The notes below the pieces were generated by a model. It was given only the letters and a program-made list of their open reading frames with translations. It had not been told where the DNA came from and did not search any database. This document shows positions 1 through 64,000 of a DNA stretch of 64,000 nt, in pieces. How positions within the stretch are numbered: the stretch's first letter is position 1; every line of letters starts with the position of its first letter. The stretch spans positions 1 to 64,000 of the forward strand of contig NZ_JACIDR010000006.1 of the NCBI RefSeq assembly GCF_014196425.1, read 5' to 3'. Both the position numbers and the translations under genes were made by a program. The stretch comes from Hansschlegelia beijingensis. Its GTDB lineage: Bacteria; Pseudomonadota; Alphaproteobacteria; Rhizobiales; Methylopilaceae.

Positions 1-122
1 ATCGAATACAGCATCACAGGATTGCGAAACTCAGCCGCAACCTCACGGATGACGTGAATCGACTCCGACTCCAGCGCCCGCAAATGAGACGATAACGATG
101 AAGACCGGATCCGCTCCGCCAT
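1..122 (-). CDS. cysD: Sulfate adenylyltransferase subunit 2 (CysD), N-terminal part cut by the window edge
   Basis: CysD is the small subunit of ATP sulfurylase, which makes APS from sulfate and ATP for assimilation together with the GTPase CysN. The minus strand from 122 to 1 translates without a stop into about 40 residues. It contains [19 protein letters not shown] and NPVMLYSI, the conserved start of CysD just ahead of the SIGKDS PP-loop, which would lie outside the window. The ATG at 122-120 gives [10 protein letters not shown] and has a GGGAGA ribosome site a few bases upstream. The fragment is short, but the match to the family N-terminus is distinctive. cysN should follow to the left. 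Confidence 0.85.
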
Positions 123-260
123 GCTCTCCCGCCACAGACGCCTCGTCGGCGCGCCCGCCTGCGCCGCCGTGACCTAGAGGGTTAGCATGACCTCTTCCGC
201 CCCGCAAAAAAAGATCAGGGACCGCGCGCGCCTATATTATGATCATCTGACAACTCAATC

Positions 261-416
261 ATGGGAGCCGCTGTTACGCAGCTTTCCGGCGACCTTTTCT
301 TCTTGGGCTCGGAGCGCGAGGCCAAGGGCTTCCGCAAGGCGAGACCCGGTTACGGAAGGCGGCGCTGGAGCGGCCTCAACCCAGATCTCACCCATCAATT
401 AAGAAGCATCGTCTAA
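261..416 (+). CDS. Possible 51-residue ORF, not recognised
   Basis: This short frame reads MGAAVTQLSGDLFFLG and continues with an Arg/Gly-rich middle before ending in HQLRSIV. A second frame (187-402) overlaps it and has a similar length, so only one can be real, if either. No ribosome site stands out. The amino-acid composition here is more protein-like than in the overlapping frame. Either could be a decayed gene fragment between cysD and the next gene. Confidence 0.2.
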   Translation: MGAAVTQLSGDLFFLGSEREAKGFRKARPGYGRRRWSGLNPDLTHQLRSIV

Positions 417-713
417 TAAGAGGGTCGGGGAGGCTGTGTCTCGCCCGCGTCCCTCCCTGATATCGAGGCGAGGCCCCGATGTGTCCCTCTCCGGCGCGCT
501 GGACGAATTCCAGAACGGCGAGGCCACACACTCGCATCACCCAAAACCCTGCTCCGCTTTGAACAATTTTTACCAGTTTTATCAGGCGCCCGGTCGACCG
601 CGAATTTACCAGATCGACGATGTGCTCATTTGAAAAGAAGCGCCCGCGCCTAGTTCCCCTGTCGGCGCAGGGACGTGGTCCCGCGCCGATGTGCAACGAC
701 AGTGGAGATAGGC
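417..713. other. Non-coding stretch
   Basis: I see no convincing gene here. Open frames on both strands are short, lack ribosome sites and share no recognisable motif. An AT-rich patch near 555-585 stands out from the GC-rich surroundings and could hold a promoter for the small protein starting at 714. Confidence 0.4.
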
Positions 714-1082
714 ATGAGTTTGACAGGGCAATTGGGCGATCTCCTGAGCACGGCGCTCGAGGACATCAGCGGGCCCGGAGGCGTCCTGGACGATCTGCTT
801 CACAGCCCCGATCCGCTCGGCCTCGCCGGCGCGGCGGGCGACGGTAAAACCGTTCTCGGAGACATTCTCGGCCCCAGCGGCGTCCTCGACGACCTGACGT
901 CGGGGGACGGCGGCACAGTCGGCGAGGTCCTCAAGGACATCGCCGGACCAGGCGGCATTCTCTCCGACCTGACCAATAATGACGGCCTCGGCGCCGGCCA
1001 TCTGCTCGGCGAGGGCACGGTCCTCGAGAACCTCGTCGGCGAAGGCGGCACGGTCGACCATGCGCTGAGCCTGCTGTTCTGA
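714..1082 (+). CDS. Small acidic repeat protein, function unknown
   Basis: The product is 122 residues, rich in Gly, Asp and Leu and strongly acidic. The ATG at 714 is preceded by GGAGATAGGC; an upstream GTG at 675 is possible but has no ribosome site. Three modules of the form DI-x-GP-x-G-(V/I)-L-x-DL begin at residues 17, 50 and 75, and are followed by GEGTVLENL and [10 protein letters not shown], which look like diverged repeats. There is no signal peptide, membrane segment or cysteine. The repetition suggests a regular fold or a structural or binding role, but I do not recognise the family and no neighbour hints at a function. The codon pattern is typical of the genome, so I consider the gene real. 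Confidence 0.65.
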
Positions 1083-1279
1083 CTGCCCGGGGGAGAGCGG
1101 GTCCGGGGCGGCCCCTCTCCCCACCCGGACCGCCAGAGCGCCTGCAGCGCGGCCCGCGTTTCTGCTCGTGGGCCCCGCGGACGTCGCCGCGCCGCCGGCG
1201 GTCACGTCTCCGGGGCCACGGCTCGCAGCGCGGCGCGGCCGCCCTATCTCGCACGCATCACTGCGAGAAGGAGCATCCC

Positions 1280-1714
1280 ATGCACGTCACGATCGAGAAC
1301 GCCGAGCGCGCTATCGCGAGGGCCGTCGAGAAGGCCCGCGAGATCGACACCTTCATGTGCATCGCGGTGGTGGATTCAGGCGCCGACCTCAAGGCCTTCC
1401 GCCGGATGGACGACGCTTGGGTCGGCAGCATCGACATCGCGATCAAGAAGGCGAAGACCGCCGTGTTCTTCGGGATGCCGACGGGCGAGATCGGCAAGCT
1501 CTCCCAGCCCGGCGGCTCGCTCTACGGCATCGAGCATTCGAATGGCGGGCTGATCACCTTCCCGGGCGGCCTGCCGATCGTGGACGAGAACGGCGTGATG
1601 GTCGGCGCGATCGGCGTCAGCGGTAGTTCGGTCGAGAACGACCACGCCGTCGCCCTGGCGGGCGCGCAGGCGCTCGGCTCGGCGGAACTGCCCTCGCATC
1701 CCTGGCGAACCTGA
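1280..1714 (+). CDS. GlcG/HbpS-type heme-binding family protein
   Basis: The 144-residue product matches the GlcG/HbpS (DUF336) family across its whole length. It starts with a long helix ([17 protein letters not shown]), followed by the strand [14 protein letters not shown], then [15 protein letters not shown], a [13 protein letters not shown] loop, FPGGLPIV and the C-terminal [10 protein letters not shown] segment with [14 protein letters not shown]. Members bind heme or small organic ligands and are often encoded near glycolate or aromatic catabolism genes, which are absent here. No signal peptide is visible, so the protein is probably cytoplasmic. AGGAGC precedes the ATG. The family call is firm; ligand and role are unknown. 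Confidence 0.85.
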
Positions 1715-1723
1715 CGCCGCATC

Positions 1724-1747
1724 CGGCGCCCGCGGCGCCGGGCGCCG
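1724..1747 (+). terminator. Hairpin after the GlcG-like gene
   Basis: A perfect 9-bp stem (CGGCGCCCG with CGGGCGCCG) and a 6-base loop lie just after the stop codon at 1714. Only a short TTA follows it, so this is a weak intrinsic terminator at best. Confidence 0.4.
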
Positions 1748-1881
1748 TTAAAGCAGCCGCACCTCATTGCGGCTTCGCGCCGCTTGGGTGGACGCTCTAT
1801 GGTCAGCGTCCATCGCTGGCGACGCAAAAGCTCACTCCACCGCCGCCCGGTCGTTCGCCGGCGGCGGCAGGGACGGACCCG

Positions 1882-3380
1882 CTAGACGGCCTCGGCAGGA
1901 AGAAACGGCTTCAGCTCGTGAAGTTTGTCCTTCCGACCGGCGGCCTCCAGAACGGACACCATCCGCTTGGTGACCCAGCGCTTCTTGGCGGCCGTAGCCT
2001 GGTCGCTCAGGATGGCGTCAGCGGCCGAGAGGGCCCCCGCGAGTTCGACCTGAGCGTCCCCCATGTCACGGCCGACCAGCATCTCCCAGCCGCTCGCGTG
2101 GATCGCGGTGCGGGGGTTCTCCCGCGCTCTCCGGATGAACGACAGCGCTGACGGATAATCGCCGCCGAGCGCCAGGGCTCGGCCGCGGAGTATGTCCGCC
2201 CAGGCGCCGGGGTTCTTCTCCATCAGAATGAGCGATATGCGATCCGCGTCTTCGGCTTTCTTGGCTTCAACCGCCGACAGGCAGTAGGAGAGCCAGAAGG
2301 ATCGGTCCTCCGCGAAATTCGATTCCAGGCTCTTGAAGGCGCTGAAGGCCGCCTCGGCGCGACCGGCATCAAGATCCGTCTTCGCCTTCAGATAGGCCGC
2401 GGTCACGTCCTCCGCCTCCGTCGCGTCCTCGCCGACGAAGTAACTTGCGAAGAACTTCTTCATCACGTCTCCGACCATGGTGTCCCGGACATGTCGGAGG
2501 TCCTGCTCCCAGGCCATCTCGGGAGGAGACATGGTCACGATCTCGTAGCTCGGGAAATAATCGACGAAGGAGCGCTTCTTCGCCATTTCCTGCGCGATGA
2601 CGCGAAGGACGGCTTTGGAGTAGGCGTTGGCGACGATCACGTCGTCATCGGTGAACGTGCGGCCGAGCGGGACCGGCGACGTCGTAAGGATGACGTGGGC
2701 CGACGGGTTCACCTCGTGGATGATGTCGAGAGACGCCTCGACGAGGGCGCGGTTTTCCTCGAGGTCGAGCTGCCTGAACGCGAACCTGCCTGGATACTGC
2801 TTCTCCACCCGCGGCCCTGGACGGGAATTGATGTAGATGCCGAGTTCGTTGTCGTACCAGTGCTCAATCAAACCGAGCGTGATCACGACCACGGAGACAT
2901 CGGCGATGCCGGCGAACAGAGCCCTGATCTGCCGTCTCCGCTCGACGCCGCGCTCCAGCGTCACGGCGGGGTAGTCAAACGGCAGCATGACGTCGTGGTA
3001 GCCGCCGTTCTTGTCCGTCGCGACAAGATATCTTTCGTCCGGAAGAGGCTCCACCCGCCCGAACGCGACGCGATCTCCAGATGGATCGATCCGGGAGTGT
3101 ATTTTACGAGGAGATCGTTCCGCCTCGAGTTGGCCTTAAGCTCGCTGTTCGGAAAATCGAGGTCGTATGTCGCGACCCGGACGCCGGCCCGGCCCAGATA
3201 CTCTTCGATGTTCCGGGCGAAGCAGGAGCCTATCGTGAAGAAACTGCTCTCTTTGGAAAACTTGAACCGCGGCGCGTGGTAGGGATCGCACCCCCCGACC
3301 AGTCGCGAGCCCGGCTCACGTTTCGGCCACTGGGAATGGAACAACTTCTTCCCGCCCTTCGAAGGTGAGCATTCGCTCAT
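1882..3380 (-). pseudogene. GSCFA-domain protein gene interrupted by a frameshift
   Basis: Two adjacent minus-strand frames together make one GSCFA-family protein, a group related to SGNH/PC-esterase-like enzymes. The first frame starts at 3380 (MSECSPSKGG) and carries the signature FFTIGSCFARNIEEYL and NDLLVKYTPGSIHLEI. The second picks up as GRVEPLPDERYLVA and continues with VVVITLGLIEHWYDN, NPSAHVILTTSPVPL and a helical C-terminal extension to 1882. The reading shifts between about 3060 and 3085. As written, the first frame runs on into an unrelated tail near 2961. This could be a genuine inactivation or a sequencing error; no other damage is visible. Such proteins often sit near polysaccharide genes, as here. 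Confidence 0.75.
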
Positions 3381-3661
3381 CTTGCCTCGCATCCTCCGAT
3401 AGCAGACTGACGATGTGCCTGTGCTGGGCTGATATTGACTCTGCGCCTTGAGAAGCACAAGGCGCAGACATGGCGCGGGGAGCATGGGTGCGATTGAGCC
3501 CGCGTGCGGTCCGGCCGATTGCCTTCGCTGAACCTACTTCCGCTCCGCCTCTGCTTCGTCGAGGAGCGTCCCGCCGCGTCGTCGGCCGCGATCGGTAAGG
3601 AACCGTAAACCATCCGGGGGTTCCATCGGCTCTCGATCAGGCGACGATGGAGGTGACTCCC

Positions 3662-4003
3662 ATGAGCACGATCAGCGTGGGCGAGATCATGGAGCTCGCG
3701 GCCGAGCAGGCCGCGCGCTACGCCGGTTCGGGAACGCCGGATCTCGATGAGCGGGTGGAGGCGTTCGTCGACGGGGTCGCCGAGGCGGTCGAGCATCCGA
3801 CCGTCAATGTCGAGCGCTTCGCGGACTCCCTGTTCGAGCGGCTCGATTCGGCGATCATTCGGCTTGAAGCCTGCGCCGAGCCCCGCCGGGGACATCCGGA
3901 AGGCGACGAGCTGCAGCGCCAGAAGGTGTTCTTCGCCGCGGTCGCAGACCGCCTGAGCGCAAGGATGCAGCAGCGGCTGGACGCCGGGGGCGCCCCTCAG
4001 TGA
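3662..4003 (+). CDS. Hypothetical alpha-helical protein, 113 residues
   Basis: I do not recognise the family. The ATG at 3662 follows a strong ribosome site, GGAGGTG, at 3649-3655; the upstream ATG at 3647 overlaps that site and is unlikely to be used. The product begins MSTISVGEIMEL, is Ala/Glu/Arg-rich and predicted mostly helical, with DERVEAFVDGVAEAVEH and RFADSLFERLDSAI as amphipathic stretches, and has one cysteine. It has no signal peptide or membrane segment. Codon use matches the genome. It stands alone between the frameshifted GSCFA gene and another small unknown gene. Confidence 0.6.
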   Translation: MSTISVGEIMELAAEQAARYAGSGTPDLDERVEAFVDGVAEAVEHPTVNVERFADSLFERLDSAIIRLEACAEPRRGHPEGDELQRQKVFFAAVADRLSARMQQRLDAGGAPQ

Positions 4004-4210
4004 CCGGCCGCCTCCAGCGCGGCGCGCCGCGCGGCGGCGACCAGAAAACGCCCCTGCCGCGCCCGCGTGACCGGGGCGCCGTCAGCCGCTACCGGCCTGA
4101 CCCGGTTTGCACGTTCCGGTAGCCCGAGCCACGCGCCTACGCCTTATTGATAGCGTCATCTCGGCGCCGATCGTGTGGCGGAATCGTGCCGTCAAATCGA
4201 TACTTGTCGG

Positions 4211-4516
4211 ATGGCAACAGCAGACATCGCCGGGCTGACCGCCTCCGCATACTCGCGCGCTCTCAGGTTCGCGGTCATCGGCGGAGGCGTTATAGAGGCC
4301 GACATAGCCTCGTTCCTTGCCGAGACCGTCGCGGTCGATCGACTGTCCGAGGAGGCGCGGGCGGAGTTCGCGTCCGGGCTCCGGCAGCGGGCCAGATTCC
4401 TCGCGGAACCTGATCCACGCGCGCCGCACAAAGGCGCCAACCCCGTCGGCCACGTGACCCACGACTATCTGATGCGGCTGGCGGAAGCCGTCGCGCGCAG
4501 TCCGGCGGCGAGCTAG
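4211..4516 (+). CDS. Hypothetical small protein
   Basis: The frame yields about 101 residues from the ATG at 4211 (MATADIAGLTASAYS). An upstream ATG at 4175 in the same frame would add 12 residues. Neither start has a clear ribosome site. The sequence is predicted helical, with AVDRLSEEARAEFASGL, a short HKGANPVGHVTHDYL stretch and an Ala-rich end. It shows no recognised motif and converges on the MpaB-like gene. It looks like a genuine lineage-specific gene, but the evidence is only composition and an open frame. Confidence 0.45.
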   Translation: MATADIAGLTASAYSRALRFAVIGGGVIEADIASFLAETVAVDRLSEEARAEFASGLRQRARFLAEPDPRAPHKGANPVGHVTHDYLMRLAEAVARSPAAS

Positions 4517-4566
4517 CTTCCCGCTCCGACCGCCTATCCCCGAAGACGGCGCGCGCTTCCTGCGAA

Positions 4567-5421
4567 CTAGGCCGAAGCCGCGGCGGCTCCTTCCTCCCGA
4601 AGCGCCCACCGGACGATCGCGGCCGTGCCCAGGGCCCCTGCCCTGATCGCTCTCTTCCGTCGCGCCGGAACACGGAACCCGTGCATCTCGGACGCCCAGC
4701 CGGGGAGCAGATCGACGCCCGCGCCCAGCATGAGGGAGCTGAACGGCGCCAGAGCCGGGTTCTCCGAGGGCTGGGAGAGCAGCGCGCGGGCCACCTGCCG
4801 CGTTCGCCGATCCCATCTGAGATCGGGCCGGATTGCTTTGAGATAACCCTCGATCTCGAGCCGCGTGGTCGGGACGGAGGTCGCGCCGAGATGCCGGGCG
4901 ATGATCGCCGTCTCGGCGAAGTAGCGATCCTGCTCCGCCGCCGAAAGAGCGGGGTTCCGGTATCTGAGATATGAGCTCAGGAAGGAACGGACCTCCGCGA
5001 CATGGACCCATGTCAGAAGCGCCGGGTCGCTTGCGCGATAGGGCGTGCCGTCCGGAAGCTCGCCATGAACACGCTCATGAACGTGGCGCACCCGCTCGAT
5101 CAGCCGCAGCGCCTGATCGGTCGAACCATAGGTCGTGCCGGAGATGAACTGGGCCGTCCGGCGGAGGCGGCCGGACATGTCCCGCCGGAAATTCGAATGA
5201 TCCCAGACCCCTCCCAGCGCCCCCGGGTGGAGCATCTGAAGCAGCAGCGAACTGACGCCGCCGATCATCATCGACGTGAAGTCGCGATGCACCCGCCAGG
5301 TCACTGAATCCGGCCCGAACAGACCCTGACCGGTTCGCGGCCCAGGCGCGGGAGCTTCGCCGGAGCCATGCCCGACGAGCCAGTGCACCTGGTGTCTGAT
5401 AGCGCTGCGGATGGTTTGCAT
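4567..5421 (-). CDS. MpaB/rubber-oxygenase-type (DUF2236) protein
   Basis: The 284-residue product fits the DUF2236 family, which includes the catalytic domain of latex-clearing protein (rubber oxygenase) and fungal MpaB; characterised members use a b-type heme. Family hallmarks seen are the N-terminal GLFGPDSVTWRVHRD, SSLLLQMLHPGALGGVWDHS with the conserved His after Leu, FRRDMSGRLRRTAQFI, GTPYRASDPALLTWVH with a second conserved His, and the RYFAET segment. Length is typical. The substrate cannot be inferred, since most bacterial members are uncharacterised. No signal peptide is evident, unlike secreted rubber oxygenases. It is transcribed alone. Confidence 0.8.
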   Translation of the reverse strand: MQTIRSAIRHQVHWLVGHGSGEAPAPGPRTGQGLFGPDSVTWRVHRDFTSMMIGGVSSLLLQMLHPGALGGVWDHSNFRRDMSGRLRRTAQFISGTTYGSTDQALRLIERVRHVHERVHGELPDGTPYRASDPALLTWVHVAEVRSFLSSYLRYRNPALSAAEQDRYFAETAIIARHLGATSVPTTRLEIEGYLKAIRPDLRWDRRTRQVARALLSQPSENPALAPFSSLMLGAGVDLLPGWASEMHGFRVPARRKRAIRAGALGTAAIVRWALREEGAAAASA

Positions 5422-5827
5422 GTCGGGGATTTAGGTCGCTGCGTCGACTTCACCAAGCGGCCCGGGAAAGACCGGCTCCCGCGCCAGGCGACCGGCGCCG
5501 GAGGCGCCGAGGCCGCCGAGACGGCGCGGCGCGTCACTGCGCGCCTTTTCGGATCGATCCACTGCGCCGCCTCTTTCCGGCAGGGGTGTATTCGGGTACC
5601 CTTGGGCGAATTTCGTTCTTCACATCAGAATGGTCTCAGCGGTCCGTTACCCGCCGGGAGCTCAAGCTCCGGCTGGCGGGCGCCGAGACGCCGCAAAGGG
5701 CCATCGGCCTCTGCATGGCGGGAGCCGAATGGTCGCCCGGCGTCCGGGGGCGTGGCGGCGAACCCATGGTTCGGCTAGAACCGGCGATCAGGCCCGTCAG
5801 GCGGCCGGAAGGTGAAGGATCTCCCCC
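5422..5827. other. Intergenic stretch without a convincing gene
   Basis: This is the region upstream of the MpaB-like gene. A GTG-started frame at 5586-5831 is open for 81 codons but has no ribosome site, poor codon character and no motif, so I did not call it. The promoter of the minus-strand oxygenase gene should lie in its left part. Confidence 0.4.
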
Positions 5828-6004
5828 GTGAAGGAATACGAAGCGCTTCTTCAGCGCATGGAAGAGGAACAGGTGAAGATCCTGCAGTCGGCCGCCAAGG
5901 CCGGCGTCCTTCCGACCGACAACATGCTCGCGAAGATCGCAGACCTCGAGCTCGCGATCGGCGCGGTGGAAGCGCTTCTGGACAGCGACGCCGCCCGCTC
6001 CTGA
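5828..6004 (+). CDS. Small helical protein, 58 residues
   Basis: This GTG-started frame follows a GAAGGA ribosome site six to eight bases upstream and encodes KEYEALLQRMEEEQVKIL, then SAAKAGVLPTDNMLAKIADL and AIGAVEALLDSD. It looks like a compact pair of amphipathic helices with regular heptad-like leucines. It has no cysteine and no membrane segment. Codon use is typical for the genome and the end is clean. I do not know its function. The strong helical periodicity argues that it is a real small protein, possibly a dimer. Confidence 0.6.
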   Translation: MKEYEALLQRMEEEQVKILQSAAKAGVLPTDNMLAKIADLELAIGAVEALLDSDAARS

Positions 6005-6528
6005 GGAGCCGCCCTGCGCGCCCCCGGAGGCCGGCGGCGCGCACGCCCGGCCTTGCGCGCCGGGAAACCGCGACAGCCACATCGAGACGAGATCTCAGCG
6101 CTGGCCGGACGCCGGCGAAGACGTCATGCTCCAGGTCGAGCTTTGCGGCGCCGCCCCGGCAGGCGTCTGTCGCCGCTCGCCGACGCGGCTTAGCCGAACG
6201 CCCGGCGCGCCATCCTCTCACCGCCAGGCGCTGCGATCCTCACGGCGGGCCGCTCTTCTTTCATCAATGAGCGTGACGGCGCCGGCGCCGGCGAAGAGGA
6301 TTCCTACGTAGTTTCCCTAAGTACTGTTCACGAGTGTGCGTCTTCCACGTCGGGCGCGTAGCGTTTCGCCTGAAGGCGCGGATCTGCACGTGCCGCGGAA
6401 CTTTGGAGGGACCTGCGCGACGGTCGTCAGCGCCTTGTCCGGCAGTGGCCACTGCAGCGCCTTCGCCGCATCGCAAGCGCGCACGCCAGTGCGCGAGGGT
6501 CTCTGCCAGCGCTTTGTCGAGGAACGCG
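6005..6528. other. Long leader or intergenic region before the sugar cluster
   Basis: I see no gene with support here. Frames on both strands are Arg/Ala-rich shadows. An AT-richer patch near 6300-6330 is a plausible promoter for the cluster that starts at 6529. The frame of the next gene remains open back to 6334, so its start may lie further left than I placed it. Confidence 0.35.
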
Positions 6529-7371
6529 TTGAGCCTGATCGAACTCCTCCCGACGGACCCGACCCAGTTGCTCCTGGAGATGGACCAGGACTCGACAGGG
6601 ATCTGCATCATGGGCGCCTGCCGCCCCGCCGCCTTCGATCGGCTCGCCGGCATCATCGCCACCGGACAGTGCATAAACCAGCACCTGTTCCTCCAGCCCG
6701 AGGAGCGGAACGACGAACTGGTTCATTACCGCGCCTGCCTCCCCGACGCCTGCCTCGACAGGCCGCTGCGGTTCGAGGCGGTGGAGAAATCCGGCTCCCG
6801 ATCGCCTTGCTTCATGCCTGCGAGCGTCGGCGTGAGCTTGTTGCCCAACTGGGCGATCAGGCCCTTCACGCTGTCACTTGAGTATCGAGGCCCCCGCCCT
6901 GTCGCGGAGAACGAGGACAGCTGCCGCTGCTTCGTCCGCTCCATCGAACTTGGGGAGGAGCTCGATCTTCAGCTCGACTTCTCTCTCATCTCGCACGCGG
7001 CGCCCGCCGAAGACAGCGAACTGCACATAAGCGCACGTGACGGCGAAGAGCCGCCATCGACGTTCAAGGCGACCTCCGAGTCCGCAAAGCGCGTATTCCG
7101 CATCTCGACCAGGTTGCACCGGCATTATACCGGCCGCGACGCATGGCACATACGCGCCGCGATCCCGCTTTCGCCGACGTTTGGCGCGCTCGGATCGTAC
7201 GACATGCATGTCAGCAGCCCGCCGCTCAGCGATCAGCACATATATCCCTACAACAGATACTACAGACGGAAATCATCTTCCTTCGCGGCCCTCGTCGGGT
7301 CCGAGCGAGTCTTGCGACATTTCGTGGATCCCCGCAGCGGCGCAGTGCAGCTCCACCTGTCCTGCGCCTGA
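6529..7371 (+). CDS. Hypothetical protein heading the sugar-nucleotide cluster
   Basis: The product is about 280 residues if translation starts at the TTG at 6529, which follows GAGGAACGCG. The frame is open further upstream to 6334, but that part is Arg/Cys-rich and unlike protein. The body reads as genuine protein: GICIMGACRPAAFDRL, NQHLFLQPEERNDELVHY, FTLSLEYRGPRPVAENED and YDMHVSSPPLSDQHIYPYNR. There is no signal peptide, membrane segment or recognised domain. It lies 57 bases upstream of wecC in the same direction, so a role in glycan assembly or its control is likely by context only. The start is uncertain. Confidence 0.55.
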   Translation: MSLIELLPTDPTQLLLEMDQDSTGICIMGACRPAAFDRLAGIIATGQCINQHLFLQPEERNDELVHYRACLPDACLDRPLRFEAVEKSGSRSPCFMPASVGVSLLPNWAIRPFTLSLEYRGPRPVAENEDSCRCFVRSIELGEELDLQLDFSLISHAAPAEDSELHISARDGEEPPSTFKATSESAKRVFRISTRLHRHYTGRDAWHIRAAIPLSPTFGALGSYDMHVSSPPLSDQHIYPYNRYYRRKSSSFAALVGSERVLRHFVDPRSGAVQLHLSCA

Positions 7372-7428
7372 GGACGCGCATGTCCTCGGCGGCGCCCAAG
7401 CTGAGATTTCGGACGATGGCCAAGTGAC

Positions 7429-8811
7429 ATGCTGAACCGTTCGGGGGCCGACGCTGCGATGGACGAGGATCACACGATCTGCGTGGTTGGCCTGGGGTAT
7501 GTGGGCCTTCCGACGGCGGCGCTGTTCGCGCGGTCCGGCCTCCAGGTCGAAGGCGTGGACATCGATCCGGAGATCGTGTCGCGCCTGAGCCGAGGCGAAA
7601 GCTCCATCCAGGAGCCGGGCGTCGAGGAAATCGTGGTGGCGAGCCTGGCGAGCGGCCGCCTTCATGCGAGGATGTCCCCGCCGGACGAGGCGGATGTCTT
7701 TGTCATCTGCGTCCCGACCCCCGTCGACGCAAGCCACAGGGCCGACATGGCGTTCGTCCTGTCGGCGGCGCATTCGATCGTGCCCCGGCTGCGGCGCGGC
7801 AATCTCATCATCCTGCAGTCCACGAGCCCGATCGGATCCACGCGGATGATCGCGGAGCTCGTAAGGACGGCCGGGTTCGATCCCTACGATGATCTCGATA
7901 TCTGCTACTGTCCCGAGCGGGTGTTTCCCGGGCACACGCTCGACGAGATGATCAATAACAGCAGGGTGATCGGCGGCTGCACGGAGCGCGCCGGCCAGAG
8001 AGCGCTCGAGCTCTACAAGCGTTTTTCGCTCGGCGCCCTGGTGGTGACTTCGTCTGAGGCGGCCGAATTCGCCAAGCTCATGGAGAACACCTATCGGGAC
8101 GTCAACATCGCGCTGGCGAATGTCTTCGCCCGCATCGCCGAAGAAGACGGCATCGACGGGATGGAGGCGATCCGGGTCGCGAACATGCACCCCCGGGTCA
8201 ACATCCATGCCCCGGGGGCGGGCGTCGGAGGGCACTGCATCCCCGTGGATCCCTGGTTTCTCATCGAGAAGTACCGCGAGTTCACTCCGCTCCTGCTCGC
8301 CGCCCGGACCGTGAACGACACCCAGCCGGTGCGCCTGCTCGACCGGGCCGAGCGGGCGGGGCTTCGACCGGAGAACGGACGCGTCGCGATCCTCGGCGTC
8401 GCCTATCGCGGGGACATCGACGACGCGCGGGAGGCGCCTTCGGAGCAGCTCGCCAAGGAGCTGTCCTTGCGAGGCTATCACTGGGAAGCCCACGACCCTC
8501 ACGTCGGCATCTGGAAGACGCACGAAGGGAACCACCGCGTGAACCCCGATCTCGGCGAAGTCCTCGCGGGCGCCGGATCGATCTTCCTGATGACCGATCA
8601 CACCGCCTACAGGAGCCTGACCACGGACGCTCTGGACGGCTTTCGCGGCCGCCTGATCGTCGACGGCAGGAACATGCTCGACCCGAGGCCGTTCGAGGCG
8701 CAGGGCTTCGTGGTCATACAGGTCGGGCGCCCGACGCCGCAGGCCGCGATCGCTGCCCCAGAGGCGGCCGAGCCGTCGGCGGAGTTGCTCGCCGGCGGAG
8801 CGCCGACGTGA
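7429..8811 (+). CDS. wecC: UDP-N-acetyl-D-mannosamine dehydrogenase (WecC type)
   Basis: The enzyme oxidises UDP-ManNAc at C6 in two NAD-dependent steps to UDP-ManNAcA. The 460-residue product shows the three parts of the UDP-sugar dehydrogenase family. These are an N-terminal Rossmann fold with CVVGLGYVGLPTAALFA, a central domain with YCPERVFPGHTL and SSEAAEFAKLMENTYRDVNI, and the catalytic motif GVGGHCIPVDPWFL with the nucleophile Cys at about residue 270. A second nucleotide-binding region starts at VAILGVAYRGDIDD. The ERVFPG and PVDPWFL wording fits WecC better than UDP-glucose dehydrogenase. An alternative ATG lies ten codons in. The stop overlaps the start of wecB by four bases, so the two are translationally coupled. 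Confidence 0.92.
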   Translation: MLNRSGADAAMDEDHTICVVGLGYVGLPTAALFARSGLQVEGVDIDPEIVSRLSRGESSIQEPGVEEIVVASLASGRLHARMSPPDEADVFVICVPTPVDASHRADMAFVLSAAHSIVPRLRRGNLIILQSTSPIGSTRMIAELVRTAGFDPYDDLDICYCPERVFPGHTLDEMINNSRVIGGCTERAGQRALELYKRFSLGALVVTSSEAAEFAKLMENTYRDVNIALANVFARIAEEDGIDGMEAIRVANMHPRVNIHAPGAGVGGHCIPVDPWFLIEKYREFTPLLLAARTVNDTQPVRLLDRAERAGLRPENGRVAILGVAYRGDIDDAREAPSEQLAKELSLRGYHWEAHDPHVGIWKTHEGNHRVNPDLGEVLAGAGSIFLMTDHTAYRSLTTDALDGFRGRLIVDGRNMLDPRPFEAQGFVVIQVGRPTPQAAIAAPEAAEPSAELLAGGAPT

Positions 8812-9941
8812 GGATCCTGACCGTGATCGGCACCCGTCCCGAGGCCATCAAGATGGCCCCGGTGATCCGCGCCCTCAGCGAAGAGCCCTCGGTCACGCTC
8901 GGAGTGTGCGCCACAGGGCAGCACCGGGAGATGCTCGCCCAGGTCACGGACCTGTTCGAGATCCGCCCCGACTTCGAGCTGAACGTCATGCGCGACAAGC
9001 AGACCCTGACGCACATCACGGCGCGGGTTCTCGAAGGCGCGGAGGGGGTGATCAAGCAGTTCGAGCCGGACTGGGTCCTCGTGCAGGGCGACACCAGCAC
9101 GGTTCTGGCCGCGGCGCTCGCGGCCTTCTACCAGAAGGTCAGGCTGGGCCACGTCGAAGCGGGCCTGAGAACCGGCAACGTGCTCTCGCCATGGCCTGAA
9201 GAGATCAACCGGAAGCTCGCCAGCCAGATCGCGTCGCTTCATTTCGCCCCCACGGGCACGTCCCGGGCGAATTTGCTCCGCGAGGGGATCGCGGACCGAC
9301 AGATCGTGGTGACGGGCAACACGGTGATCGATGCGCTTCTCTGGGTCCGTGACAGGCTCGCTTCACGTCCCGAGATGAGCGCCCGCATCGAGGCGCAGTT
9401 CACCTTTCTGAGCAGCGACAAGCGGCTCATTCTGGTCACCGGGCATCGGCGGGAGAATTTCGACGGAGGACTGGATCGCGTCTGCATGGCCTTGCGGAAG
9501 CTCGCTTCGCGCGGCGACGTCGAGGTCATCTACGCCGTGCACCTGAACCCTGTGGTTCAGGAAGCCGCGAACAGGCATCTCAAGGGCATCGACAACGTCT
9601 TCCTGATCCCCCCGCAGGACTATCTGCCGTTCGTCTGGCTGATGAACCGGTCCTATCTGATCATCACGGACTCGGGCGGCGTGCAGGAAGAGGCGCCATC
9701 GCTCGGGAAGCCGGTGCTGGTGACGCGGGACACCACTGAACGCCCGGAGGCGGTCGACGCCGGAACGGTTCTGCTGGTCGGCACCAGCACGTCCGCCATC
9801 GTGGACAGCGCCACGCGGCTTCTCGAGGACCGCGAAGCGCGTGAAAGAATGTCTCTGGCTCACAATCCCTACGGGGATGGCCTGGCCGCCGGGCGGATCG
9901 TGCGGTCGCTGCTGACCGAGCAACCGGCCGCCGCAGCCTGA
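8808..9941 (+). CDS. wecB: UDP-N-acetylglucosamine 2-epimerase (WecB type)
   Basis: The enzyme interconverts UDP-GlcNAc and UDP-ManNAc, supplying the substrate of the preceding dehydrogenase. The 377-residue protein carries the family signatures ILTVIGTRPEAIKMAPVI at the N-terminus, VQGDTSTVLAAALAAF, HVEAGLRTG and PEEINRKLASQIASLHFAPT, VTGHRRENFDGGL and ITDSGGVQEEAPSLGKPVLV. Length is normal. Translation starts at a GTG inside the wecC stop (GTGA overlap). With wecC it forms a complete UDP-ManNAcA route, used elsewhere for enterobacterial common antigen, capsules or exopolysaccharide. The product made here cannot be named from the sequence. Confidence 0.93.
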   Translation: MRILTVIGTRPEAIKMAPVIRALSEEPSVTLGVCATGQHREMLAQVTDLFEIRPDFELNVMRDKQTLTHITARVLEGAEGVIKQFEPDWVLVQGDTSTVLAAALAAFYQKVRLGHVEAGLRTGNVLSPWPEEINRKLASQIASLHFAPTGTSRANLLREGIADRQIVVTGNTVIDALLWVRDRLASRPEMSARIEAQFTFLSSDKRLILVTGHRRENFDGGLDRVCMALRKLASRGDVEVIYAVHLNPVVQEAANRHLKGIDNVFLIPPQDYLPFVWLMNRSYLIITDSGGVQEEAPSLGKPVLVTRDTTERPEAVDAGTVLLVGTSTSAIVDSATRLLEDREARERMSLAHNPYGDGLAAGRIVRSLLTEQPAAAA

Positions 9942-9959
9942 GCCGGAGCGGATCGGCCG

Positions 9960-12900
9960 ATGCAGTCCCAGGCGCCGAACGCGGAACCCGAAACAGCGCC
10001 CCTGGACCGCGCCGAGACGACGACCTTCGATCTCGCAGATCCCGCTGATCCAGCCACGGGCGCGGACGCCCACATCAAGGGCGCGACGACCCGGGCCCGG
10101 ATAGAAGCCGCTCTCCAGATCCTGGGTCTGGACGGTTACGCCTTCGCCTGCAGAACAGTTCTCTCCTGGGATGTCAGCCGCCGAAAGAAGGCGGCCGTGC
10201 TCGACGCGCTGTCGCAACGGCTGATCGATCAGGACGCCGACGGGCTTCTGGTGTCAGGCTGGCTCGCCGCCGCGTGCCGGCCCGACGTCGATCAGCTTCA
10301 GGCGGTGGCTCAGCGATTTCTGTATGGCGGGCACGTCGAGTCCGCCTCCGCGATGTTCGGAGCGATCTCGCTTCTGGCTCGCGAGCTTTCCGGCTCGGAA
10401 GCCGCGGAAGAGACGCTCGGCCCCACGGACATCGGCCCGGAACTCCAGCCCCCGGAGCGCGCCTTCGCGCAGATCATCCTCTCCAAAGCCCCAAGGCTGC
10501 AGCGGGCCAGGGAGATCGAGGACGTCGTCAAGAACGCTTCTTCGCCGCTGCGGCAGGCGCGCCTGATCGCCGGCTGGCTTGCCTTCGAGGCGCGGCCGAC
10601 GGCGGCTCGCGCGTCTCGTGTCGCAAAGGCGCTGTTCAGGGCGGGCGAAGTCAGCAGCGCCGACGCGATCCTGCCGCGCGAGGACGGCGCCGTGGAGGAG
10701 ATCGTCGTCTCGATACGCTCCTCGGCTCACCTGATGCGAACCGGCTTCGCGCTCCCGCCCCCCGGCTACCTTCCGATCCCCGGCCGCGGCGTGGCCTATG
10801 TGGTGGGCAGCGCGCCTCCCTATCACCTGTCGGGCTACACGGTCCGGACGCACGAGCTTCTCAAGGCCGCGATCGCGGCCGGCCACCATGTCACCTGTTT
10901 CGTCCGCCCCGGCTTCCCTTGGGATCGTCCGAGGCTGACCAGGCTTCACGGCTTCGTCCCGGAAGAGATCCCGACCCGCGACCACGAGGTCGTCATCGAC
11001 GACGTGCGGTACGTGTTCACCTATCTGGCGTGGTCGAACGAAAATGCGGCGGAGTTCCACCGGGAGGTCGAACAGCGCCTGGTCGAGCGCTTTTGCGACG
11101 AGCGCCCGGCCATCGTGCAGGCGACCTCCGACTACAACAACGCGCTTCCCGCTTTCAGGGCGGCGCGGCGGGTCGGAGCGCCCTTCATCTACGAGATGAG
11201 GGGGCTCTGGGAACTCACCATGGCGGCGCGGCAGGGCGACGAGGACAGCGAACGCTTCCGTCTGTCGAGGGCGTTCGAGGTCGCGGTCGCGCAGGACGCC
11301 GATCAACTCCTCTGCATCACCAGGGGCGTCGCCGACGAGATGGCGGCCGGCGGGGTCGATCGCCGCAAGATCAAGCTGCTGCCGAACGCGGTCAATCCCG
11401 AGGCGTTCGCCGGCGTCAACGCAGCGGAGGCTCGGACGCTGCTCGGCACTCCCGCAGAGACTTTCCTGATCGTCTACGCGGGCTCCCTCACCTTCTATGA
11501 AGGTCTCGACGACGTCATCACCGCCACGGCGCTGTTGCGGGATCGGGGTCTCGACGCGCGGCTGCTCATCGTCGGCGACGGAACATACCGGCGCACGCTC
11601 GAGGCGCACGCCGCCAGCCTGAACGCCGAGCAGTTCGTGACCTTCCTCGGGCGCGTCGAGCCATCAAGAGTCTCGCAATATCTCGCGTCCGCCGACGCCG
11701 TGCCGATCGTCAGGAAGGCCTTTTCGGTCTGCAAGATCGTGTCTCCGCTCAAGCCGTTCGAGGCCATGGCTCTCGGCAGACCCGTCGTCGTGAGCGAGTT
11801 GGCCGCGCTCACCGAGATCGTTCAGGACTCGGTGACTGGCTTCGTGTGCCCCCCGTCCGATCCGCCGGCGCTCGCGAGACTGCTGGAGCGTCTGGCGCGC
11901 GCCGCCGGGCTTGGCGAGGCCGCAGGACGCCGGGCGCGCCGCTGGGTGGCCGCCGAGAGGACGTGGGAGGAGAACATAAAGGTCCTCCACACGATCTGGC
12001 GCGAGCTCGACGCAGCCTTCGCGAAGGACGATCGACCTTCACCGTTTCCGGGGTCCGGGGCGGTCGATGCTGCCTCCGGGATCGAGCTCGGGCCGGGTCG
12101 GCGGGAACTCGCGCGGACGCTCGCGGACGTCGCAAGAGAGATCCGGAAGAAGGACCCGATCAGGGCGATCGAACTCGGGGAGCGCGCCTTGCGCCTCGAT
12201 CCCCGCCTCACGCGCCTGAAATGGCTGGTTGCGGTGATGTGCGCCGCCGGCATGCTGCGCCGCCCCGCGCAGCTCATCTCGCTTGCGGAACACGCCTGGG
12301 GGCGCGAGAGCCTGGCCGGCTGGCCTCTGGCGGCCGCCATCCGAAGCGCGTTGAAGGTCGCGGAGGATCGCGAGCTTGTCCCGCCGCGGCTTCCACGCCG
12401 GCCCGCGCGATCGGACAAGGTGGCGCTCTACCTGTCGGCGAGTTCGCTGCCTCATCACGTCAACGGCTACACCACCCGCACCCACAACGTCGTTCGCGCG
12501 GTTTCGGACGCCGGCTGGCAGGTCGTCGCGGCCACAAGGCCGGGCTATCCCCGGGGTCGAAGCGACGCGCCCGCCGTGACGGACGGCGCGATGACCTGTC
12601 CAGTGGATGATGTGGTTTACCACCGTCTCGCCGGGCTCCCCGCCGACGCCGCCCCCCTGGGCGACTACCTCCAGGACGCGAGCGAGAAGATTCTTGCGTT
12701 CGCCCGCAGCCGGGGCGTGTCCGTCATCCACGCGGCCTCGAACTATTTGAACGCATTGCCGGCGCTGATGGCGGCGCGAAAGCTCGGCGTTCCCTTCGTC
12801 TATGAAGTTCGCGGGCTATTGGAGCCTGGCGAAGTCCCGAAGAGCCCTACCCCCGCGTCTGATCGCCTCAACCTCATTCGGGACCTGGAGACGAGAGTGG

Positions 12901-13679
12901 CGCGGGAGGCCGACGTCGTCCTCACCCTGACCGAGGGGCTTCGTTCGGAGCTGGCCAAACGCGGCGTAGCCCCTGAAGCCATGTGGCTCGTTCCGGACTG
13001 CGTGGACGCACAGAAATTCTCCGGGCTCGAGCGCGACCGGAAGCTCGAGGAAGCGCTGGGCCTGCGGGGATGCTGCGTCATCGGCTTCATCGACTCGGTG
13101 GTCGACTATGAAGGGCTCGATGATCTGGTCGGGGCCGTCGCGGCGCTCGCAGCCGAAGGCCGGCCGCTCGCGCTGCTGGTGGTCGGGGACGGCGACGGCA
13201 TGGCGCAGGTGCGGGAGGCGGCTTCGCGCTTCCCCGATCTGCGGTTCGTGGCGCCGGGGCGGATGCCGCCCGATCAAGTCCCCTCGTACTATTCCCTGGT
13301 CGATATCGCCGCGTTCCCGCAGCGACCCGCGCCGGCCACAGAGATCGTCGCGCCGCTGAAGCCGCTGGAAGCCATGGCCATGTCGAAGGCCGTCGTGGCG
13401 TCCAACGTGGCTGCGATCGCCGAGATGGTGCGGCACGAAGAGACCGGCCTGCTCTTCCAGAAGGGCGACGCGAGCGCGCTGCGCAGCGCCCTCGCGCGCG
13501 CGGTCGACGACCCCGAGTTGCGCCAGAGGCTGGGCCGCGCGGGCCGGGCGTTCGTGGAGCGGGAGAGGAGCTGGACCGTCGCGGGCGGCCTGATTGGCAG
13601 CCTCTATGATCGTCTGACGTCCTCGCAGCCGCCCGCTCACGCGCCTGCGCCCGGCGCGCCTCTGGAAGCGAGGCTGTAG
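9960..13679 (+). CDS. Double glycosyltransferase: two GT4-type modules in one 1239-residue chain
   Basis: The protein has an Ala-rich helical N-terminal region (1 to about 270) and a first GT-B, family-4-like glycosyltransferase (about 276-675). A helical linker follows (about 710-815, TPR-like in feel), then a second GT4 module (about 821-1225). The modules are paralogues: each begins with a His-containing glycine-rich loop (PPYHLSGYTVRTHELL and LPHHVNGYTTRTHNVV), has FIYEMRGLWE or FVYEVRGLLE, LLIVGDG or LLVVGDG, and ends with the sugar-nucleotide loop LKPFEAMALGRPVV or LKPLEAMAMSKAVV. No membrane segment is seen. It starts 18 bases after wecB and ends one base before the methyltransferase gene, so it belongs to this operon. 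Donor and acceptor are unknown. Confidence 0.88.
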   Translation: MQSQAPNAEPETAPLDRAETTTFDLADPADPATGADAHIKGATTRARIEAALQILGLDGYAFACRTVLSWDVSRRKKAAVLDALSQRLIDQDADGLLVSGWLAAACRPDVDQLQAVAQRFLYGGHVESASAMFGAISLLARELSGSEAAEETLGPTDIGPELQPPERAFAQIILSKAPRLQRAREIEDVVKNASSPLRQARLIAGWLAFEARPTAARASRVAKALFRAGEVSSADAILPREDGAVEEIVVSIRSSAHLMRTGFALPPPGYLPIPGRGVAYVVGSAPPYHLSGYTVRTHELLKAAIAAGHHVTCFVRPGFPWDRPRLTRLHGFVPEEIPTRDHEVVIDDVRYVFTYLAWSNENAAEFHREVEQRLVERFCDERPAIVQATSDYNNALPAFRAARRVGAPFIYEMRGLWELTMAARQGDEDSERFRLSRAFEVAVAQDADQLLCITRGVADEMAAGGVDRRKIKLLPNAVNPEAFAGVNAAEARTLLGTPAETFLIVYAGSLTFYEGLDDVITATALLRDRGLDARLLIVGDGTYRRTLEAHAASLNAEQFVTFLGRVEPSRVSQYLASADAVPIVRKAFSVCKIVSPLKPFEAMALGRPVVVSELAALTEIVQDSVTGFVCPPSDPPALARLLERLARAAGLGEAAGRRARRWVAAERTWEENIKVLHTIWRELDAAFAKDDRPSPFPGSGAVDAASGIELGPGRRELARTLADVAREIRKKDPIRAIELGERALRLDPRLTRLKWLVAVMCAAGMLRRPAQLISLAEHAWGRESLAGWPLAAAIRSALKVAEDRELVPPRLPRRPARSDKVALYLSASSLPHHVNGYTTRTHNVVRAVSDAGWQVVAATRPGYPRGRSDAPAVTDGAMTCPVDDVVYHRLAGLPADAAPLGDYLQDASEKILAFARSRGVSVIHAASNYLNALPALMAARKLGVPFVYEVRGLLEPGEVPKSPTPASDRLNLIRDLETRVAREADVVLTLTEGLRSELAKRGVAPEAMWLVPDCVDAQKFSGLERDRKLEEALGLRGCCVIGFIDSVVDYEGLDDLVGAVAALAAEGRPLALLVVGDGDGMAQVREAASRFPDLRFVAPGRMPPDQVPSYYSLVDIAAFPQRPAPATEIVAPLKPLEAMAMSKAVVASNVAAIAEMVRHEETGLLFQKGDASALRSALARAVDDPELRQRLGRAGRAFVERERSWTVAGGLIGSLYDRLTSSQPPAHAPAPGAPLEARL

Positions 13680-13680
13680 A

Positions 13681-14598
13681 ATGTCAGAAGCCGCCTTTCT
13701 CGCCGCCTTCGCGAAGGCGCAGGGCCTCGGAAGCGTGGAGGAGCTCACCGGGCAGCACGCGAAGCGCTACTCGTTCCAGATCAACAGTCGCGAACGCGCG
13801 CGCAAGGCGGCGACGCTGCTGCATGACAAGCTCGGCATCGAACTCGAGGGCCGGCGGGTCCTGGACGTCGGCTGCGCCTATGGAAGCTTCGCGATCGAGT
13901 TCGCGAAGCTCGGCGCTCAGGTGGTCGGGATCGACGTCAACGAGAAGTGGCTGAAGCTCGCCGACGAGAACGCCAGAGACGAGGTCGCCATCCCGTTCCT
14001 GCGCTGCGACGCATCCACCATCGTCGCCCGGGACATGCTTCGGGAGCATGGTCCGTTCGATCTTGTCATCGTGAACGACGTGTTCGAGCACATCTATGAC
14101 ACGGCCGGCGTGCTGGCCAATCTCACCGCCCTTATGCGCCCTCGCGCATGTCTGTACTACAAGATCCCGAATGGACTGGCGACCCGGAGCGTTCTGTCCG
14201 AAGGGCACAAGAAGGTCTTCGGAATATCGCTCCTTGCTCCGGACTACTGGCCGATGTTCGTGAGCGCGCCCTTCCAGATCTATTACAGGAGGTGGGAGTA
14301 TTTCGAGGCGCTTTACGAGCGTTACGGTTTCGACATCAATGACTTCGTCCCCATCCATGACGACAGCGAGGCAACCACCAAACGCCACATAACCAATGAT
14401 GTCGCGAGGATCCGACGGCGCCTCAAGCTGAAGAACTTCGAATCGCGGAAGCAGCTGAGCGTCGCCCGGGACGCATGCAGCTACTACTTCTCGGAGATCG
14501 CGAGCGATCTGGCCGACGAGCGCATGGAGTGGCGGCCCCTCTTCAAGAAGTACCGCCAAACCTTCTGGGAGGGAGCGCTGACCTACCGCGGGCCCTAA
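13681..14598 (+). CDS. SAM-dependent methyltransferase of the glycan cluster
   Basis: The 305-residue product is a class I methyltransferase. Motif I is RVLDVGCAYGSFAIEFAKLG (around residue 56), the acidic SAM-ribose contact is VVGIDVNEKW, and the post-motif region FDLVIVNDVFEHIYD resembles Methyltransf_11/23 members. The C-terminal 130 residues are family-specific, aromatic and charged (FQIYYRRWEYFEALYERYG). Its ATG lies one base after the glycosyltransferase stop, so it is co-transcribed. In such clusters these enzymes methylate sugars or cap glycan chains; that role is inferred from position only. Confidence 0.87.
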   Translation: MSEAAFLAAFAKAQGLGSVEELTGQHAKRYSFQINSRERARKAATLLHDKLGIELEGRRVLDVGCAYGSFAIEFAKLGAQVVGIDVNEKWLKLADENARDEVAIPFLRCDASTIVARDMLREHGPFDLVIVNDVFEHIYDTAGVLANLTALMRPRACLYYKIPNGLATRSVLSEGHKKVFGISLLAPDYWPMFVSAPFQIYYRRWEYFEALYERYGFDINDFVPIHDDSEATTKRHITNDVARIRRRLKLKNFESRKQLSVARDACSYYFSEIASDLADERMEWRPLFKKYRQTFWEGALTYRGP

Positions 14599-14610
14599 AG
14601 CGACAGGCCG

Positions 14611-14922
14611 TCAGCTCGCCGGCACCGGCTCCAGGCCGTCCTGGCTCAAGCCCAGCATGCGATAGAGGTCGACCGTCTGGGGCTTCGCCCCGGCGCCGCC
14701 ACGGTCAGGGTCCGAGGGGACGGACGGGCTCGCCAGATGAGACGCCGCCACCTCCTCGCCGTCACAGGACACCGAAACATAGTTCGCGACGTCGAAGGTG
14801 TTCCGGCGGCCGGCTTCGCCGAGAGCATCCTCGGCGTTGGTCGCTCTGAGGAACAGGGAGCCGAGCCTGATCTCCTCCATGCCGGCCAGCAACCAGTAGG
14901 TCGCGGAGTACACGCCCGACAT
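14611..14922 (-). CDS. Hypothetical protein, about 103 residues
   Basis: The frame converges on the methyltransferase gene. I take the ATG at 14922 (MSGVYSATYWLLAG), which has GAGAGC just upstream; an ATG at 14934 adds four residues. The sequence MEEIRLGSLFLRATNAED and TFDVANYVSVSCDGEE reads as plausible protein, with a short polar tail ending PVPAS. There is no motif, signal peptide or membrane helix that I trust. It is probably real but lineage-specific. Confidence 0.45.
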   Translation of the reverse strand: MSGVYSATYWLLAGMEEIRLGSLFLRATNAEDALGEAGRRNTFDVANYVSVSCDGEEVAASHLASPSVPSDPDRGGAGAKPQTVDLYRMLGLSQDGLEPVPAS

Positions 14923-14934
14923 GCTCTCGCACAT

Positions 14935-15275
14935 GGATGAATCTCAAAATCTTGAGGCGTCGGTCAATCCGCCAAGAAAACCCGGCGAAGGCTCAAACTG
15001 AGACAGTACCAGTTTTCATTGAGCGTCACGCCCGAAGATGCGCAACCAATAAACATTTGATCGCCACCCGTACTAAAATGCTGAAAGCGTCCGACCCTGG
15101 ATCGCCCATGCGCCTCAGCCAGGTCTCGCTCCCGCGGCGTCCGTGTCTGCGCTCTGGCGTGAGAAAGCCGGCGCGTGGATCGGCAGGTGGTTCGGCTCGC
15201 ACCCGCCATCCGCTAAGTTGGCGCCGAGGATTCATGCGGCGGCGCGGGTGCGTGGGCGAGGCGGTCGGAGGAGCG
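14935..15275. other. Intergenic stretch with an AT-richer patch
   Basis: No supported gene is seen. The part from about 14940 to 15090 is clearly richer in A and T than its surroundings and holds a small inverted repeat, CTCAA-AATC-TTGAG, at 14942-14955, 20 bases upstream of the minus-strand ORF. A promoter or operator there is possible. Confidence 0.35.
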
Positions 15276-15452
15276 ATGATGGTGAAGATCGTAGCCGTGT
15301 TCATCCTCGGCCTGATCCTAACCCTGGGCGCGCTCCACTGGGTCTCGCTGACCTATGGGGTCGACGACGAGATCACCATCCTCCTGGTCGTGAGCTTCGT
15401 CTACCTGACCGTCGGCACGGTGGTGATATGCTCGATGGCGTCCGATGACTGA
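15276..15452 (+). CDS. Small membrane protein, 58 residues, two membrane helices
   Basis: The frame starts at ATG 15276 (or the adjacent ATG at 15279) right after GGAGGAG, an excellent ribosome site. It encodes VKIVAVFILGLILTLGAL (helix one), a short loop WVSLTYGVDDE, and ITILLVVSFVYLTVGTVVI (helix two), ending CSMASDD. It has no homologue that I recognise. The clear ribosome site and hydrophobic periodicity make it a credible inner-membrane miniprotein. Confidence 0.65.
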   Translation: MMVKIVAVFILGLILTLGALHWVSLTYGVDDEITILLVVSFVYLTVGTVVICSMASDD

Positions 15453-15746
15453 GCGCCGGGCCTGACTGACCGAGGGCGCCCGCGCTTCCTGAACAGAGCG
15501 TCCGCCAGATCGCGCAGGCCTCCACAGGATCAGTGTCCTTGCACGGATGGACGTCCAGGCGCGGGCCATCGTCGCAGCGGTCGGCGTAGCGCGTGTTCGC
15601 GCCCTGCCCTTGTGACGTATTCCCACTGGAGCCCGCCGCGCGGCCGCGTTCCTGGGATCGAGATGACGATGTTCCTAGCCGCTTGTGCCATCCTGAGACA
15701 CTGATGGATACTGCCGCAAACGGGTCGGCGCCCATGAGGAACGGTC

Positions 15747-15944
15747 GTGACATCCCTGACGGACGATGAGCGGGCGCGGCTGCGGGCGGAGATCGACAGG
15801 GAGAGGGGCGCGGCGCGGCGGCACAGGGCGGTCGCCGCGGCGATGCGCGCCGACGCTGACATCATCGAGCGGATGGCCGCGCAAGCCGACGAACATGCCG
15901 ACCGGATGGAAGTCCGGCTGCAGGGTGAGACGGACGGCGCGTGA
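15747..15944 (+). CDS. Small charged coiled-coil protein, 65 residues
   Basis: This GTG-started frame follows AGGAAC. The product is almost entirely one long helix: TDDERARLRAEIDRERGAAR, RHRAVAAAMRADADIIERM and AAQADEHADRMEVRLQ, with alternating Glu and Arg typical of coiled coils. No function is assigned. High-GC DNA can produce charged open frames by chance, so I hold this at moderate confidence. Confidence 0.5.
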   Translation: MTSLTDDERARLRAEIDRERGAARRHRAVAAAMRADADIIERMAAQADEHADRMEVRLQGETDGA

Positions 15945-16386
15945 CGCGGGCCCGGAGGGCCGCTGAGGCTGTCTTCGTCAGCGACGCAGTAGATCCCCGG
16001 ACCGTGGTCTTCCCGTGCCTCAGCGGAGGCGTAAGCGCCCAGGTCGGCGCGTCTGGGAGGGCCGCACAGAGTGAATGGCGATTCGGATCAGAGGCGATTT
16101 CCGGACTTGCGCATTCGCCGGCTGGCGGAGGCGATCGCCGGTTCTCGCGGGGCGAACCCGAATCGCGCGACCGGGTCGCCCTCGCCTCGTCCCGCTGGAG
16201 ACGCAACCGGCGATCGAGTTCCGCAAGGGCGGCGGAACGTCGGGGCGCAAACATGTGAGCGAGGAAGTCTGGGACACGCCGGTCCCCAAAGCCGGGACAG
16301 CGCTCTAGAGGTTCTGCCCAACCTCCAGAGAAGAATGGCGGGAGGTGGCGCGGTCCCCACGCGGCCAATCGGCGCCGCCATCGCCC
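15945..16386. other. Intergenic stretch downstream of the TonB receptor
   Basis: No gene is supported. At 16303-16330 lies an 11-bp hairpin with one mismatch and loop CTGCCC, followed by AATGGCGGGAG. This segment closely resembles the flank of the tRNA-Asp gene near 22705-22745. It may serve as the terminator of the receptor gene (minus strand) or as an old attachment site; see findings. Confidence 0.45.
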
Positions 16387-18570
16387 TCAAAATCTCGCTC
16401 GCACGAAAGCCCGCACGTTCGCGCCCGGCAGAAGGATCTCGTCCTTCTTGAAGGACGCGGAGTTGCGCATGCGCTCGTCGAGAAGGTTGTCGCCAAGAAC
16501 GCCGACTGTGACCGAGCTGATCTTTGTCCGGCGGTCGAATTCACGAGTATAGCTGAACTCCGCCTTCAGGTTGTCGTAACCCGACGTGCGCGTTTCCCGA
16601 TCACCGGTCCTGTTCTGTGCGAAGGCGTGAAGCAGTGCGACGCGGGCGAAGAAACCATCCTGGCTACGCCAGAACAGGCCGCCGCCAAGCCGATGCGGGG
16701 GAATGCGCGGAACGTTCGTCCCGTCGGTGAACTTTGCGCGCGTGAAGTCGTATTGTCCCTCGACTCCGAAGACGTTTCGCCCGAGCGTCACGGCATCGAA
16801 CTGGACGGCGAGCTCCACGCCATAGAACCTCGCGTTCTTCTGCGAGTAGACGCTTTGGTCGAACTCGTCCTCCTCGCCGCATTCATCGAACTCGTGGCCG
16901 CACTTCACGCCGGTCAGGCGACGGTAGATGAACCCGTCGAACCAGGTGTGGTAGGCGCTGGCGTCGAGCCGCAGCGGCCCCTCGGCACGTTTCAGGCCGA
17001 GCTCAAGTGACTTCGCCTTCTCGAGTTTGAGGTTCGGGTCGCCGATCTCGAACAGGCCGGCGGCGTGATGGGAGCCCCGCGAGAAAAGCTCGAGGCCGCT
17101 CGGGGCGCGCTCAACATACTGGCCGGTGAAGCTCGCCACGAAGCCGAGCGGCAGATCCTGGAGCAGGCCGAGGCTGCCGCTCGTCGGCGTGAAACTCCGC
17201 TGCGCGTTCCGATTAACTGGATCGGTCCCGTCCGGAACGAGCCCCGGATAGATAGTTGCGGCGCCGTCGACGCCGACATGCTCGATGCGGCCGGCGGCCT
17301 GGAACTTCAGGCCGTTGCCGAAGTCGATCTGCTCGAACACATAGGCGGCGATCGTCTTCGTGTCCGTCGGCGCGATCAGCCCTGCGCCTTCGCCCGATGT
17401 CTTCAGTTTGCCGCGTCCAGCCTGAACGCCGAAGGCGCCCGTCAGACTGCCGAAGGACAGGGCGGCCGGCGCATGCTGAAGCTCAATGCGGGTTTCGGCC
17501 GCGCGCTTCTTGAAGACGCCATGGACCACGTCCTCGCGAGCCTCGTGGCCGTGGTCATGGTCATGATCATGATCGTCTTCGTGCGCGTGCTCCTCCTCGA
17601 AACCGAGCTCGCGGTGCTTGTAGCGCGAGGCGTTGACCCAGAAGCGCACAGCCGAGAAGGGGCCGTCAGTGAAACGGTATTCGCCCTGCGCTTGTATCTT
17701 GTCCTGCTCCGGATCGAGCCGCGAGTTGAGCTCGGCCTGCTCGCCGCCGGGGATGTGGTAGAAACTGTCGAAGCGGCTGTAGGACAGCCCGACATAGCCC
17801 TGCTCGAAGACCTTCGAGAAGCCGACGGACCCGCCAGTCGAGCGCGCCGAGGAGTTGGCTTGCCGCCCGTCCGGCGTGTCGTAGTTTCCAGCCCTCGTGG
17901 CGAAGCCGTCGGCGTGAAACAGGAAGCCGTTCTGGCCCGCGTCGATCCGCGCAGCGGCTGTGCGCCCCCTGTCGACCGACGACAGGCCGGCGATCGCCTC
18001 CGCCGAGAAGCCGCCCGGCGGCTCAAATTGCGGAATCCGGTCGTTTTCGACGCTCACCACGCCGCCGATCGCCGAAGACCCGTAGCGCAGCGTCGCGGGG
18101 CCGCGGATCACCTCGATCTGGTCGGCGGAGAGCGGGCTCACCGGAACCGCGTGGTCCTCGCCCAGCGCCGACACATCGTGCACGCCAAGCCCGTTCTCGA
18201 TGATCTGGACGCGCTGTCCCTCAAGCCCGCGGATGATCGGCCTGTCGGCCCCGGGCGCGAAGGTCGTGCCGGAAAGGCCCGGCCTGTCTCGCAGGGCGCC
18301 GCCGAGCGTCGAGGGCTGATTGCGCGTGATCTCGTCACGCGGCGCCACGGTCACGGGCGCGAAGACGTCGGCGGCGACCGGCAGGACGCCATTTAGATCC
18401 GGCGGCGGCCCGGCCGGTCTGTCCACGGAGATAATCGGACTTGGTCCCGTGACGGTGATCTCCTCAAGTTCCATGGCCTGCTGAGCGGACGCCCCTCCGC
18501 CTGTCGTCAGGACGAGCGCTCCCGCTGCGAGAAGGCACGCCTTCACGCCCGTTCCTTGCCTCGACTGCAT
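16387..18570 (-). CDS. TonB-dependent outer-membrane receptor, ZnuD-like (zinc uptake)
   Basis: The product is 727 residues, a normal receptor length. An N-terminal signal peptide (VKACLLAAGALVLTTGGGASAQQ) precedes the TonB box-like LEEITVTGPSP. The plug domain carries TLGGALRDRPGLSGTTFAPGA, RPIIRGLEGQRVQIIENGLG and VIRGPATLRYGSSAIGGVV. The beta-barrel ends in an aromatic C-terminus (VRAFVRARF). A surface-loop-like stretch around residues 320-350 alternates His with Asp/Glu (HAHEDD, HDHDHDHGHE), a metal-binding feature of ZnuD-type zinc receptors. Upstream at 18655-18678 is a Zur-like palindrome. Together these point to zinc import into the periplasm, powered by TonB. Cobalt or another metal remains possible. 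Confidence 0.87.
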   Translation of the reverse strand: MQSRQGTGVKACLLAAGALVLTTGGGASAQQAMELEEITVTGPSPIISVDRPAGPPPDLNGVLPVAADVFAPVTVAPRDEITRNQPSTLGGALRDRPGLSGTTFAPGADRPIIRGLEGQRVQIIENGLGVHDVSALGEDHAVPVSPLSADQIEVIRGPATLRYGSSAIGGVVSVENDRIPQFEPPGGFSAEAIAGLSSVDRGRTAAARIDAGQNGFLFHADGFATRAGNYDTPDGRQANSSARSTGGSVGFSKVFEQGYVGLSYSRFDSFYHIPGGEQAELNSRLDPEQDKIQAQGEYRFTDGPFSAVRFWVNASRYKHRELGFEEEHAHEDDHDHDHDHGHEAREDVVHGVFKKRAAETRIELQHAPAALSFGSLTGAFGVQAGRGKLKTSGEGAGLIAPTDTKTIAAYVFEQIDFGNGLKFQAAGRIEHVGVDGAATIYPGLVPDGTDPVNRNAQRSFTPTSGSLGLLQDLPLGFVASFTGQYVERAPSGLELFSRGSHHAAGLFEIGDPNLKLEKAKSLELGLKRAEGPLRLDASAYHTWFDGFIYRRLTGVKCGHEFDECGEEDEFDQSVYSQKNARFYGVELAVQFDAVTLGRNVFGVEGQYDFTRAKFTDGTNVPRIPPHRLGGGLFWRSQDGFFARVALLHAFAQNRTGDRETRTSGYDNLKAEFSYTREFDRRTKISSVTVGVLGDNLLDERMRNSASFKKDEILLPGANVRAFVRARF

Positions 18571-18595
18571 GATGATCTAACCCCCGTTGACGCAC

Positions 18596-18632
18596 CGGCT
18601 GACGGGCGATCGCGCCGATCGCCCGTCAGCCG
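18596..18632 (-). promoter_or_regulatory. 17-bp perfect hairpin in the leader of the TonB receptor gene
   Basis: CGGCTGACGGGCGATCG at 18596-18612 is an exact reverse complement of 18616-18632, with a three-base loop. It lies between the Zur-like box and the receptor ATG at 18570, about 25 bases upstream of the start, so it should be in the mRNA leader. No T-run follows on the minus strand, so it is not a standard terminator. It may protect the mRNA or control access to the ribosome site. Confidence 0.6.
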
Positions 18633-18654
18633 AATTCAACGCGGCTCCTAACAT

Positions 18655-18678
18655 GATGTAATGTTATAACGTAACATC
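18655..18678 (-). promoter_or_regulatory. Zur-type operator palindrome
   Basis: The 24-base segment reads GATGTAATGTTATAAC then GTAACATC. It is symmetric at all but two base pairs, with the TGTTATAAC core typical of alphaproteobacterial Zur boxes. It lies 85 bases upstream of the ZnuD-like receptor ATG, where a Fur-family repressor would block the promoter. Binding by Zur is inferred from the motif and from the gene it precedes. Confidence 0.75.
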
Positions 18679-18723
18679 TCCCGAGCCGGCTCTCGCAGAC
18701 TGTCTCCTTCCTGCAACAGCAGC

Positions 18724-19233
18724 CTAGGCCGCCGCGCCGCGGTCGCGCGCCTTGGACGGCAGCGCGTTGAAGTCCGCGGTCGTTCGCGGGTCGAGGCTCG
18801 AGGCCGGCTTGTCGAGCAGGAGGACCGGAGCCCCGCAGAAGCGCCGCCGCGACTGCAACCTTCTGCCGCATGCCCTTGGAGAACCCGCGGAGGCGGCGGT
18901 CCCGCGTCGCCCCGCATCGGACGGCCGCAACACCGAGTCGCCGTTCGGGGGCGCGCCCGCCAGCGCGAGCAGATAGTCCGCGTCCGCGCGGGCGCTCAGA
19001 TGCTCGCAGAACCCGACGTTCTCGGCGAGATAGGCGATCTTGCGCCTAGCGACCCCGGGTTCGGCGCCGAGATTGATCCCACAGACCGGGACCTTCCCGG
19101 CCTGCGCGCGCCCGAAGCGAGCAGGCCCGGCGAGGTGGTCGACTTCCCGCCGCCGCTTCCGCGGAGCCGTGACGCCGCCCGCCGCCGACAGGGTCCGGCC
19201 TCGCAAGACCGGCTGCGCCTCGGAGGACGGCAT
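18724..19233 (-). pseudogene. Decayed ABC transporter ATP-binding protein (NosF-like)
   Basis: Pieces of an ABC ATPase are spread over two minus-strand frames. In one frame, KIAYLAENVGFCEHLSARAD resembles the YLPENV..LT region of NosF/CcmA-type ATPases, and LLLDKPASSLDPRTTADFN matches Walker B plus D-loop, with the catalytic Glu changed to Lys. Between them, in another frame, comes DRRLRGFSKGMRQKVAVAAALL, the signature region. At least two shifts are needed (around 18890-18920 and 18838), and the Walker A region is not recognisable. The gene is therefore dead. It sits immediately upstream of the Zur-like box. It probably once served an export or metal-related transporter. Confidence 0.75.
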
Positions 19234-19493
19234 TCACGTCTTGCAGAGGGATCTATGGCATTTCGGACGATCTGGACGCCCGATGGTGCTCTTTGGCCAA
19301 TAGCACAGCGGTTCGGGATTTCCTTGGCGTGGCCGGCCCTCCCGCAACCGCGTCAGCCCGGATTGGACATGAACCGGACATCGGTGACCGGAAGCCGCCA
19401 AGCTTCCCCGCTTGGCGCAGCCGTGACGTTCTCTGCGGAACAATGAGCGCCACGATTCATTGAGCCCTCGTTCAGTCTCAGACGAGGTCCGAC

Positions 19494-19670
19494 ATGACAA
19501 ACACTCCTCCCGGTCACGGCGGTCAGGAGCCCGGGCTCACCCGCAGTGAACAGAAGACAAATCGAGGCGTGCTAAAGATCCTGATCGCGCTGCTCGTCAT
19601 CGGCGTCGTCGCGGCGATCATCTATTACGGCTATGTCCAGCCTCAGGCGATCGAGGGCAAGCTTCTCTGA
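19494..19670 (+). CDS. Small single-span membrane protein, 58 residues
   Basis: The ATG at 19494 follows GAGGTCCGAC. A polar N-terminus (MTNTPPGHGGQEPGLTRSEQ) is followed by a single hydrophobic helix, VLKILIALLVIGVVAAIIYY, and a short tail, GYVQPQAIEGKLL. It resembles the many unnamed tail-anchored or bitopic miniproteins of Rhizobiales. Nothing in the surroundings indicates its role. Confidence 0.6.
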   Translation: MTNTPPGHGGQEPGLTRSEQKTNRGVLKILIALLVIGVVAAIIYYGYVQPQAIEGKLL

Positions 19671-19937
19671 CCCTGGCCGACAAGACAGGGAGCGGCGGTT
19701 GGAGCCCGCCGCACTTCCCCGCCAGTCTCCTCGCGATGCCGCTCCAACAACTGCCGGAGTTCGTCGGCCCCCTCGGACGTGCTCATCTGCCGAGGGCGCG
19801 ACGGGATTTGCTTCTCGCCGTGAGCGATGTCCTTCAGCGTGTCGAGGAAGAGGCGCCTCTTCGCGACGATGGATTCTGCGAGAACAAAACGGGAGCAATG
19901 GCCGATGAAGAAGGACGGCCGCGGCCCGCCGTGGTCA
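19643..19937 (-). pseudogene. Possible remnant of a small gene lacking a start codon
   Basis: One minus-strand frame reads HCSRFVLAESIVAKRRLF, LDTLKDIAHGEKQIPSRP and TSEGADELRQLLERHREE, more protein-like than the other frames here. There is no in-frame ATG, GTG or TTG before the first recognisable part. An ATG in another frame at about 19938 (MTTAGRGRPS) would join it by a single shift. It could be a frameshifted small gene or chance. It overlaps the tail of the small membrane-protein gene on the other strand. Confidence 0.25.
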
Positions 19938-20093
19938 TGACGAGACTCGGCCCGCGGCGCCCGCGACCGTGTTAGCGATCGTCGCGCCGCCCGCGCTCGC
20001 GGCGCTCATCTGGTGGCGCTTGGGGTGGAGCTGCCCGCCGTTTGAGGCGGCACGGGTTTGTGACTACCTTCGCCGGACTTCTGCCGGGGCGCC

Positions 20094-21083
20094 ATGATGA
20101 ACGTTGAAGACCTCTATCGCATTCTCCGGACCAGCCACGTTCAGGCCCAGGGCATCGTCGACACGATCCCTGATCCGCTCCTGGTGCTCGACGAGAGCCT
20201 CCGGGTGCAGAACGCCAGCCGTTCGTTCTTCGAGACGTTCCGCGTCGACCGGTATGAGACCATCGGCCAGCAGCTCTTCACGCTGGGGAACGGCCAGTGG
20301 GACATCCCTGAGCTGCGTTCGCTCCTTCAAGACGTGATCCCGAGGAGCGTTGCGGTGGTGAACTTCCGGGTTGAGCACGACTTTCCGAGTCTCGGCCCCA
20401 GAACCATGCTCCTGACGGCGCGGACGCTGTTCCATCCGGACAACGCCGGTCACTTGCTGCTGCTCTCGATCGTGGACGTGACGGATCAGGCTCGGCGTGA
20501 CGTAGCCAAGGACATGCTGTTCGGCGAGCTCCGCCACCGCATGAAGAACCTGTTGAGCGTCGCGCACTCGATGGCGCGGCTCACGCCGGTGGAGGACCGA
20601 TCAGCGGAGGAATACCGCGAGGCTTTCCTGGGCCGCTTCGCCGCTCTCATCGCGGCGCAGGATATTGCGTTTGCCGAAGACAGCGCGGGTGACCTGAAGA
20701 CCTTGACGGAGCGCGTCCTCGCCCCTTTCTCGGGTGAAGGCCACGGGCTTGTTATTGAGCCGGGCGAGCCGGTCGAACTGACCCCCAAGAGCCTCACGTC
20801 GTTGTCCCTCGTTTTCAACGAGCTGGCGACCAACGCCGCAAAATACGGCGCGCTATCGGCGGCCGGCGGTCGCGTGTCGGTCAGCTGGCGCATCGAGGAT
20901 GGCGAGCGCCTGCGGATCACCTGGGCGGAGAGCGGGGGACCGGCTGTGGTCTCCCCCGATAGAAAAGGCTATGGGTCCGAGCTCATCCGAACGGCGATCT
21001 CCTACACGCTGCATGGGCAGCTGGGACAGGAGTACGCCAGCGACGGTTATCGAGCCGAGATCGCCGTCCCACTGGTGGAGTGA
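20094..21083 (+). CDS. HWE-type sensor histidine kinase with N-terminal PAS-like domain
   Basis: The 329-residue protein begins with a PAS-like segment (VDTIPDPLLVLDESLRVQNAS) and has no membrane helix, so it is a soluble sensor. The dimerisation/phosphoacceptor region is FGELRHRMKNLLSVAHSMAR with His at about 147. The ATP-binding part has LVFNELATNAAKYGAL (N box with the HWE-family spacing) and LRITWAESGGP, which supplies the W-x-E of HWE kinases, then GYGSELIRTAI. HWE kinases are common in Rhizobiales and act in light, general-stress or chemosensory signalling. The receiver gene 25 bases downstream is the likely partner. The input signal is unknown. Confidence 0.87.
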   Translation: MMNVEDLYRILRTSHVQAQGIVDTIPDPLLVLDESLRVQNASRSFFETFRVDRYETIGQQLFTLGNGQWDIPELRSLLQDVIPRSVAVVNFRVEHDFPSLGPRTMLLTARTLFHPDNAGHLLLLSIVDVTDQARRDVAKDMLFGELRHRMKNLLSVAHSMARLTPVEDRSAEEYREAFLGRFAALIAAQDIAFAEDSAGDLKTLTERVLAPFSGEGHGLVIEPGEPVELTPKSLTSLSLVFNELATNAAKYGALSAAGGRVSVSWRIEDGERLRITWAESGGPAVVSPDRKGYGSELIRTAISYTLHGQLGQEYASDGYRAEIAVPLVE

Positions 21084-21108
21084 ACTCCCTCCAAGATGAA
21101 GGGACGCC

Positions 21109-21477
21109 GTGCAGAGAACCGTGCTGATCGTGGAGGACGAGTTCCTCATCGCCATGCACCTGCAGCGGCTGCTCGAGGAGCACGGCTGGCGCGTAATCGG
21201 TCCGGTGGCGACGGTCCGGGCGGCGCTTCGGCTCCTGGAGGAGAAACTCCCGGACGTTGCGCTCCTTGACGTGAACCTCGGCCGTGAGATGGTCACTCCC
21301 GTTGCTGAAGCGCTCAGAGCGCGATCCGTGCCTTTCGCCATTGCGAGCGCGTATGAGCGGCCGGAGCGGTTCGCCGGCGAAGTGCTGGCGGGGGCGGTAA
21401 ATGTCGGAAAGCCGGCGGTTGAGCGCCGTTTATTGGCTGCTTTGCGGCAGTTGATCGACCGGGAGCCGGTAGGCTGA
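21109..21477 (+). CDS. Single-domain response regulator
   Basis: The product is a 122-residue stand-alone receiver starting at GTG after GGGACGCC. Visible features are the acidic pair in VLIVEDEFLIAMHL, the phosphoacceptor Asp at about 54 in ALLDVNLG, Ser in FAIASAYERP at the Thr/Ser switch position, and the conserved Lys at about 101 in VGKPAVE. There is no output domain. Paired with the HWE kinase just upstream, it probably passes phosphate to another partner or acts as a sink, as similar receivers do in Rhizobiales. Confidence 0.87.
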   Translation: MQRTVLIVEDEFLIAMHLQRLLEEHGWRVIGPVATVRAALRLLEEKLPDVALLDVNLGREMVTPVAEALRARSVPFAIASAYERPERFAGEVLAGAVNVGKPAVERRLLAALRQLIDREPVG

Positions 21478-21556
21478 AACGACGAAACGACCCGTCAGGC
21501 CGAATCTCCCAGTTGGTGTTTTTGCGAGCCAGGAGCGGCCGTACGCTCAGTCGGCC

Positions 21557-21763
21557 CTAATACATCAACCGTCGCAGCGCCTCAGCTTCGTCGCGAGGCG
21601 CGTTGATGACCGCCCGCAGGACAAGGGCGCGGCGAAGATGGACCGCCCCATTGGAGGCCGCCCGTTGAGCGGCGGCAGCGTCAACCTCCTGATTCAACAG
21701 GCTGACGCGTTCGTCGATATGGCTCTCGATCTCAGCGAGCTTGGCTTTGACGGTCGCAGGCAT
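21557..21763 (-). CDS. Possible small helical protein, 68 residues
   Basis: From the ATG at 21763 the frame gives MPATVKAKLAEIESHIDE, RVSLLNQEVDAAAAQRAAS and VINAPRDEAEALRRLMY, with clear helical periodicity. There is no ribosome site. The frame continues protein-like upstream (EPKDSSVPSNG) without a start codon, so the true start may be lost or non-standard. It might be a remnant. Confidence 0.35.
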   Translation of the reverse strand: MPATVKAKLAEIESHIDERVSLLNQEVDAAAAQRAASNGAVHLRRALVLRAVINAPRDEAEALRRLMY

Positions 21764-22424
21764 GCCGTTTGAAGGAACGGAGCTGTCCTTCGGTTCCTGC
21801 GCTGGCGTGGCATGAGGCTCCAGGCTGTGGCGCCGGCCGCACAGGCAGGGCCATTCCTCGGTTCGAACCGAGCGCCGCCGGCCTGGCGCTCGACGGGGTG
21901 GTCCGCGCGGAGGCGAGCTGGAGCGGCGACCTTGCAGCGCTGTCGGTTCTCGACCCACTCGCAGCGCCAGCCGGCGCGGCGCTTCCGAACCCGGACGTAA
22001 ACGAGAAAGCCCGCCGTCTTCTCGAGACGGCGGGCCCTGGCTCAGGATGTGAAAGAGGTGGGGACGCTTTCCCTGAGCGCCGGTCTGATACCTCAACGAG
22101 CGGGCATGTGGCGTTGCGTTATCAAAGTGAGCAAGTGCGGCAGGGCACTGCGACGTGGCCAGCAGGTGCGGCGCCGGAATGGCTCGAACACGATCATGCC
22201 GAAGTCGGCGATCTCGAGCTGCGCGCAGATTTCAGCGGCGGTGGACGGTCCGGCTTGCCGAACGTGCCATGACGCGCTGCGCTGGCACTTCGCGAGCGCC
22301 CCCCGCTCAGGCCGCGACCAGCGCCGCGCGCGTGCCGCCAAATTCCGCTTTGATCCCTCGACCGCCATGCCCGCGACCCGCCTCATGAACCGCTCCGGAT
22401 TCTCCGGAGGCCGATTCGTTTGAG
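21764..22424. other. Accessory intergenic stretch, probably debris
   Basis: No intact gene is seen. A minus-strand frame ending at 22093 contains STAAEICAQLEIADFGMIVF and is open back into the IS3 remnant, but has no convincing start. The stretch also contains short Arg-rich frames on both strands. The neighbouring transposase fragment and poor coding character suggest decayed mobile DNA. Confidence 0.35.
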
Positions 22425-22636
22425 TCACGCCGCGATAGCCGGCTCGCTCCGCATTGCGTAGTAGCGCTCTTCTGCTTCGGCTGGCGGGATTTTGCCGATG
22501 GGTTCGAGCAGCCGCCGACTGTTGAACCAGTCCACCCATTCCGCGTCGCGAACTCGACGGACCGCCAGGGTCCACGCCGGTGGACCACCTCGGCTTTGTG
22601 GAGGCCGTTGATCGTCTCTGCTGTCGCCGGCCGCAT
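22425..22636 (-). mobile_element. IS3-family transposase remnant (C-terminal end of OrfB)
   Basis: Two minus-strand frames give the last part of an IS3-type integrase. ETINGLHKAEVVHRRGPWRS lies in one frame and EWVDWFNSRRLLEPIGKIPP, then AEAEERYYAMR, in another, ending with a stop at 22425. Together they match the terminal Glu-containing region of IS3 OrfB. The shift falls near 22560. The catalytic DDE core, orfA and inverted ends are missing, so this is a non-functional scar. It lies about 100 bases from the 3' end of tRNA-Asp, a typical landing zone for mobile DNA. Confidence 0.8.
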
Positions 22637-22703
22637 GAAGCGCCGGGATCGGAACGAATGATGTGCAAGTCGGAGTTACGCGGCTCCAAAAGTTGGAACC
22701 GGC

Positions 22704-22729
22704 TCTCGGAGTTCTGTCCAACTCCGAGA
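22704..22729 (-). terminator. Hairpin beyond the tRNA-Asp 3' end
   Basis: A perfect 10-bp stem (TCTCGGAGTT with AACTCCGAGA) and loop CTGTCC lie six bases past the CCA end of tRNA-Asp in the direction of transcription. The tRNA's own downstream sequence TTATT precedes the stem. It probably ends tRNA transcription. A compensated variant of the same hairpin occurs at 16303-16330. Confidence 0.5.
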
Positions 22730-22734
22730 AATAA

Positions 22735-22811
<77 letters not shown>

Positions 22812-22979
22812 GAAACGGGCGAGCCCGTTGCGTGCGGCGGTTGGTAAGGGACCAGGCTGGGCGTGTCAAGCGGTCATCGCCGCTTGCCGCCTCCTTGTCC
22901 CCAGGGCGGCCGCCGCCGCCCTAAGATATTGAAAGACCGGATCTTCCGGTCTTATCGCGCATGGGGCGCACGGGCCCCA

Positions 22980-23055
22980 TGGTGGGCGGTGACGGGCTCG
23001 AACCGCCGACCCTCTCGGTGTAAACGAGATGCTCTACCAGCTGAGCTAACCGCCC
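22980..23055 (-). tRNA. tRNA-Val (TAC)
   Basis: The 76-base minus-strand gene starts GGGCGGTTAGCTCAGC and ends ACCGCCC-A-CCA. The anticodon arm TCTCG-TTTACAC-CGAGA gives anticodon TAC, and the T-arm contains GGTTCGAGCCC. CCA is encoded. It lies 168 bases upstream of the tRNA-Asp gene in the same direction, so the two may be transcribed together. Confidence 0.95.
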
Positions 23056-23121
23056 GATGGGCGCATGCTGCGCACCCGCCGCGAGGGCGGGTCGCGTCGG
23101 GCCGGGACGCTCTGATGAACG

Positions 23122-23137
23122 CCCCGCCCGAGCGGGG
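23122..23137 (-). terminator. Probable terminator of the HU gene
   Basis: Right after the HU stop codon (minus strand), a 6-bp stem CCCCGC/GCGGGG with a 4-base loop is followed by CGTTCATC. The stem is short and the T-run poor, so termination strength is uncertain. Confidence 0.4.
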
Positions 23138-23138
23138 A

Positions 23139-23414
23139 TCAGCCGTTGACGGCGTCCTTGAGAGCCTGGCCGGCCTTGAACTTCGGCGTGTTCGACTCAG
23201 GGATCTTGATGGTTTCGCCGGTGCGCAGGTTGCGGCCGACGCCGGCGGCGCGCTTCACCACCGCGAAGGTCCCAAAGCCCACGAGGCGGACTTCCTCGCC
23301 CTTCTTGAGAGCCGCGATGACGGCGTCGAAGGTCGCGTCGACGGCTTTCGCCGCATCCAGCTTCGAGAGGCCGGACGTCTCGGCGACTTCGGCGATCAGA
23401 TCGGACTTGTTCAT
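23139..23414 (-). CDS. hup: DNA-binding protein HU
   Basis: HU is a small histone-like dimer that bends and compacts DNA. The 91-residue product shows the full family pattern: MNKSDLIAEVAETSGLSK, AVDATFDAVIAALKKGEEV, RLVGFGTFAVVKRAAGVGRN with the beta-arm, and the DNA-intercalating-arm region TGETIKIPESNTPKFKAGQA. I start at the ATG at 23414, which has GGAGAGAACG in front; an upstream in-frame ATG would add MERT and overlap that site. The gene is downstream of lon in the same direction but separated from it by a strong terminator. This lon-hup order is common in proteobacteria. Confidence 0.96.
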   Translation of the reverse strand: MNKSDLIAEVAETSGLSKLDAAKAVDATFDAVIAALKKGEEVRLVGFGTFAVVKRAAGVGRNLRTGETIKIPESNTPKFKAGQALKDAVNG

Positions 23415-23565
23415 CGTTCTCTCCATTGAGCGACGACGGGACTCGGCGGGTGGCGCCGGCCCCGGAAAGAGGCGCGCACCCTTGATCGAAAAAGCAGCGG
23501 TGGCAAGGGATGGAACCCGAAAAAACGGTGAGATTCGAGCCTTTCGGGCGCGTCGAAACGACCAA

Positions 23566-23594
23566 AAAGGCCCGGGACGGGGTCCCGGGCCTTT
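23566..23594 (-). terminator. Rho-independent terminator after lon
   Basis: A 12-bp perfect stem, AAAGGCCCGGGA with TCCCGGGCCTTT, and a 5-base loop lie about 50 bases past the lon stop. On the minus strand it is followed by TTTTT (AAAAA at 23564-23568), giving a strong intrinsic terminator between lon and hup. Confidence 0.85.
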
Positions 23595-23643
23595 CTTGTG
23601 TCACGCAGCGTGAAAGACGTGCCAGATTGGCACGCCCCTTTGA

Positions 23644-26076
<2,433 letters not shown>

Positions 26077-26223
26077 ACTCTGATCCTTTCAACGACGCGC
26101 GCCGGGGAGGACGGCGGCGCCTTGCGCGGCGCGGACTTGTCGCGGCCCATCTGGCCCCGCGACGTCCGCCCTTGGGGGGTGCGCCGAACACCAAGCGGAC
26201 TCGGAGGTCGCGGCGCGTTGTCG

Positions 26224-26255
26224 ATTAGGTGGCCCCCACCCCGGGGGGTGTCAAG
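26224..26255 (-). promoter_or_regulatory. Candidate lon promoter (heat-shock-like)
   Basis: On the minus strand CTTGACA (26255-26249) is followed, after a GC-rich spacer, by CCACCTAAT near 26232-26224. The -35 resembles both vegetative TTGACA and heat-shock CTTGA elements; the -10 is imperfect. Lon is heat-inducible in many proteobacteria, which fits. The remainder of the 424-base gap between lon and clpX holds only the clpX terminator. Confidence 0.4.
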
Positions 26256-26443
26256 AAGACCTTCCGCACGCTTCGCCGCGGCGCGGCGCCGCCTCGCGGA
26301 TACGGCGCGACCCGGAGGCTCCAGCGGGCCGCACGGGCGCCCTCCCCCTTCGCGGAGCGGCTCCAGCCCCGCGCCCGGACGGGGGCGCAGCACAGGGGGG
26401 CTCTCCCCCGGCGGAAGCCGCCCGGAGCCGCCTGCGACAAACA

Positions 26444-26475
26444 AAAGCGCCCGCGGGAGGACCCGCGGGCGCTTT
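26444..26475 (-). terminator. Strong terminator after clpX
   Basis: A perfect 14-bp stem (AAAGCGCCCGCGGG with CCCGCGGGCGCTTT) and a 4-base loop are followed on the minus strand by TTTTGTTTG. This separates clpX from lon transcription. Confidence 0.88.
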
Positions 26476-26500
26476 GCGAACCGTTCCGGCCTGGCCGAGG

Positions 26501-27766
<1,266 letters not shown>

Positions 27767-27980
27767 CTCAATAGTCCCTTTCGGGTCGATGTCGCCGCAC
27801 TGAGTCGCGTCGCTCCATCAATGACGTGATATGCCGACCGATCTTAACCAATCGGCGCCGTCACGTAGGAACGCCGCCAGCGCGACGCAACGCCGTGGTG
27901 CGATGATAGGCTATTGTGCGTGCGCAGCAACAGCCCGCCGCCGCGACCGAATGCCGAAGATGGCTGACGATGTGTTTTCG

Positions 27981-28622
27981 TCACGCGGCCTTCTGGTCGC
28001 CCTCGCCTTCGCTCGGGCGCTTCTCGAACACCTGGTCGATCAGCCCGAACTCGCGCGCCATGTCCGCGGTCATGAAGGTGTCGCGGTCGAGCGTGCGGTC
28101 GATCTCCTCATAGGAGCGGCCGCAGTGCTTCACATAGATCTCGTTCAGCCGGCGCTTGATTTTGACGATGTCCTCGGCGTGGCGCTCGATGTCCGAGGCC
28201 TGCCCCTGGAAGCCGCCCGACGGCTGATGGACCATGATCCGGGCGTTCGGCAGCGCGCCGCGCATGCCCTTCTCGCCGGCCGTCAGCAGCAGCGAACCCA
28301 TCGACGCCGCCTGGCCCATGCAGAGGGTCGCGACCGGCGGGCGGATGTACTGCATCGTGTCGTAGATCGCGAGGCCCGACGTCACCACGCCGCCCGGCGA
28401 GTTGATGTAGAGCGAGATCTCCTTCTTCGGATTCTCGGCCTCGAGGAACAGCAGCTGGGCGCAGATCACCGACGCCATGTCGTCCTGCACCGGGCCCGAC
28501 AGGAAGATGATGCGCTCCTTGAGCAGGCGGGAATAGATGTCGAACGAGCGCTCGCCCCGGTTGGTCTGCTCGATGACCATCGGGATGAGGAAGTTCGTCG
28601 CCTGATCGTACATGTCGCGCAT
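27981..28622 (-). CDS. clpP: ATP-dependent Clp protease proteolytic subunit ClpP
   Basis: ClpP is the tetradecameric serine peptidase partner of ClpX. From the ATG at 28622 the product has 213 residues, normal for the family; a longer upstream frame is Arg-rich and overlaps tig, so it is not used. Visible are [20 protein letters not shown], the [15 protein letters not shown] oxyanion loop, the catalytic Ser at about 107 in [11 protein letters not shown], His in [11 protein letters not shown], and Asp in RTLDRDTFM. It sits 58 bases after tig, so the two are probably co-transcribed. Confidence 0.97.
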
Positions 28623-28680
28623 CGTCGTCACCCTTGCATGTAGGCGGGTTTGAGCGGCCCGGAGGCCGCTCCGCCGGAGG

Positions 28681-30066
28681 TCACTCCGACGCCGCGGCCT
28701 TGTCGCCGTCCTCGTCGGCCGCGAGGAGCTCCTCCTTGCTGACGGAGCGCTCCTCGATGGTGGCGCCCGCAAGAATCGCGTCGACGACCTTCTCCTCGAA
28801 GATCGGCGCGCGGAGCTCCGCGATCGCCTCCTGATTCTGGCGATAGTAGTCCCAAACCCGCTGCTCTTGGCCAGGGAATTGGCGCGCCCGCGCGATCAAC
28901 GCATCGCGAACCTCGTCCTCGGTGACCTTCACATCGTGCTTGTCGCCGAGCTCCGCAAGGACGAGACCGAGCCGCACCCGGCGCTCGGCGATCTTGCGGT
29001 AGTCGGCCTCAGCCTCAGCCTCGGTCGTGCCCTCGTCCTCGAAGGTGCGCTTGGAGGAGACGAGGTCGGCGGAAACCTGCCGCCACACGTTCTCGAACTC
29101 CTGCTCGACCAGGGTCGGGGGCAGGTCGAAATCATACTGCGCGTCGAGCGCGTCGAGCACCTGGCGCTTGACCTTCTGGCGCGACACGCGGGCGTATTCG
29201 GCCTCGATCTGCTGGCGCGCCGCGGCCTTGAGGGCCTCGAGACTCTCGAGCCCGAGCGACTTGGCGAACTCGTCGTCGATCTTGAGCTCGGCCGGCGCCT
29301 CGATGCCCTTCACGGTGACGTCGAAGGTCGCTTCCTTGCCGGCGAGGTGGGCCGCCCCGTACTCGTCGGGGAACTTCACCGTCACGACCTTCTCGTCGCC
29401 CACCTTGGCGCCGACCAACTGGCTCTCGAAGCCGGGGATGAAGGTGTTGGAGCCGAGCTCGAGCGGCTGATCCTCGGCCGCGCCGCCCTCGAAGGGCTCG
29501 CCGTCGATCTTGCCGACGAAGTCGATCGTCACGCGGTCGCCCTCGGCGGCCGCCGCGCCATCTTCCTTGGCCGAGAAACCGCGGTTCTGCTTGGCGATCC
29601 GCTCGACCGCCTCGTCGACCTCGGCGTCGGTGACCTCGGCGGTCAGCTTCTCGACCTTGAGCTCGGAAAGCTCCTTGAGCTCGACTTTGGGCAGCACCTC
29701 GAGCTTCACGGTGAGCGCGAGGTCGTGCTTGCCGGCCATGACGCCTTCGACGGCGGCCTGCTCGTCGTCCTCGCCCTCGGCGGTGACGCGCACCTGCGGC
29801 TGCATCGCGAGCCGGAAGCCGTTCTCGTCCACGATCTGGCGGTTGGCGTCGGCCACGACCTGCTCGAGAACCTCGGCCATCGCGGCCTTGCCGTAGAGCT
29901 TCTTGAGGTGCGGCAGCGGCACCTTGCCCTTGCGGAAGCCGTTGATGTTGACGCGGTCCTTCATCGTCGACAGGCGCTCGTTGACGCGGCTGTCGAGATC
30001 GGCGGCGGGAACCACGACCTTGAACTCGCGCTTCAGGCCTTCGTCGAGGGTTTGCGTCACCTGCAT
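28681..30066 (-). CDS. tig: Trigger factor
   Basis: Trigger factor is the ribosome-bound chaperone for nascent chains. The 461-residue product starts [19 protein letters not shown]. It carries the ribosome-binding signature [17 protein letters not shown], the FKBP-type prolyl isomerase domain ([20 protein letters not shown] to [20 protein letters not shown]), and a long helical C-terminal chaperone domain ending in an acidic tail. The start is the ATG at 30066; the frame is open further upstream but without protein character. clpP and clpX follow in the same direction. Confidence 0.97.
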
Positions 30067-30166
30067 GGCGTCGGTCTCTTGTAAGAGTCTGTGCGGGGCG
30101 CCGCGCCTGAGAAGCGCGCGCCCGCGCAAAACGTGTCACGGGAAGCGGCGGGCTTGAGGTCCGGCT

Positions 30167-30251
30167 TGGTGCGGGCGGAGGGGCTCGAACCCCCACGGCT
30201 TGCGCCACGGGAACCTAAATCCCGCGTGTCTACCAGTTCCACCACGCCCGC
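30167..30251 (-). tRNA. tRNA-Leu (TAG)
   Basis: The 85-base class II tRNA on the minus strand starts GCGGGCGTGGTGGAACTGG and ends with encoded CCA after discriminator A. The acceptor GCGGGCG pairs with CGCCCGC. The anticodon arm GGGAT-TTAG-GTTCCC gives TAG. A long variable arm (TGGCGCAAGCCGT) is present, followed by GGTTCGAGCCC. Confidence 0.95.
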
Positions 30252-30364
30252 GCCGGGCGCAACGCCCTCGCCGGAAACAACGGCGCGAAGCGCGCGCGGT
30301 CTATAGCATGACGTTCACGGCGCGCACCAGAAAAGTGACGTCCTTCTTTGGACCCGGACCGGCG

Positions 30365-31837
30365 CTAGAGACGCTGGAGCACCGCCGGCAGCGCCGCCGG
30401 CAGATCGTCGGCGATCAGCCCGCGGCCCACGACCTTCGCCGCCTCCCCGTGCAGCCAGACCGCGGCCGCCGCCGCCTCGAAGGCCGGCGCCCGCTGCGCC
30501 ATCAGCCCGGCGCAGATCCCGGCCAGCACGTCGCCCGCCCCGGCGGTCGCAAGATCCGGCGGCGCGTTGTCGGCGATCGCGGCGCGCCCGTCCGGCGCGG
30601 CCACCACGGTGTCCGGCCCCTTGAGCACGATCACCGCACCCAGCCTCGCGGCGGCGGCCGTCGCCCGCTCGAGCCTTGAGCCCGCCGGAGCCGCGCTGCC
30701 GAACAACCGCGCGAACTCTCCGTCGTGGGGCGTGAGCGCCGCCCCGCCCTGCCCGGTCGCGATCAGCTTCGCGAGGCCCTCCGGATCGCCCGGGAACATG
30801 CTGAAGACGTCGGCGTCGATCACGGTGGCGCAGCCGGCGGCGCGCGCCTGGGCGAGCGCCAGCCGCGCGCCGTCGCCGACGCCCGCCCCCGGGCCGATCG
30901 CCACGGCGGCGACGCGGCGCTCCTTCAGGATGTCGGCCCAGCCCCCATCCTCGCCCGGCTCCCGGAGCATGATGGCGGTGACATGCGCCGCGTGGACCTG
31001 CAGCGCGTCGCGCTCGCCCACGATCGTGACCGCGCCCGCGCCCGCCCGGAAGGCCGCGACGGCCGCGAGCCGGGCCGCGCCCGTCCGCAGCGCCGGACCG
31101 CTCCACACCGCCACATGCCCGCGGGTGTATTTGTGCGCGTCGATCGCGGGCGTCGGCACCGCGTCCGCCCAGAGTTCGGGGCGGTTGAGCCACGCGGCCG
31201 GCTTCGCGGCGGCGAGGGCGGCGGCGGGCGTCCCGATGTCGGCGAGATCGACCGGGCCGCAGATCGAGCGGCCGGGCAGCAGGACGTGCCCCGGCTTCAG
31301 GCGCACGAAGGTGGCGGTGGCCGCCGCCTGGACGGCGAGGCCGCCGAGCGCCTCCCCGGTCGCCCCGTCGAGCCCGCTCGGCACATCGACCGCCAGCACG
31401 GGCCTGCCCGAGGCGTTCACGCGGCCGACCGCCTCGGCGGCTGCGCCGTCGAGCGGCCGCGACAGGCCGGCGCCGAACAGCGCGTCGACGATCAAATCCG
31501 GCCAGGCGTAATCGGCCTGCGCGAGATCGCGCGTCTCGCCCGTCCACGCGCTCGCGGCCGCGGCCGCGTCGCCGCGCAGGGCGCTGCGGTCGCCGAGGGC
31601 CGCGACCACGATCTCGATCCCGCGCTCGGCCAGAATGCGGGCCGCCACGAAGCCGTCGCCGCCATTGTTGCCGGGGCCCGCGAGCACCAGCACGCGGCGC
31701 GCGTCGGGCCAGCGGCGCTGCGCCGAGGCGGCGACCGCGCGGCCGGCATTGTCCATGAGCGTCGCGCCGCTCACGCCGGCTGCGGCCGAGGCGCGGTCGA
31801 CCTCGCCCATGCCTTGCGGCGACAGAAGCTCAATCAT
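30365..31837 (-). CDS. nnr: Bifunctional NAD(P)H-hydrate epimerase / dehydratase (Nnr)
   Basis: Nnr repairs hydrated NADH and NADPH. The 490-residue product from ATG 31837 (MIELLSPQGMGEVDR) combines two domains. The N-terminal YjeF epimerase (1 to about 215) has the VLVLAGPGNNGGDGFVAARI nucleotide loop and LIVDALFGAGLSRPL. The C-terminal ADP-dependent dehydratase of ribokinase fold has AVAIGPGAGVGDG, LTPHDGEFARLFG, VLKGPDTVVAAPDG and the hallmark DLATAGAGDVLAGICAG. A longer frame back to 31915 looks non-coding. It is divergent from glnB; nnr next to glnB-glnA is a conserved Rhizobiales arrangement, without obvious functional meaning. Confidence 0.94.
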   Translation of the reverse strand: MIELLSPQGMGEVDRASAAAGVSGATLMDNAGRAVAASAQRRWPDARRVLVLAGPGNNGGDGFVAARILAERGIEIVVAALGDRSALRGDAAAAASAWTGETRDLAQADYAWPDLIVDALFGAGLSRPLDGAAAEAVGRVNASGRPVLAVDVPSGLDGATGEALGGLAVQAAATATFVRLKPGHVLLPGRSICGPVDLADIGTPAAALAAAKPAAWLNRPELWADAVPTPAIDAHKYTRGHVAVWSGPALRTGAARLAAVAAFRAGAGAVTIVGERDALQVHAAHVTAIMLREPGEDGGWADILKERRVAAVAIGPGAGVGDGARLALAQARAAGCATVIDADVFSMFPGDPEGLAKLIATGQGGAALTPHDGEFARLFGSAAPAGSRLERATAAAARLGAVIVLKGPDTVVAAPDGRAAIADNAPPDLATAGAGDVLAGICAGLMAQRAPAFEAAAAAVWLHGEAAKVVGRGLIADDLPAALPAVLQRL

Positions 31838-31950
31838 GGCGGCGCCGCCCGCGCAGCGATCCGCGCTGCCCAATAAGCACGCGGCCACGACCGGCCAGCG
31901 GGCAACTCTCGGCATATTTTTTCATCAACGTGCCCAATTTCCGATCATGA

Positions 31951-32454
<504 letters not shown>

Positions 32455-32518
32455 CCCCAGGACGTCCGCCGACCGGCCGACGCCCCAGCCCAAGAACCAG
32501 CTCAAGGAAAAGACAAGA

Positions 32519-33934
32519 ATGGCGATGAAATCCGCCGCCGACGTCATGAAGTTCATCAAGGACAACGACGTCAGATATGTGGACCTGCGCTTCACCGACC
32601 CGAAGGGCAAGTGGCAGCACGTCACCTTCGACGTCTCGATGGTGGACGAGGATTTCTTCGCCGAAGGGCAGATGTTCGACGGCTCGTCGATCGCCGGCTG
32701 GAAGGCGATCAACGAGTCCGACATGCTGCTGATGCCGGACGTGAAGACCGCCTGCATCGACCCGTTCTTCGCCGCCTCGACGCTGTCCGTCGTCTGCGAC
32801 GTGCTCGAGCCCACCACCAATGAGCCCTATGAGCGCGACCCGCGCGGCACGCTGGTCAAGGCCGAGGCCTATCTGAAGTCGCTCGGCATCGGCGACACCA
32901 TCTATTTCGGCCCCGAGGCCGAGTTCTTCGTGTTCGACGACGTCCGCTTCGCCGCGACGCCGTACAACACCGGCTTCAAGCTCGACTCCGACGAGCTGCC
33001 GACTAACTCCGACGCCGAGTACGACACCGGCAACATGGGCCATCGCGTCCGCACCAAGGGCGGCTACTTCCCGGTGCCGCCGATGGACAGCGCGCAGGAC
33101 ATGCGCGGCGAGATGCTCGCCGCCATGGCGGCGATGGGCGCGAAGGTCGAGAAGCACCACCACGAGGTGGCCTCCGCCCAGCACGAGCTCGGCCTCAAGT
33201 TCGAGGAAGCCGTGCTGATGGCCGACCACACGCAGGTCTACAAGTACTGCATCCACCAGGTGGCGCAGAGCTACGGCAAGACCGCGACCTTCATGCCGAA
33301 GCCGGTCTACGGCGACAACGGCTCGGGCATGCACTGCCACATGTCGATCTGGAAGGACGGCAAGCCGCTGTTCGCCGGCGACAAGTACGCCGGTCTGAGC
33401 CAGGAGTGCCTCTGGTACATCGGCGGCATCATCAAGCACGCCAAGGCGGTCAACGCCTTCACCAACCCGACGACGAACAGCTACAAGCGCCTCGTCCCGG
33501 GCTTCGAGGCGCCGGTGCTGCTCGCCTACTCGGCGCGCAACCGCTCCGCGTCCTGCCGCATCCCGTTCACGACCTCGCCCAAGGCGAAGCGCGTCGAGGT
33601 GCGTTTCCCGGACCCGTCGGCGAACCCCTATCTGTGCTTCGCGGCGCTGATGATGGCCGGCCTCGACGGCATCGTGAACAAGATCGATCCCGGCCAGGCG
33701 ATGGACAAGGACCTCTACGACCTGCCGCCGAAGGAGCTGCGCAAGATCCCGACCGTCTGCGGGTCGCTGCGCGAGGCGCTCCAGTCGCTCGACAAGGACC
33801 GCGAGTTCCTGAAGAAGGGCGGCGTGTTCACCGACGACCAGATCGACAGCTTCATCGAGCTCAAGATGCAGGACGTGATCCGCTTCGAGCACACGCCGCA
33901 TCCGGTCGAGTTCGACATGTACTACTCGGTCTGA
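32519..33934 (+). CDS. glnA: Glutamine synthetase type I
   Basis: The enzyme makes glutamine from glutamate, ammonia and ATP as a dodecamer. The 471-residue product has the beta-grasp N-domain ([18 protein letters not shown]), [18 protein letters not shown], the metal-binding [12 protein letters not shown], the ATP-site [18 protein letters not shown], and [20 protein letters not shown]. The adenylylation site [10 protein letters not shown] has Tyr at about 400, so activity is expected to be controlled by GlnE. It lies 64 bases after glnB, forming the classical glnBA operon, and is followed by a strong terminator. Confidence 0.98.
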
Positions 33935-33956
33935 GCCGCCGGCTCGGCTGACGCGG

Positions 33957-33984
33957 AAGGGGCGCCCCAGGGCGCCCCTTTTTC
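33957..33984 (+). terminator. Terminator of glnB-glnA
   Basis: A 10-bp perfect stem (AAGGGGCGCC with GGCGCCCCTT), loop CCAG, and a following T-run lie 20 bases after the glnA stop. It is a standard intrinsic terminator. Confidence 0.9.
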
Positions 33985-34032
33985 GTTCGTTGGGCGGCGG
34001 CGCCCGCCCGATCCTGTCCCGCCATCCGCCGC

Positions 34033-34117
34033 CGTCGTCCTCCGGCCTGGACCGGAGGACCCGCTTTCGAGCGTCGAGCGCGAACGACGGCGGCTGGCCG
34101 GTCGAGCCGGACCATGA
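34033..34117. repeat. Solitary diverged copy of the paired-hairpin repeat
   Basis: Hairpin A' (GTCCTCCGG, loop CCTGGA, CCGGAGGAC; 34037-34060) and a weaker hairpin B' (GGCCGG-TCGAG-CCGGACC; around 34096-34113, followed by ATGACGG) have the same order, orientation and spacing as one unit of the 52455-53662 array. The A' stem carries a compensated outer-pair change relative to the array. It lies between convergent genes, as does the array. Confidence 0.75.
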
Positions 34118-34136
34118 CGGGAGCGGGCGACGGGCG

Positions 34137-34541
34137 TCAGGCGCTCAGCGCGCGGCCCGCGCAGAGCGCGGCCTCGGTCTCCGACAGCACCCAGCCGTCC
34201 ACCACCACGGTGCGCTCTTCCGCGAAGTCGGCGGCGCAGGCGTCCTGCACCAGCCCCTTGCGCGTCGTCGGGCAGTCGGTCGCGAGCGCTTCGCGGATCA
34301 GCGGGCGCTCGGCGAGCGCAGCGGCGAGGGCGTCGAGCCCCCCTGCCCCGCCCGCGCGGTCGAGCGCGAGCGCGCCGATCCGGCGCACCACCGGCGCATC
34401 GGGCACGTCGATCAGCGAGAAGAAGTCCGGATGGTTGCGCGGCACGTAGCGGCAGGCGACGCGGCTGCCGCCATAGGCGAGCGCCCCGATGGCCACGACG
34501 CCGACGGAGCCCAGCAGCGCGCGACGGGTGAACTTGCCCAT
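34137..34541 (-). CDS. Tat-exported small protein accompanying a GMC oxidoreductase
   Basis: The 134-residue product starts MGKFTRRALLGSVGVVAIGA, a twin-arginine signal with a short hydrophobic core. The rest contains VPRNHPDFFSLIDVPDAPVV, a run of helices, CPTTRKGLVQDAC, DFAEERTVVVDGWVLSETEA and a C-terminal Cys. Its size, Tat signal and place 11 bases after the GMC gene recall the small subunits of membrane-bound gluconate or fructose dehydrogenases, which escort the flavoprotein through the Tat system. Homology is not proven by eye. The GMC partner lacks its own signal peptide, which supports a piggy-back export model. Confidence 0.65.
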   Translation of the reverse strand: MGKFTRRALLGSVGVVAIGALAYGGSRVACRYVPRNHPDFFSLIDVPDAPVVRRIGALALDRAGGAGGLDALAAALAERPLIREALATDCPTTRKGLVQDACAADFAEERTVVVDGWVLSETEAALCAGRALSA

Positions 34542-34552
34542 GCGAGCCTCCC

Positions 34553-36145
34553 TTACGCCGCGACGGCGAGATGCTCGGCGAGCCGGATCGCGAGCGTGAC
34601 GACCGTGAGGGTCGGATTGGCGCAGCCGCCGGTGGTGAAGGTCGAGCTTCCGGCCATGTACAGATTGGCCACCGAGTGCACCCGGCAGTCGCGGTCGACC
34701 ACGCCCTGCTTCGGGTCATCGTGCATGCGGGTGGTGCCCATGTGGTGGTAGGCCGAGTAGGCGAGCTCGAGGTCCGGCTTCTCGCCGATGCCGAGCCGCA
34801 TCCGGCCGAGGCCCGCCGCGCCAATCGCCGCCCCGATCACCTGATGGGTGCGGCGGAGCTTCAGGAGATCGTCGGACGTCACCCGCCAGTCGAGCGCGAT
34901 GCGGTTCAGGCCGAGCGGGTCCTTGTCGGTGATCAGCGTCACTCGGCTGTCGGGGTTCGGCGACTGCTCGGCGTCCTGCCTCAGCTTGTAGACGCGGGCG
35001 GGCTGAACGGGCGGCATGAAGCTGCGCACGGCGTGGCGGTACACGCCCGTGGCGACCTGGCCGAGATCGTCCGTCATGTCGCAATAGCGCTCCGCGAAGC
35101 GGTCCGGCACGTGCCCGCGGCTGAACGTCTTCAGCATCGTGGAGAACGCGATCCAGCCGTAGTCGCGGAAGTCGTCATTGTAGACCTCCTTGTCGTACTG
35201 CGGCACGAGGAACGCGGAATTGTTGTTGAGCCCCATGGACTTGATCAGGTCCGGATTGAGCTTCAGGCCGATCAGCAGCTTGGTCCCGGCGGCCTCCATG
35301 TCGGTCGCGTAGAGCGAGGTGTCGACGCCCTCGTTGAACATGACCGTCGTGGTCTCGATCGTCATGTGATCGGTGTAGTAGCGGCCGACGAGATCGCGCT
35401 CGTTGCCCAGCCCCGCCGGCCGCTGCTTGCGGCAGTTCAGCAGGATGCGGGCGTTCTCCAGCCCCCCGCAGGCGATCACATAGGTTTTGGCCTTCACGGT
35501 CGTCTGGCGGCCGTCGAGCGTGCGGGCGGTGATCGACCGGACGACGTCCGAGCCGTCCTGCAGCGTCACGTCGGTCAGGCTGGCGTGCATCCAGCACTGG
35601 ATGCGGGGCTCGTTCGCGATCCTGTCGTAGAACTTCTCGGCGAACCGGGTCGGCGGGCTTTCCTGGTAGACGTCGGTGAACACCTTGGCCGGATCGAGCG
35701 GCAGCGCCTTGTGCGGCAGCACGGCGCTCCAGTCGGCGAGCTCATATTTGAACGGCCCGAGGTCAAGGTAGTCCTGGGCGCGGGCGTAGAACGGGTTCAG
35801 CTCCTCGCGCGTCACCGGCCAGCCATGGGTCGGCATGTCGGCGCGCTTCTCGAAGTCCAGCGGGTCGAGCGGGGCGCAGAGGCCGGTCCAGTGGCCGGAC
35901 GTCCCGCCGAACTGCCGAAGCCGGGAGTTCGCGACGTCGATATGGTCGTGGCCGGTGACCGCGCCGCGGTAGAGGTCCTGCGACTCTTCCTCGTAGATCG
36001 GTCCGCCGCCTTCCAGCAGCACGACCGTCTTGCCCTTCCGGGCGAGCTCGAGGGCGAGCGTGATGCCGGCGGGGCCGGTTCCCACCACGCAGACGTCGCC
36101 CGAGATCTCGGCCGGCGCGGCTCCCGATCTGAGGTCTGCGATCAT
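34553..36145 (-). CDS. GMC-family FAD oxidoreductase
   Basis: The 530-residue enzyme has the N-terminal FAD dinucleotide fold (VCVVGTGPAGITLALELARK, acidic end LLEGGG), a FGGTSGHWTG flavin-contact loop, and TYVIACGGLENARILL. The GMC C-terminal signature YHHMGTTRMHDDPKQGVVD is followed by NLYMAGSSTFTTGGCANPTL. This C-terminal wording resembles the gluconate/fructose dehydrogenase group of GMC proteins, which oxidise sugars or sugar alcohols. The ATG at 36145 overlaps the acyltransferase stop by four bases (ATGA), so translation is coupled. No signal peptide is present. No cytochrome subunit is encoded nearby, so the electron acceptor is unclear. Substrate unknown. Confidence 0.87.
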   Translation of the reverse strand: MIADLRSGAAPAEISGDVCVVGTGPAGITLALELARKGKTVVLLEGGGPIYEEESQDLYRGAVTGHDHIDVANSRLRQFGGTSGHWTGLCAPLDPLDFEKRADMPTHGWPVTREELNPFYARAQDYLDLGPFKYELADWSAVLPHKALPLDPAKVFTDVYQESPPTRFAEKFYDRIANEPRIQCWMHASLTDVTLQDGSDVVRSITARTLDGRQTTVKAKTYVIACGGLENARILLNCRKQRPAGLGNERDLVGRYYTDHMTIETTTVMFNEGVDTSLYATDMEAAGTKLLIGLKLNPDLIKSMGLNNNSAFLVPQYDKEVYNDDFRDYGWIAFSTMLKTFSRGHVPDRFAERYCDMTDDLGQVATGVYRHAVRSFMPPVQPARVYKLRQDAEQSPNPDSRVTLITDKDPLGLNRIALDWRVTSDDLLKLRRTHQVIGAAIGAAGLGRMRLGIGEKPDLELAYSAYHHMGTTRMHDDPKQGVVDRDCRVHSVANLYMAGSSTFTTGGCANPTLTVVTLAIRLAEHLAVAA

Positions 36146-37296
36146 CTTCCGGCACCGGTGCGATCGGCCGCCGCCGCGAACGCGCGGGCGGGCCGAGGTT
36201 GCGAAAGCAGGCGCGCCATCAGGCTCCGCCCGGGCTTCTCTACAAGAGTGTAAGCCGCCTGCGCCACCACCGCCGTGGCGATCAGCGCGGCGAATCCGAG
36301 CGCCGCCCGCTGCGGGAACGTGTGGCCGATCCCCAGGAGTTTTGCGCTCGTGAACGTGACCTGCAGCACGATCGCGTGCGTCATGTAGATCGCATAGGAG
36401 AGCTCGCCGAGCCAGGCGAGCGCCCGCCCCCGCAACAGGCCGGGCTTGGGCTGCGCGGCCCTCGAGGCAAGCGCCGCCGTCAGCACGACCATCAGCGGCC
36501 ACAGCGCGTCATAGGTGGCGTTCATGGCGATCAGCGCCGCGCAGGCCGCCAGCACGCCGCCGACGGTCGCCGCGTAGCCGCGCGGGCTCATCGCGACCAG
36601 CGCGGGCTCGTCGTCGAACATCCGCCTGAGCAGCATGCCGGCGAAGAAGGACGGGATGATGCGGAACGCGCCGCCGTCATAGGTGAGCGTGACGATGTCC
36701 GCCCCCAGCACCAGCTCCGAGAAGGCCGCGCAGGCCACGAACAGGCCGAGCCCGACCGCGATCCGCGCCGCCGACCCGCGCACGCGATCGGCCGCCAGAA
36801 AGAACAGCGGGATGGCCAGATAGGCGCACCATTCGGCGCTCACCGACCAGGACGGCCAGTTCCAGGCGAGGTCGCTCGTCGCCCATGTGGAGTGCAGCAT
36901 CAGGAAGGTGACGGCGAAGCTCCACAGCGTGTGCGGGTTCTCGGTCTCGAGCCCGGCCGCGCGCCCCGCGAGCACGAGCGCCGCCACCACGAGCAGCGTC
37001 ACGACATGCAGCGGCCAGAGCCGCGCCAGCCGCTTGCCCAGGAAGGTGAGGTAGTGGAACCGCCCTTCCCGCCACGTCCTGTCATAGACATGAGCGAGCA
37101 CGAAGCCGCTCTGGATGAAGAAGAAGTCGACGATGAGCCGGGCGTACTCGACCGAGGGCGGCACGCCGCCATGGCCGCGCGTCGCCATCGACAGCGCATG
37201 GGCGCACACGATCGCCACGGCGGCGATCCCGCGCACGGCGATCAGTTCTGGAAGCAACGCGCCGGCGTGGAGAGTTCGTCCCGCAGCAGTCGTCAT
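36142..37296 (-). CDS. Membrane acyltransferase, family 3 (OafA/YrhL-like)
   Basis: The 384-residue polytopic protein has about ten hydrophobic segments. It begins with LLPELIAVRGIAAVAIVCAHAL, the family-3 start with conserved Arg and His, followed by FFFIQSGFVLAHVYD, RLARLWPLHVVTLLV, NWPSWSVSAEWCAYLAIPLF and LGELSYAIYMTHAIVL. These enzymes transfer acyl groups to sugars, lipids or antibiotics at the cytoplasmic membrane. It is the first gene of a three-gene operon with the GMC oxidoreductase and the Tat protein. A combined role in modifying an envelope or secreted compound is inference. Confidence 0.88.
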   Translation of the reverse strand: MTTAAGRTLHAGALLPELIAVRGIAAVAIVCAHALSMATRGHGGVPPSVEYARLIVDFFFIQSGFVLAHVYDRTWREGRFHYLTFLGKRLARLWPLHVVTLLVVAALVLAGRAAGLETENPHTLWSFAVTFLMLHSTWATSDLAWNWPSWSVSAEWCAYLAIPLFFLAADRVRGSAARIAVGLGLFVACAAFSELVLGADIVTLTYDGGAFRIIPSFFAGMLLRRMFDDEPALVAMSPRGYAATVGGVLAACAALIAMNATYDALWPLMVVLTAALASRAAQPKPGLLRGRALAWLGELSYAIYMTHAIVLQVTFTSAKLLGIGHTFPQRAALGFAALIATAVVAQAAYTLVEKPGRSLMARLLSQPRPARAFAAAADRTGAGR

Positions 37297-37906
37297 GGCG
37301 CAGCCTCGGCGCGTCTCCGACCGCGCCGGCCGAAAGCCGCGCGTCGGGTTTCGGACGTCACCCTACGCGGCGAAGGTTTAGAGGATGTTGGCGCCGCCGC
37401 GGACTCGCAGCCGTAAAGCGAAAACCGATTCGATGACGGGTTGACGACAGGATCGGACGGGCGCATCCTGATCTCGTCAACACAGACACCGGAGGTCTAG
37501 AAAAATGACTCCGCCGAAGCGTGTAGACTGACCGCTACGCTGCGTATCCGGAACGCGGGACTGAGCGGAACAACCACAATTTAGCTGCCTTGCCGAAGCA
37601 TGCGCGCTGGCTGATCTTGCAAGCGACTGCTGATGGATCGGAACGGCGGACGACGAATGGGTCGCTGAACGCGAATACTTCGGAATTGATCGACGACGCA
37701 CAGGTTCATGAACAGCCGAGACACCTCCGAGAGGCCCGGCCCACACCCGTGAGAACCTGGATCATCGACGTCCATGAAACGCCCCGTTGGCCCCCCGCCG
37801 GCGGGGCGTTTCTCGTTGGATCGGAGCGCGGCGCTTGCCTCAGGCCGAGCGCGCGCACTACCGTCGCGGGCCCGCCAGAACGGCGGGTTTCGGGGGAAAC
37901 ACAATC
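37297..37906. other. Long non-coding stretch, possible small RNA
   Basis: No gene with more than a few codons is supported. A strong ribosome site (GGAGG at 37490) precedes an eight-codon frame, MTPPKRVD, which is too short to judge. The sequence from about 37500 to 37780 is less GC-rich than its neighbours and ends in a terminator hairpin at 37777-37811, the arrangement expected for a small RNA on the plus strand. No known RNA family was recognised. A second hairpin (CCCGCC-AGAAC-GGCGGG, 37871-37887) lies just before the next gene. Confidence 0.4.
37777..37814 (+). terminator. Terminator-like hairpin in a gene-free region
   Basis: A 10-bp perfect stem (AAACGCCCCG with CGGGGCGTTT) encloses a 15-base GC-rich loop and is followed by CTCGTT. 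It resembles an intrinsic terminator with a short T-run included in the stem. No plus-strand protein gene precedes it, hence the small-RNA suggestion. Confidence 0.55.
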
Positions 37907-38266
37907 ATGCGCAGTTTGGTGGCGGCGAGCGTTCTCGCCTGCCTTATGGCGAGCTCGGCCTTCGCGGCGGAGTTCGCCGCCCGGTACGACGTCAAGGGCG
38001 AGAGCCCGGGGGGCGAGGGCTCGTACGAGGGCGTGGTCACGGTGAAGCAGACCGGCGAGGCGACCTACCAGGTGGTCTGGACGATCGGCCCGGACAAGTT
38101 CGTCGGAACCGGCATCGGGGGCCCGGAAGGCCTCGCGGTCGGCTACAAGTCCGGCTCGAACACCGGCATCGCGATCTACAGCGTCGAGAAGGGCGGCGTG
38201 GTCGAAGGCTACTGGACCTACGCCGGCGGCAAGCAGGTCGGCACGGAGACCTGGACGCCGCGCTGA
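37907..38266 (+). CDS. Small secreted protein, 119 residues
   Basis: The ATG at 37907 begins a classical signal peptide, MRSLVAASVLACLMASSAFA, with cleavage probable after AFA. The mature part is Gly- and Val-rich with alternating strands (ARYDVKGESPGGEGSYEGVV, TYQVVWTIGPDKFVGTGIGG, GIAIYSVEKGGVVEGYWTYA), suggesting a small periplasmic beta-barrel or beta-sandwich. GGGGGAAAC lies upstream as ribosome site. I recognise it as resembling unnamed exported proteins of Rhizobiales but cannot give a function. Confidence 0.75.
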   Translation: MRSLVAASVLACLMASSAFAAEFAARYDVKGESPGGEGSYEGVVTVKQTGEATYQVVWTIGPDKFVGTGIGGPEGLAVGYKSGSNTGIAIYSVEKGGVVEGYWTYAGGKQVGTETWTPR

Positions 38267-38327
38267 TCGTCCGCGCGACCTGGATCGGAGGCGGCGCCGC
38301 CCGGGGCCGCCTCCGGCTTGAACGGTC

Positions 38328-39677
38328 CTAGACCGCGCTGACGGAGTCGAAGCGGCGGCGCACGCCGTCCACCCGCCCCGCCTCGATGCGCACCGTCACC
38401 TGCACCGCGCCGTCCTCGGCGATCTTGCGGTCCATCACGTCGCCGTGCCGGTGCAGCCAGTTCTCGCCCGCGCCGTCGTCGGCCGGGATCGTCACCACCA
38501 CCGTCTCGCGCCGCGCCGACAGCCGCTCCTCGATCGCGGCGAGCAGGGCGTCCTCGCCCTCCCCGGTCAGCGCCGAGACCAGAACCGGCCGGCGCTCGGC
38601 GTCCCGGCGCGCCGCGGTGGCGGCCATGCTCGCCCGGGCGCCTTCGTCGAGCCGGTCGACCTTGTTCCAGACCTCGACCACGCGCTCGTCGGCCTGCGGA
38701 TCGATCCCGAGGTCGCGCAGCACGGTCTCCACGTCGGAGGCCTGGGCGTCCGCGTCCTCATGGCTGACGTCGCGGACATGCAGGATGACGTCGGCCTCGA
38801 TGACCTCCTCGAGCGTCGCCCGGAAGGCGGCGATCAGCTGCGTCGGCAGCTCGGAGATGAAGCCGACCGTGTCGGACAGGATCGCGTGCGCGCCATGCGG
38901 CAGGCGAATCTGGCGCAGCGTCGGGTCGAGCGTCGCGAACAGCATGTCGGCGGCCGTCACCTCGGCGCGCGTCAGCCGGTTGAACAGCGTCGACTTGCCG
39001 GCGTTGGTGTAGCCGACCAGCGCCACCACCGGATAAGGCACGCGCTTGCGCCCCGCCCGGTGCAGCCCGCGGGTGCGCCGCACCTGCTCGAGCTCGCGCT
39101 CGATCTTGAGGATGCGCTCGCCGATCACGCGGCGGTCGGCCTCGATCTGCGTCTCGCCGGGACCGCCCAGGAAGCCGAAGCCGCCGCGCTGCCGCTCCAG
39201 ATGGGTCCAGGAGCGGACCAGCCGGCTCTTCTGCCAGGTGAGATGCGCGTGCTCGACCTGCAGCACGCCCTCCTTGGTGCGCGCCCGGCGGCCGAAGATC
39301 TCCAGGATCAGCCCGGTCCGGTCGATGACCTTGGAGCCGAACTCCTTTTCGAGGTTGCGCTGCTGCACCGGGCTCAGCGCCGCGTCGATCACGACGAGCT
39401 CGACCTCTTCGGCCTTCGCGAGGTCGGCCAGCTCCGCGACCTTGCCCTTGCCGAGATAGGTCGCCGGCCGGATCTCGCTCAGCGTCACCAGCCGGCTTTC
39501 CGCCACGTCGAGGTCGATGGCCTCGGCGAGGCCGACGGCCTCCTCCAGCCGGGCGGCCGGCCCGCGCAGCGGCTCATCCGCCCGCCGCCCGGAAAGGATC
39601 GGCGTCACGACAAGAGCGCGCGTGCGCGCGTTCCGGCTGCTGTAGCCCTGCCCGTTGTGGCCCGTAGTTTCGTTCAA
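38328..39677 (-). CDS. hflX: Ribosome-associated GTPase HflX
   Basis: HflX binds and splits stalled ribosomes, notably under heat stress. The 449-residue product has the N-terminal HflX domain ([50 protein letters not shown]), the glycine-rich linker [19 protein letters not shown], and the G domain with [30 protein letters not shown] and NKVDRL. The start appears to be a TTG at 39677; no in-frame ATG exists nearby. It is 40 bases after hfq, a widely conserved pair. Confidence 0.95.
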
Positions 39678-39717
39678 CCGCTCACCCGCTCGCCGAAAGG
39701 GCCAACGGAAAGCGCCT

Positions 39718-39987
39718 TCAGCGTCCGCGGCCCGATCCTGCCGTCTCGGCCTCTTCCTCCGGCTCGAACAGCTGGATGGGATGGCCCGGCATCACGGTGG
39801 ATATGGCGTGCTTGTAGACAAGTTGCGAGTGGCCGTCGCGGCGCAGCAGCACGCAGAAATTGTCGAACCAGGTGACGACGCCCTGCAGCTTCACCCCGTT
39901 CACGAGAAAGATAGTGAGGGGCACCTTGTTCTTGCGGACATTGTTCAGAAAGGTGTCCTGAAGATTCTGAACGCGCTCGGCGGCCAT
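39718..39987 (-). CDS. hfq: RNA chaperone Hfq
   Basis: Hfq is a hexameric Sm-like protein that pairs small RNAs with mRNAs. The 89-residue product has [19 protein letters not shown], the Sm1 part [20 protein letters not shown] with the proximal-face residues, and the Sm2 part [16 protein letters not shown] with the conserved YKHA. The C-terminal tail is short and acidic, as usual in alphaproteobacteria. It lies between dat and hflX in the same direction. Confidence 0.97.
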
Positions 39988-40179
39988 GTTCTTGTTCTTT
40001 CGTTTGAGCTCAAGCGATTGCGCGAACGTATCCGGCGGCGCGAGCGGGAGCGCTGCAGTTTCTGCGCCGCGGTCTGCCCCCGGTTCTCGCGCGTCGGCGG
40101 AGGAGCACCGCGCGCGGCCTTATTAACGCCGCTGCGGGGGATTTTCGCAAGGGCGACAGGGCGACGCCGGGCTACCCCG

Positions 40180-41043
40180 TCACCTCCCGGCGCGCTCGGC
40201 GAAATCGTGGAATCGGCGCCGAAGCTCGCGGGCGACCGGGCCCGGAGCCCCGTCACCGACGGGCGCGCCGTCGATCGCGATCACCGACGTGACGATCGTC
40301 GTGGCGGCGGTGATGAAGGCCTCCCGGGCGGCCTTGGCTTCATCCACAGAAAACGCGCGCTCCTCGATCGTGAGCCCGAGCTCGCGCGCCATGTCGAACA
40401 CCGTGGCGCGGGTGACGCCGCGCAGGATGCCGGCGTCCGCGGGCCGGGTGACGATCGCTCCGGCGGCGGTGACGATCCAGGCGTTGGTCGAGCCGCCCTC
40501 GGTGACGAAGCCGTCCGCGTCCACGAACCAGGCCTCGCGGGCGCCCGCGTCCCGCGCCTGCTGCTTGGCCAGCACGTTGGGCAGCAGCCCGATCGACTTG
40601 ATGTCCACCCGCGGCCAGCGATTCTCCGGCAGGGTGATGACGGAAGCTCCCGCCGCCGCGGTCGCCTCGACCTTCGCCCTGTCCGAGGACCGGGCGGTCA
40701 CGACCAGCGCCGGCGCCACGCTCTCGGGCGGGAAGTAGTGGTCGCGCCGGGCCACGCCGCGCGTGACCTGCAGATAGACGATCCCGTCCCTCACACGGTT
40801 GCGCCTGATCGTCTCGCGCAGCACCACCTTGAGGGCGGCGTCCGACATCGGCCGTCTGATCCTCAGCTCGCGCAGCGAGCGGGCGAGCCTGGCGAGATGC
40901 CGCGTCTCGTCGATCAGCGCGCCGTCGCGCACCTCGCAGACCTCATAGACGCCGTCGCCGAACTGGTAGCCGCGATCCTCGATATGCACCGCGGCTTCCG
41001 CGTGAGGGACATAGCGGCCGTTGACGTATGCTATGCGGGACAT
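40180..41043 (-). CDS. dat: D-amino-acid aminotransferase (PLP fold type IV)
   Basis: The 287-residue product belongs to class IV aminotransferases: YVNGRYVPHAEAAVHIEDRG, GYQFGDGVYEVCEV, YLQVTRGVARRDHYFP (typical of D-alanine aminotransferase), the PLP-lysine segment DIKSIGLLPNVLAKQQA, and VTEGGSTNAWIV. It interconverts D-alanine and D-glutamate for peptidoglycan or D-amino-acid use. Branched-chain or aminodeoxychorismate enzymes are relatives, but the TRGVARRDH motif favours Dat. It sits between ntrX and hfq. Confidence 0.88.
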   Translation of the reverse strand: MSRIAYVNGRYVPHAEAAVHIEDRGYQFGDGVYEVCEVRDGALIDETRHLARLARSLRELRIRRPMSDAALKVVLRETIRRNRVRDGIVYLQVTRGVARRDHYFPPESVAPALVVTARSSDRAKVEATAAAGASVITLPENRWPRVDIKSIGLLPNVLAKQQARDAGAREAWFVDADGFVTEGGSTNAWIVTAAGAIVTRPADAGILRGVTRATVFDMARELGLTIEERAFSVDEAKAAREAFITAATTIVTSVIAIDGAPVGDGAPGPVARELRRRFHDFAERAGR

Positions 41044-41187
41044 GTGCTCGATCCGCAGATAGAGAAAGGCGTGATCCCCGCCGAAGCGCAGCTGAGAGCC
41101 GGGACCGCGCTCTGGAGGAGGCGCTCTGATCGGAAGACGACCCCGGTTCTGCGCCGCTCTGCGGCCTGGCCGGGATGACGACCGCCG

Positions 41188-42552
41188 TCAGCCGATGCCG
41201 AGCGCCTTGAGCTTGCGGTGAAGCGCCGAGCGCTCCATCCCGATGAACTCGGCGGTGCGGGAGATGTTGCCGCCGAACCGGCTGATCTGGGCCAGCAGAT
41301 ACTGCCGCTCGAAGATCTCCCGCGCCTCGCGGAGCGCAAGGCCCATCAGCTGCTCGCCGCCCGCGCCCGCAGGCGTCGGCGGCACCATGGTCCCGATCTC
41401 CGACGGCAGCATGTCGGCTGTCACCACGGCGTCGGCGTCGCCGCCGGCGAGGATCATCAGCCGCTCGACATTGTTGCGAAGCTGCCGGACGTTGCCGGGC
41501 CAGTCGTGCGACTGCAGCACCGCCATGGCGTCCTCGCCGATCTTGCGCTTGGCGAGCCCCGTCGCGGCCGAGATCTGGTCGAGGAAGAAGTCGATCAGTT
41601 CGGGAATGTCCTCGCGCCGCTCGGCGAGCGCCGGCACCCGCACGGGCACCACCGCGAGGCGATGGAACAGATCCTCGCGGAACCGGCCCTCGGCGATCTC
41701 CTCCTCGAGGTTGCGCGACGAGGACGAGATGATCCGCACGTCGACATGCACCCGCGTCGCGCCGCCGACGCGCGCGAAGGTCTGCTCGACCAGCACGCGC
41801 AGGATGCGGTTCTGGGTCTCGCGCGGCATGTCCGCGATCTCGTCGATGAACAGCGTGCCGCCATGCGCCTCTTCCAGGGCGCCGATCTTGCGCTGGCCGT
41901 CCGCGCCCTCGACGCCGAACAGCTCCTCCTCCATCCGCTCAGGCGTGATCGCCGCGGCGTTGATCAGCACGAAGGGCCCGCTCGCCCGCGCCGAGCGGGC
42001 ATGGATCACGCGCGCCGCGAGCTCCTTGCCGGAGCCCGAGGGGCCGGCGATCAGAATGCGGCTGTTGGTCGGCGCCACGCGCTCGAGCGCGCTGCGGAGC
42101 TGGTTCATCACCGTCGAGTGGCCGATGAACCTGGTCGCCTGGCCGGAGCCGCGGCGCAGATCCTTGAGCTCGCGCTTCAGCGCGAACGACTCCAGCGCGC
42201 GCTGGGCGATCAGGACGAGGCGGTCGGCCTTGAACGGCTTCTCGATGAAGTCGTAGGCGCCGCTCTTGATGGCCGAGACCGCGGTCTCGATGTTGCCGTG
42301 GCCCGAGATCATGACGATCGGAATCTCGGGGTGATCGCGATGGATCAGATCCAGGATCTCGAGCCCGTCCAGCTTCGATCCCTGCAGCCAGATGTCCAGG
42401 AACACCAGCTGGGGCCGCCGCTTGGCGATCTCGGCCAGCGCCTCGTCGGAGTTCCGCGCGGTCCGCGTGCCGTGGCCTTCGTCCTGCAGGATGCCGGCCA
42501 CGAGTTCGCGGATGTCGGCTTCGTCGTCGACGATGAGGATGTCGGTCGCCAT
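41188..42552 (-). CDS. ntrX: Nitrogen regulation response regulator NtrX
   Basis: NtrX is the partner of NtrY. The 454-residue chain has a receiver (ILIVDDEADIRELVAGIL, phosphoacceptor Asp in LVFLDIWLQG), an AAA+ domain with Walker A LIAGPSGSGKELAARVI and Walker B GGTLFIDEIADMP, and a Fis-type helix-turn-helix (GGNISRTAEFIGMERSALHR). The loop that in sigma-54 activators reads GAFTGA is replaced here by GVEGADGQRKIG, so it is not expected to drive sigma-54. This matches what is known of alphaproteobacterial NtrX. It follows ntrY by 39 bases. Confidence 0.96.
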   Translation of the reverse strand: MATDILIVDDEADIRELVAGILQDEGHGTRTARNSDEALAEIAKRRPQLVFLDIWLQGSKLDGLEILDLIHRDHPEIPIVMISGHGNIETAVSAIKSGAYDFIEKPFKADRLVLIAQRALESFALKRELKDLRRGSGQATRFIGHSTVMNQLRSALERVAPTNSRILIAGPSGSGKELAARVIHARSARASGPFVLINAAAITPERMEEELFGVEGADGQRKIGALEEAHGGTLFIDEIADMPRETQNRILRVLVEQTFARVGGATRVHVDVRIISSSSRNLEEEIAEGRFREDLFHRLAVVPVRVPALAERREDIPELIDFFLDQISAATGLAKRKIGEDAMAVLQSHDWPGNVRQLRNNVERLMILAGGDADAVVTADMLPSEIGTMVPPTPAGAGGEQLMGLALREAREIFERQYLLAQISRFGGNISRTAEFIGMERSALHRKLKALGIG

Positions 42553-42591
42553 GAGGAGAAAGGGAGCTCCGGGTAGATTGGGCCAGAAGGA

Positions 42592-44835
42592 TCAGGCGGC
42601 CGGGGCCGCGGCGGTGGGGACGGAGGTGGACGGCCCCGAAGCCCGGGCCTGGAACCAGAGACGGACCATGGCGCCGCGGCCGCCGGAGGCCACGGCCGGC
42701 GCGTCGAGCAGCTCAACGCCGCCGCCATGCTCCTCCATGATCTTGCCGACGATCGCGAGACCGAGGCCGGTCCCCTTCTCGCGGGTCGTCATATAGGGCT
42801 CGAGCAGCCTTTGCCGATTCTCGGTCGGCAGCCCGGCGCCGTTGTCCACCACCTCGATGATCGCGAGATCGCCCTCGCGGCGGACCGAGACGTCGATCCT
42901 GCCCGGACCGCGGACCTCCTCCGGCACCGAATGGACGGATTCGGTCGCGTTCTTGACGATGTTGGTCACCGCCTGCGCGATCAGCCGGCGGTCGAACCGC
43001 GCGATCACCGGCGCGTCGGCGCCGTGCGCCTCGATCCGGATGTCCGGATAGCCGACGCGCATCATGAAGACGCCCTGCTTCACGACGTTGGCGAGGTCCT
43101 CCTCCTCGATCGTCGGCTTCGGCATGCGCGCGAAGGAGGAGAACTCGTCGACCATGCGCTTGATGTCGTCGACCTGGCGGATGATCGTGTCGGTGCACTG
43201 GTCGAAGATGTCCCGCTCCTCGACGATCACCTTGCCGTATTTGCGCCGGATGCGCTCCGCCGAGAGCTGGATCGGGGTGAGCGGGTTCTTGATCTCGTGC
43301 GCGATGCGCCGCGCGACGTCCGCCCAGGCGGAGGTGCGCTGGGCGGCGACCAGCTCGGTGATGTCGTCGAGCGTCACCACATAGCCGTGCTCGTCGGCGG
43401 TCGAGGTCTCGGTGGTGAAGCGCACGTTGAGGTTCCGCTCGCGGCCCGCCCTGAGGATCGTCACCTGGCCCTGCACCAGGCGCTGCGACCGGCCGAGCGC
43501 GGCGTCGATCAGCGGCCCGAACTCGGGCGCCGCCTCGCGCAGCGGCCGCCCCAGCAGCGTCTCCTCCGGGGCGCCGATCAGCTTCTCCGCGCTGCGGTTC
43601 ATCAGCGTCACCGCGCCGGCGGGGTCGATGCCGATGACGCCCGCGCTGACGCCGGCTAGCATCGCCTCGGTGAAGCGGCGGCGGCTGTCCATCTGCTCGG
43701 CGGCCTCGACCAGCCGGTTGCGCTGGCTTCTGAGCTCCGAGGTCATCTTGTTGAACGTCTCGGCGAGCGCCCCGAGATCGCCCTCCTGCTTCCGCGTGAT
43801 CGGCACCTGGACGTTGAGATCGCCGAAGGAGACGCGGTCGGCCGCGGTGATCAGCCGGCGGATCGGAGACACCAGCCGGTTCGCGAAGGCGAGGCCGAGC
43901 CAGATCGCGGCCAGCAGCAGGGACAGCGACACCAGCACGTAGAGCAGCGCGACCGTCGTCTGGATGTCGCGGCGCCTCAGCGTCAGCGAGCTGTATTCGG
44001 CCGAGCCCTGCTCGACGAGCTGCATGTAGCTGTTGGCGCGCGGGTCGACCGGCCGGGCCACGAACAGCACCAGGTCGTCATAGCCGGCGAGCTTCAGCAC
44101 CGCCCCTATGGCGTTCTGCTTGCCGGGCGCGAGCAGAATCGGCTCGTCGGCCGGCGCGCTCTGGACGTCGAGCTGCGGCGGCTTCGGGAAGTCGCGGCCG
44201 ATCTGGATCTTGGCGCGCTCGACCACCGTCATGTCCGGCTTCAGGAGCTGCGCCTCGGGAAGGCCGCGGATCGTCGCCTGAGCGGTGAAGAACTCGGAGA
44301 AGCGCTCGCGGTCGTTGTCGAACAGCGGACGGGCGCGATTGACGTCGCTCGCCATCGCGAGGATCTCGCCGCGGATCGAGCGGGCGTGCTCGTTGAGATA
44401 GGCGCGCGCCACGACCAGCGAGTTGTCGACGATCTCGCGCACCCGCGTCGAGAACCAGCTGTCGAAGCCCTTGTCGATGGTGATCAGCGCGAACACGGCG
44501 AGCAGCGCCGCCGGCGTCACCGCCACGATCGAGAACAGCGCCACCAGCCGGCCGTGAATCTGCGAGCCGGCCTGCCCACGCCAGCGCGCCAGCACGAAAG
44601 CGCGGATCTCCCAGAGGATGATGACCACCAGAAGCGCCGCGAATCCGCCATTGACGTAGATCGCGATCTCGCTCGCGTGCTCGGTCGGCTCGATGTCGGC
44701 GCGCCCGGTCAGCACCATGAATGTTACGAGCGCGGAGATCAGCGCCGCGATGACGCAGAGCGGCCCGAACACGCCCGGCCCGCGCCGCTCGCGCGGCCCG
44801 TTCTGCTCTGGCTGAAGGTTGGCGTCGGCGGCCAA
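42592..44835 (-). CDS. ntrY: Nitrogen regulation sensor histidine kinase NtrY
   Basis: The 747-residue membrane kinase has N-terminal membrane helices (VFGPLCVIAALISALVTFMV and others), a large periplasmic-type region, a further helix, HAMP (ANRLVSPIRRLITAADRVSF), PAS (AMLAGVSAGVIGIDPAGAVT), the His motif [20 protein letters not shown] and ATPase motifs (VTNIVKNATESV, GLGLAIVGKIMEEHGG). The start is a TTG at 44835 after GGGAG; an in-frame stop just upstream rules out an earlier ATG. NtrYX responds to nitrogen, redox or envelope conditions in different species. A perfect palindrome lies 90 bases upstream. Confidence 0.95.
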   Translation of the reverse strand: MAADANLQPEQNGPRERRGPGVFGPLCVIAALISALVTFMVLTGRADIEPTEHASEIAIYVNGGFAALLVVIILWEIRAFVLARWRGQAGSQIHGRLVALFSIVAVTPAALLAVFALITIDKGFDSWFSTRVREIVDNSLVVARAYLNEHARSIRGEILAMASDVNRARPLFDNDRERFSEFFTAQATIRGLPEAQLLKPDMTVVERAKIQIGRDFPKPPQLDVQSAPADEPILLAPGKQNAIGAVLKLAGYDDLVLFVARPVDPRANSYMQLVEQGSAEYSSLTLRRRDIQTTVALLYVLVSLSLLLAAIWLGLAFANRLVSPIRRLITAADRVSFGDLNVQVPITRKQEGDLGALAETFNKMTSELRSQRNRLVEAAEQMDSRRRFTEAMLAGVSAGVIGIDPAGAVTLMNRSAEKLIGAPEETLLGRPLREAAPEFGPLIDAALGRSQRLVQGQVTILRAGRERNLNVRFTTETSTADEHGYVVTLDDITELVAAQRTSAWADVARRIAHEIKNPLTPIQLSAERIRRKYGKVIVEERDIFDQCTDTIIRQVDDIKRMVDEFSSFARMPKPTIEEEDLANVVKQGVFMMRVGYPDIRIEAHGADAPVIARFDRRLIAQAVTNIVKNATESVHSVPEEVRGPGRIDVSVRREGDLAIIEVVDNGAGLPTENRQRLLEPYMTTREKGTGLGLAIVGKIMEEHGGGVELLDAPAVASGGRGAMVRLWFQARASGPSTSVPTAAAPAA

Positions 44836-44924
44836 ACAAGGCTCCCGGGGCGAATGCGGTCATGGCCGAGGAGCCGGCGCGACGGTGAATCGCCGCTCCC
44901 CCGATGATGCAGCCGTACCACACT

Positions 44925-44943
44925 GTTGTCGCAATGCGACAAC
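44925..44943. promoter_or_regulatory. Perfect palindrome upstream of ntrY
   Basis: GTTGTCGCA-A-TGCGACAAC is a perfect 9-bp inverted repeat about a single base. It lies in the 288-base gap between the 3' end of mipA and ntrY. No T-run is attached and the arm is only moderately GC-rich, so an operator is likelier than a terminator. The cognate regulator is unknown. Confidence 0.55.
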
Positions 44944-45123
44944 TTCTGGGCAGCCCGACGATGTTTTGACCTCGTTCCCGATCCCTGCCCTGCGCGCCGG
45001 CGCCGCGATCGGGCGCTGCGCCTCGCCAGGCGACGCGGGGAGCGCGGGCCGGAGCCTGCGCTCCCCCGTCAGGCGTGAACGTCGCCGCGCGGGGACGCGA
45101 TGACGCGACGTCGGCGCCTGATC

Positions 45124-45972
45124 TCAGTAGCGGTAGGAGACGCCGAGCCCCAGCGCGCCCGCGGTCGCCGATCCCTTCTTCACGATCGAGCTGTCCGCCG
45201 CCTCGCCGACGTAGCGGGTGACCGAGGCGCGGCCGATCACGCCCCACCGGTCGTCGAACTGGTATGCGAGGGTGAGCCCGGCGCCGACATCCGTCAGCCC
45301 GGCGTCAGGCCGGTAGCGCCGCAGGCCCGACCGGGCGGCGCCGGCGGCCGTGACGCCGAAATAGGTCCGGTTGAACGACGCGCTTCCGTAGGAGAGATCA
45401 GCGTCCACGTCGGCGCGGAACGGCCCCCAGCGCAGCGCCGCGTAGGAGACGCCGGCCTTGGCCGAGAAGCCGTCATTCTCGCCGGCCACGCCGTGCAGCG
45501 CCGTGAGACGCAGGCCGATCTCGCCCTGCCCGCGCGCGTCTCCGCCGAACCGGTAGCCGATGAAGCCGCCGGCATCGAGCGCGGAATCGAGCTTCTCCAG
45601 CCGCCGCACCGGGCCTTTGACGTCGTGGTCCCGGTCCCCGCGATACTTCAGGACGGGACCGGCGTCCCAGGGGCTGTCGCCAAGAACGTCGAGGCGCGCC
45701 TCGGGCCCCCGGACCTGAAGCTCGAAGCTGCGCCATGTGACGTTGGCGACGCCGAGCGGCGCCGCCTTGTAGCGGCTCGATCCGGCGTATTCGGGGACGA
45801 TGGCGCCGCCGAGCGCGATGAAGGCCGAGAACACGCGGTCATTCGCGGCGCCGCCGACGGCGGGCCCGGCTCCCGCCAGATCCGCCGCGGCGGCCGGGGC
45901 GGCGGACGCCAGGCCCGCGGCCATCACCGACCGCGCCGTCAGCCGCCGAAGCTGCAATGATCCTACGCCCAT
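45124..45972 (-). CDS. MipA/OmpV-family outer-membrane protein
   Basis: The 282-residue product has a signal peptide (SVMAAGLASAAPAAAADLAG) and the pattern of the MipA/OmpV family: FSAFIALGGAIVPEYAGSS, DAGPVLKYRGDRDHDVKGP, DAGGFIGYRF, FFGVT-like TYFGVTAAGAARSGLRRY, and a C-terminal beta-strand ending in aromatic GLGVSYRY. Members are outer-membrane beta-barrels or scaffolds for murein hydrolases, often induced by metals or osmotic conditions. It is divergent from the LytTR regulator gene, 138 bases away, and the two interrupt the usual ntr block. Confidence 0.85.
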   Translation of the reverse strand: MGVGSLQLRRLTARSVMAAGLASAAPAAAADLAGAGPAVGGAANDRVFSAFIALGGAIVPEYAGSSRYKAAPLGVANVTWRSFELQVRGPEARLDVLGDSPWDAGPVLKYRGDRDHDVKGPVRRLEKLDSALDAGGFIGYRFGGDARGQGEIGLRLTALHGVAGENDGFSAKAGVSYAALRWGPFRADVDADLSYGSASFNRTYFGVTAAGAARSGLRRYRPDAGLTDVGAGLTLAYQFDDRWGVIGRASVTRYVGEAADSSIVKKGSATAGALGLGVSYRY

Positions 45973-46110
45973 GCGCGCTCCCCTGAAGCCTCCGGTGGGA
46001 GGGACGCAGAGAGGAGTGCGGGCCGACGCCCCGCGGCGCGAGCGCCGCTTCGTAATTGCGCCAAAGTCTTCGCGAAGCTGACCGTTCTTGATCTCGGGGG
46101 ATCATTCGCG

Positions 46111-46932
46111 ATGCGCGAAACCGCTGCACCCTGGAACGCGTGGCTGCGGGAGCGCGCCTCCGAGGGGGCGCTGGCGCTCGGCCTCGGGCTCGGCTTCGCC
46201 TATATGGGCCCCTATCGCACCTCCGATCAGGCGTTTCTGGCGCGGCTCGGCTTCTGGGCCGGGTTGCTCGCCTGCTGGTATGTGGTCGCCTCCCTGGTCG
46301 AGCGCGCGCTGCTACGTTCGGCCGCCTATCGCGGAGCGGGCCCGTGGACCCGCGGCGTCGTCCTCGTGGCCTGCACGTCCCTGCCGATGATCCTGGCGGT
46401 GGGTCCCGCGGCGCACGCGCTGAAGGGCTGGGAGCCGAGCGTCACGGAAGTGATGGAGCTCTACCTGCAGACGGCGGTCATCGGCGCCCTGCTGGTCCTG
46501 CTCTCGAGCGCCTTCACGGCGTCGGCGGCGGCCGAGCAGGCGCCGCGCCCGGAGGTCCCGGCGCCAACGCTCGCTCCGGCGCGCGTCGCGCCCCCCGCTC
46601 AGCAGTTCGAGGGCCGGCTCATGGCGCGGCTCGCGCCGCCGCTTCGCGGGCGCCTGCTCTGCCTCGAAATGGAGGATCACTACGTGCGGGTCCACACCGA
46701 CCGCGGCTCCGCGCTGGTCCTGATGCGGCTCGGAGACGCGGTGGCGGAGACCGCGCCCGTGCGCGGCGCCCAGGTGCATCGCTCGTGGTGGGTGGCGAAC
46801 GACGCCGTCGAGGGCTTCCAGCGCACCGGCAGGACGGCGCGACTGCTGCTCAGCAACGGCGTCGCCGTCCCGGTGTCGCAGCGTCACCTCAGGACGGCGT
46901 CCGAGATGGCGGCGCGGCTCGCCGCCGACTGA
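46111..46932 (+). CDS. LytTR-domain transcriptional regulator with membrane N-terminus
   Basis: The 273-residue protein has about four N-terminal hydrophobic segments (EGALALGLGLGFAYMG, LARLGFWAGLLACWYVVASL, GVVLVACTSLPMILAVG, TAVIGALLVLLSSAFTAS), a Pro/Ala linker, and a C-terminal LytTR DNA-binding domain (GRLLCLEMEDHYVRVHT, VLMRLGDAVAETAPVRGAQV, HRSWWVANDAVEGF, VPVSQRHL). Such membrane-tethered LytTR proteins regulate neighbouring genes, so the divergent mipA is a likely target. It stops 15 bases short of the convergent ntrC stop. Confidence 0.87.
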   Translation: MRETAAPWNAWLRERASEGALALGLGLGFAYMGPYRTSDQAFLARLGFWAGLLACWYVVASLVERALLRSAAYRGAGPWTRGVVLVACTSLPMILAVGPAAHALKGWEPSVTEVMELYLQTAVIGALLVLLSSAFTASAAAEQAPRPEVPAPTLAPARVAPPAQQFEGRLMARLAPPLRGRLLCLEMEDHYVRVHTDRGSALVLMRLGDAVAETAPVRGAQVHRSWWVANDAVEGFQRTGRTARLLLSNGVAVPVSQRHLRTASEMAARLAAD

Positions 46933-46947
46933 GCCCGGCGCGGGCGC

Positions 46948-48387
<1,440 letters not shown>

Positions 48388-48394
48388 GACCGGC

Positions 48395-49540
48395 TTAACT
48401 CCTTGGATGCTGGACGTCGCCGCCGACGAACATCGGCATCAGCACGCGGAACAGGGTGCGCCGCGGCTGGGATTCGCATTCGATGATGCCGCCGTGATTG
48501 CCGACGATCTTGGCGACCAGCGCGAGGCCGAGGCCCGAGCCGGTCGGCTTCGTCGTCACGAACGGGTCGAACAGATGCGGCATCAGGTCTTCCGGCACGC
48601 CGGGGCCGTTGTCGCGCACGGTGAACTGCAGCGGCAGGCTCACCTTGGTCGAGGAGCCGGGCACGCTGAGCCGCACGCCGGGGCGGAACGAGGTCGACAG
48701 ATGGATCTCGCCATCCGCTGCGTCCCCAATGGCTTCGGCGGCGTTCTTCACCAGGTTCAGGAACACCTGGACGAGCTGGTCGCGGTTGGCCAGCACGGGC
48801 GGCAGCGAGGGGTCGTACTCCTCGACGATCCGCACGTTGCGCCCGAATCCCGACAGCGCGAGCCGCTTCACGTGCTCGAGCACGGCGTGGATGTTGACCG
48901 CCTCGCGCTCGATCGGCCGCTCGTCGGAGAACACCTCCATGCGGTCGACCAGCTTCACGATGCGGTCGGCCTCGTCGCAGATCAGGCGGGTGAGAGCCCG
49001 GTCCTCGTCGCTCGCCGACTGCTCCAGAAGCTGCGCCGCGCCGCGGATGCCGGACAGCGGGTTCTTGATCTCGTGCGCCAGCATGGCGGCGAGCGCGGTG
49101 ACGGAGCGCGCCGCGCCGCGATGGGTGAGCTGGCGGTCCATCTTGTCCGCGATGGTGCGCTCCTGCAGCACCACCACAAGCATGCCGGGGCGTTCGGCGA
49201 GCGGCGCGACATGCAGGTCGACGATGCGCTCGCCGCCGGTGCGCGGCATGCCCAGGTCGACGCGATATTCGTTGACCGGAGCGTTGCGCTCGAGCGCCTG
49301 CTCGAGCAGCGCGATCAGTGGGGAGCCGAAGGGCACCAGCTCCTTGAGGTCATGCCGGCGCAGCACGATTGCGCTGAGTTCGAAGAACGCCTCCGCGGAG
49401 ACGTTCACGTCCATGATGCGGCCGTCCTCGCGGACGCACAGCACCGGATGCGGCAGCGTGTTGAGCACGGCCTCGGGCGAGCCGGCGCCGCTGCGCGGCC
49501 GATCGGTGGGCGGGGCCGCGTTCACGCCGCAAGCTCCCAT
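48395..49540 (-). CDS. ntrB: Nitrogen regulation sensor histidine kinase/phosphatase NtrB
   Basis: The cytosolic kinase phosphorylates or dephosphorylates NtrC depending on PII. The 381-residue product has an N-terminal PAS domain ([18 protein letters not shown]), the His motif [20 protein letters not shown], the N box [15 protein letters not shown] and G boxes [12 protein letters not shown] and [18 protein letters not shown]. The ATG at 49540 lies inside the end of dusB (19-base overlap), showing the dusB-ntrB-ntrC operon of Rhizobiales. Confidence 0.97.
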
Positions 49541-50556
49541 TCGAGATCCTCGAAGGCGCGCTCGAACGCCGCGATCGCGGTCTCGGGCGCGCCGGCGGTC
49601 AGCGCCGCCGCTTTGGCGTCCGGCGGCGTCGCGCGCCCCACGCTCGCGGCGGCGGCGTCGAGATACCAGCCGAGATGCTTCCGGGCGTGCCGCACGCCGG
49701 TGTCGCGGCCATAAAGGCCGAGCAGGCCTTCATAATGCTCCAGCGCGAGCTCCCTCTGGGTCGCGAGCGACGGCGGCGCGGGCCTGCGGCCGGTCGCCAG
49801 ATAGGCCGCGACCTGGCCTGGGAACCACGCCCGCCCCTGCGCGCCGCGCCCGATCATCACCCCGTCCGCGCCCGCCCCCGCCAGCATCGCCGGCGCATGC
49901 TCGACCGCAGTCAGGTCGCCATTGGCGATCACGGGAATCGACACCCGCTCCTTCACGGCGCGGATCGCGGACCAGTCCGCCCTGCCCTCGTAGAACTGCG
50001 ACCGCGTGCGGCCGTGCACCGTGACGAGCGCCGCGCCTTCCGCCTCGGCGCGCGCCGCGAGCTCCGGAGCCACGATCGAATCGGCGTCCCAGCCGAGCCG
50101 CATCTTCACCGTCACGGGCGCGCCGGCGGCCGCCACCGCGGCCGCGATCAGCCGGGTCGCGAGGTCGAGGTCCTTGAGCAGCGCCGAGCCGCCATGGCCG
50201 CCCACGACCTTCTTGGCCGGGCAGCCCATGTTGAGATCGACCACGTCGGCCCCGGCCGCGACCGCGAGCCGGGCCGCTTCCGCGATCCAGGCCGGGTCGC
50301 GCCCGGCGAGCTGAACGACGTGAAGATCAAGCCCCGAGCCCTCCGCCCGCAGCCGCGATTCCTCGTCGGCGCGCACGAACTCGGCGCAGGCCACCATCTC
50401 GGACACCACCATGCCGGCGCCGAGACGCGCCGCGATCCGGCGGAACACGATGTCGGTCACGCCCGACATCGGGGCGAGCACGACGCTGTTGGCTGGGCGC
50501 GCCGGACCGATGGTCAGGTCCGCAACCGCTGGTTCAGGAAAGCCGGTGATGCTCAT
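49522..50556 (-). CDS. dusB: tRNA-dihydrouridine synthase (DusB/NifR3)
   Basis: The flavoenzyme reduces specific uridines in tRNA D-loops. The 344-residue product shows [56 protein letters not shown] with the catalytic Cys, [44 protein letters not shown] and [14 protein letters not shown]. As nifR3 it is the traditional first gene of the ntrBC operon in Rhizobiales. It is divergent from ispDF, 106 bases away. Confidence 0.96.
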
Positions 50557-50662
50557 AAATTAGTCGCGAACCCCTCTGCACACATATTAGCCAACTCGCT
50601 CTTTGGCACAATGACCAATCTCGCGCGGGACAGAACATCGCGGTTTGGCTAGAAGCGGCCCC

Positions 50663-51913
50663 ATGGCGAACGATGAGCCCAGCGTCGGAAGCTCCGGCGG
50701 CAATCCCACGGTCGCGGCGCTGATCTGCGCCGCCGGCGCCGGCGCGCGGACCGGCTTCGCGGAGCCGAAGCAGTATCGCGATCTCGGCGGCGGACAGCCG
50801 ATGCTGACCGAGACGGCGCGCGTTTTCCTCGCGCATCCGCGCATCGCGCATCTGCGAATCGTCATAGGCGAAGGTCAGCTCGGCCGCTACGAGGAAGCGA
50901 TCGCGCCGCTGCGCGGCTCCCGCAAGCTCGGGCCGCCCGCGACCGGCGGCGCGACCCGGCAGGCCTCGGTGCGCGCCGGGCTCGCGGCCCTCGCCGGGAC
51001 GCCGCCGGACATCGTCCTGATCCATGACGCGGCGCGGCCATTCGCCAGCGCCGCGCTGATCGAGCGCGCGATCGAGGCCGCCGCGGCGACCGGCGGCGCG
51101 ACGCCGGGCGCGCCGGTCACGGACACGATCTGCTTCGTCACAGACACGGGCGCCCGCGGCGAAACCCTCGACCGCGCAAGGGCCCGGCTGCTGCAGACCC
51201 CGCAGGCCTTCCGCTACGCGGAGCTCGTCGCGGCGCATGAGCGCGCGGCCGCGGAAGGCCGCGACGATTTCACGGATGACGGCGCGCTGTTCGCGTGGGC
51301 CGGGCACGAGGTGGCGATGTTCGACGGCGAGGCCCGCAACGTGAAGCTGACGACGCCGGACCAGTTCGACGACGCGCTGCTGCGGCGCGCGGGCGCGGCC
51401 TTCCTGGCCCAGGGCGACCTGCGGACCGGCTCGGGCTTCGACGTGCACGCCTTCGGCCCGGGCGACCACGTCATGCTGGGCGGCGTGCGGGTGCCGCATG
51501 AATTCGGCCTCGTCGGCCATTCGGACGCGGACGTCGCGCTCCATGCGCTGACGGACGCGATCCTCGGCGCGCTCGCCGACGGCGACATCGGCGCGCATTT
51601 CCCGCCTTCCGATCCGGCCTGGAAGGGCGCGGCCTCCGACCAGTTCATGGCCGACGCCGTGCGCCGCGTGCGGGCGGCCGGCGGCGCGGTGGCGCATCTC
51701 GATCTCACCATCATCGGGGAATCGCCCAAGATCGGCCCGCACCGCGAGGCGATCCGGACCAGGATCGCGGAGATCGCCGGGATGCCGCTCGGGCGCGTCG
51801 CCGTGAAGGCGACCACCACCGAGCGGCTGGGATTCGCAGGCCGGCGCGAGGGCCTGGCGGCGCTCGCCTCCGCCACCATCCGCCTGCCGTTCCGCGAGGG
51901 CTTCGAGCCGTGA
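50663..51913 (+). CDS. ispDF: Bifunctional IspD/IspF isoprenoid enzyme
   Basis: The fused enzyme performs two steps of the MEP pathway: IspD makes CDP-ME and IspF makes MEcPP. The 416-residue product begins at ATG 50663. IspD occupies about 1-245 ([37 protein letters not shown]-type [23 protein letters not shown]). IspF follows ([91 protein letters not shown]). The fusion is usual in alphaproteobacteria. The stop overlaps the next start by four bases. Confidence 0.96.
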
Positions 51914-52413
51914 CCCGGACCGTCTACGAACTGGCCGAGGAGGCGCTCAGGCTCGCGCGCGGCGCGGGGCTGACGATCACGACCGCCGAATCCTGCACGG
52001 GCGGGCTGGTCGCGGGCGCGCTGACCGAGGTGCCGGGCTCGTCGGACGCCTTCGACCGCGGCTTCGTGACCTATTCGAACGCCGCCAAGACCGCGCTGCT
52101 CGGCGTGCCCGAGGCGCTGCTGGCGGAGCACGGCGCGGTCAGCGAGGCGGTCGCGCGGGCGATGGCCGAGGGCGCGCTCGAAGCCGCCGGGGCCGGCGTC
52201 TCGGTCGCCGTCACGGGCGTCGCGGGGCCCGGCGGCGGCTCGGAGGCGAAGCCCGTCGGGCTGGTGCATTTCGCGGCCGCCGGACGCGGGCGGCCGACGC
52301 TGCGCCGCGAGCGCCGTTTCGGCGATCTCGGCCGTTCGGAGGTCAGGCGCCGCTCGGTGATCGAAGCGCTGACGCTGCTCTGCGAGGCGCTCGGCGCCGA
52401 AGCCGCGGCGTAA
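51910..52413 (+). CDS. pncC: CinA-C domain protein, nicotinamide-nucleotide amidohydrolase
   Basis: PncC converts NMN to nicotinate mononucleotide in pyridine-nucleotide salvage. The 167-residue single-domain product has the signature [20 protein letters not shown] with catalytic Ser, [20 protein letters not shown], the [16 protein letters not shown] helix and [20 protein letters not shown]. Translation starts at GTG within the ispDF stop. The linkage ispDF-pncC is common in Rhizobiales. It ends facing the repeat array. Confidence 0.93.
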
Positions 52414-52454
52414 GACGCCGTCCCTGCAACAAGCCGTCACTGCAACAAGAAGCC

Positions 52455-53662
52455 GTCATCCTCCGGCTTGACCGGAGGATCCATCCCGGGCGTCGGGCGC
52501 GGGAGCGGCGTGGATGGTCCGGTCAAGCCGGACCATGACGGGCCGTCAGGGACACGAAACACACTCGGCATCCTCCGGCCTGACCGGACGATCCAGTTCG
52601 GGCGTCGGGCGCTGGAGCGACATGGATGGTCCGGTCAAGCCGGACCATGACGAGCCCTCCGGGACACGAGCCACTCTCGTCATCCTCCGGCCTGACCGGA
52701 GGATCCACCTCGGGCGTCGGGCGCTGGAGCGACATGGATGGTCCGGTCAAGCCGGACCATGACGAGCCCTCCGGGACACGAGCCACCCTCGTCATCCTCC
52801 GGCTTGACCGGAGGATCCATCCCGGGCGTCGGGCGCGGGAGCGACATGGATGGTCCGGTCGAGCCGGACCATGACGAGCCCTCCGGGACACGAGCCACCC
52901 TCGTCATCCTCCGGCTTGACCGGAGGATCCATCCCGGGCGTCGGGCGCGCGATCGGCGTGGATGGTCCGGTCGAGCCGGACCATGACGGGCCCTCCGGGA
53001 CACGAGCCACCCTCGTCATCCTCCGGCTTGACCGGAGGATCCATCCCGGGCGTCGGGCGGGCCATCGGCGTGGATGGTCCGGTCGAGCCGGACCATGACG
53101 AGCCCTGCGAGACACGAACCACCCTCGTCATCCTCCGGCCTGACCGGAGGATCCACCTCGGGCGTCGGGCGCGGGAGCGGCGTGGATGGTCCGGTCGAGC
53201 CGGACCATGACGAGCCCTCCGGGGCACGAACCACCCTCGTCATCCTCCGGCTTGACCGGAGTATCCAGTTCGGGCGTCGGGCGCGGGAGCGGCGTGGATG
53301 GTCCGGTCGAGCCGGACCATGACGAGCCCTGCGAGACACGAACCACCCTCGTCATCCTCCGGCTTGACCGGAGGATCCATCCCGGGCGTCGGGCGCTGGA
53401 GCGGCGTGGATGGTCCGGTCGAGCCGGACCATGACGAGCCCTCCGGGGCACGAACCACACGCGTCATCCTCCGGCCTGACCGGAGGATCCACCTCGGGCC
53501 TCGGGCGCGGGAGCGGCGTGGATGGTCCGGTCGAGCCGGACCATGACGAGCCCTCCGGGGCACGAAGCACCCTCGTCATCCTCCGGCTTGACCGGAGGAT
53601 CCATCCCGGGCGTCGGGCGCGCGATCGGCGTGGATGGTCCGGTCCAGCCGGACCATGACGGG
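52455..53662. repeat. Tandem array of eleven 112-bp units, each with two head-to-head hairpins
   Basis: Units begin (at CATCCTCC) at 52458, 52569, 52681, 52793, 52905, 53017, 53129, 53241, 53353, 53465 and 53577; the period is 112 except 111 for the first. Each unit holds hairpin A (ATCCTCCGG, loop CTTGA or CCTGA, CCGGAGGAT) and, after about 33 bases, hairpin B (ATGGTCCGG, loop TCAAG, TCGAG or TCCAG, CCGGACCAT), then about 27 bases of spacer. B is the inverse of A with a compensated CC/GG exchange. Outer ends GTCAT and ATGAC are also inverted. Units vary in blocks rather than at random. Open frames in all phases arise because the period is not a multiple of three; nothing suggests they are translated. 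The array separates convergent pncC and nusB. Confidence 0.95.
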
Positions 53663-53705
53663 CGTTCCGGAGCGGCAGGCTTCGGGCCAGCCGAGGACCG
53701 GCGGC

Positions 53706-54170
53706 TCAGCCCTGCTTCTCGAAGTCCCCGGCGCGCACCGTGCGGGCGATCGCGTCCAGCACGGCGTTGATCATGCCGGCCTCGTCGCGATCGAGGAAGG
53801 CGTGGGCGATGTCCACATACTCGGTGATCACCACCTTCACGGGGACGTCCTTGCGCTTGCCGAGCTCGAACGCGCCGGAGCGCAGGATGGCGCGCATGAT
53901 CGCCTCGACGCGCTTCAGCGGCCAGCCGGCCTGCAGCGTCTTGTCGATCAGCGGGTCGAGCGCGCGCTGCTCCTTGAGCACGCCCGTCACCAGGTCGCGG
54001 AAGAAGGCGGCCTCGGCCGGCTTGTACTCCTCGCCGTCGACCTCCTGGCCGAGCCAGTGCGACTCGAACTGCGCCAGCGTGTCCGGCAGCGGCGTGCCGG
54101 CGAGATCCATCTGATAAAGCGCCTGCACGGCTGCGAGCCGAGCGGCCGAGCGCTTTTCGCCCTTGGCCAA
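53706..54170 (-). CDS. nusB: Transcription antitermination factor NusB
   Basis: NusB binds boxA RNA with NusE in rRNA antitermination. The 154-residue all-helical product shows RSAARLAAVQALYQMDLAGT, FRDLVTGVLKEQRALDPLI, WPLKRVEAIMRAILRSGAFE and VVITEYVDIAHAFLDRDEAG, then MINAVLDAIARTVR, all standard. It follows ribH by three bases, the widely conserved ribH-nusB pair, and is the last gene of the rib operon before the repeat array. Confidence 0.96.
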   Translation of the reverse strand: MAKGEKRSAARLAAVQALYQMDLAGTPLPDTLAQFESHWLGQEVDGEEYKPAEAAFFRDLVTGVLKEQRALDPLIDKTLQAGWPLKRVEAIMRAILRSGAFELGKRKDVPVKVVITEYVDIAHAFLDRDEAGMINAVLDAIARTVRAGDFEKQG

Positions 54171-54173
54171 TTC

Positions 54174-54656
54174 TCAGTCCTCCGCGCGGCGTTTGAGCCG
54201 CAGCATGGTGAGCGCGGCCTCCGCGGCGCCGCCGCCCTTGTCCATCTCGCTGACGCGGGCGCGCACCCGCGCCTGGACCTCGTTCTCGACCGTCAGCACG
54301 CCGTTTCCGAGCGGAAGGCGGCGCGCCACGGACAGGTCCAACAAACCCCGCGCGCTTTCGTTCGCGACCGTGTCGTAATGCGAGGTCTCGCCGCGGATCA
54401 CGCAGCCGAGCGCGACGGCGGCGTCATAGGGGTCGCCCTTGGCCTCGGCCGCGTCGAGCAAAATCGCGATGGTCGCGGGCAGCTCCAGCGCGCCCGGCAC
54501 CGTCGCCACGTCATAGCGCGTCCCGGCGGCCTCCAGACGGGCGGTCGCGCCCCGGAGGAGCTCGTCTGCGATCGCCTCGTAGAAACGGGCCTCGACCACG
54601 AGGACGCGCCCGGGCGTGGGCTCGACCGCGATGGCGCGGCGCTGCGGCTCGACCAT
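54174..54656 (-). CDS. ribH: 6,7-dimethyl-8-ribityllumazine synthase
   Basis: RibH condenses the RibA and RibD products to lumazine, the RibE substrate. The 160-residue product from ATG 54656 contains [56 protein letters not shown] with the catalytic His, and [16 protein letters not shown]. It carries a C-terminal helix tail ending RLKRRAED. It lies 29 bases after ribE. Confidence 0.96.
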
Positions 54657-54685
54657 GAGAAATGCCTTCGATCGTCGGGGAGGCG

Positions 54686-55300
54686 TCAGTATCCGAGCGC
54701 GCTGGCCTCGGCAAGGCGCGCTGCGTAGCGGGCCATCATGTCGACTTCGAGGTTGACCCGGTCGCCGGCCTGTTTGTCGCCCCAGTTGGTCTCGGAGAGC
54801 GTGTGCGGGATGAGGTGAACGGAGAACCGCGTCCCCTCCGCCTCGTTGACGGTCAGCGACGTGCCGTCGAGGCAGATCGAGCCCTTCACGGCGATGAACC
54901 GCGCGGCGGCGGCCGGCGCGGCGAAGCCGAAGCGCACCGTCTCGCCCAGATCCTCGCGGGAGACGATCTCCGCCACGCCGTCCACATGGCCGAGCACCAG
55001 ATGGCCGCCGAGCTCGTCGCCCATCCGGAGCGCGCGCTCGAGATTGACGCGCCCGCCGACGCGCCAGCCCCCCACCGTGGTGAGCGAAAGCGTCTCGGGC
55101 CCGGCCTCGACCGCGAACACCGCGCCGCGCGGGCCCGGCTCGATCGCGACGACCGTCAGGCACACCCCGTCGCAGGCGATCGAGGCGCCGAGCGCGACGC
55201 CCGCGGGATCATAGGCGCAGGAGATGGCGAAGCGCGTGACCGCCTCCGCCTCGCGCCGCTCGACGATCTCTCCGACGTCGCTGACGATTCCGGTGAACAT
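54686..55300 (-). CDS. ribE: Riboflavin synthase alpha chain
   Basis: The enzyme dismutates two lumazines to riboflavin. The 204-residue product starts [12 protein letters not shown], the invariant N-terminus, and has two lumazine-binding repeats ([16 protein letters not shown] and [20 protein letters not shown]) and [14 protein letters not shown], ending in the trimerisation helix. Start at ATG 55300 is fixed by MFTGIV; an upstream in-frame start would add a polar extension. The order ribD-ribE-ribH-nusB is collinear. Confidence 0.96.
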
Positions 55301-55338
55301 GCGTCTGGTCTCATCCTTGCCGGGCCGGCGCGGGCCGG

Positions 55339-56496
55339 TCACGCCCGGTCATATCTGACCCACAGGTCGTCGCCCACGGCGGCGCGGCAGGCGGGCGCGA
55401 AGCGCCGGGAGGCCGTGAGCTCGGCGAGCTCCCTGCCCTCGAGCGCGTCGACCGCGTCTGGCCCGAGCGCGCCCGGACCGGTGACGATCGTCGCCTCGTC
55501 GATCAGGTCGGCGTCGAGCAACGCCGCGGCGACCCCGGGTCCGCCCTCGACCATCAGCCGGGTGACGCCGCGCAGCGCGAGCAGCCGAAGCGCCTCGGGC
55601 AGCGCGCATCGGCCGCCGACGGAGGCGACCCGCATGACCTCCACGCCCGCCTCGCGCAGCGCAAGCTCGCGATCGACGGGCGCGTCCTCGGTTCCGAGGA
55701 TCCAGGTCGCGGTCTCGCGGGCGGTGGCGACCAGACGCGCGGCGAGCGGCGTCCGCAGCCGCGAATCGAGCACGACCCTAACCGGCGAGCGGGCCGCCAT
55801 GCCGGGCAGCCGGCAGGTCAGCGCCGGATCGTCGGCCAGCACGGTCCCGACGCCGACCAGAATGGCGTCCGCCTCGGCGCGCATCAGGTGGACGCGCGCC
55901 CGCGAGGCCTCGCCGCTGATCGCCGCCGGCCTGCGGCCCGCCGCGGCGACCTTGCCGTCCTGCGAGACCGCGAGCTTCAGCGCGACATGCGGGCGGCCGA
56001 GCGTCACGCGCGCGACATGGCCGGCGTTCAGCCGCGCGGCCTCGGCCCGGCCGACGCCGAGCGTCACCGCAAGCCCCGCCTCGCGCAGCCGCGCGACGCC
56101 GCGGCCGCTGACGCGGGGGTCGGGGTCCATGGCCGCCGCCACCACGCGCGCGACGCCTGATTCGATCAGCGCGTCCGCGCAGGGCGGCGTTACGCCCTGG
56201 TGGCTGCACGGCTCAAGAGTGACGTAGAGGGTGGCGCCACGGGCGGCTGCGCCGGCGCGCGCGAGCGCGATCCGCTCGGCGTGGGGACGGCCGCCCCGGC
56301 CGGTCCAGCCTCGCCCGACCACGCGGCCGCCATCCGGGCCGGGGGCGACCAGCACCGCGCCGACCGGCGGGTTCGGGGCGGTCGCGCCGAGGCCGCGGCG
56401 CGCGAGGCCCGCCGCCACCGCCATCCAGCGGCGGTCGATCGCCGCCTGGTCCGGCCGGGTCGCCGGCGGACCGTCCGCCACCGCGTCCAGTCTCAC
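55339..56496 (-). CDS. ribD: Bifunctional pyrimidine deaminase/reductase RibD
   Basis: RibD performs the deaminase and reductase steps of riboflavin synthesis. The 385-residue product begins at a GTG overlapping the nrdR stop (GTGA). The deaminase part has the zinc motifs RPHAERIAL and [20 protein letters not shown]. The reductase part follows from about residue 160: [39 protein letters not shown] and [15 protein letters not shown]. Length is typical. The nrdR-ribD-ribE-ribH-nusB order is conserved in alphaproteobacteria. Confidence 0.96.
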
Positions 56497-56969
56497 GACG
56501 ACGCCGCGGGCTTCGGCTCGTCGCCCGCAAGCTCGCCGAGCAGCGTCTCGAAGTCCTTGGCTTCCCGGAAATTCTTGTAGACGGAGGCGAAGCGCACATA
56601 GGCGACGTCGTCGAGCGCCTTGAGGCCCTCCATCACCAGCCGCCCGATGGTCTCGGCCTGGACCTCGGTCTCGCCGCTGCTCTCCAGCTGGCGGACGATG
56701 CCCGACACCATGGTCTCGATGCGCTCCGGATCGACCGGCCGCTTGCGCAGCGCGATGGTGACGGAACGGTGCAGCTTGTCGCGATCGAACGGCACGCGCC
56801 GGCCGGAACGCTTCACCACCACGAGCTCGCGCAACTGCACGCGCTCGAAGGTCGTGAAGCGCTGGCCGCAGGCGCCGCACACCCGCCTTCGGCGGATCGC
56901 GGCGCCGTCTTCGGTCGGACGGGAGTCCTTGACCTGGCTGTCAGGCGCGCCGCAGTGCGGACAACGCAT
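56493..56969 (-). CDS. nrdR: Transcriptional repressor NrdR
   Basis: NrdR represses ribonucleotide reductase genes through an ATP-cone and zinc ribbon. The 158-residue product starts [19 protein letters not shown] and has a second Cys pair in [15 protein letters not shown], then the ATP-cone with [35 protein letters not shown] and [20 protein letters not shown]. Length is normal. It is 24 bases after glyA and overlaps ribD by four bases. Confidence 0.97.
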
Positions 56970-56993
56970 TCAAGGAACTCCCGCCGGCGTAAA

Positions 56994-58301
56994 TCACGCC
57001 GAGTAGATGGGGAACCGCTCGACCAGGTTCGAGACCTGCTTGCGGACCTTGGCCTCGACCTCGGCGTCCTCTTCGACGCCCTTGGCCGCCAGCGCGTCGA
57101 GCACCTCGGAGATCAGGTCGCCGATCTCCTGGAACTCCTTCACGCCGAAGCCGCGGGTGGTGCCGGCCGGCGTCCCGAGGCGGATGCCCGAGGTCACCAT
57201 CGGCTTCTCCGGGTCGTACGGGATGCCGTTCTTGTTGCAGGTGATGTGGGCGCGGCCGAGCGCGATCTCGGAGACCTTGCCGGTGAGCTTCTTCGGCCGG
57301 AGGTCGACGAGCATCAGATGCGTGTCGGTGCCGCCGGAGACGATGTCGAAGCCGTGGCCCTTGAGGTTCTCGGCGAGCGCCTTGGCGTTGGCGATGACGT
57401 TCTGGGCGTAGATCTTGAAGTCCGGCTTCAGGGCTTCGCCGAACGCGACCGCCTTCGCCGCGATGACGTGCATCAGCGGGCCGCCCTGCAGGCCGGGGAA
57501 CACGGCCGAGTTGAACTTCTTGGCCAGCGCCTCGTCATTGGTCAGGATCATGCCGCCGCGCGGGCCGCGCAGCGTCTTGTGGGTCGTGGTGGTCGCGACG
57601 TGGCAGTGGTCGAGCGGGTTCGGGTGCTGGCCGCCCGCCACCAGGCCGGCGAAGTGAGCCATGTCGACCATGAAGTACGCGCCGACCTCGTCAGCGATCC
57701 GGCGGAACGCCGCGAAATCGATCTGGCGCGGATAGGCCGAGCCGCCGGCGATGATCACCTTCGGCTTGGACTCGCGCGCGATCTTCGCGACCTCGTCCAT
57801 GTCGATCCGATGATCGTCCTTGCGGACGTTGTAGTTCACGGCGTTGAACCACTTGCCCGACATCGCCGCCTTGGCGCCATGGGTCAGGTGGCCGCCGGCC
57901 GCGAGGTCGAGGCCGAGGAACGTGTCGCCGGGCTGCATCAGCGCGAAGAACACCGCGGTGTTGGCCTGCGCGCCCGAATGGGGCTGCACGTTCGCGAACT
58001 GGCAGTTGAAGAGCTTCTTGGCGCGGTCGATCGCGAGCTGCTCGGCGACGTCGACGAACTGGCAACCGCCGTAATAGCGGCGGCCCGGATAGCCCTCGGC
58101 GTACTTGTTGGTCAGAACCGAGCCCTGCGCCTCGAGCACAGCCTTCGAGACGATGTTCTCGGAGGCGATCAGCTCGATCTCGTCGCGCTGACGGCCGAGC
58201 TCCGACTTCACGGCGTCGGCGAGCTCAGGGTCGATCTCGGCGAGGCTGGCCTGGAAGAAGCGGGTCTCCGCCGCGTGCGCCTGGCCTTCGGTGATGGACA
58301 T
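56994..58301 (-). CDS. glyA: Serine hydroxymethyltransferase
   Basis: The PLP enzyme converts serine and THF to glycine and methylene-THF, and in methylotrophs can feed the serine cycle. The 435-residue product from ATG 58301 has [40 protein letters not shown], the [18 protein letters not shown] segment, [20 protein letters not shown] and the PLP lysine in [32 protein letters not shown] precedes the start, one of the best ribosome sites in the window. It heads the glyA-nrdR-rib-nusB run. Confidence 0.97.
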
Positions 58302-58491
58302 GTCGTTTCCTCCTGAAGGTCGCACGACGCCTGCGCGGGTCACGCCGACCTGAAATCCCCATCGCGACGCGCTTTCCCGCAGGGGCGCGTCGCACGGCTC
58401 TCGACGCCTCGCCTACCATATGTTGCGAAGCCGAGGAAAGCGCGGCGCCCTGTCTCGCGTCGCGCGCGCGTCGCGACCTTGGGAGAAGTCG

Positions 58492-58710
58492 CTACTCCCT
58501 GGCGAGACGCAGCCTGAGCTTTCGCAGAGCGACGGCCTTCAGATGCGCCTCGCTCGCGGCGGCCGGGCCGACCACCACGACCTCGACGCCGGTGGCGGCG
58601 TCGATCGCGGCGCAGCGGGCGGCGCCGCCGCGCACGACGAACTCGAACAGCACCTCGCCCGGCGTCGCGACGTCCCTGCGCGCCGGGCTGTCGCCCGGCA
58701 GGCGCCTCAC
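58492..58710 (-). CDS. Small conserved alphaproteobacterial protein (DUF6898-like)
   Basis: The 72-residue product reads PGEVLFEFVVRGGAARCAAI, DAATGVEVVVVGPAAASEAH and LKAVALRKLRLRLARE. The pattern GEVLFEF...AIDxxTGxEVxxxGP...L...A..KL resembles a small family (I believe DUF6898) widespread in Rhizobiales, function unknown. It starts at GTG overlapping the L,D-transpeptidase stop by four bases, so it is co-translated with it. Confidence 0.7.
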   Translation of the reverse strand: MRRLPGDSPARRDVATPGEVLFEFVVRGGAARCAAIDAATGVEVVVVGPAAASEAHLKAVALRKLRLRLARE

Positions 58711-59975
58711 TGCTCGGTGGCAGCCGAGACGCCGCCGCCCGCCATGGCGAGCTCGCCGGTGCCGTCCATGCCGTAGATGTCCTCGCGGAACTGCACCGAC
58801 CCGTCAGGCGAACCCCAGCCCGAGATGTAGCGCCAGTAGACCGGGATGGCCGGCGTGACCTGCGCGTCGATCCGCTGGCCGGACTTGATCGCGGCGTCGA
58901 TCGCGCGGCGGTCCCAGTTGGGCTGGTTCTTCAGCAGCCAGGCGACCAGTTCCTTGACGTTCTGGATCCGCACGCAGCCCGACGAATGGAAGCGCTGGTT
59001 CTCGCCGAACAGCCCCTTCGTCGGCGTGTCGTGCATGTAGACGCCGTGCTTGTTGGCCATGTTGATGCGGATCGAGCCCATCGAGTTGTCCTCGCCGGGG
59101 TCCTGCTTGAACATGTAGTTGGTGGCCTCGTTGGACATCCAGTTGACCTGCTCGGGCGTCAGCTGATTGCCCTGCTGATCGAAGATCCGGATGTTCTTCT
59201 TGGTCAGATACTGCGGATCCTTCTGCATCTGAGGGATCAGGTCTTTCTTCACGATCGAGGCCGGCACGGTCCAGAACGGGTTGAAGTTGACCTGGAGGAT
59301 CTTGGCGTCGAGCACCGGAGAGGCGCGGTCCACCTTGCCGACCACGGCGGTGTAGCGGGCGGCGACCGAGTCGCCCTCCACCGCCTCGATCTCGGCGCCC
59401 GGGATGTTGCAGAGCACGTAGCGCTCGCCGAGATTGCCGTTCGCCATGGTGCGGATGCGCACCAGATTGGTCTGCAGCTGCCGCAGCCGGGTATCGGCCG
59501 GAATGTTGAGCGAGGTCAGCGTGTCGTCGCCGACTACGCCGACCGGGATCAGGCCGTGACGGGCCTGGAAGCGGCGCACCGCGCCCTCGACATAGCTGTC
59601 GAAGGCCGGCGACATCGACAGGTTCGGGTCGAGGTCGCCGCTCGCCATCAGCCGCTGGCGGAGCGCGACCACGCGCTCGCCCTTCGAGCCGAGCTTGAGG
59701 CGCGGCCCGGTCGGCACGCGGGTCCAGCCGCCGCGGCTGACGATGGCGTTGTATTCCTCGATGGCGCGCTCGGTCGCCTGCGCCGTCTGCGGGCTCAGGG
59801 TCGGATTGCGCGAGGCCGAGGTGCGGGTCACCGCGGAGCCGGCGGACGCGTCGTAGCGGTCGTTCCACTCCGCCTGCCCGAACAGCTGCTGGGCCGCGGC
59901 CGGCCCGGCGATGGCGCCCGCCGCAGCCGCCCCAAGTCCGAACCGAAGCGCCTCGCGGCGCGTCGCCACGATCAT
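58707..59975 (-). CDS. ldtP: L,D-transpeptidase, Tat-exported (LdtP-like)
   Basis: The enzyme forms or edits 3-3 peptidoglycan crosslinks or anchors proteins. The 422-residue product from ATG 59975 starts MIVATRREALRFGLGAAAAG, a twin-arginine signal. A peptidoglycan-binding domain follows (LGSKGERVVALRQRLMASGD to FQARHGLIPVGVVGDDTL), then the YkuD domain with MHDTPTKGLFGENQRFHSSG and the catalytic Cys at about 334 in SGCVRIQN. Size and architecture fit the YcbB-like group. In Liberibacter and Sinorhizobium the neighbouring MarR regulator LdtR controls such a gene; the same neighbour is present here. Confidence 0.9.
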   Translation of the reverse strand: MIVATRREALRFGLGAAAAGAIAGPAAAQQLFGQAEWNDRYDASAGSAVTRTSASRNPTLSPQTAQATERAIEEYNAIVSRGGWTRVPTGPRLKLGSKGERVVALRQRLMASGDLDPNLSMSPAFDSYVEGAVRRFQARHGLIPVGVVGDDTLTSLNIPADTRLRQLQTNLVRIRTMANGNLGERYVLCNIPGAEIEAVEGDSVAARYTAVVGKVDRASPVLDAKILQVNFNPFWTVPASIVKKDLIPQMQKDPQYLTKKNIRIFDQQGNQLTPEQVNWMSNEATNYMFKQDPGEDNSMGSIRINMANKHGVYMHDTPTKGLFGENQRFHSSGCVRIQNVKELVAWLLKNQPNWDRRAIDAAIKSGQRIDAQVTPAIPVYWRYISGWGSPDGSVQFREDIYGMDGTGELAMAGGGVSAATEQ

Positions 59976-60325
59976 CGAAGGCCGTTCCGTCACGATGCCA
60001 AGCTCCCGCACTCTCGCCGCCAGCCCTAACCCGGCAAAACCTCCGGCGAAGCTGCCAGATCGTGGTTAATGAACCCCGACATGGCCTTGTCCGTCACGAT
60101 CCTCGCCCTGATGGCTCCGAAGACCGCAGGTCCCGCAAGACGACAGGCCGGCGCTTGCGCCGAACATTGCATCGAAAGGCCACCGGTTTGAGGCGGAACG
60201 ATGTCGACGCCGGGCGTCTGCGCGTCGCGTGACCAAACGTGTCCTCCTTGAAGCGCGCAAACAAAAAGCGCCGCGACAGGATCGCGGCGCTTCGAGCGAG
60301 GGGCGCGGCCTTCGGCCGCCGAAGA
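59976..60325. other. Intergenic region between ldtR and ldtP
   Basis: No gene is supported in this 350-base stretch. It contains the ldtR terminator (60263-60292) and must contain the ldtP promoter and, if regulation follows the Liberibacter case, an LdtR operator. I could not pick out a convincing palindrome. Confidence 0.4.
60263..60292 (-). terminator. Terminator after ldtR
   Basis: An 11-bp perfect stem (AAGCGCCGCGA with TCGCGGCGCTT) and a 5-base loop are followed on the minus strand by TTTTTGTTTG, 33 bases past the ldtR stop. It separates ldtR from ldtP transcription. Confidence 0.88.
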
Positions 60326-60838
60326 TCAGAGGCGGAAGCGGATCTGGTCGGTCCAGAACCGCTCGAGCCGGACCAGCGCGACGTTCAGCGTCTTGAAGTC
60401 GTCGGCGCTGACGCCGCCCACCTGCTCGATGGTGCGGACATGCTTGGCGTAGAGCTGGTCGACGATGTCGTGGATCTCGCGGCCGCGCTCGGTCAGGCTG
60501 ATCCGCACCGAACGGCGGTCCATCCGCGAGCGCTGGTGATGCAGGAAGCCCATCTCCACCAGCTTCTTCAGATTGTAGGAGACGTTGGAGCCGAGATAGT
60601 AGCCGCGGGTGCGGAGCTCGCCCGCGGTCAGCTCGGCGTCGCCGATGTTGTAAAGCAGCAGCGCCTGGACGCTGTTGATGTCGGACCGGCCGCGACGGTC
60701 GAACTCGTCCTTGATGACGTCCAGCAGGCGGCGGTGAAGCCGCTCCACCAGGGTCAGCGCCTCGAGGTAGAGCGGGCGAACTTCCGACTGGCGAGGATCG
60801 GCGACTTCGGGCTCAACGCGGCGGGCGACGTTCTTCAT
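60326..60838 (-). CDS. ldtR: MarR-family regulator LdtR
   Basis: The 170-residue product from ATG 60838 (MKNVARRVEPEVADPRQSEV) has RPLYLEALTLVERLHRRLLD, DRRGRSDINSVQALLLYNIG, the winged-helix recognition part RGYYLGSNVSYNLKKLVEMG and wing HHQRSRMDRRSVRISLTERG, then a dimerisation helix. These match LdtR, a Rhizobiales regulator of the adjacent L,D-transpeptidase and of stress tolerance. An alternative GTG at 60889 adds 17 residues; I favour the ATG, which has AGGAAGG upstream. The 270-base upstream region is unusually AT-rich. Confidence 0.88.
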   Translation of the reverse strand: MKNVARRVEPEVADPRQSEVRPLYLEALTLVERLHRRLLDVIKDEFDRRGRSDINSVQALLLYNIGDAELTAGELRTRGYYLGSNVSYNLKKLVEMGFLHHQRSRMDRRSVRISLTERGREIHDIVDQLYAKHVRTIEQVGGVSADDFKTLNVALVRLERFWTDQIRFRL

Positions 60839-61108
60839 GGCTGACGCCTTCCTGTATTCTTGATCATCTTGAGGCAGCGCCACAGTCACGCGCCTCGTTG
60901 ATCAGGAAGATAGGATTGAGCCTGTGAAAATGCGCTTAAATGGCGTGATGAAAATTGTCTTTATTTCTTAGACTGAACAAAGGGTTGTCGCGCTAAGTCA
61001 ACAGGACCTTACCCGTCGAAACGTGAATCGATCTTCATTTTTGCCTCAAATGCCTCAAGGGTTCGAATGGTTACTGGAAAGTAGACTCCGTCCTGGACAG
61101 GCGACTGG

Positions 61109-61558
61109 TCAGGAGACCTCGCGGCGCGCGCGCATCGAGAGGTAGACATAGGCGGCCACCGCGGCGACCGAGATCAGCGCCGCGAGCCACCGGCCGAGCG
61201 ACGCCGGCGACGACGAGGCGGCCCAGAGGAGCTGGCCCAGCGTCGCGAGCAGCCAGATCACCACGCCCCAGCCGGTGGCGAGCCACAGTCCGACGGCGGC
61301 CACCGGATCGGCGACCGCGAAGAACGTGCAGGCGACGAACCAGGACGCGTGCGTGCCGTCGACCGCGAGCGGAGCGCCGCCGGAGCCGATCAGCAGCCCC
61401 CAGAACACGAGCCCCCTCACGAGCTCGAACACCGCGACCGCGCGCAGGAACATCACGAGCCGCCAGCTCCAGGGCCGCGCCACCCTGTCGGCCTGCAGGT
61501 GGGACTCCCTGAGCGAAATGCCGGGAAGCCCGGCCTCGTCGTTTGCGTCGGCCGCCAT
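61109..61558 (-). CDS. Four-helix membrane protein (DUF6163-like)
   Basis: The 149-residue product from ATG 61558 has GGGAGACGGC in front. After a polar start (MAADANDEAGLPGISLRESH) come hydrophobic segments LVMFLRAVAVFELVRGLVFW, SWFVACTFFAVADPVAAVGL, WGVVIWLLATLGQLLWAAS and WLAALISVAAVAAYVYLSM. The layout and the place between ldtR and hemB match a small Rhizobiales membrane family I recall as DUF6163. Function is unknown. A longer frame upstream overlaps hemB antisense and is not real. Confidence 0.75.
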   Translation of the reverse strand: MAADANDEAGLPGISLRESHLQADRVARPWSWRLVMFLRAVAVFELVRGLVFWGLLIGSGGAPLAVDGTHASWFVACTFFAVADPVAAVGLWLATGWGVVIWLLATLGQLLWAASSSPASLGRWLAALISVAAVAAYVYLSMRARREVS

Positions 61559-61772
61559 GCCGTCTCCCGAAGCTTCGGCCGCCTGGGCGCGGCCGCGCGC
61601 AATCTCCGCGACTCCCCCGCCCGGCGCAACGCGCCCGCCCTGCGCCAGGCGGGCGCCGCGTCTGCGCCCCTCCCCTGTCTGACCGCCGTTCCCGGTGCTA
61701 TGTCCCCGGCATCGGACGAGGCCGGCCGGCGGATGACGGGCGGCGATGCGCCCCGAGCAGGAGGCCGCGACT

Positions 61773-62819
61773 ATGCATGAGACGATCGGCAAGCGCCGCG
61801 CGATCGGAGAGGCGCCGCGCCCTGCGGACGGCGCGCTCGACCTGCCGACCCGGCTGCGCCGGAACCGCCGCGCCGACTGGTCGCGCCGGCTGACCCGCGA
61901 GAACACGCTGACGGTCGACGACCTGATCTGGCCGATCTTCCTGATCGAGGGCGAGAAATGCCGCGAGCCGGTGGCGGCGATGCCGGGCGTCGACCGCCTC
62001 ACCGTCGACGAGGCGGTCCGCAGCGTCGAGCAGGCCGCGCGGCTCGGCATCCCGGCCGTCGCGCTGTTTCCCTATACGGACCCGGCGCGGCGCGACCCGG
62101 AAGGCTCGGAGGCGGAAAACCCGGACAATCTGGTGTGCCGGGCGCTGCGCGCCCTGAAGGCGGCCGTGCCGAACATCGGGCTCATCACGGACGTCGCGCT
62201 CGACCCTTACACGAGCCACGGCCATGACGGGCTGATGGAGGGCGAACGCATCCTCAACGACGCCACCGTCGCGGCGCTCGCGCGCCAGTCGCTGGCCCAG
62301 GCCGAGGCCGGCGCCGACATGATCGCGCCCTCGGACATGATGGACGGCCGGGTGGGCGCGATCCGCGGGGCGCTGGACGAATCCGGCTTCACGGACGTGC
62401 AGATCATGTCCTACGCGGCCAAATACGCCTCGGCCTTCTACGGCCCGTTCCGCGACGCGATCGGAACCCGGAAGGCGCTCGTCGGCGACAAGAAGACCTA
62501 CCAGATGGATCCGGCGAACGGCGACGAGGCGCTGCGCGAGGCGGAGCTCGACCTGCTCGAGGGCGCCGACATGCTGATGGTGAAGCCCGGCCTGCCCTAT
62601 CTGGACATCGTCTGGCGCCTCAAGGACCGCTTCAGGATGCCGACCTACGCCTATCAGGTGTCAGGCGAATACGCGATGATCCGCGGCGCGGCCGAGCGCG
62701 GCTGGATAGACGGCGAGCTCGCGATGCTGGAGAGCCTGATGGCGTTCAAGCGCGCCGGGGCGGACGGCGTCCTGACCTATTTCGCCCCGGAAGTCGCGCG
62801 CCGGCTGAAGGCCGGCTGA
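61773..62819 (+). CDS. hemB: Delta-aminolevulinic acid dehydratase (porphobilinogen synthase)
   Basis: HemB condenses two ALA to porphobilinogen for heme, B12 and, where present, bacteriochlorophyll. The 348-residue product from ATG 61773 follows AGGAGG. It shows RLRRNRRADWSRRLTREN, VDDLIWPIFLIEGE, DVALDPYTSHGHDGL, MIAPSDMMDGRVGAIR and the Schiff-base Lys at about 271 in LMVKPGLPYLDIV, plus YAYQVSGEYAMI. In the metal-loop segment Asp and Ser replace the three cysteines of zinc enzymes, so this is the magnesium/potassium type usual in alphaproteobacteria. Confidence 0.96.
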   Translation: MHETIGKRRAIGEAPRPADGALDLPTRLRRNRRADWSRRLTRENTLTVDDLIWPIFLIEGEKCREPVAAMPGVDRLTVDEAVRSVEQAARLGIPAVALFPYTDPARRDPEGSEAENPDNLVCRALRALKAAVPNIGLITDVALDPYTSHGHDGLMEGERILNDATVAALARQSLAQAEAGADMIAPSDMMDGRVGAIRGALDESGFTDVQIMSYAAKYASAFYGPFRDAIGTRKALVGDKKTYQMDPANGDEALREAELDLLEGADMLMVKPGLPYLDIVWRLKDRFRMPTYAYQVSGEYAMIRGAAERGWIDGELAMLESLMAFKRAGADGVLTYFAPEVARRLKAG

Positions 62820-62830
62820 GGCCCCCCGCC

Positions 62831-63541
62831 TCAGACGGCCTGCTTGAGGTTCACCCGCGCCTCGAGCGCGGCGGCGCTCTCCTTGCGCTCGCTGTAGCGG
62901 TCGGTGAGGCGGTCCGTGAGGTCGCGGGTGAGCAGCGTGAACTTCACCAGCTCCTCCATCACGTCGACCACCCGGTCGTAATAGGCGGACGGCCTCATCC
63001 GGCCGTCCTCGCCGAACTCCTGGAAGGCCTTCGCGACCGACGACTGGTTGGGGATCGTCAGCATCCGCATCCAGCGCCCGAGCACGCGCATCTGGTTGAC
63101 GGCGTTGAACGACTGCGAGCCGCCCGAGACCTGCATGAGCGCGAGCGTGCGGCCCTGGGTCGGCCGGACCGAGCCGAGCGCGAGCGGGATCCAGTCGATC
63201 TGGGACTTCATCACCCCCGTCATGGCGCCGTGGCGCTCCGGGCTGGTCCAGACCTGCGCCTCCGACCAGAGCGACAGCTCGCGCAGCTCGGCGACCTTGG
63301 GGTGGTCGGCCGGCGCGCCGTCCGGCAGCGGCAGGCCGGCGGGGTCGAACACCCGCGTCTCGCAGCCGAAGCGCTTCAGAAGGCGCTCCGCCTCGAGCGT
63401 CAGCAGCCGGCTGTAGGAGACCGGCCGCAGCGAGCCATAGAGCAGAAGCACCCGCGGCGGATGCGTCGAGCGCGGCGCAGTCAGCGCCGCCGGATCGATC
63501 GGCCGGAAGCAATCCTCGTCGAGGTTCGGCAGGTCGCTCAC
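62831..63541 (-). CDS. arsH: ArsH, NADPH-dependent FMN reductase
   Basis: ArsH oxidises trivalent methyl- and aromatic arsenicals and is common in arsenic operons. The 236-residue product has [20 protein letters not shown] with the FMN-phosphate loop, [25 protein letters not shown]-type [40 protein letters not shown] and [19 protein letters not shown], all typical. Its ATG overlaps the arsC stop by four bases (ATGA), so the two are coupled. Confidence 0.95.
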
Positions 63542-63954
63542 GCGGATTTCCCCTTCACCACCTCGCCGTCCTCCTTGGTGAAGTCTTCCGGAAGCGGCGT
63601 CGGAAGGATGTCGAGCACCAGCTCCGAAGGCCGGCAGAGCCGCACGCCGCGCGAGGTGAACACGAAGGGCCGGTTGATCAGGGCGGGATGCTTGAGCATC
63701 GCGTCCAGGATCTGATCCTCGCCCACATAGGGATCAGCGAGGCCGAGCTCGACGAAGGGCGTCCCCTTCTCGCGCGCCGCCTGGCGGGGCGTGAGGCCGG
63801 CGTCCGCGACCGCCTTGGCGAGCTCCTCCCGTGAGGGCGGCGTCTTGAGATACTCGACCACCGTGGGCTCGAGGCCGGCGGCGCGGATCATCGCCAGCGT
63901 GTTGCGCGAGGTCCCGCAGGCGGGATTGTGCCAGATGGTGACGGCTTCGCTCAT
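63538..63954 (-). CDS. arsC: Arsenate reductase, glutaredoxin-dependent ArsC
   Basis: ArsC reduces arsenate to arsenite. The 138-residue product starts [20 protein letters not shown] with catalytic Cys at position 13 in the CGTS motif, [21 protein letters not shown]-equivalent region [16 protein letters not shown], and [20 protein letters not shown] with the conserved Arg residues. GGAGGCC precedes the start. An arsenite exporter and ArsR are expected to the right, outside the window. Confidence 0.95.
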
Positions 63955-64000
63955 GGCGGCCTCCTCAGTTTCGGGTCGCCGGCGCAGGCGCGCGGACGCC

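Follow-up and report, generated by a model that had tools for sequence, protein, structure and literature searches.

An eleven-unit array of CGTC-type REP dimers between cinA and nusB of Hansschlegelia beijingensis and its possible link to small GIY-YIG nucleases

Known REP systems and the array between cinA and nusB

In REPIN-RAYT systems the dispersed unit is an inverted pair of repetitive extragenic palindromic (REP) elements that has a dedicated enzyme gene, and the BIME-2 elements of E. coli are tandem series of alternating inverted REPs. A different class, the CGTC-tagged REPs, was defined by Di Nocera, De Gregorio and Rocco (2013; PMC3733652). According to the available text of that paper, these elements carry the tag CGTC, stems of 8-9 bp that nearly always start with AT, loops of 4-5 nt and the tail CCA. 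They are intergenic, form mostly head-to-head dimers, often of two different partners, and occur mainly in alpha-proteobacteria, where they are reported from every order, and in Neisseria as dRS3; grouped elements are described as rare, except in Neisseria and Wolbachia. The same text proposes that RAYTs act on GTAG REPs in other bacteria; the CGTC REPs "apparently lack a dedicated transposase", and their mover is left open. The dRS3 repeats, classed as CGTC-1, have shorter stems, form large mosaic clusters and are also the target of prophage Nf1 (available parts of PMC3733652 and PMC3898611). Among the SMAG arrays of Stenotrophomonas maltophilia, locus XII is built from a 72-bp dimer plus 31 bp, and tandem copy number differs between strains (Roscetto, 2008; available part of PMC2613905). 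Gyrase cleavage sites are enriched at E. coli BIME-2 (PMC6379681, available part), and the Br-REP1 palindromes of Bradyrhizobium lie in overlapping 3' UTRs of convergent genes at ~200 sites and are visible in RNA reads (PMC5082802, available part).

The array described here lies in a 64-kb stretch of the Hansschlegelia genome (3.66 Mb in 12 contigs), which was analysed as a whole and is called the window (G+C 68.6%). Tandem Repeats Finder places it at 52454-53660 with a period of 112, 10.8 copies, 92% matches and a score of 1980; the top row outside the array in the same window scores only 83. The first-pass annotation had described eleven tandem 112-bp units with two hairpins each, and this description holds. 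Unit starts are spaced exactly 112 bp apart, and the pattern GTCATNNTCCGG-N5-CCGGANNATCCA with at most two mismatches occurs in the window at exactly 22 places, all inside the array, and at none in 100 shuffled windows. Each unit comprises an 87-bp head-to-head heterodimer (hairpin A, a 27-bp spacer and hairpin B, with their tags) and a linker of ~25 bp. Hairpin A reads GTC AT CCTCCGG, a 5-nt loop and CCGGAGG AT CCA on the plus strand, hairpin B reads GTC AT GGTCCGG, a loop and CCGGACC AT CCA on the minus strand, and the distance is 27 bp both from A to B and from B to the next A, tag bases counted. The array takes up the gap between the convergent genes cinA and nusB, at 42 and 47 bp from their stop codons. 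Its features are as follows.

51910..52413, +, cinA, left neighbour, directed at the array (Pfam CinA, 2.2e-53)
52454..53660, no strand, tandem array of 11 x 112-bp units, head-to-head CGTC-REP heterodimers with linkers
52455..52483, +, hairpin A of unit 1, stem ATCCTCCGG, 5-nt loop, tail CCA
52511..52539, -, hairpin B of unit 1, stem ATGGTCCGG, 5-nt loop, tail CCA
52567..52595, +, hairpin A of unit 2, head GGCAT, one broken stem pair
52623..52651, -, hairpin B of unit 2
52679..52707, +, hairpin A of unit 3
52735..52763, -, hairpin B of unit 3
52791..52819, +, hairpin A of unit 4
52847..52875, -, hairpin B of unit 4
52903..52931, +, hairpin A of unit 5
52959..52987, -, hairpin B of unit 5
53015..53043, +, hairpin A of unit 6
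53071..53099, -, hairpin B of unit 6
53127..53155, +, hairpin A of unit 7
53183..53211, -, hairpin B of unit 7
53239..53267, +, hairpin A of unit 8, one broken stem pair
53295..53323, -, hairpin B of unit 8
53351..53379, +, hairpin A of unit 9
53407..53435, -, hairpin B of unit 9
53463..53491, +, hairpin A of unit 10
53519..53547, -, hairpin B of unit 10
53575..53603, +, hairpin A of unit 11
53631..53659, -, hairpin B of unit 11, the last hairpin
53660..53685, no strand, right flank, resembled by the linker consensus over its first 12 nt
53706..54170, -, nusB, right neighbour, directed at the array (Pfam NusB, 9.1e-31)

An unpaired CGTC tag stands at one end of 21 of the 22 hairpins (A of unit 2 reads CGGC). 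The 9-bp stem starting with AT, the 5-nt loop and the CCA tail are those of family CGTC-3, and the host genome contains a dispersed multicopy family of such elements, mostly head-to-head dimers. Judged by sequence, the array dimers belong to the CGTC-tagged REPs, family CGTC-3. The REP- or BIME-like architecture recognized at first was right, as the CGTC-REP features tested are present; GTCAT, then taken for an odd stand-in for the usual head tetranucleotide, is really the superfamily tag CGTC followed by the AT of the stem. Membership in the GTAG REP or REPIN-RAYT class was rejected because a GTAG or GTGG head is absent and the tag is CGTC.

With described CGTC-3 elements the array shares the tag, the 9-bp AT-starting stem, the 5-nt loop, CCA, head-to-head heterodimers, an intergenic position and the lack of an adjoining RAYT; it differs in its eleven tandem units, given the rarity of grouped elements in the available text of PMC3733652. 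SMAG arrays likewise repeat a dimer with flanking DNA in tandem, but their tag is GTAG. BIME-2 shares the tandem of alternating inverted REPs, but these are of the GTAG type, and gyrase cleavage is demonstrated for BIME-2, which the array resembles by shape alone. In REPIN-RAYT the enzyme is a Y1 HUH transposase, whereas the candidate here is a GIY-YIG nuclease (see below), and a homologue of the latter sits between dRS3-type hairpins in N. gonorrhoeae, although dRS3 differs in the stems, mosaic clusters and Nf1 targeting mentioned above. Br-REP1 has the consensus CCGGAATCTCGAGATTCCGG, and the available text of PMC5082802 contains no tandem array. Taken alone, the array adds one large and well-formed case to a class of repeats already known.

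A coding repeat on the minus strand was considered and rejected: 112 is no multiple of 3 and the overlapping minus-strand ORFs merely rotate frames, so the repeat is presumably non-coding. The linker consensus agrees with the right flank at 8 of the first 12 nt (0.9% of random places reach this) and at 12 of 26 over the whole flank (3.5%). This likeness would be expected if the dimer and some right-hand flank had been duplicated together, and is suggestive only.

Pairing, variation and distribution of the hairpins

Stems are perfect in 20 of the 22 array hairpins. All 11 B stems are intact, and the A hairpins of units 2 and 8 have one broken pair each, so the earlier statement that pairing is kept in the array stands apart from these two. 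The exchange of CC/GG between the stems of A and B, initially read as a compensated change, does exist, but it is a difference between two partner elements, and no change is seen occurring in the array. The loops are complementary as described, but this is no separate observation because B is the same kind of element, inverted. Compensation itself was borne out in dimers elsewhere. Dimers with GTCAT/ATCCA ends are present in 51 of 150 genomes of the order, and picking them by these ends only avoided a choice by pairing; the sample comprised 75 dimers among the matches listed, from 17 genomes, the host genome not among them. In these 75 listed dimers, 53 of which are heterodimers, 1015 of 1050 inner pairs are Watson-Crick, compared with a mean of 65% after shuffling of the 3' arms and 79%, at most 83%, after shuffling within genomes. 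Two orthologous dimers have both arms of each hairpin altered together. A test for selection at the RNA level (12 wobble vs 11 A-C mismatches in the listed dimers) is uninformative, since a head-to-head dimer gives one element per orientation in any transcript.

Differences between heterodimer partners are transversions in 71 of 103 cases (distinct types) vs 12 of 35 in unpaired stem cells (all cells; Fisher 5.5e-4), which hints that partners are chosen so as not to pair with each other. Folded as ssDNA, the heterodimer preferentially forms a single long hairpin interrupted by two internal loops (-31.6 kcal/mol); artificial same-partner pairs reach -47.1 and -48.7 kcal/mol, and A and B alone -10.1 and -10.5 kcal/mol. 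Variable columns among the units number 3 of 48 in the non-loop hairpins, 11 of 27 in the spacer and 10 of 26 in the linker (linker: units 1-10), and the hairpins thus vary less than spacer and linker together (3/48 vs 21/53, Fisher 1.1e-4). Selection, correction within the hairpin or conversion from copies elsewhere could underlie this lower variation, and the data do not tell them apart.

The genome-wide search with covariance modelling that had been proposed at the outset found copies with conserved pairing. Model R1, which represents the form with 9-bp stem and 5-nt loop, was built from 21 hand-picked sequences, and at most 49 candidates were scored per genome; on this basis the host genome has at least 44 matches at E<=0.01, and matches occur in 96 of 150 order genomes. 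The loose pattern GTCAT..ATCCA gives 101 matches in the host genome, part of them non-palindromic, and the reversed-pattern control is a poor null for it, many matches listed elsewhere (e.g., in G025) being non-palindromic. Hansschlegelia and Methylopila supply the named matches for the A/B pair (5 stretches). In the host stretches examined there are 27 clusters, 16 with at least two elements of any CGTC type and 11 with one.

A tandem pattern of three alternating elements in close succession matches 6 of 397 order genomes, with the host genome first (17 matches) and G084 next (6). By this strict pattern, which takes in one stem-length form and from which fragmented assemblies may hide arrays, the host array is the largest of its kind in the 397 genomes. 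The pattern has no match in the 11 other genus genomes it covered, and an array beside nusB was seen in none of 12 other genus genomes. Four of these (G102, G157, G161, G162) have nusB and cinA adjacent without any such element, G158 has a single A/B pair there and G160 a pair of another CGTC type; in the remaining six, cinA was not found within 1.5 kb beside nusB.

GIY-YIG genes between CGTC-type hairpins

The hairpins had first been suggested as a substrate of a REP transposase, but the host genome has no match to Y1_Tnp (PF01797; RAYT and IS200 type) in a search that was positive in 5 of 14 named control genomes, and a RAYT or Y1 transposase was rejected as the mover in this genome. Only one of 18 family genomes has Y1_Tnp, namely the one less than 90% complete, as do 22 of 150 in the order; it is lacking in 76 of the 96 R1-positive genomes and in 22 of the 30 with at least 40 R1 matches. 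R1 matches are commoner in Y1-positive genomes (20/22 vs 76/128, Fisher 0.0036), an association that is not significant at thresholds of 5, 10, 20 and 30 matches and has p 0.047 at 40. An IS110 or Piv-type recombinase, a guess prompted by the link between dRS3 and prophage Nf1, whose enzyme we take to be of this type, is absent from the host genome and present in 3 of 13 genus genomes. Rfam yielded a single chance-level match in the array (E 0.57) and nothing at gathering score at four ffh-rpsP loci.

A second array in the host genome (C3:69414-70491) consists of four A/B-type dimers at a 176-bp period, then a gene, then a fifth dimer. The 98-codon gene (C3:70080-70376) is placed between dimers, not within one, and is the sole copy in 864 kb of host sequence scanned, about a quarter of the genome. 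Its 98-aa product matches the Pfam family GIY-YIG (PF01541, 3.8e-12) and one solved structure, 1zg2 (1.2e-4), and has no NCBIfam or PHROG family match. In 14 aligned homologues Y19, G21, R29, E66 and N85 are invariant. Of these we take Y19, R29, E66 and N85 to be the catalytic positions, by comparison with I-TevI, and the pattern fits an active GIY-YIG site as in that enzyme. The linked gene thus appears to encode a GIY-YIG nuclease with the conserved Tyr, Arg, Glu and Asn.

A tblastn search of a plasmid collection gave 35 records, from which 20 loci were taken, near-duplicates and two others being left out. A locus was scored as flanked if each side of the gene had, no more than 250 nt away, an outward-pointing GTC tag directly followed by a hairpin. 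This automatic test is passed by 10 of the 20 plasmid loci, several of which are close relatives of one another, and by 11 of 22 loci if those of the host (L023) and of Methylopila capsulata (L012) are included, which were found through their repeats and so are not independent support. The passing loci fall into 8 of 13 genera: Azospirillum, Neorhizobium, Neisseria, Aeromonas, Rhizobium, Shinella, Novosphingobium and Sphingobium. L012 fails because the pattern misses the long-loop type; read by eye, its homologue lies inside a head-to-head pair of the long-loop CGTC type. Inspection by eye also finds hairpins, slightly imperfect ones, on either side of the gene at three failing loci, those of S. 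meliloti, Shinella HZN7 and Planktothrix. Flanking was not seen in 7 of the 20, those of Photobacterium, Sinorhizobium C101, R. tumorigenes, Rhizobium L51/94, Sphingomonas, Spirosoma and Sphingobium MM15, the verdict on L51/94, Spirosoma and MM15 coming from the automatic test only.

The controls are far lower: flanking was scored at 28 of 20,000 random host places and, within the same loci, at 179 of 8,527 positions distant from the gene. Thirteen of the loci have complete CDS annotated, and none of the 29 such CDS other than the GIY gene is flanked, which differs from the 11 of 22 GIY loci at Fisher 1.5e-5. By crude gene calls, 3 of 638 host genes are flanked, and one of these is the GIY gene. 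When 50-kb stretches of four of the GIY-bearing replicons were searched for dispersed hairpins like those flanking the gene, one replicon had them (Shinella, 2 copies).

Some loci show other arrangements. Palindromes with another tag occur at the Sinorhizobium C101 locus, and Sphingobium MM15 has a hairpin on the right side only. Two further loci, uncounted and read by eye, are that of Methylobacterium bullatum, with a homologue between palindromes of another type, and that of Radiobacillus, with a GIY-YIG gene beside a tRNA methyltransferase gene and no palindromes.

Several loci suggest that gene and hairpins can behave as one unit. The full element of S. meliloti is adjoined by another copy, which lacks approximately the first 70% of the gene. 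Over 45 bp on the left this copy is 93% identical to the left hairpin with its leader, and over 139 bp on the right it is 93.5% identical to the terminal part of the gene and the right hairpin. Because this copy keeps both element ends and the 3' part of the gene, gene and hairpins appear to have been copied there as one unit. In Rhizobium CIAT894, tandem gene-less dimers beside the gene are ~90% identical to both element ends over 50-60 bp each, of which about half or more is the hairpin itself and the rest ~15-25 bp of leader or trailer. These alignments suggest that the gene-less units of S. meliloti and Rhizobium arose from hairpin-GIY-hairpin elements by internal deletion. Site occupancy differs as well. 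In Azospirillum lipoferum sufB and sufC are separated by 617 bp, and this space holds the gene and a dimer to either side of it. Three relatives (A. ramasamyi, A. oryzae and Azospirillum sp. B510), with flanks of 95.6-96.6% identity, have a space of 87-129 bp without the element. The junctions are too untidy for a target-site duplication to be claimed. A further hairpin-GIY-hairpin unit, in Shinella PSBB067, likewise seems to lie between sufB and sufC on reading of the unannotated sequence.

Exchange of one hairpin type for another is seen between ffh and rpsP, where 11 of 13 genus genomes have a CGTC-type hairpin pair of at least four types by eye. A NusB + RpsP tree of 262 columns, in which 4 of 14 inner branches have good support, requires a minimum of 8 changes of type, with "none" counted, across the 16 family genomes labelled, and G155 and G129, whose NusB and RpsP are identical, differ in type. 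Two of the 20 repeat-bearing stretches of G155 match repeat-bearing stretches of the host over 2 kb at 82-83%, and both matched sites keep the head-to-head dimer, with the arms of each hairpin differing together; three other stretch pairs of these genomes match weakly (65-75%). The whole intergenic stretch may have been exchanged horizontally. Exchange of this kind would follow if a nuclease broke DNA at REPs and allowed them to be copied, and ordinary recombination might give it too.

The literature searched, subscription papers and preprints excepted, never has GIY-YIG and "repetitive extragenic palindromic" together, and the link may be in print elsewhere; nor do titles and abstract openings among the papers listed tie GIY-YIG, directly or via UPF0213 or YhbQ, to REPIN, RAYT, dRS3 or REP elements. 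GIY-YIG has 0 occurrences in the available text of PMC3733652, and "palindrom" is absent from that of the 2006 GIY-YIG survey (PMC1564403).

Origin of the array and alternative explanations

On balance we lean towards reading the array as a CGTC-REP heterodimer that derives from a GIY-YIG element and was amplified in tandem, the repeats being spread by the nuclease via repair and the array formed by cutting or slippage. This reading builds on the observed anatomy of the array, the family-wide pairing, the absence of Y1 and IS110 enzymes from the host, the hairpins of one kind that flank many GIY genes, the gene-less copies and the presence or absence of the element between sufB and sufC. From these we infer that the nuclease acts on the hairpins, that a repair step follows and that the nuclease caused the host array. 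An autonomous unit would consist of an outward-tagged hairpin, a small GIY-YIG nuclease gene and an inverted hairpin, and a gene-less unit, the head-to-head dimer, would arise by internal deletion. The nuclease would nick or cut at or near CGTC hairpins, and repair would copy a REP or REP-GIY unit into the break, whereby repeats would spread and swap at occupied sites. Repeated cutting, or slippage across hairpins, would turn a dimer into an array; here one heterodimer with ~25 bp of neighbouring DNA would have been amplified in the 3' space between the convergent genes. The reading that suits the dimers best is that of MITE-like offshoots of GIY-YIG elements which carry no gene and are here amplified in tandem.

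The GIY-YIG association is the part of real interest, and its functional reading stands at about even odds. Equally balanced is the broader proposal that small GIY-YIG nucleases are the dedicated enzymes of CGTC REPs from alpha-proteobacteria to Neisseria (dRS3) and others, with REP-GIY-REP units autonomous, dimers their deletion derivatives, and arrays and exchange by-products of homing-like repair. The nuclease is a named, testable candidate enzyme for repeats described as having no transposase of their own. If the proposal is true, REPIN-RAYT has a counterpart among REP systems that uses a nuclease of unrelated fold, and bacterial genomes have a second, unrelated route to REP-type repeats.

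Among the alternatives, it seems rather doubtful that the hairpins are kept as RNA 3'-end structures of the cinA and nusB transcripts, for exonuclease protection or termination, with the array as a stronger version. The part of this first-pass suggestion that stands is that elements often lie near gene 3' ends, as the array does between two convergent stop codons. The RNA of one dimer folds at -58.3 kcal/mol (z -5.7) and that of a second one tried at -52.7 kcal/mol (z -3.6), and the lower variation of hairpin columns and the recurrence of a hairpin pair between ffh and rpsP would also be in line with such a role. However, no intrinsic terminator and no T-rich tail were found at 52300-53800, and four relatives have no such element between cinA and nusB. 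The enrichment between convergent genes, proposed as a check at the outset, amounts to a weak bias: by crude gene calls, 6 of the 27 element clusters in the host are convergent, 3 divergent, 16 same-direction and 2 inside genes, vs 6, 14 and 32 convergent, divergent and same-direction cases among other gaps >60 bp. Sigma-70-like promoters were not found at the array. A role of hairpins at mRNA 3' ends would be compatible with the nuclease reading and may explain why dimers persist. Unlikely, and a little more so, is that the GIY-YIG gene is a passenger or neighbour sharing tolerated intergenic slots, the repeats being moved otherwise or immobile and the array a product of neutral replication slippage. 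Some homologue loci do lack hairpins, different REP subfamilies turn up in one and the same slot (e.g., ffh-rpsP) where the stretch read contains no GIY gene, and conversion alone could give the low variation of the array hairpins. Yet flanking by the same type on both sides is far above that of other genes in the same loci (none of 29), and the S. meliloti deletion copy retains both element ends together with the 3' part of the gene.

The remaining explanations carry much less weight. That the array is a BIME-2-like site for gyrase or a nucleoid protein appears improbable: its alternating inverted tandem hairpins do resemble E. coli BIME-2, where gyrase cleavage is enriched (PMC6379681, available part), but the likeness is in shape alone, and tag and stems differ. 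Least probable of all is a RAYT substrate, for although the dimers are REP-like and RAYTs have been proposed for GTAG REPs elsewhere (available text of PMC3733652), PF01797 is absent from the host, from 17 of 18 family genomes and, as noted, from most hairpin-bearing genomes. The array itself serves mainly as a striking example, and the locus likely varies in copy number. That this number is an assembly artefact is very improbable, even in a draft of 12 contigs: units 1-10 are all distinct, with 2-18 pairwise differences over 112 nt, which argues against artificial expansion by the assembler, as this would give exact copies.

Intergenic spaces and their hairpin pairs

As read from the sequence, the space between ffh and rpsP (L085-L097) contains pairs of CGTC-type hairpins in 11 of the 13 genomes of the genus. 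These pairs are of at least four kinds, and the kind present does not track the NusB/RpsP tree. In the relative G161 (L088), the ffh-like end and rpsP are 453 nt apart, and this stretch, which lacks a strong hairpin (z -0.8), stands in place of a CGTC pair. A CGTC dimer in the rplT-pheS space is common to H. beijingensis (L018:2406-2491) and G155 (L064), and the hairpins of these two dimers differ in both arms.

A dimer of yet another kind was observed in the stretches L017, L019, L025, L026, and L033; its stems measure 7-10 bp (GCCCGC and longer). Its spacer starts with CGACTT and finishes with AAGTCG, and the pair is thus complementary at its inner ends.

Tandem amplification in H. beijingensis

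L023:2415-3492 (contig C3:69414-70491): second tandem array, A/B-type dimers (head-to-head heterodimers of CGTC-tagged hairpins), 176-bp period
L016:2253-2904 (contig C1): tandem duplication, unit of 328 bp that includes a CGTC pair

The second array adjoins the small GIY-YIG nuclease gene, beyond which lies one more dimer, and in one partner of the dimers AT..AT is replaced by GT..AC with pairing retained. The duplication on C1 represents a third case of tandem amplification within this genome. The main array is spanned by overlapping ORFs of approximately 107 aa with rotating frames (window 52523-53563, minus strand), which could surface as spurious small proteins in gene annotation.

Hairpin-GIY-hairpin elements in other genera

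L125:1658-1837: Sinorhizobium meliloti, internal-deletion copy, full copy alongside
L123:1870-2486: Azospirillum lipoferum, unit in the annotated sufB-sufC space

Of the GIY gene, the S. meliloti deletion copy retains the 3' part alone. The unit in Shinella sp. PSBB067 (L135), as read from the sequence, likewise lies between sufB and sufC. The three other Azospirillum compared have no such unit in this space. In Methylobacterium bullatum (L171), a GIY-YIG homologue is flanked on either side by palindromes of the CCTCATCCTGAGG type, and the association of GIY-YIG genes with palindromes may extend past CGTC tags.
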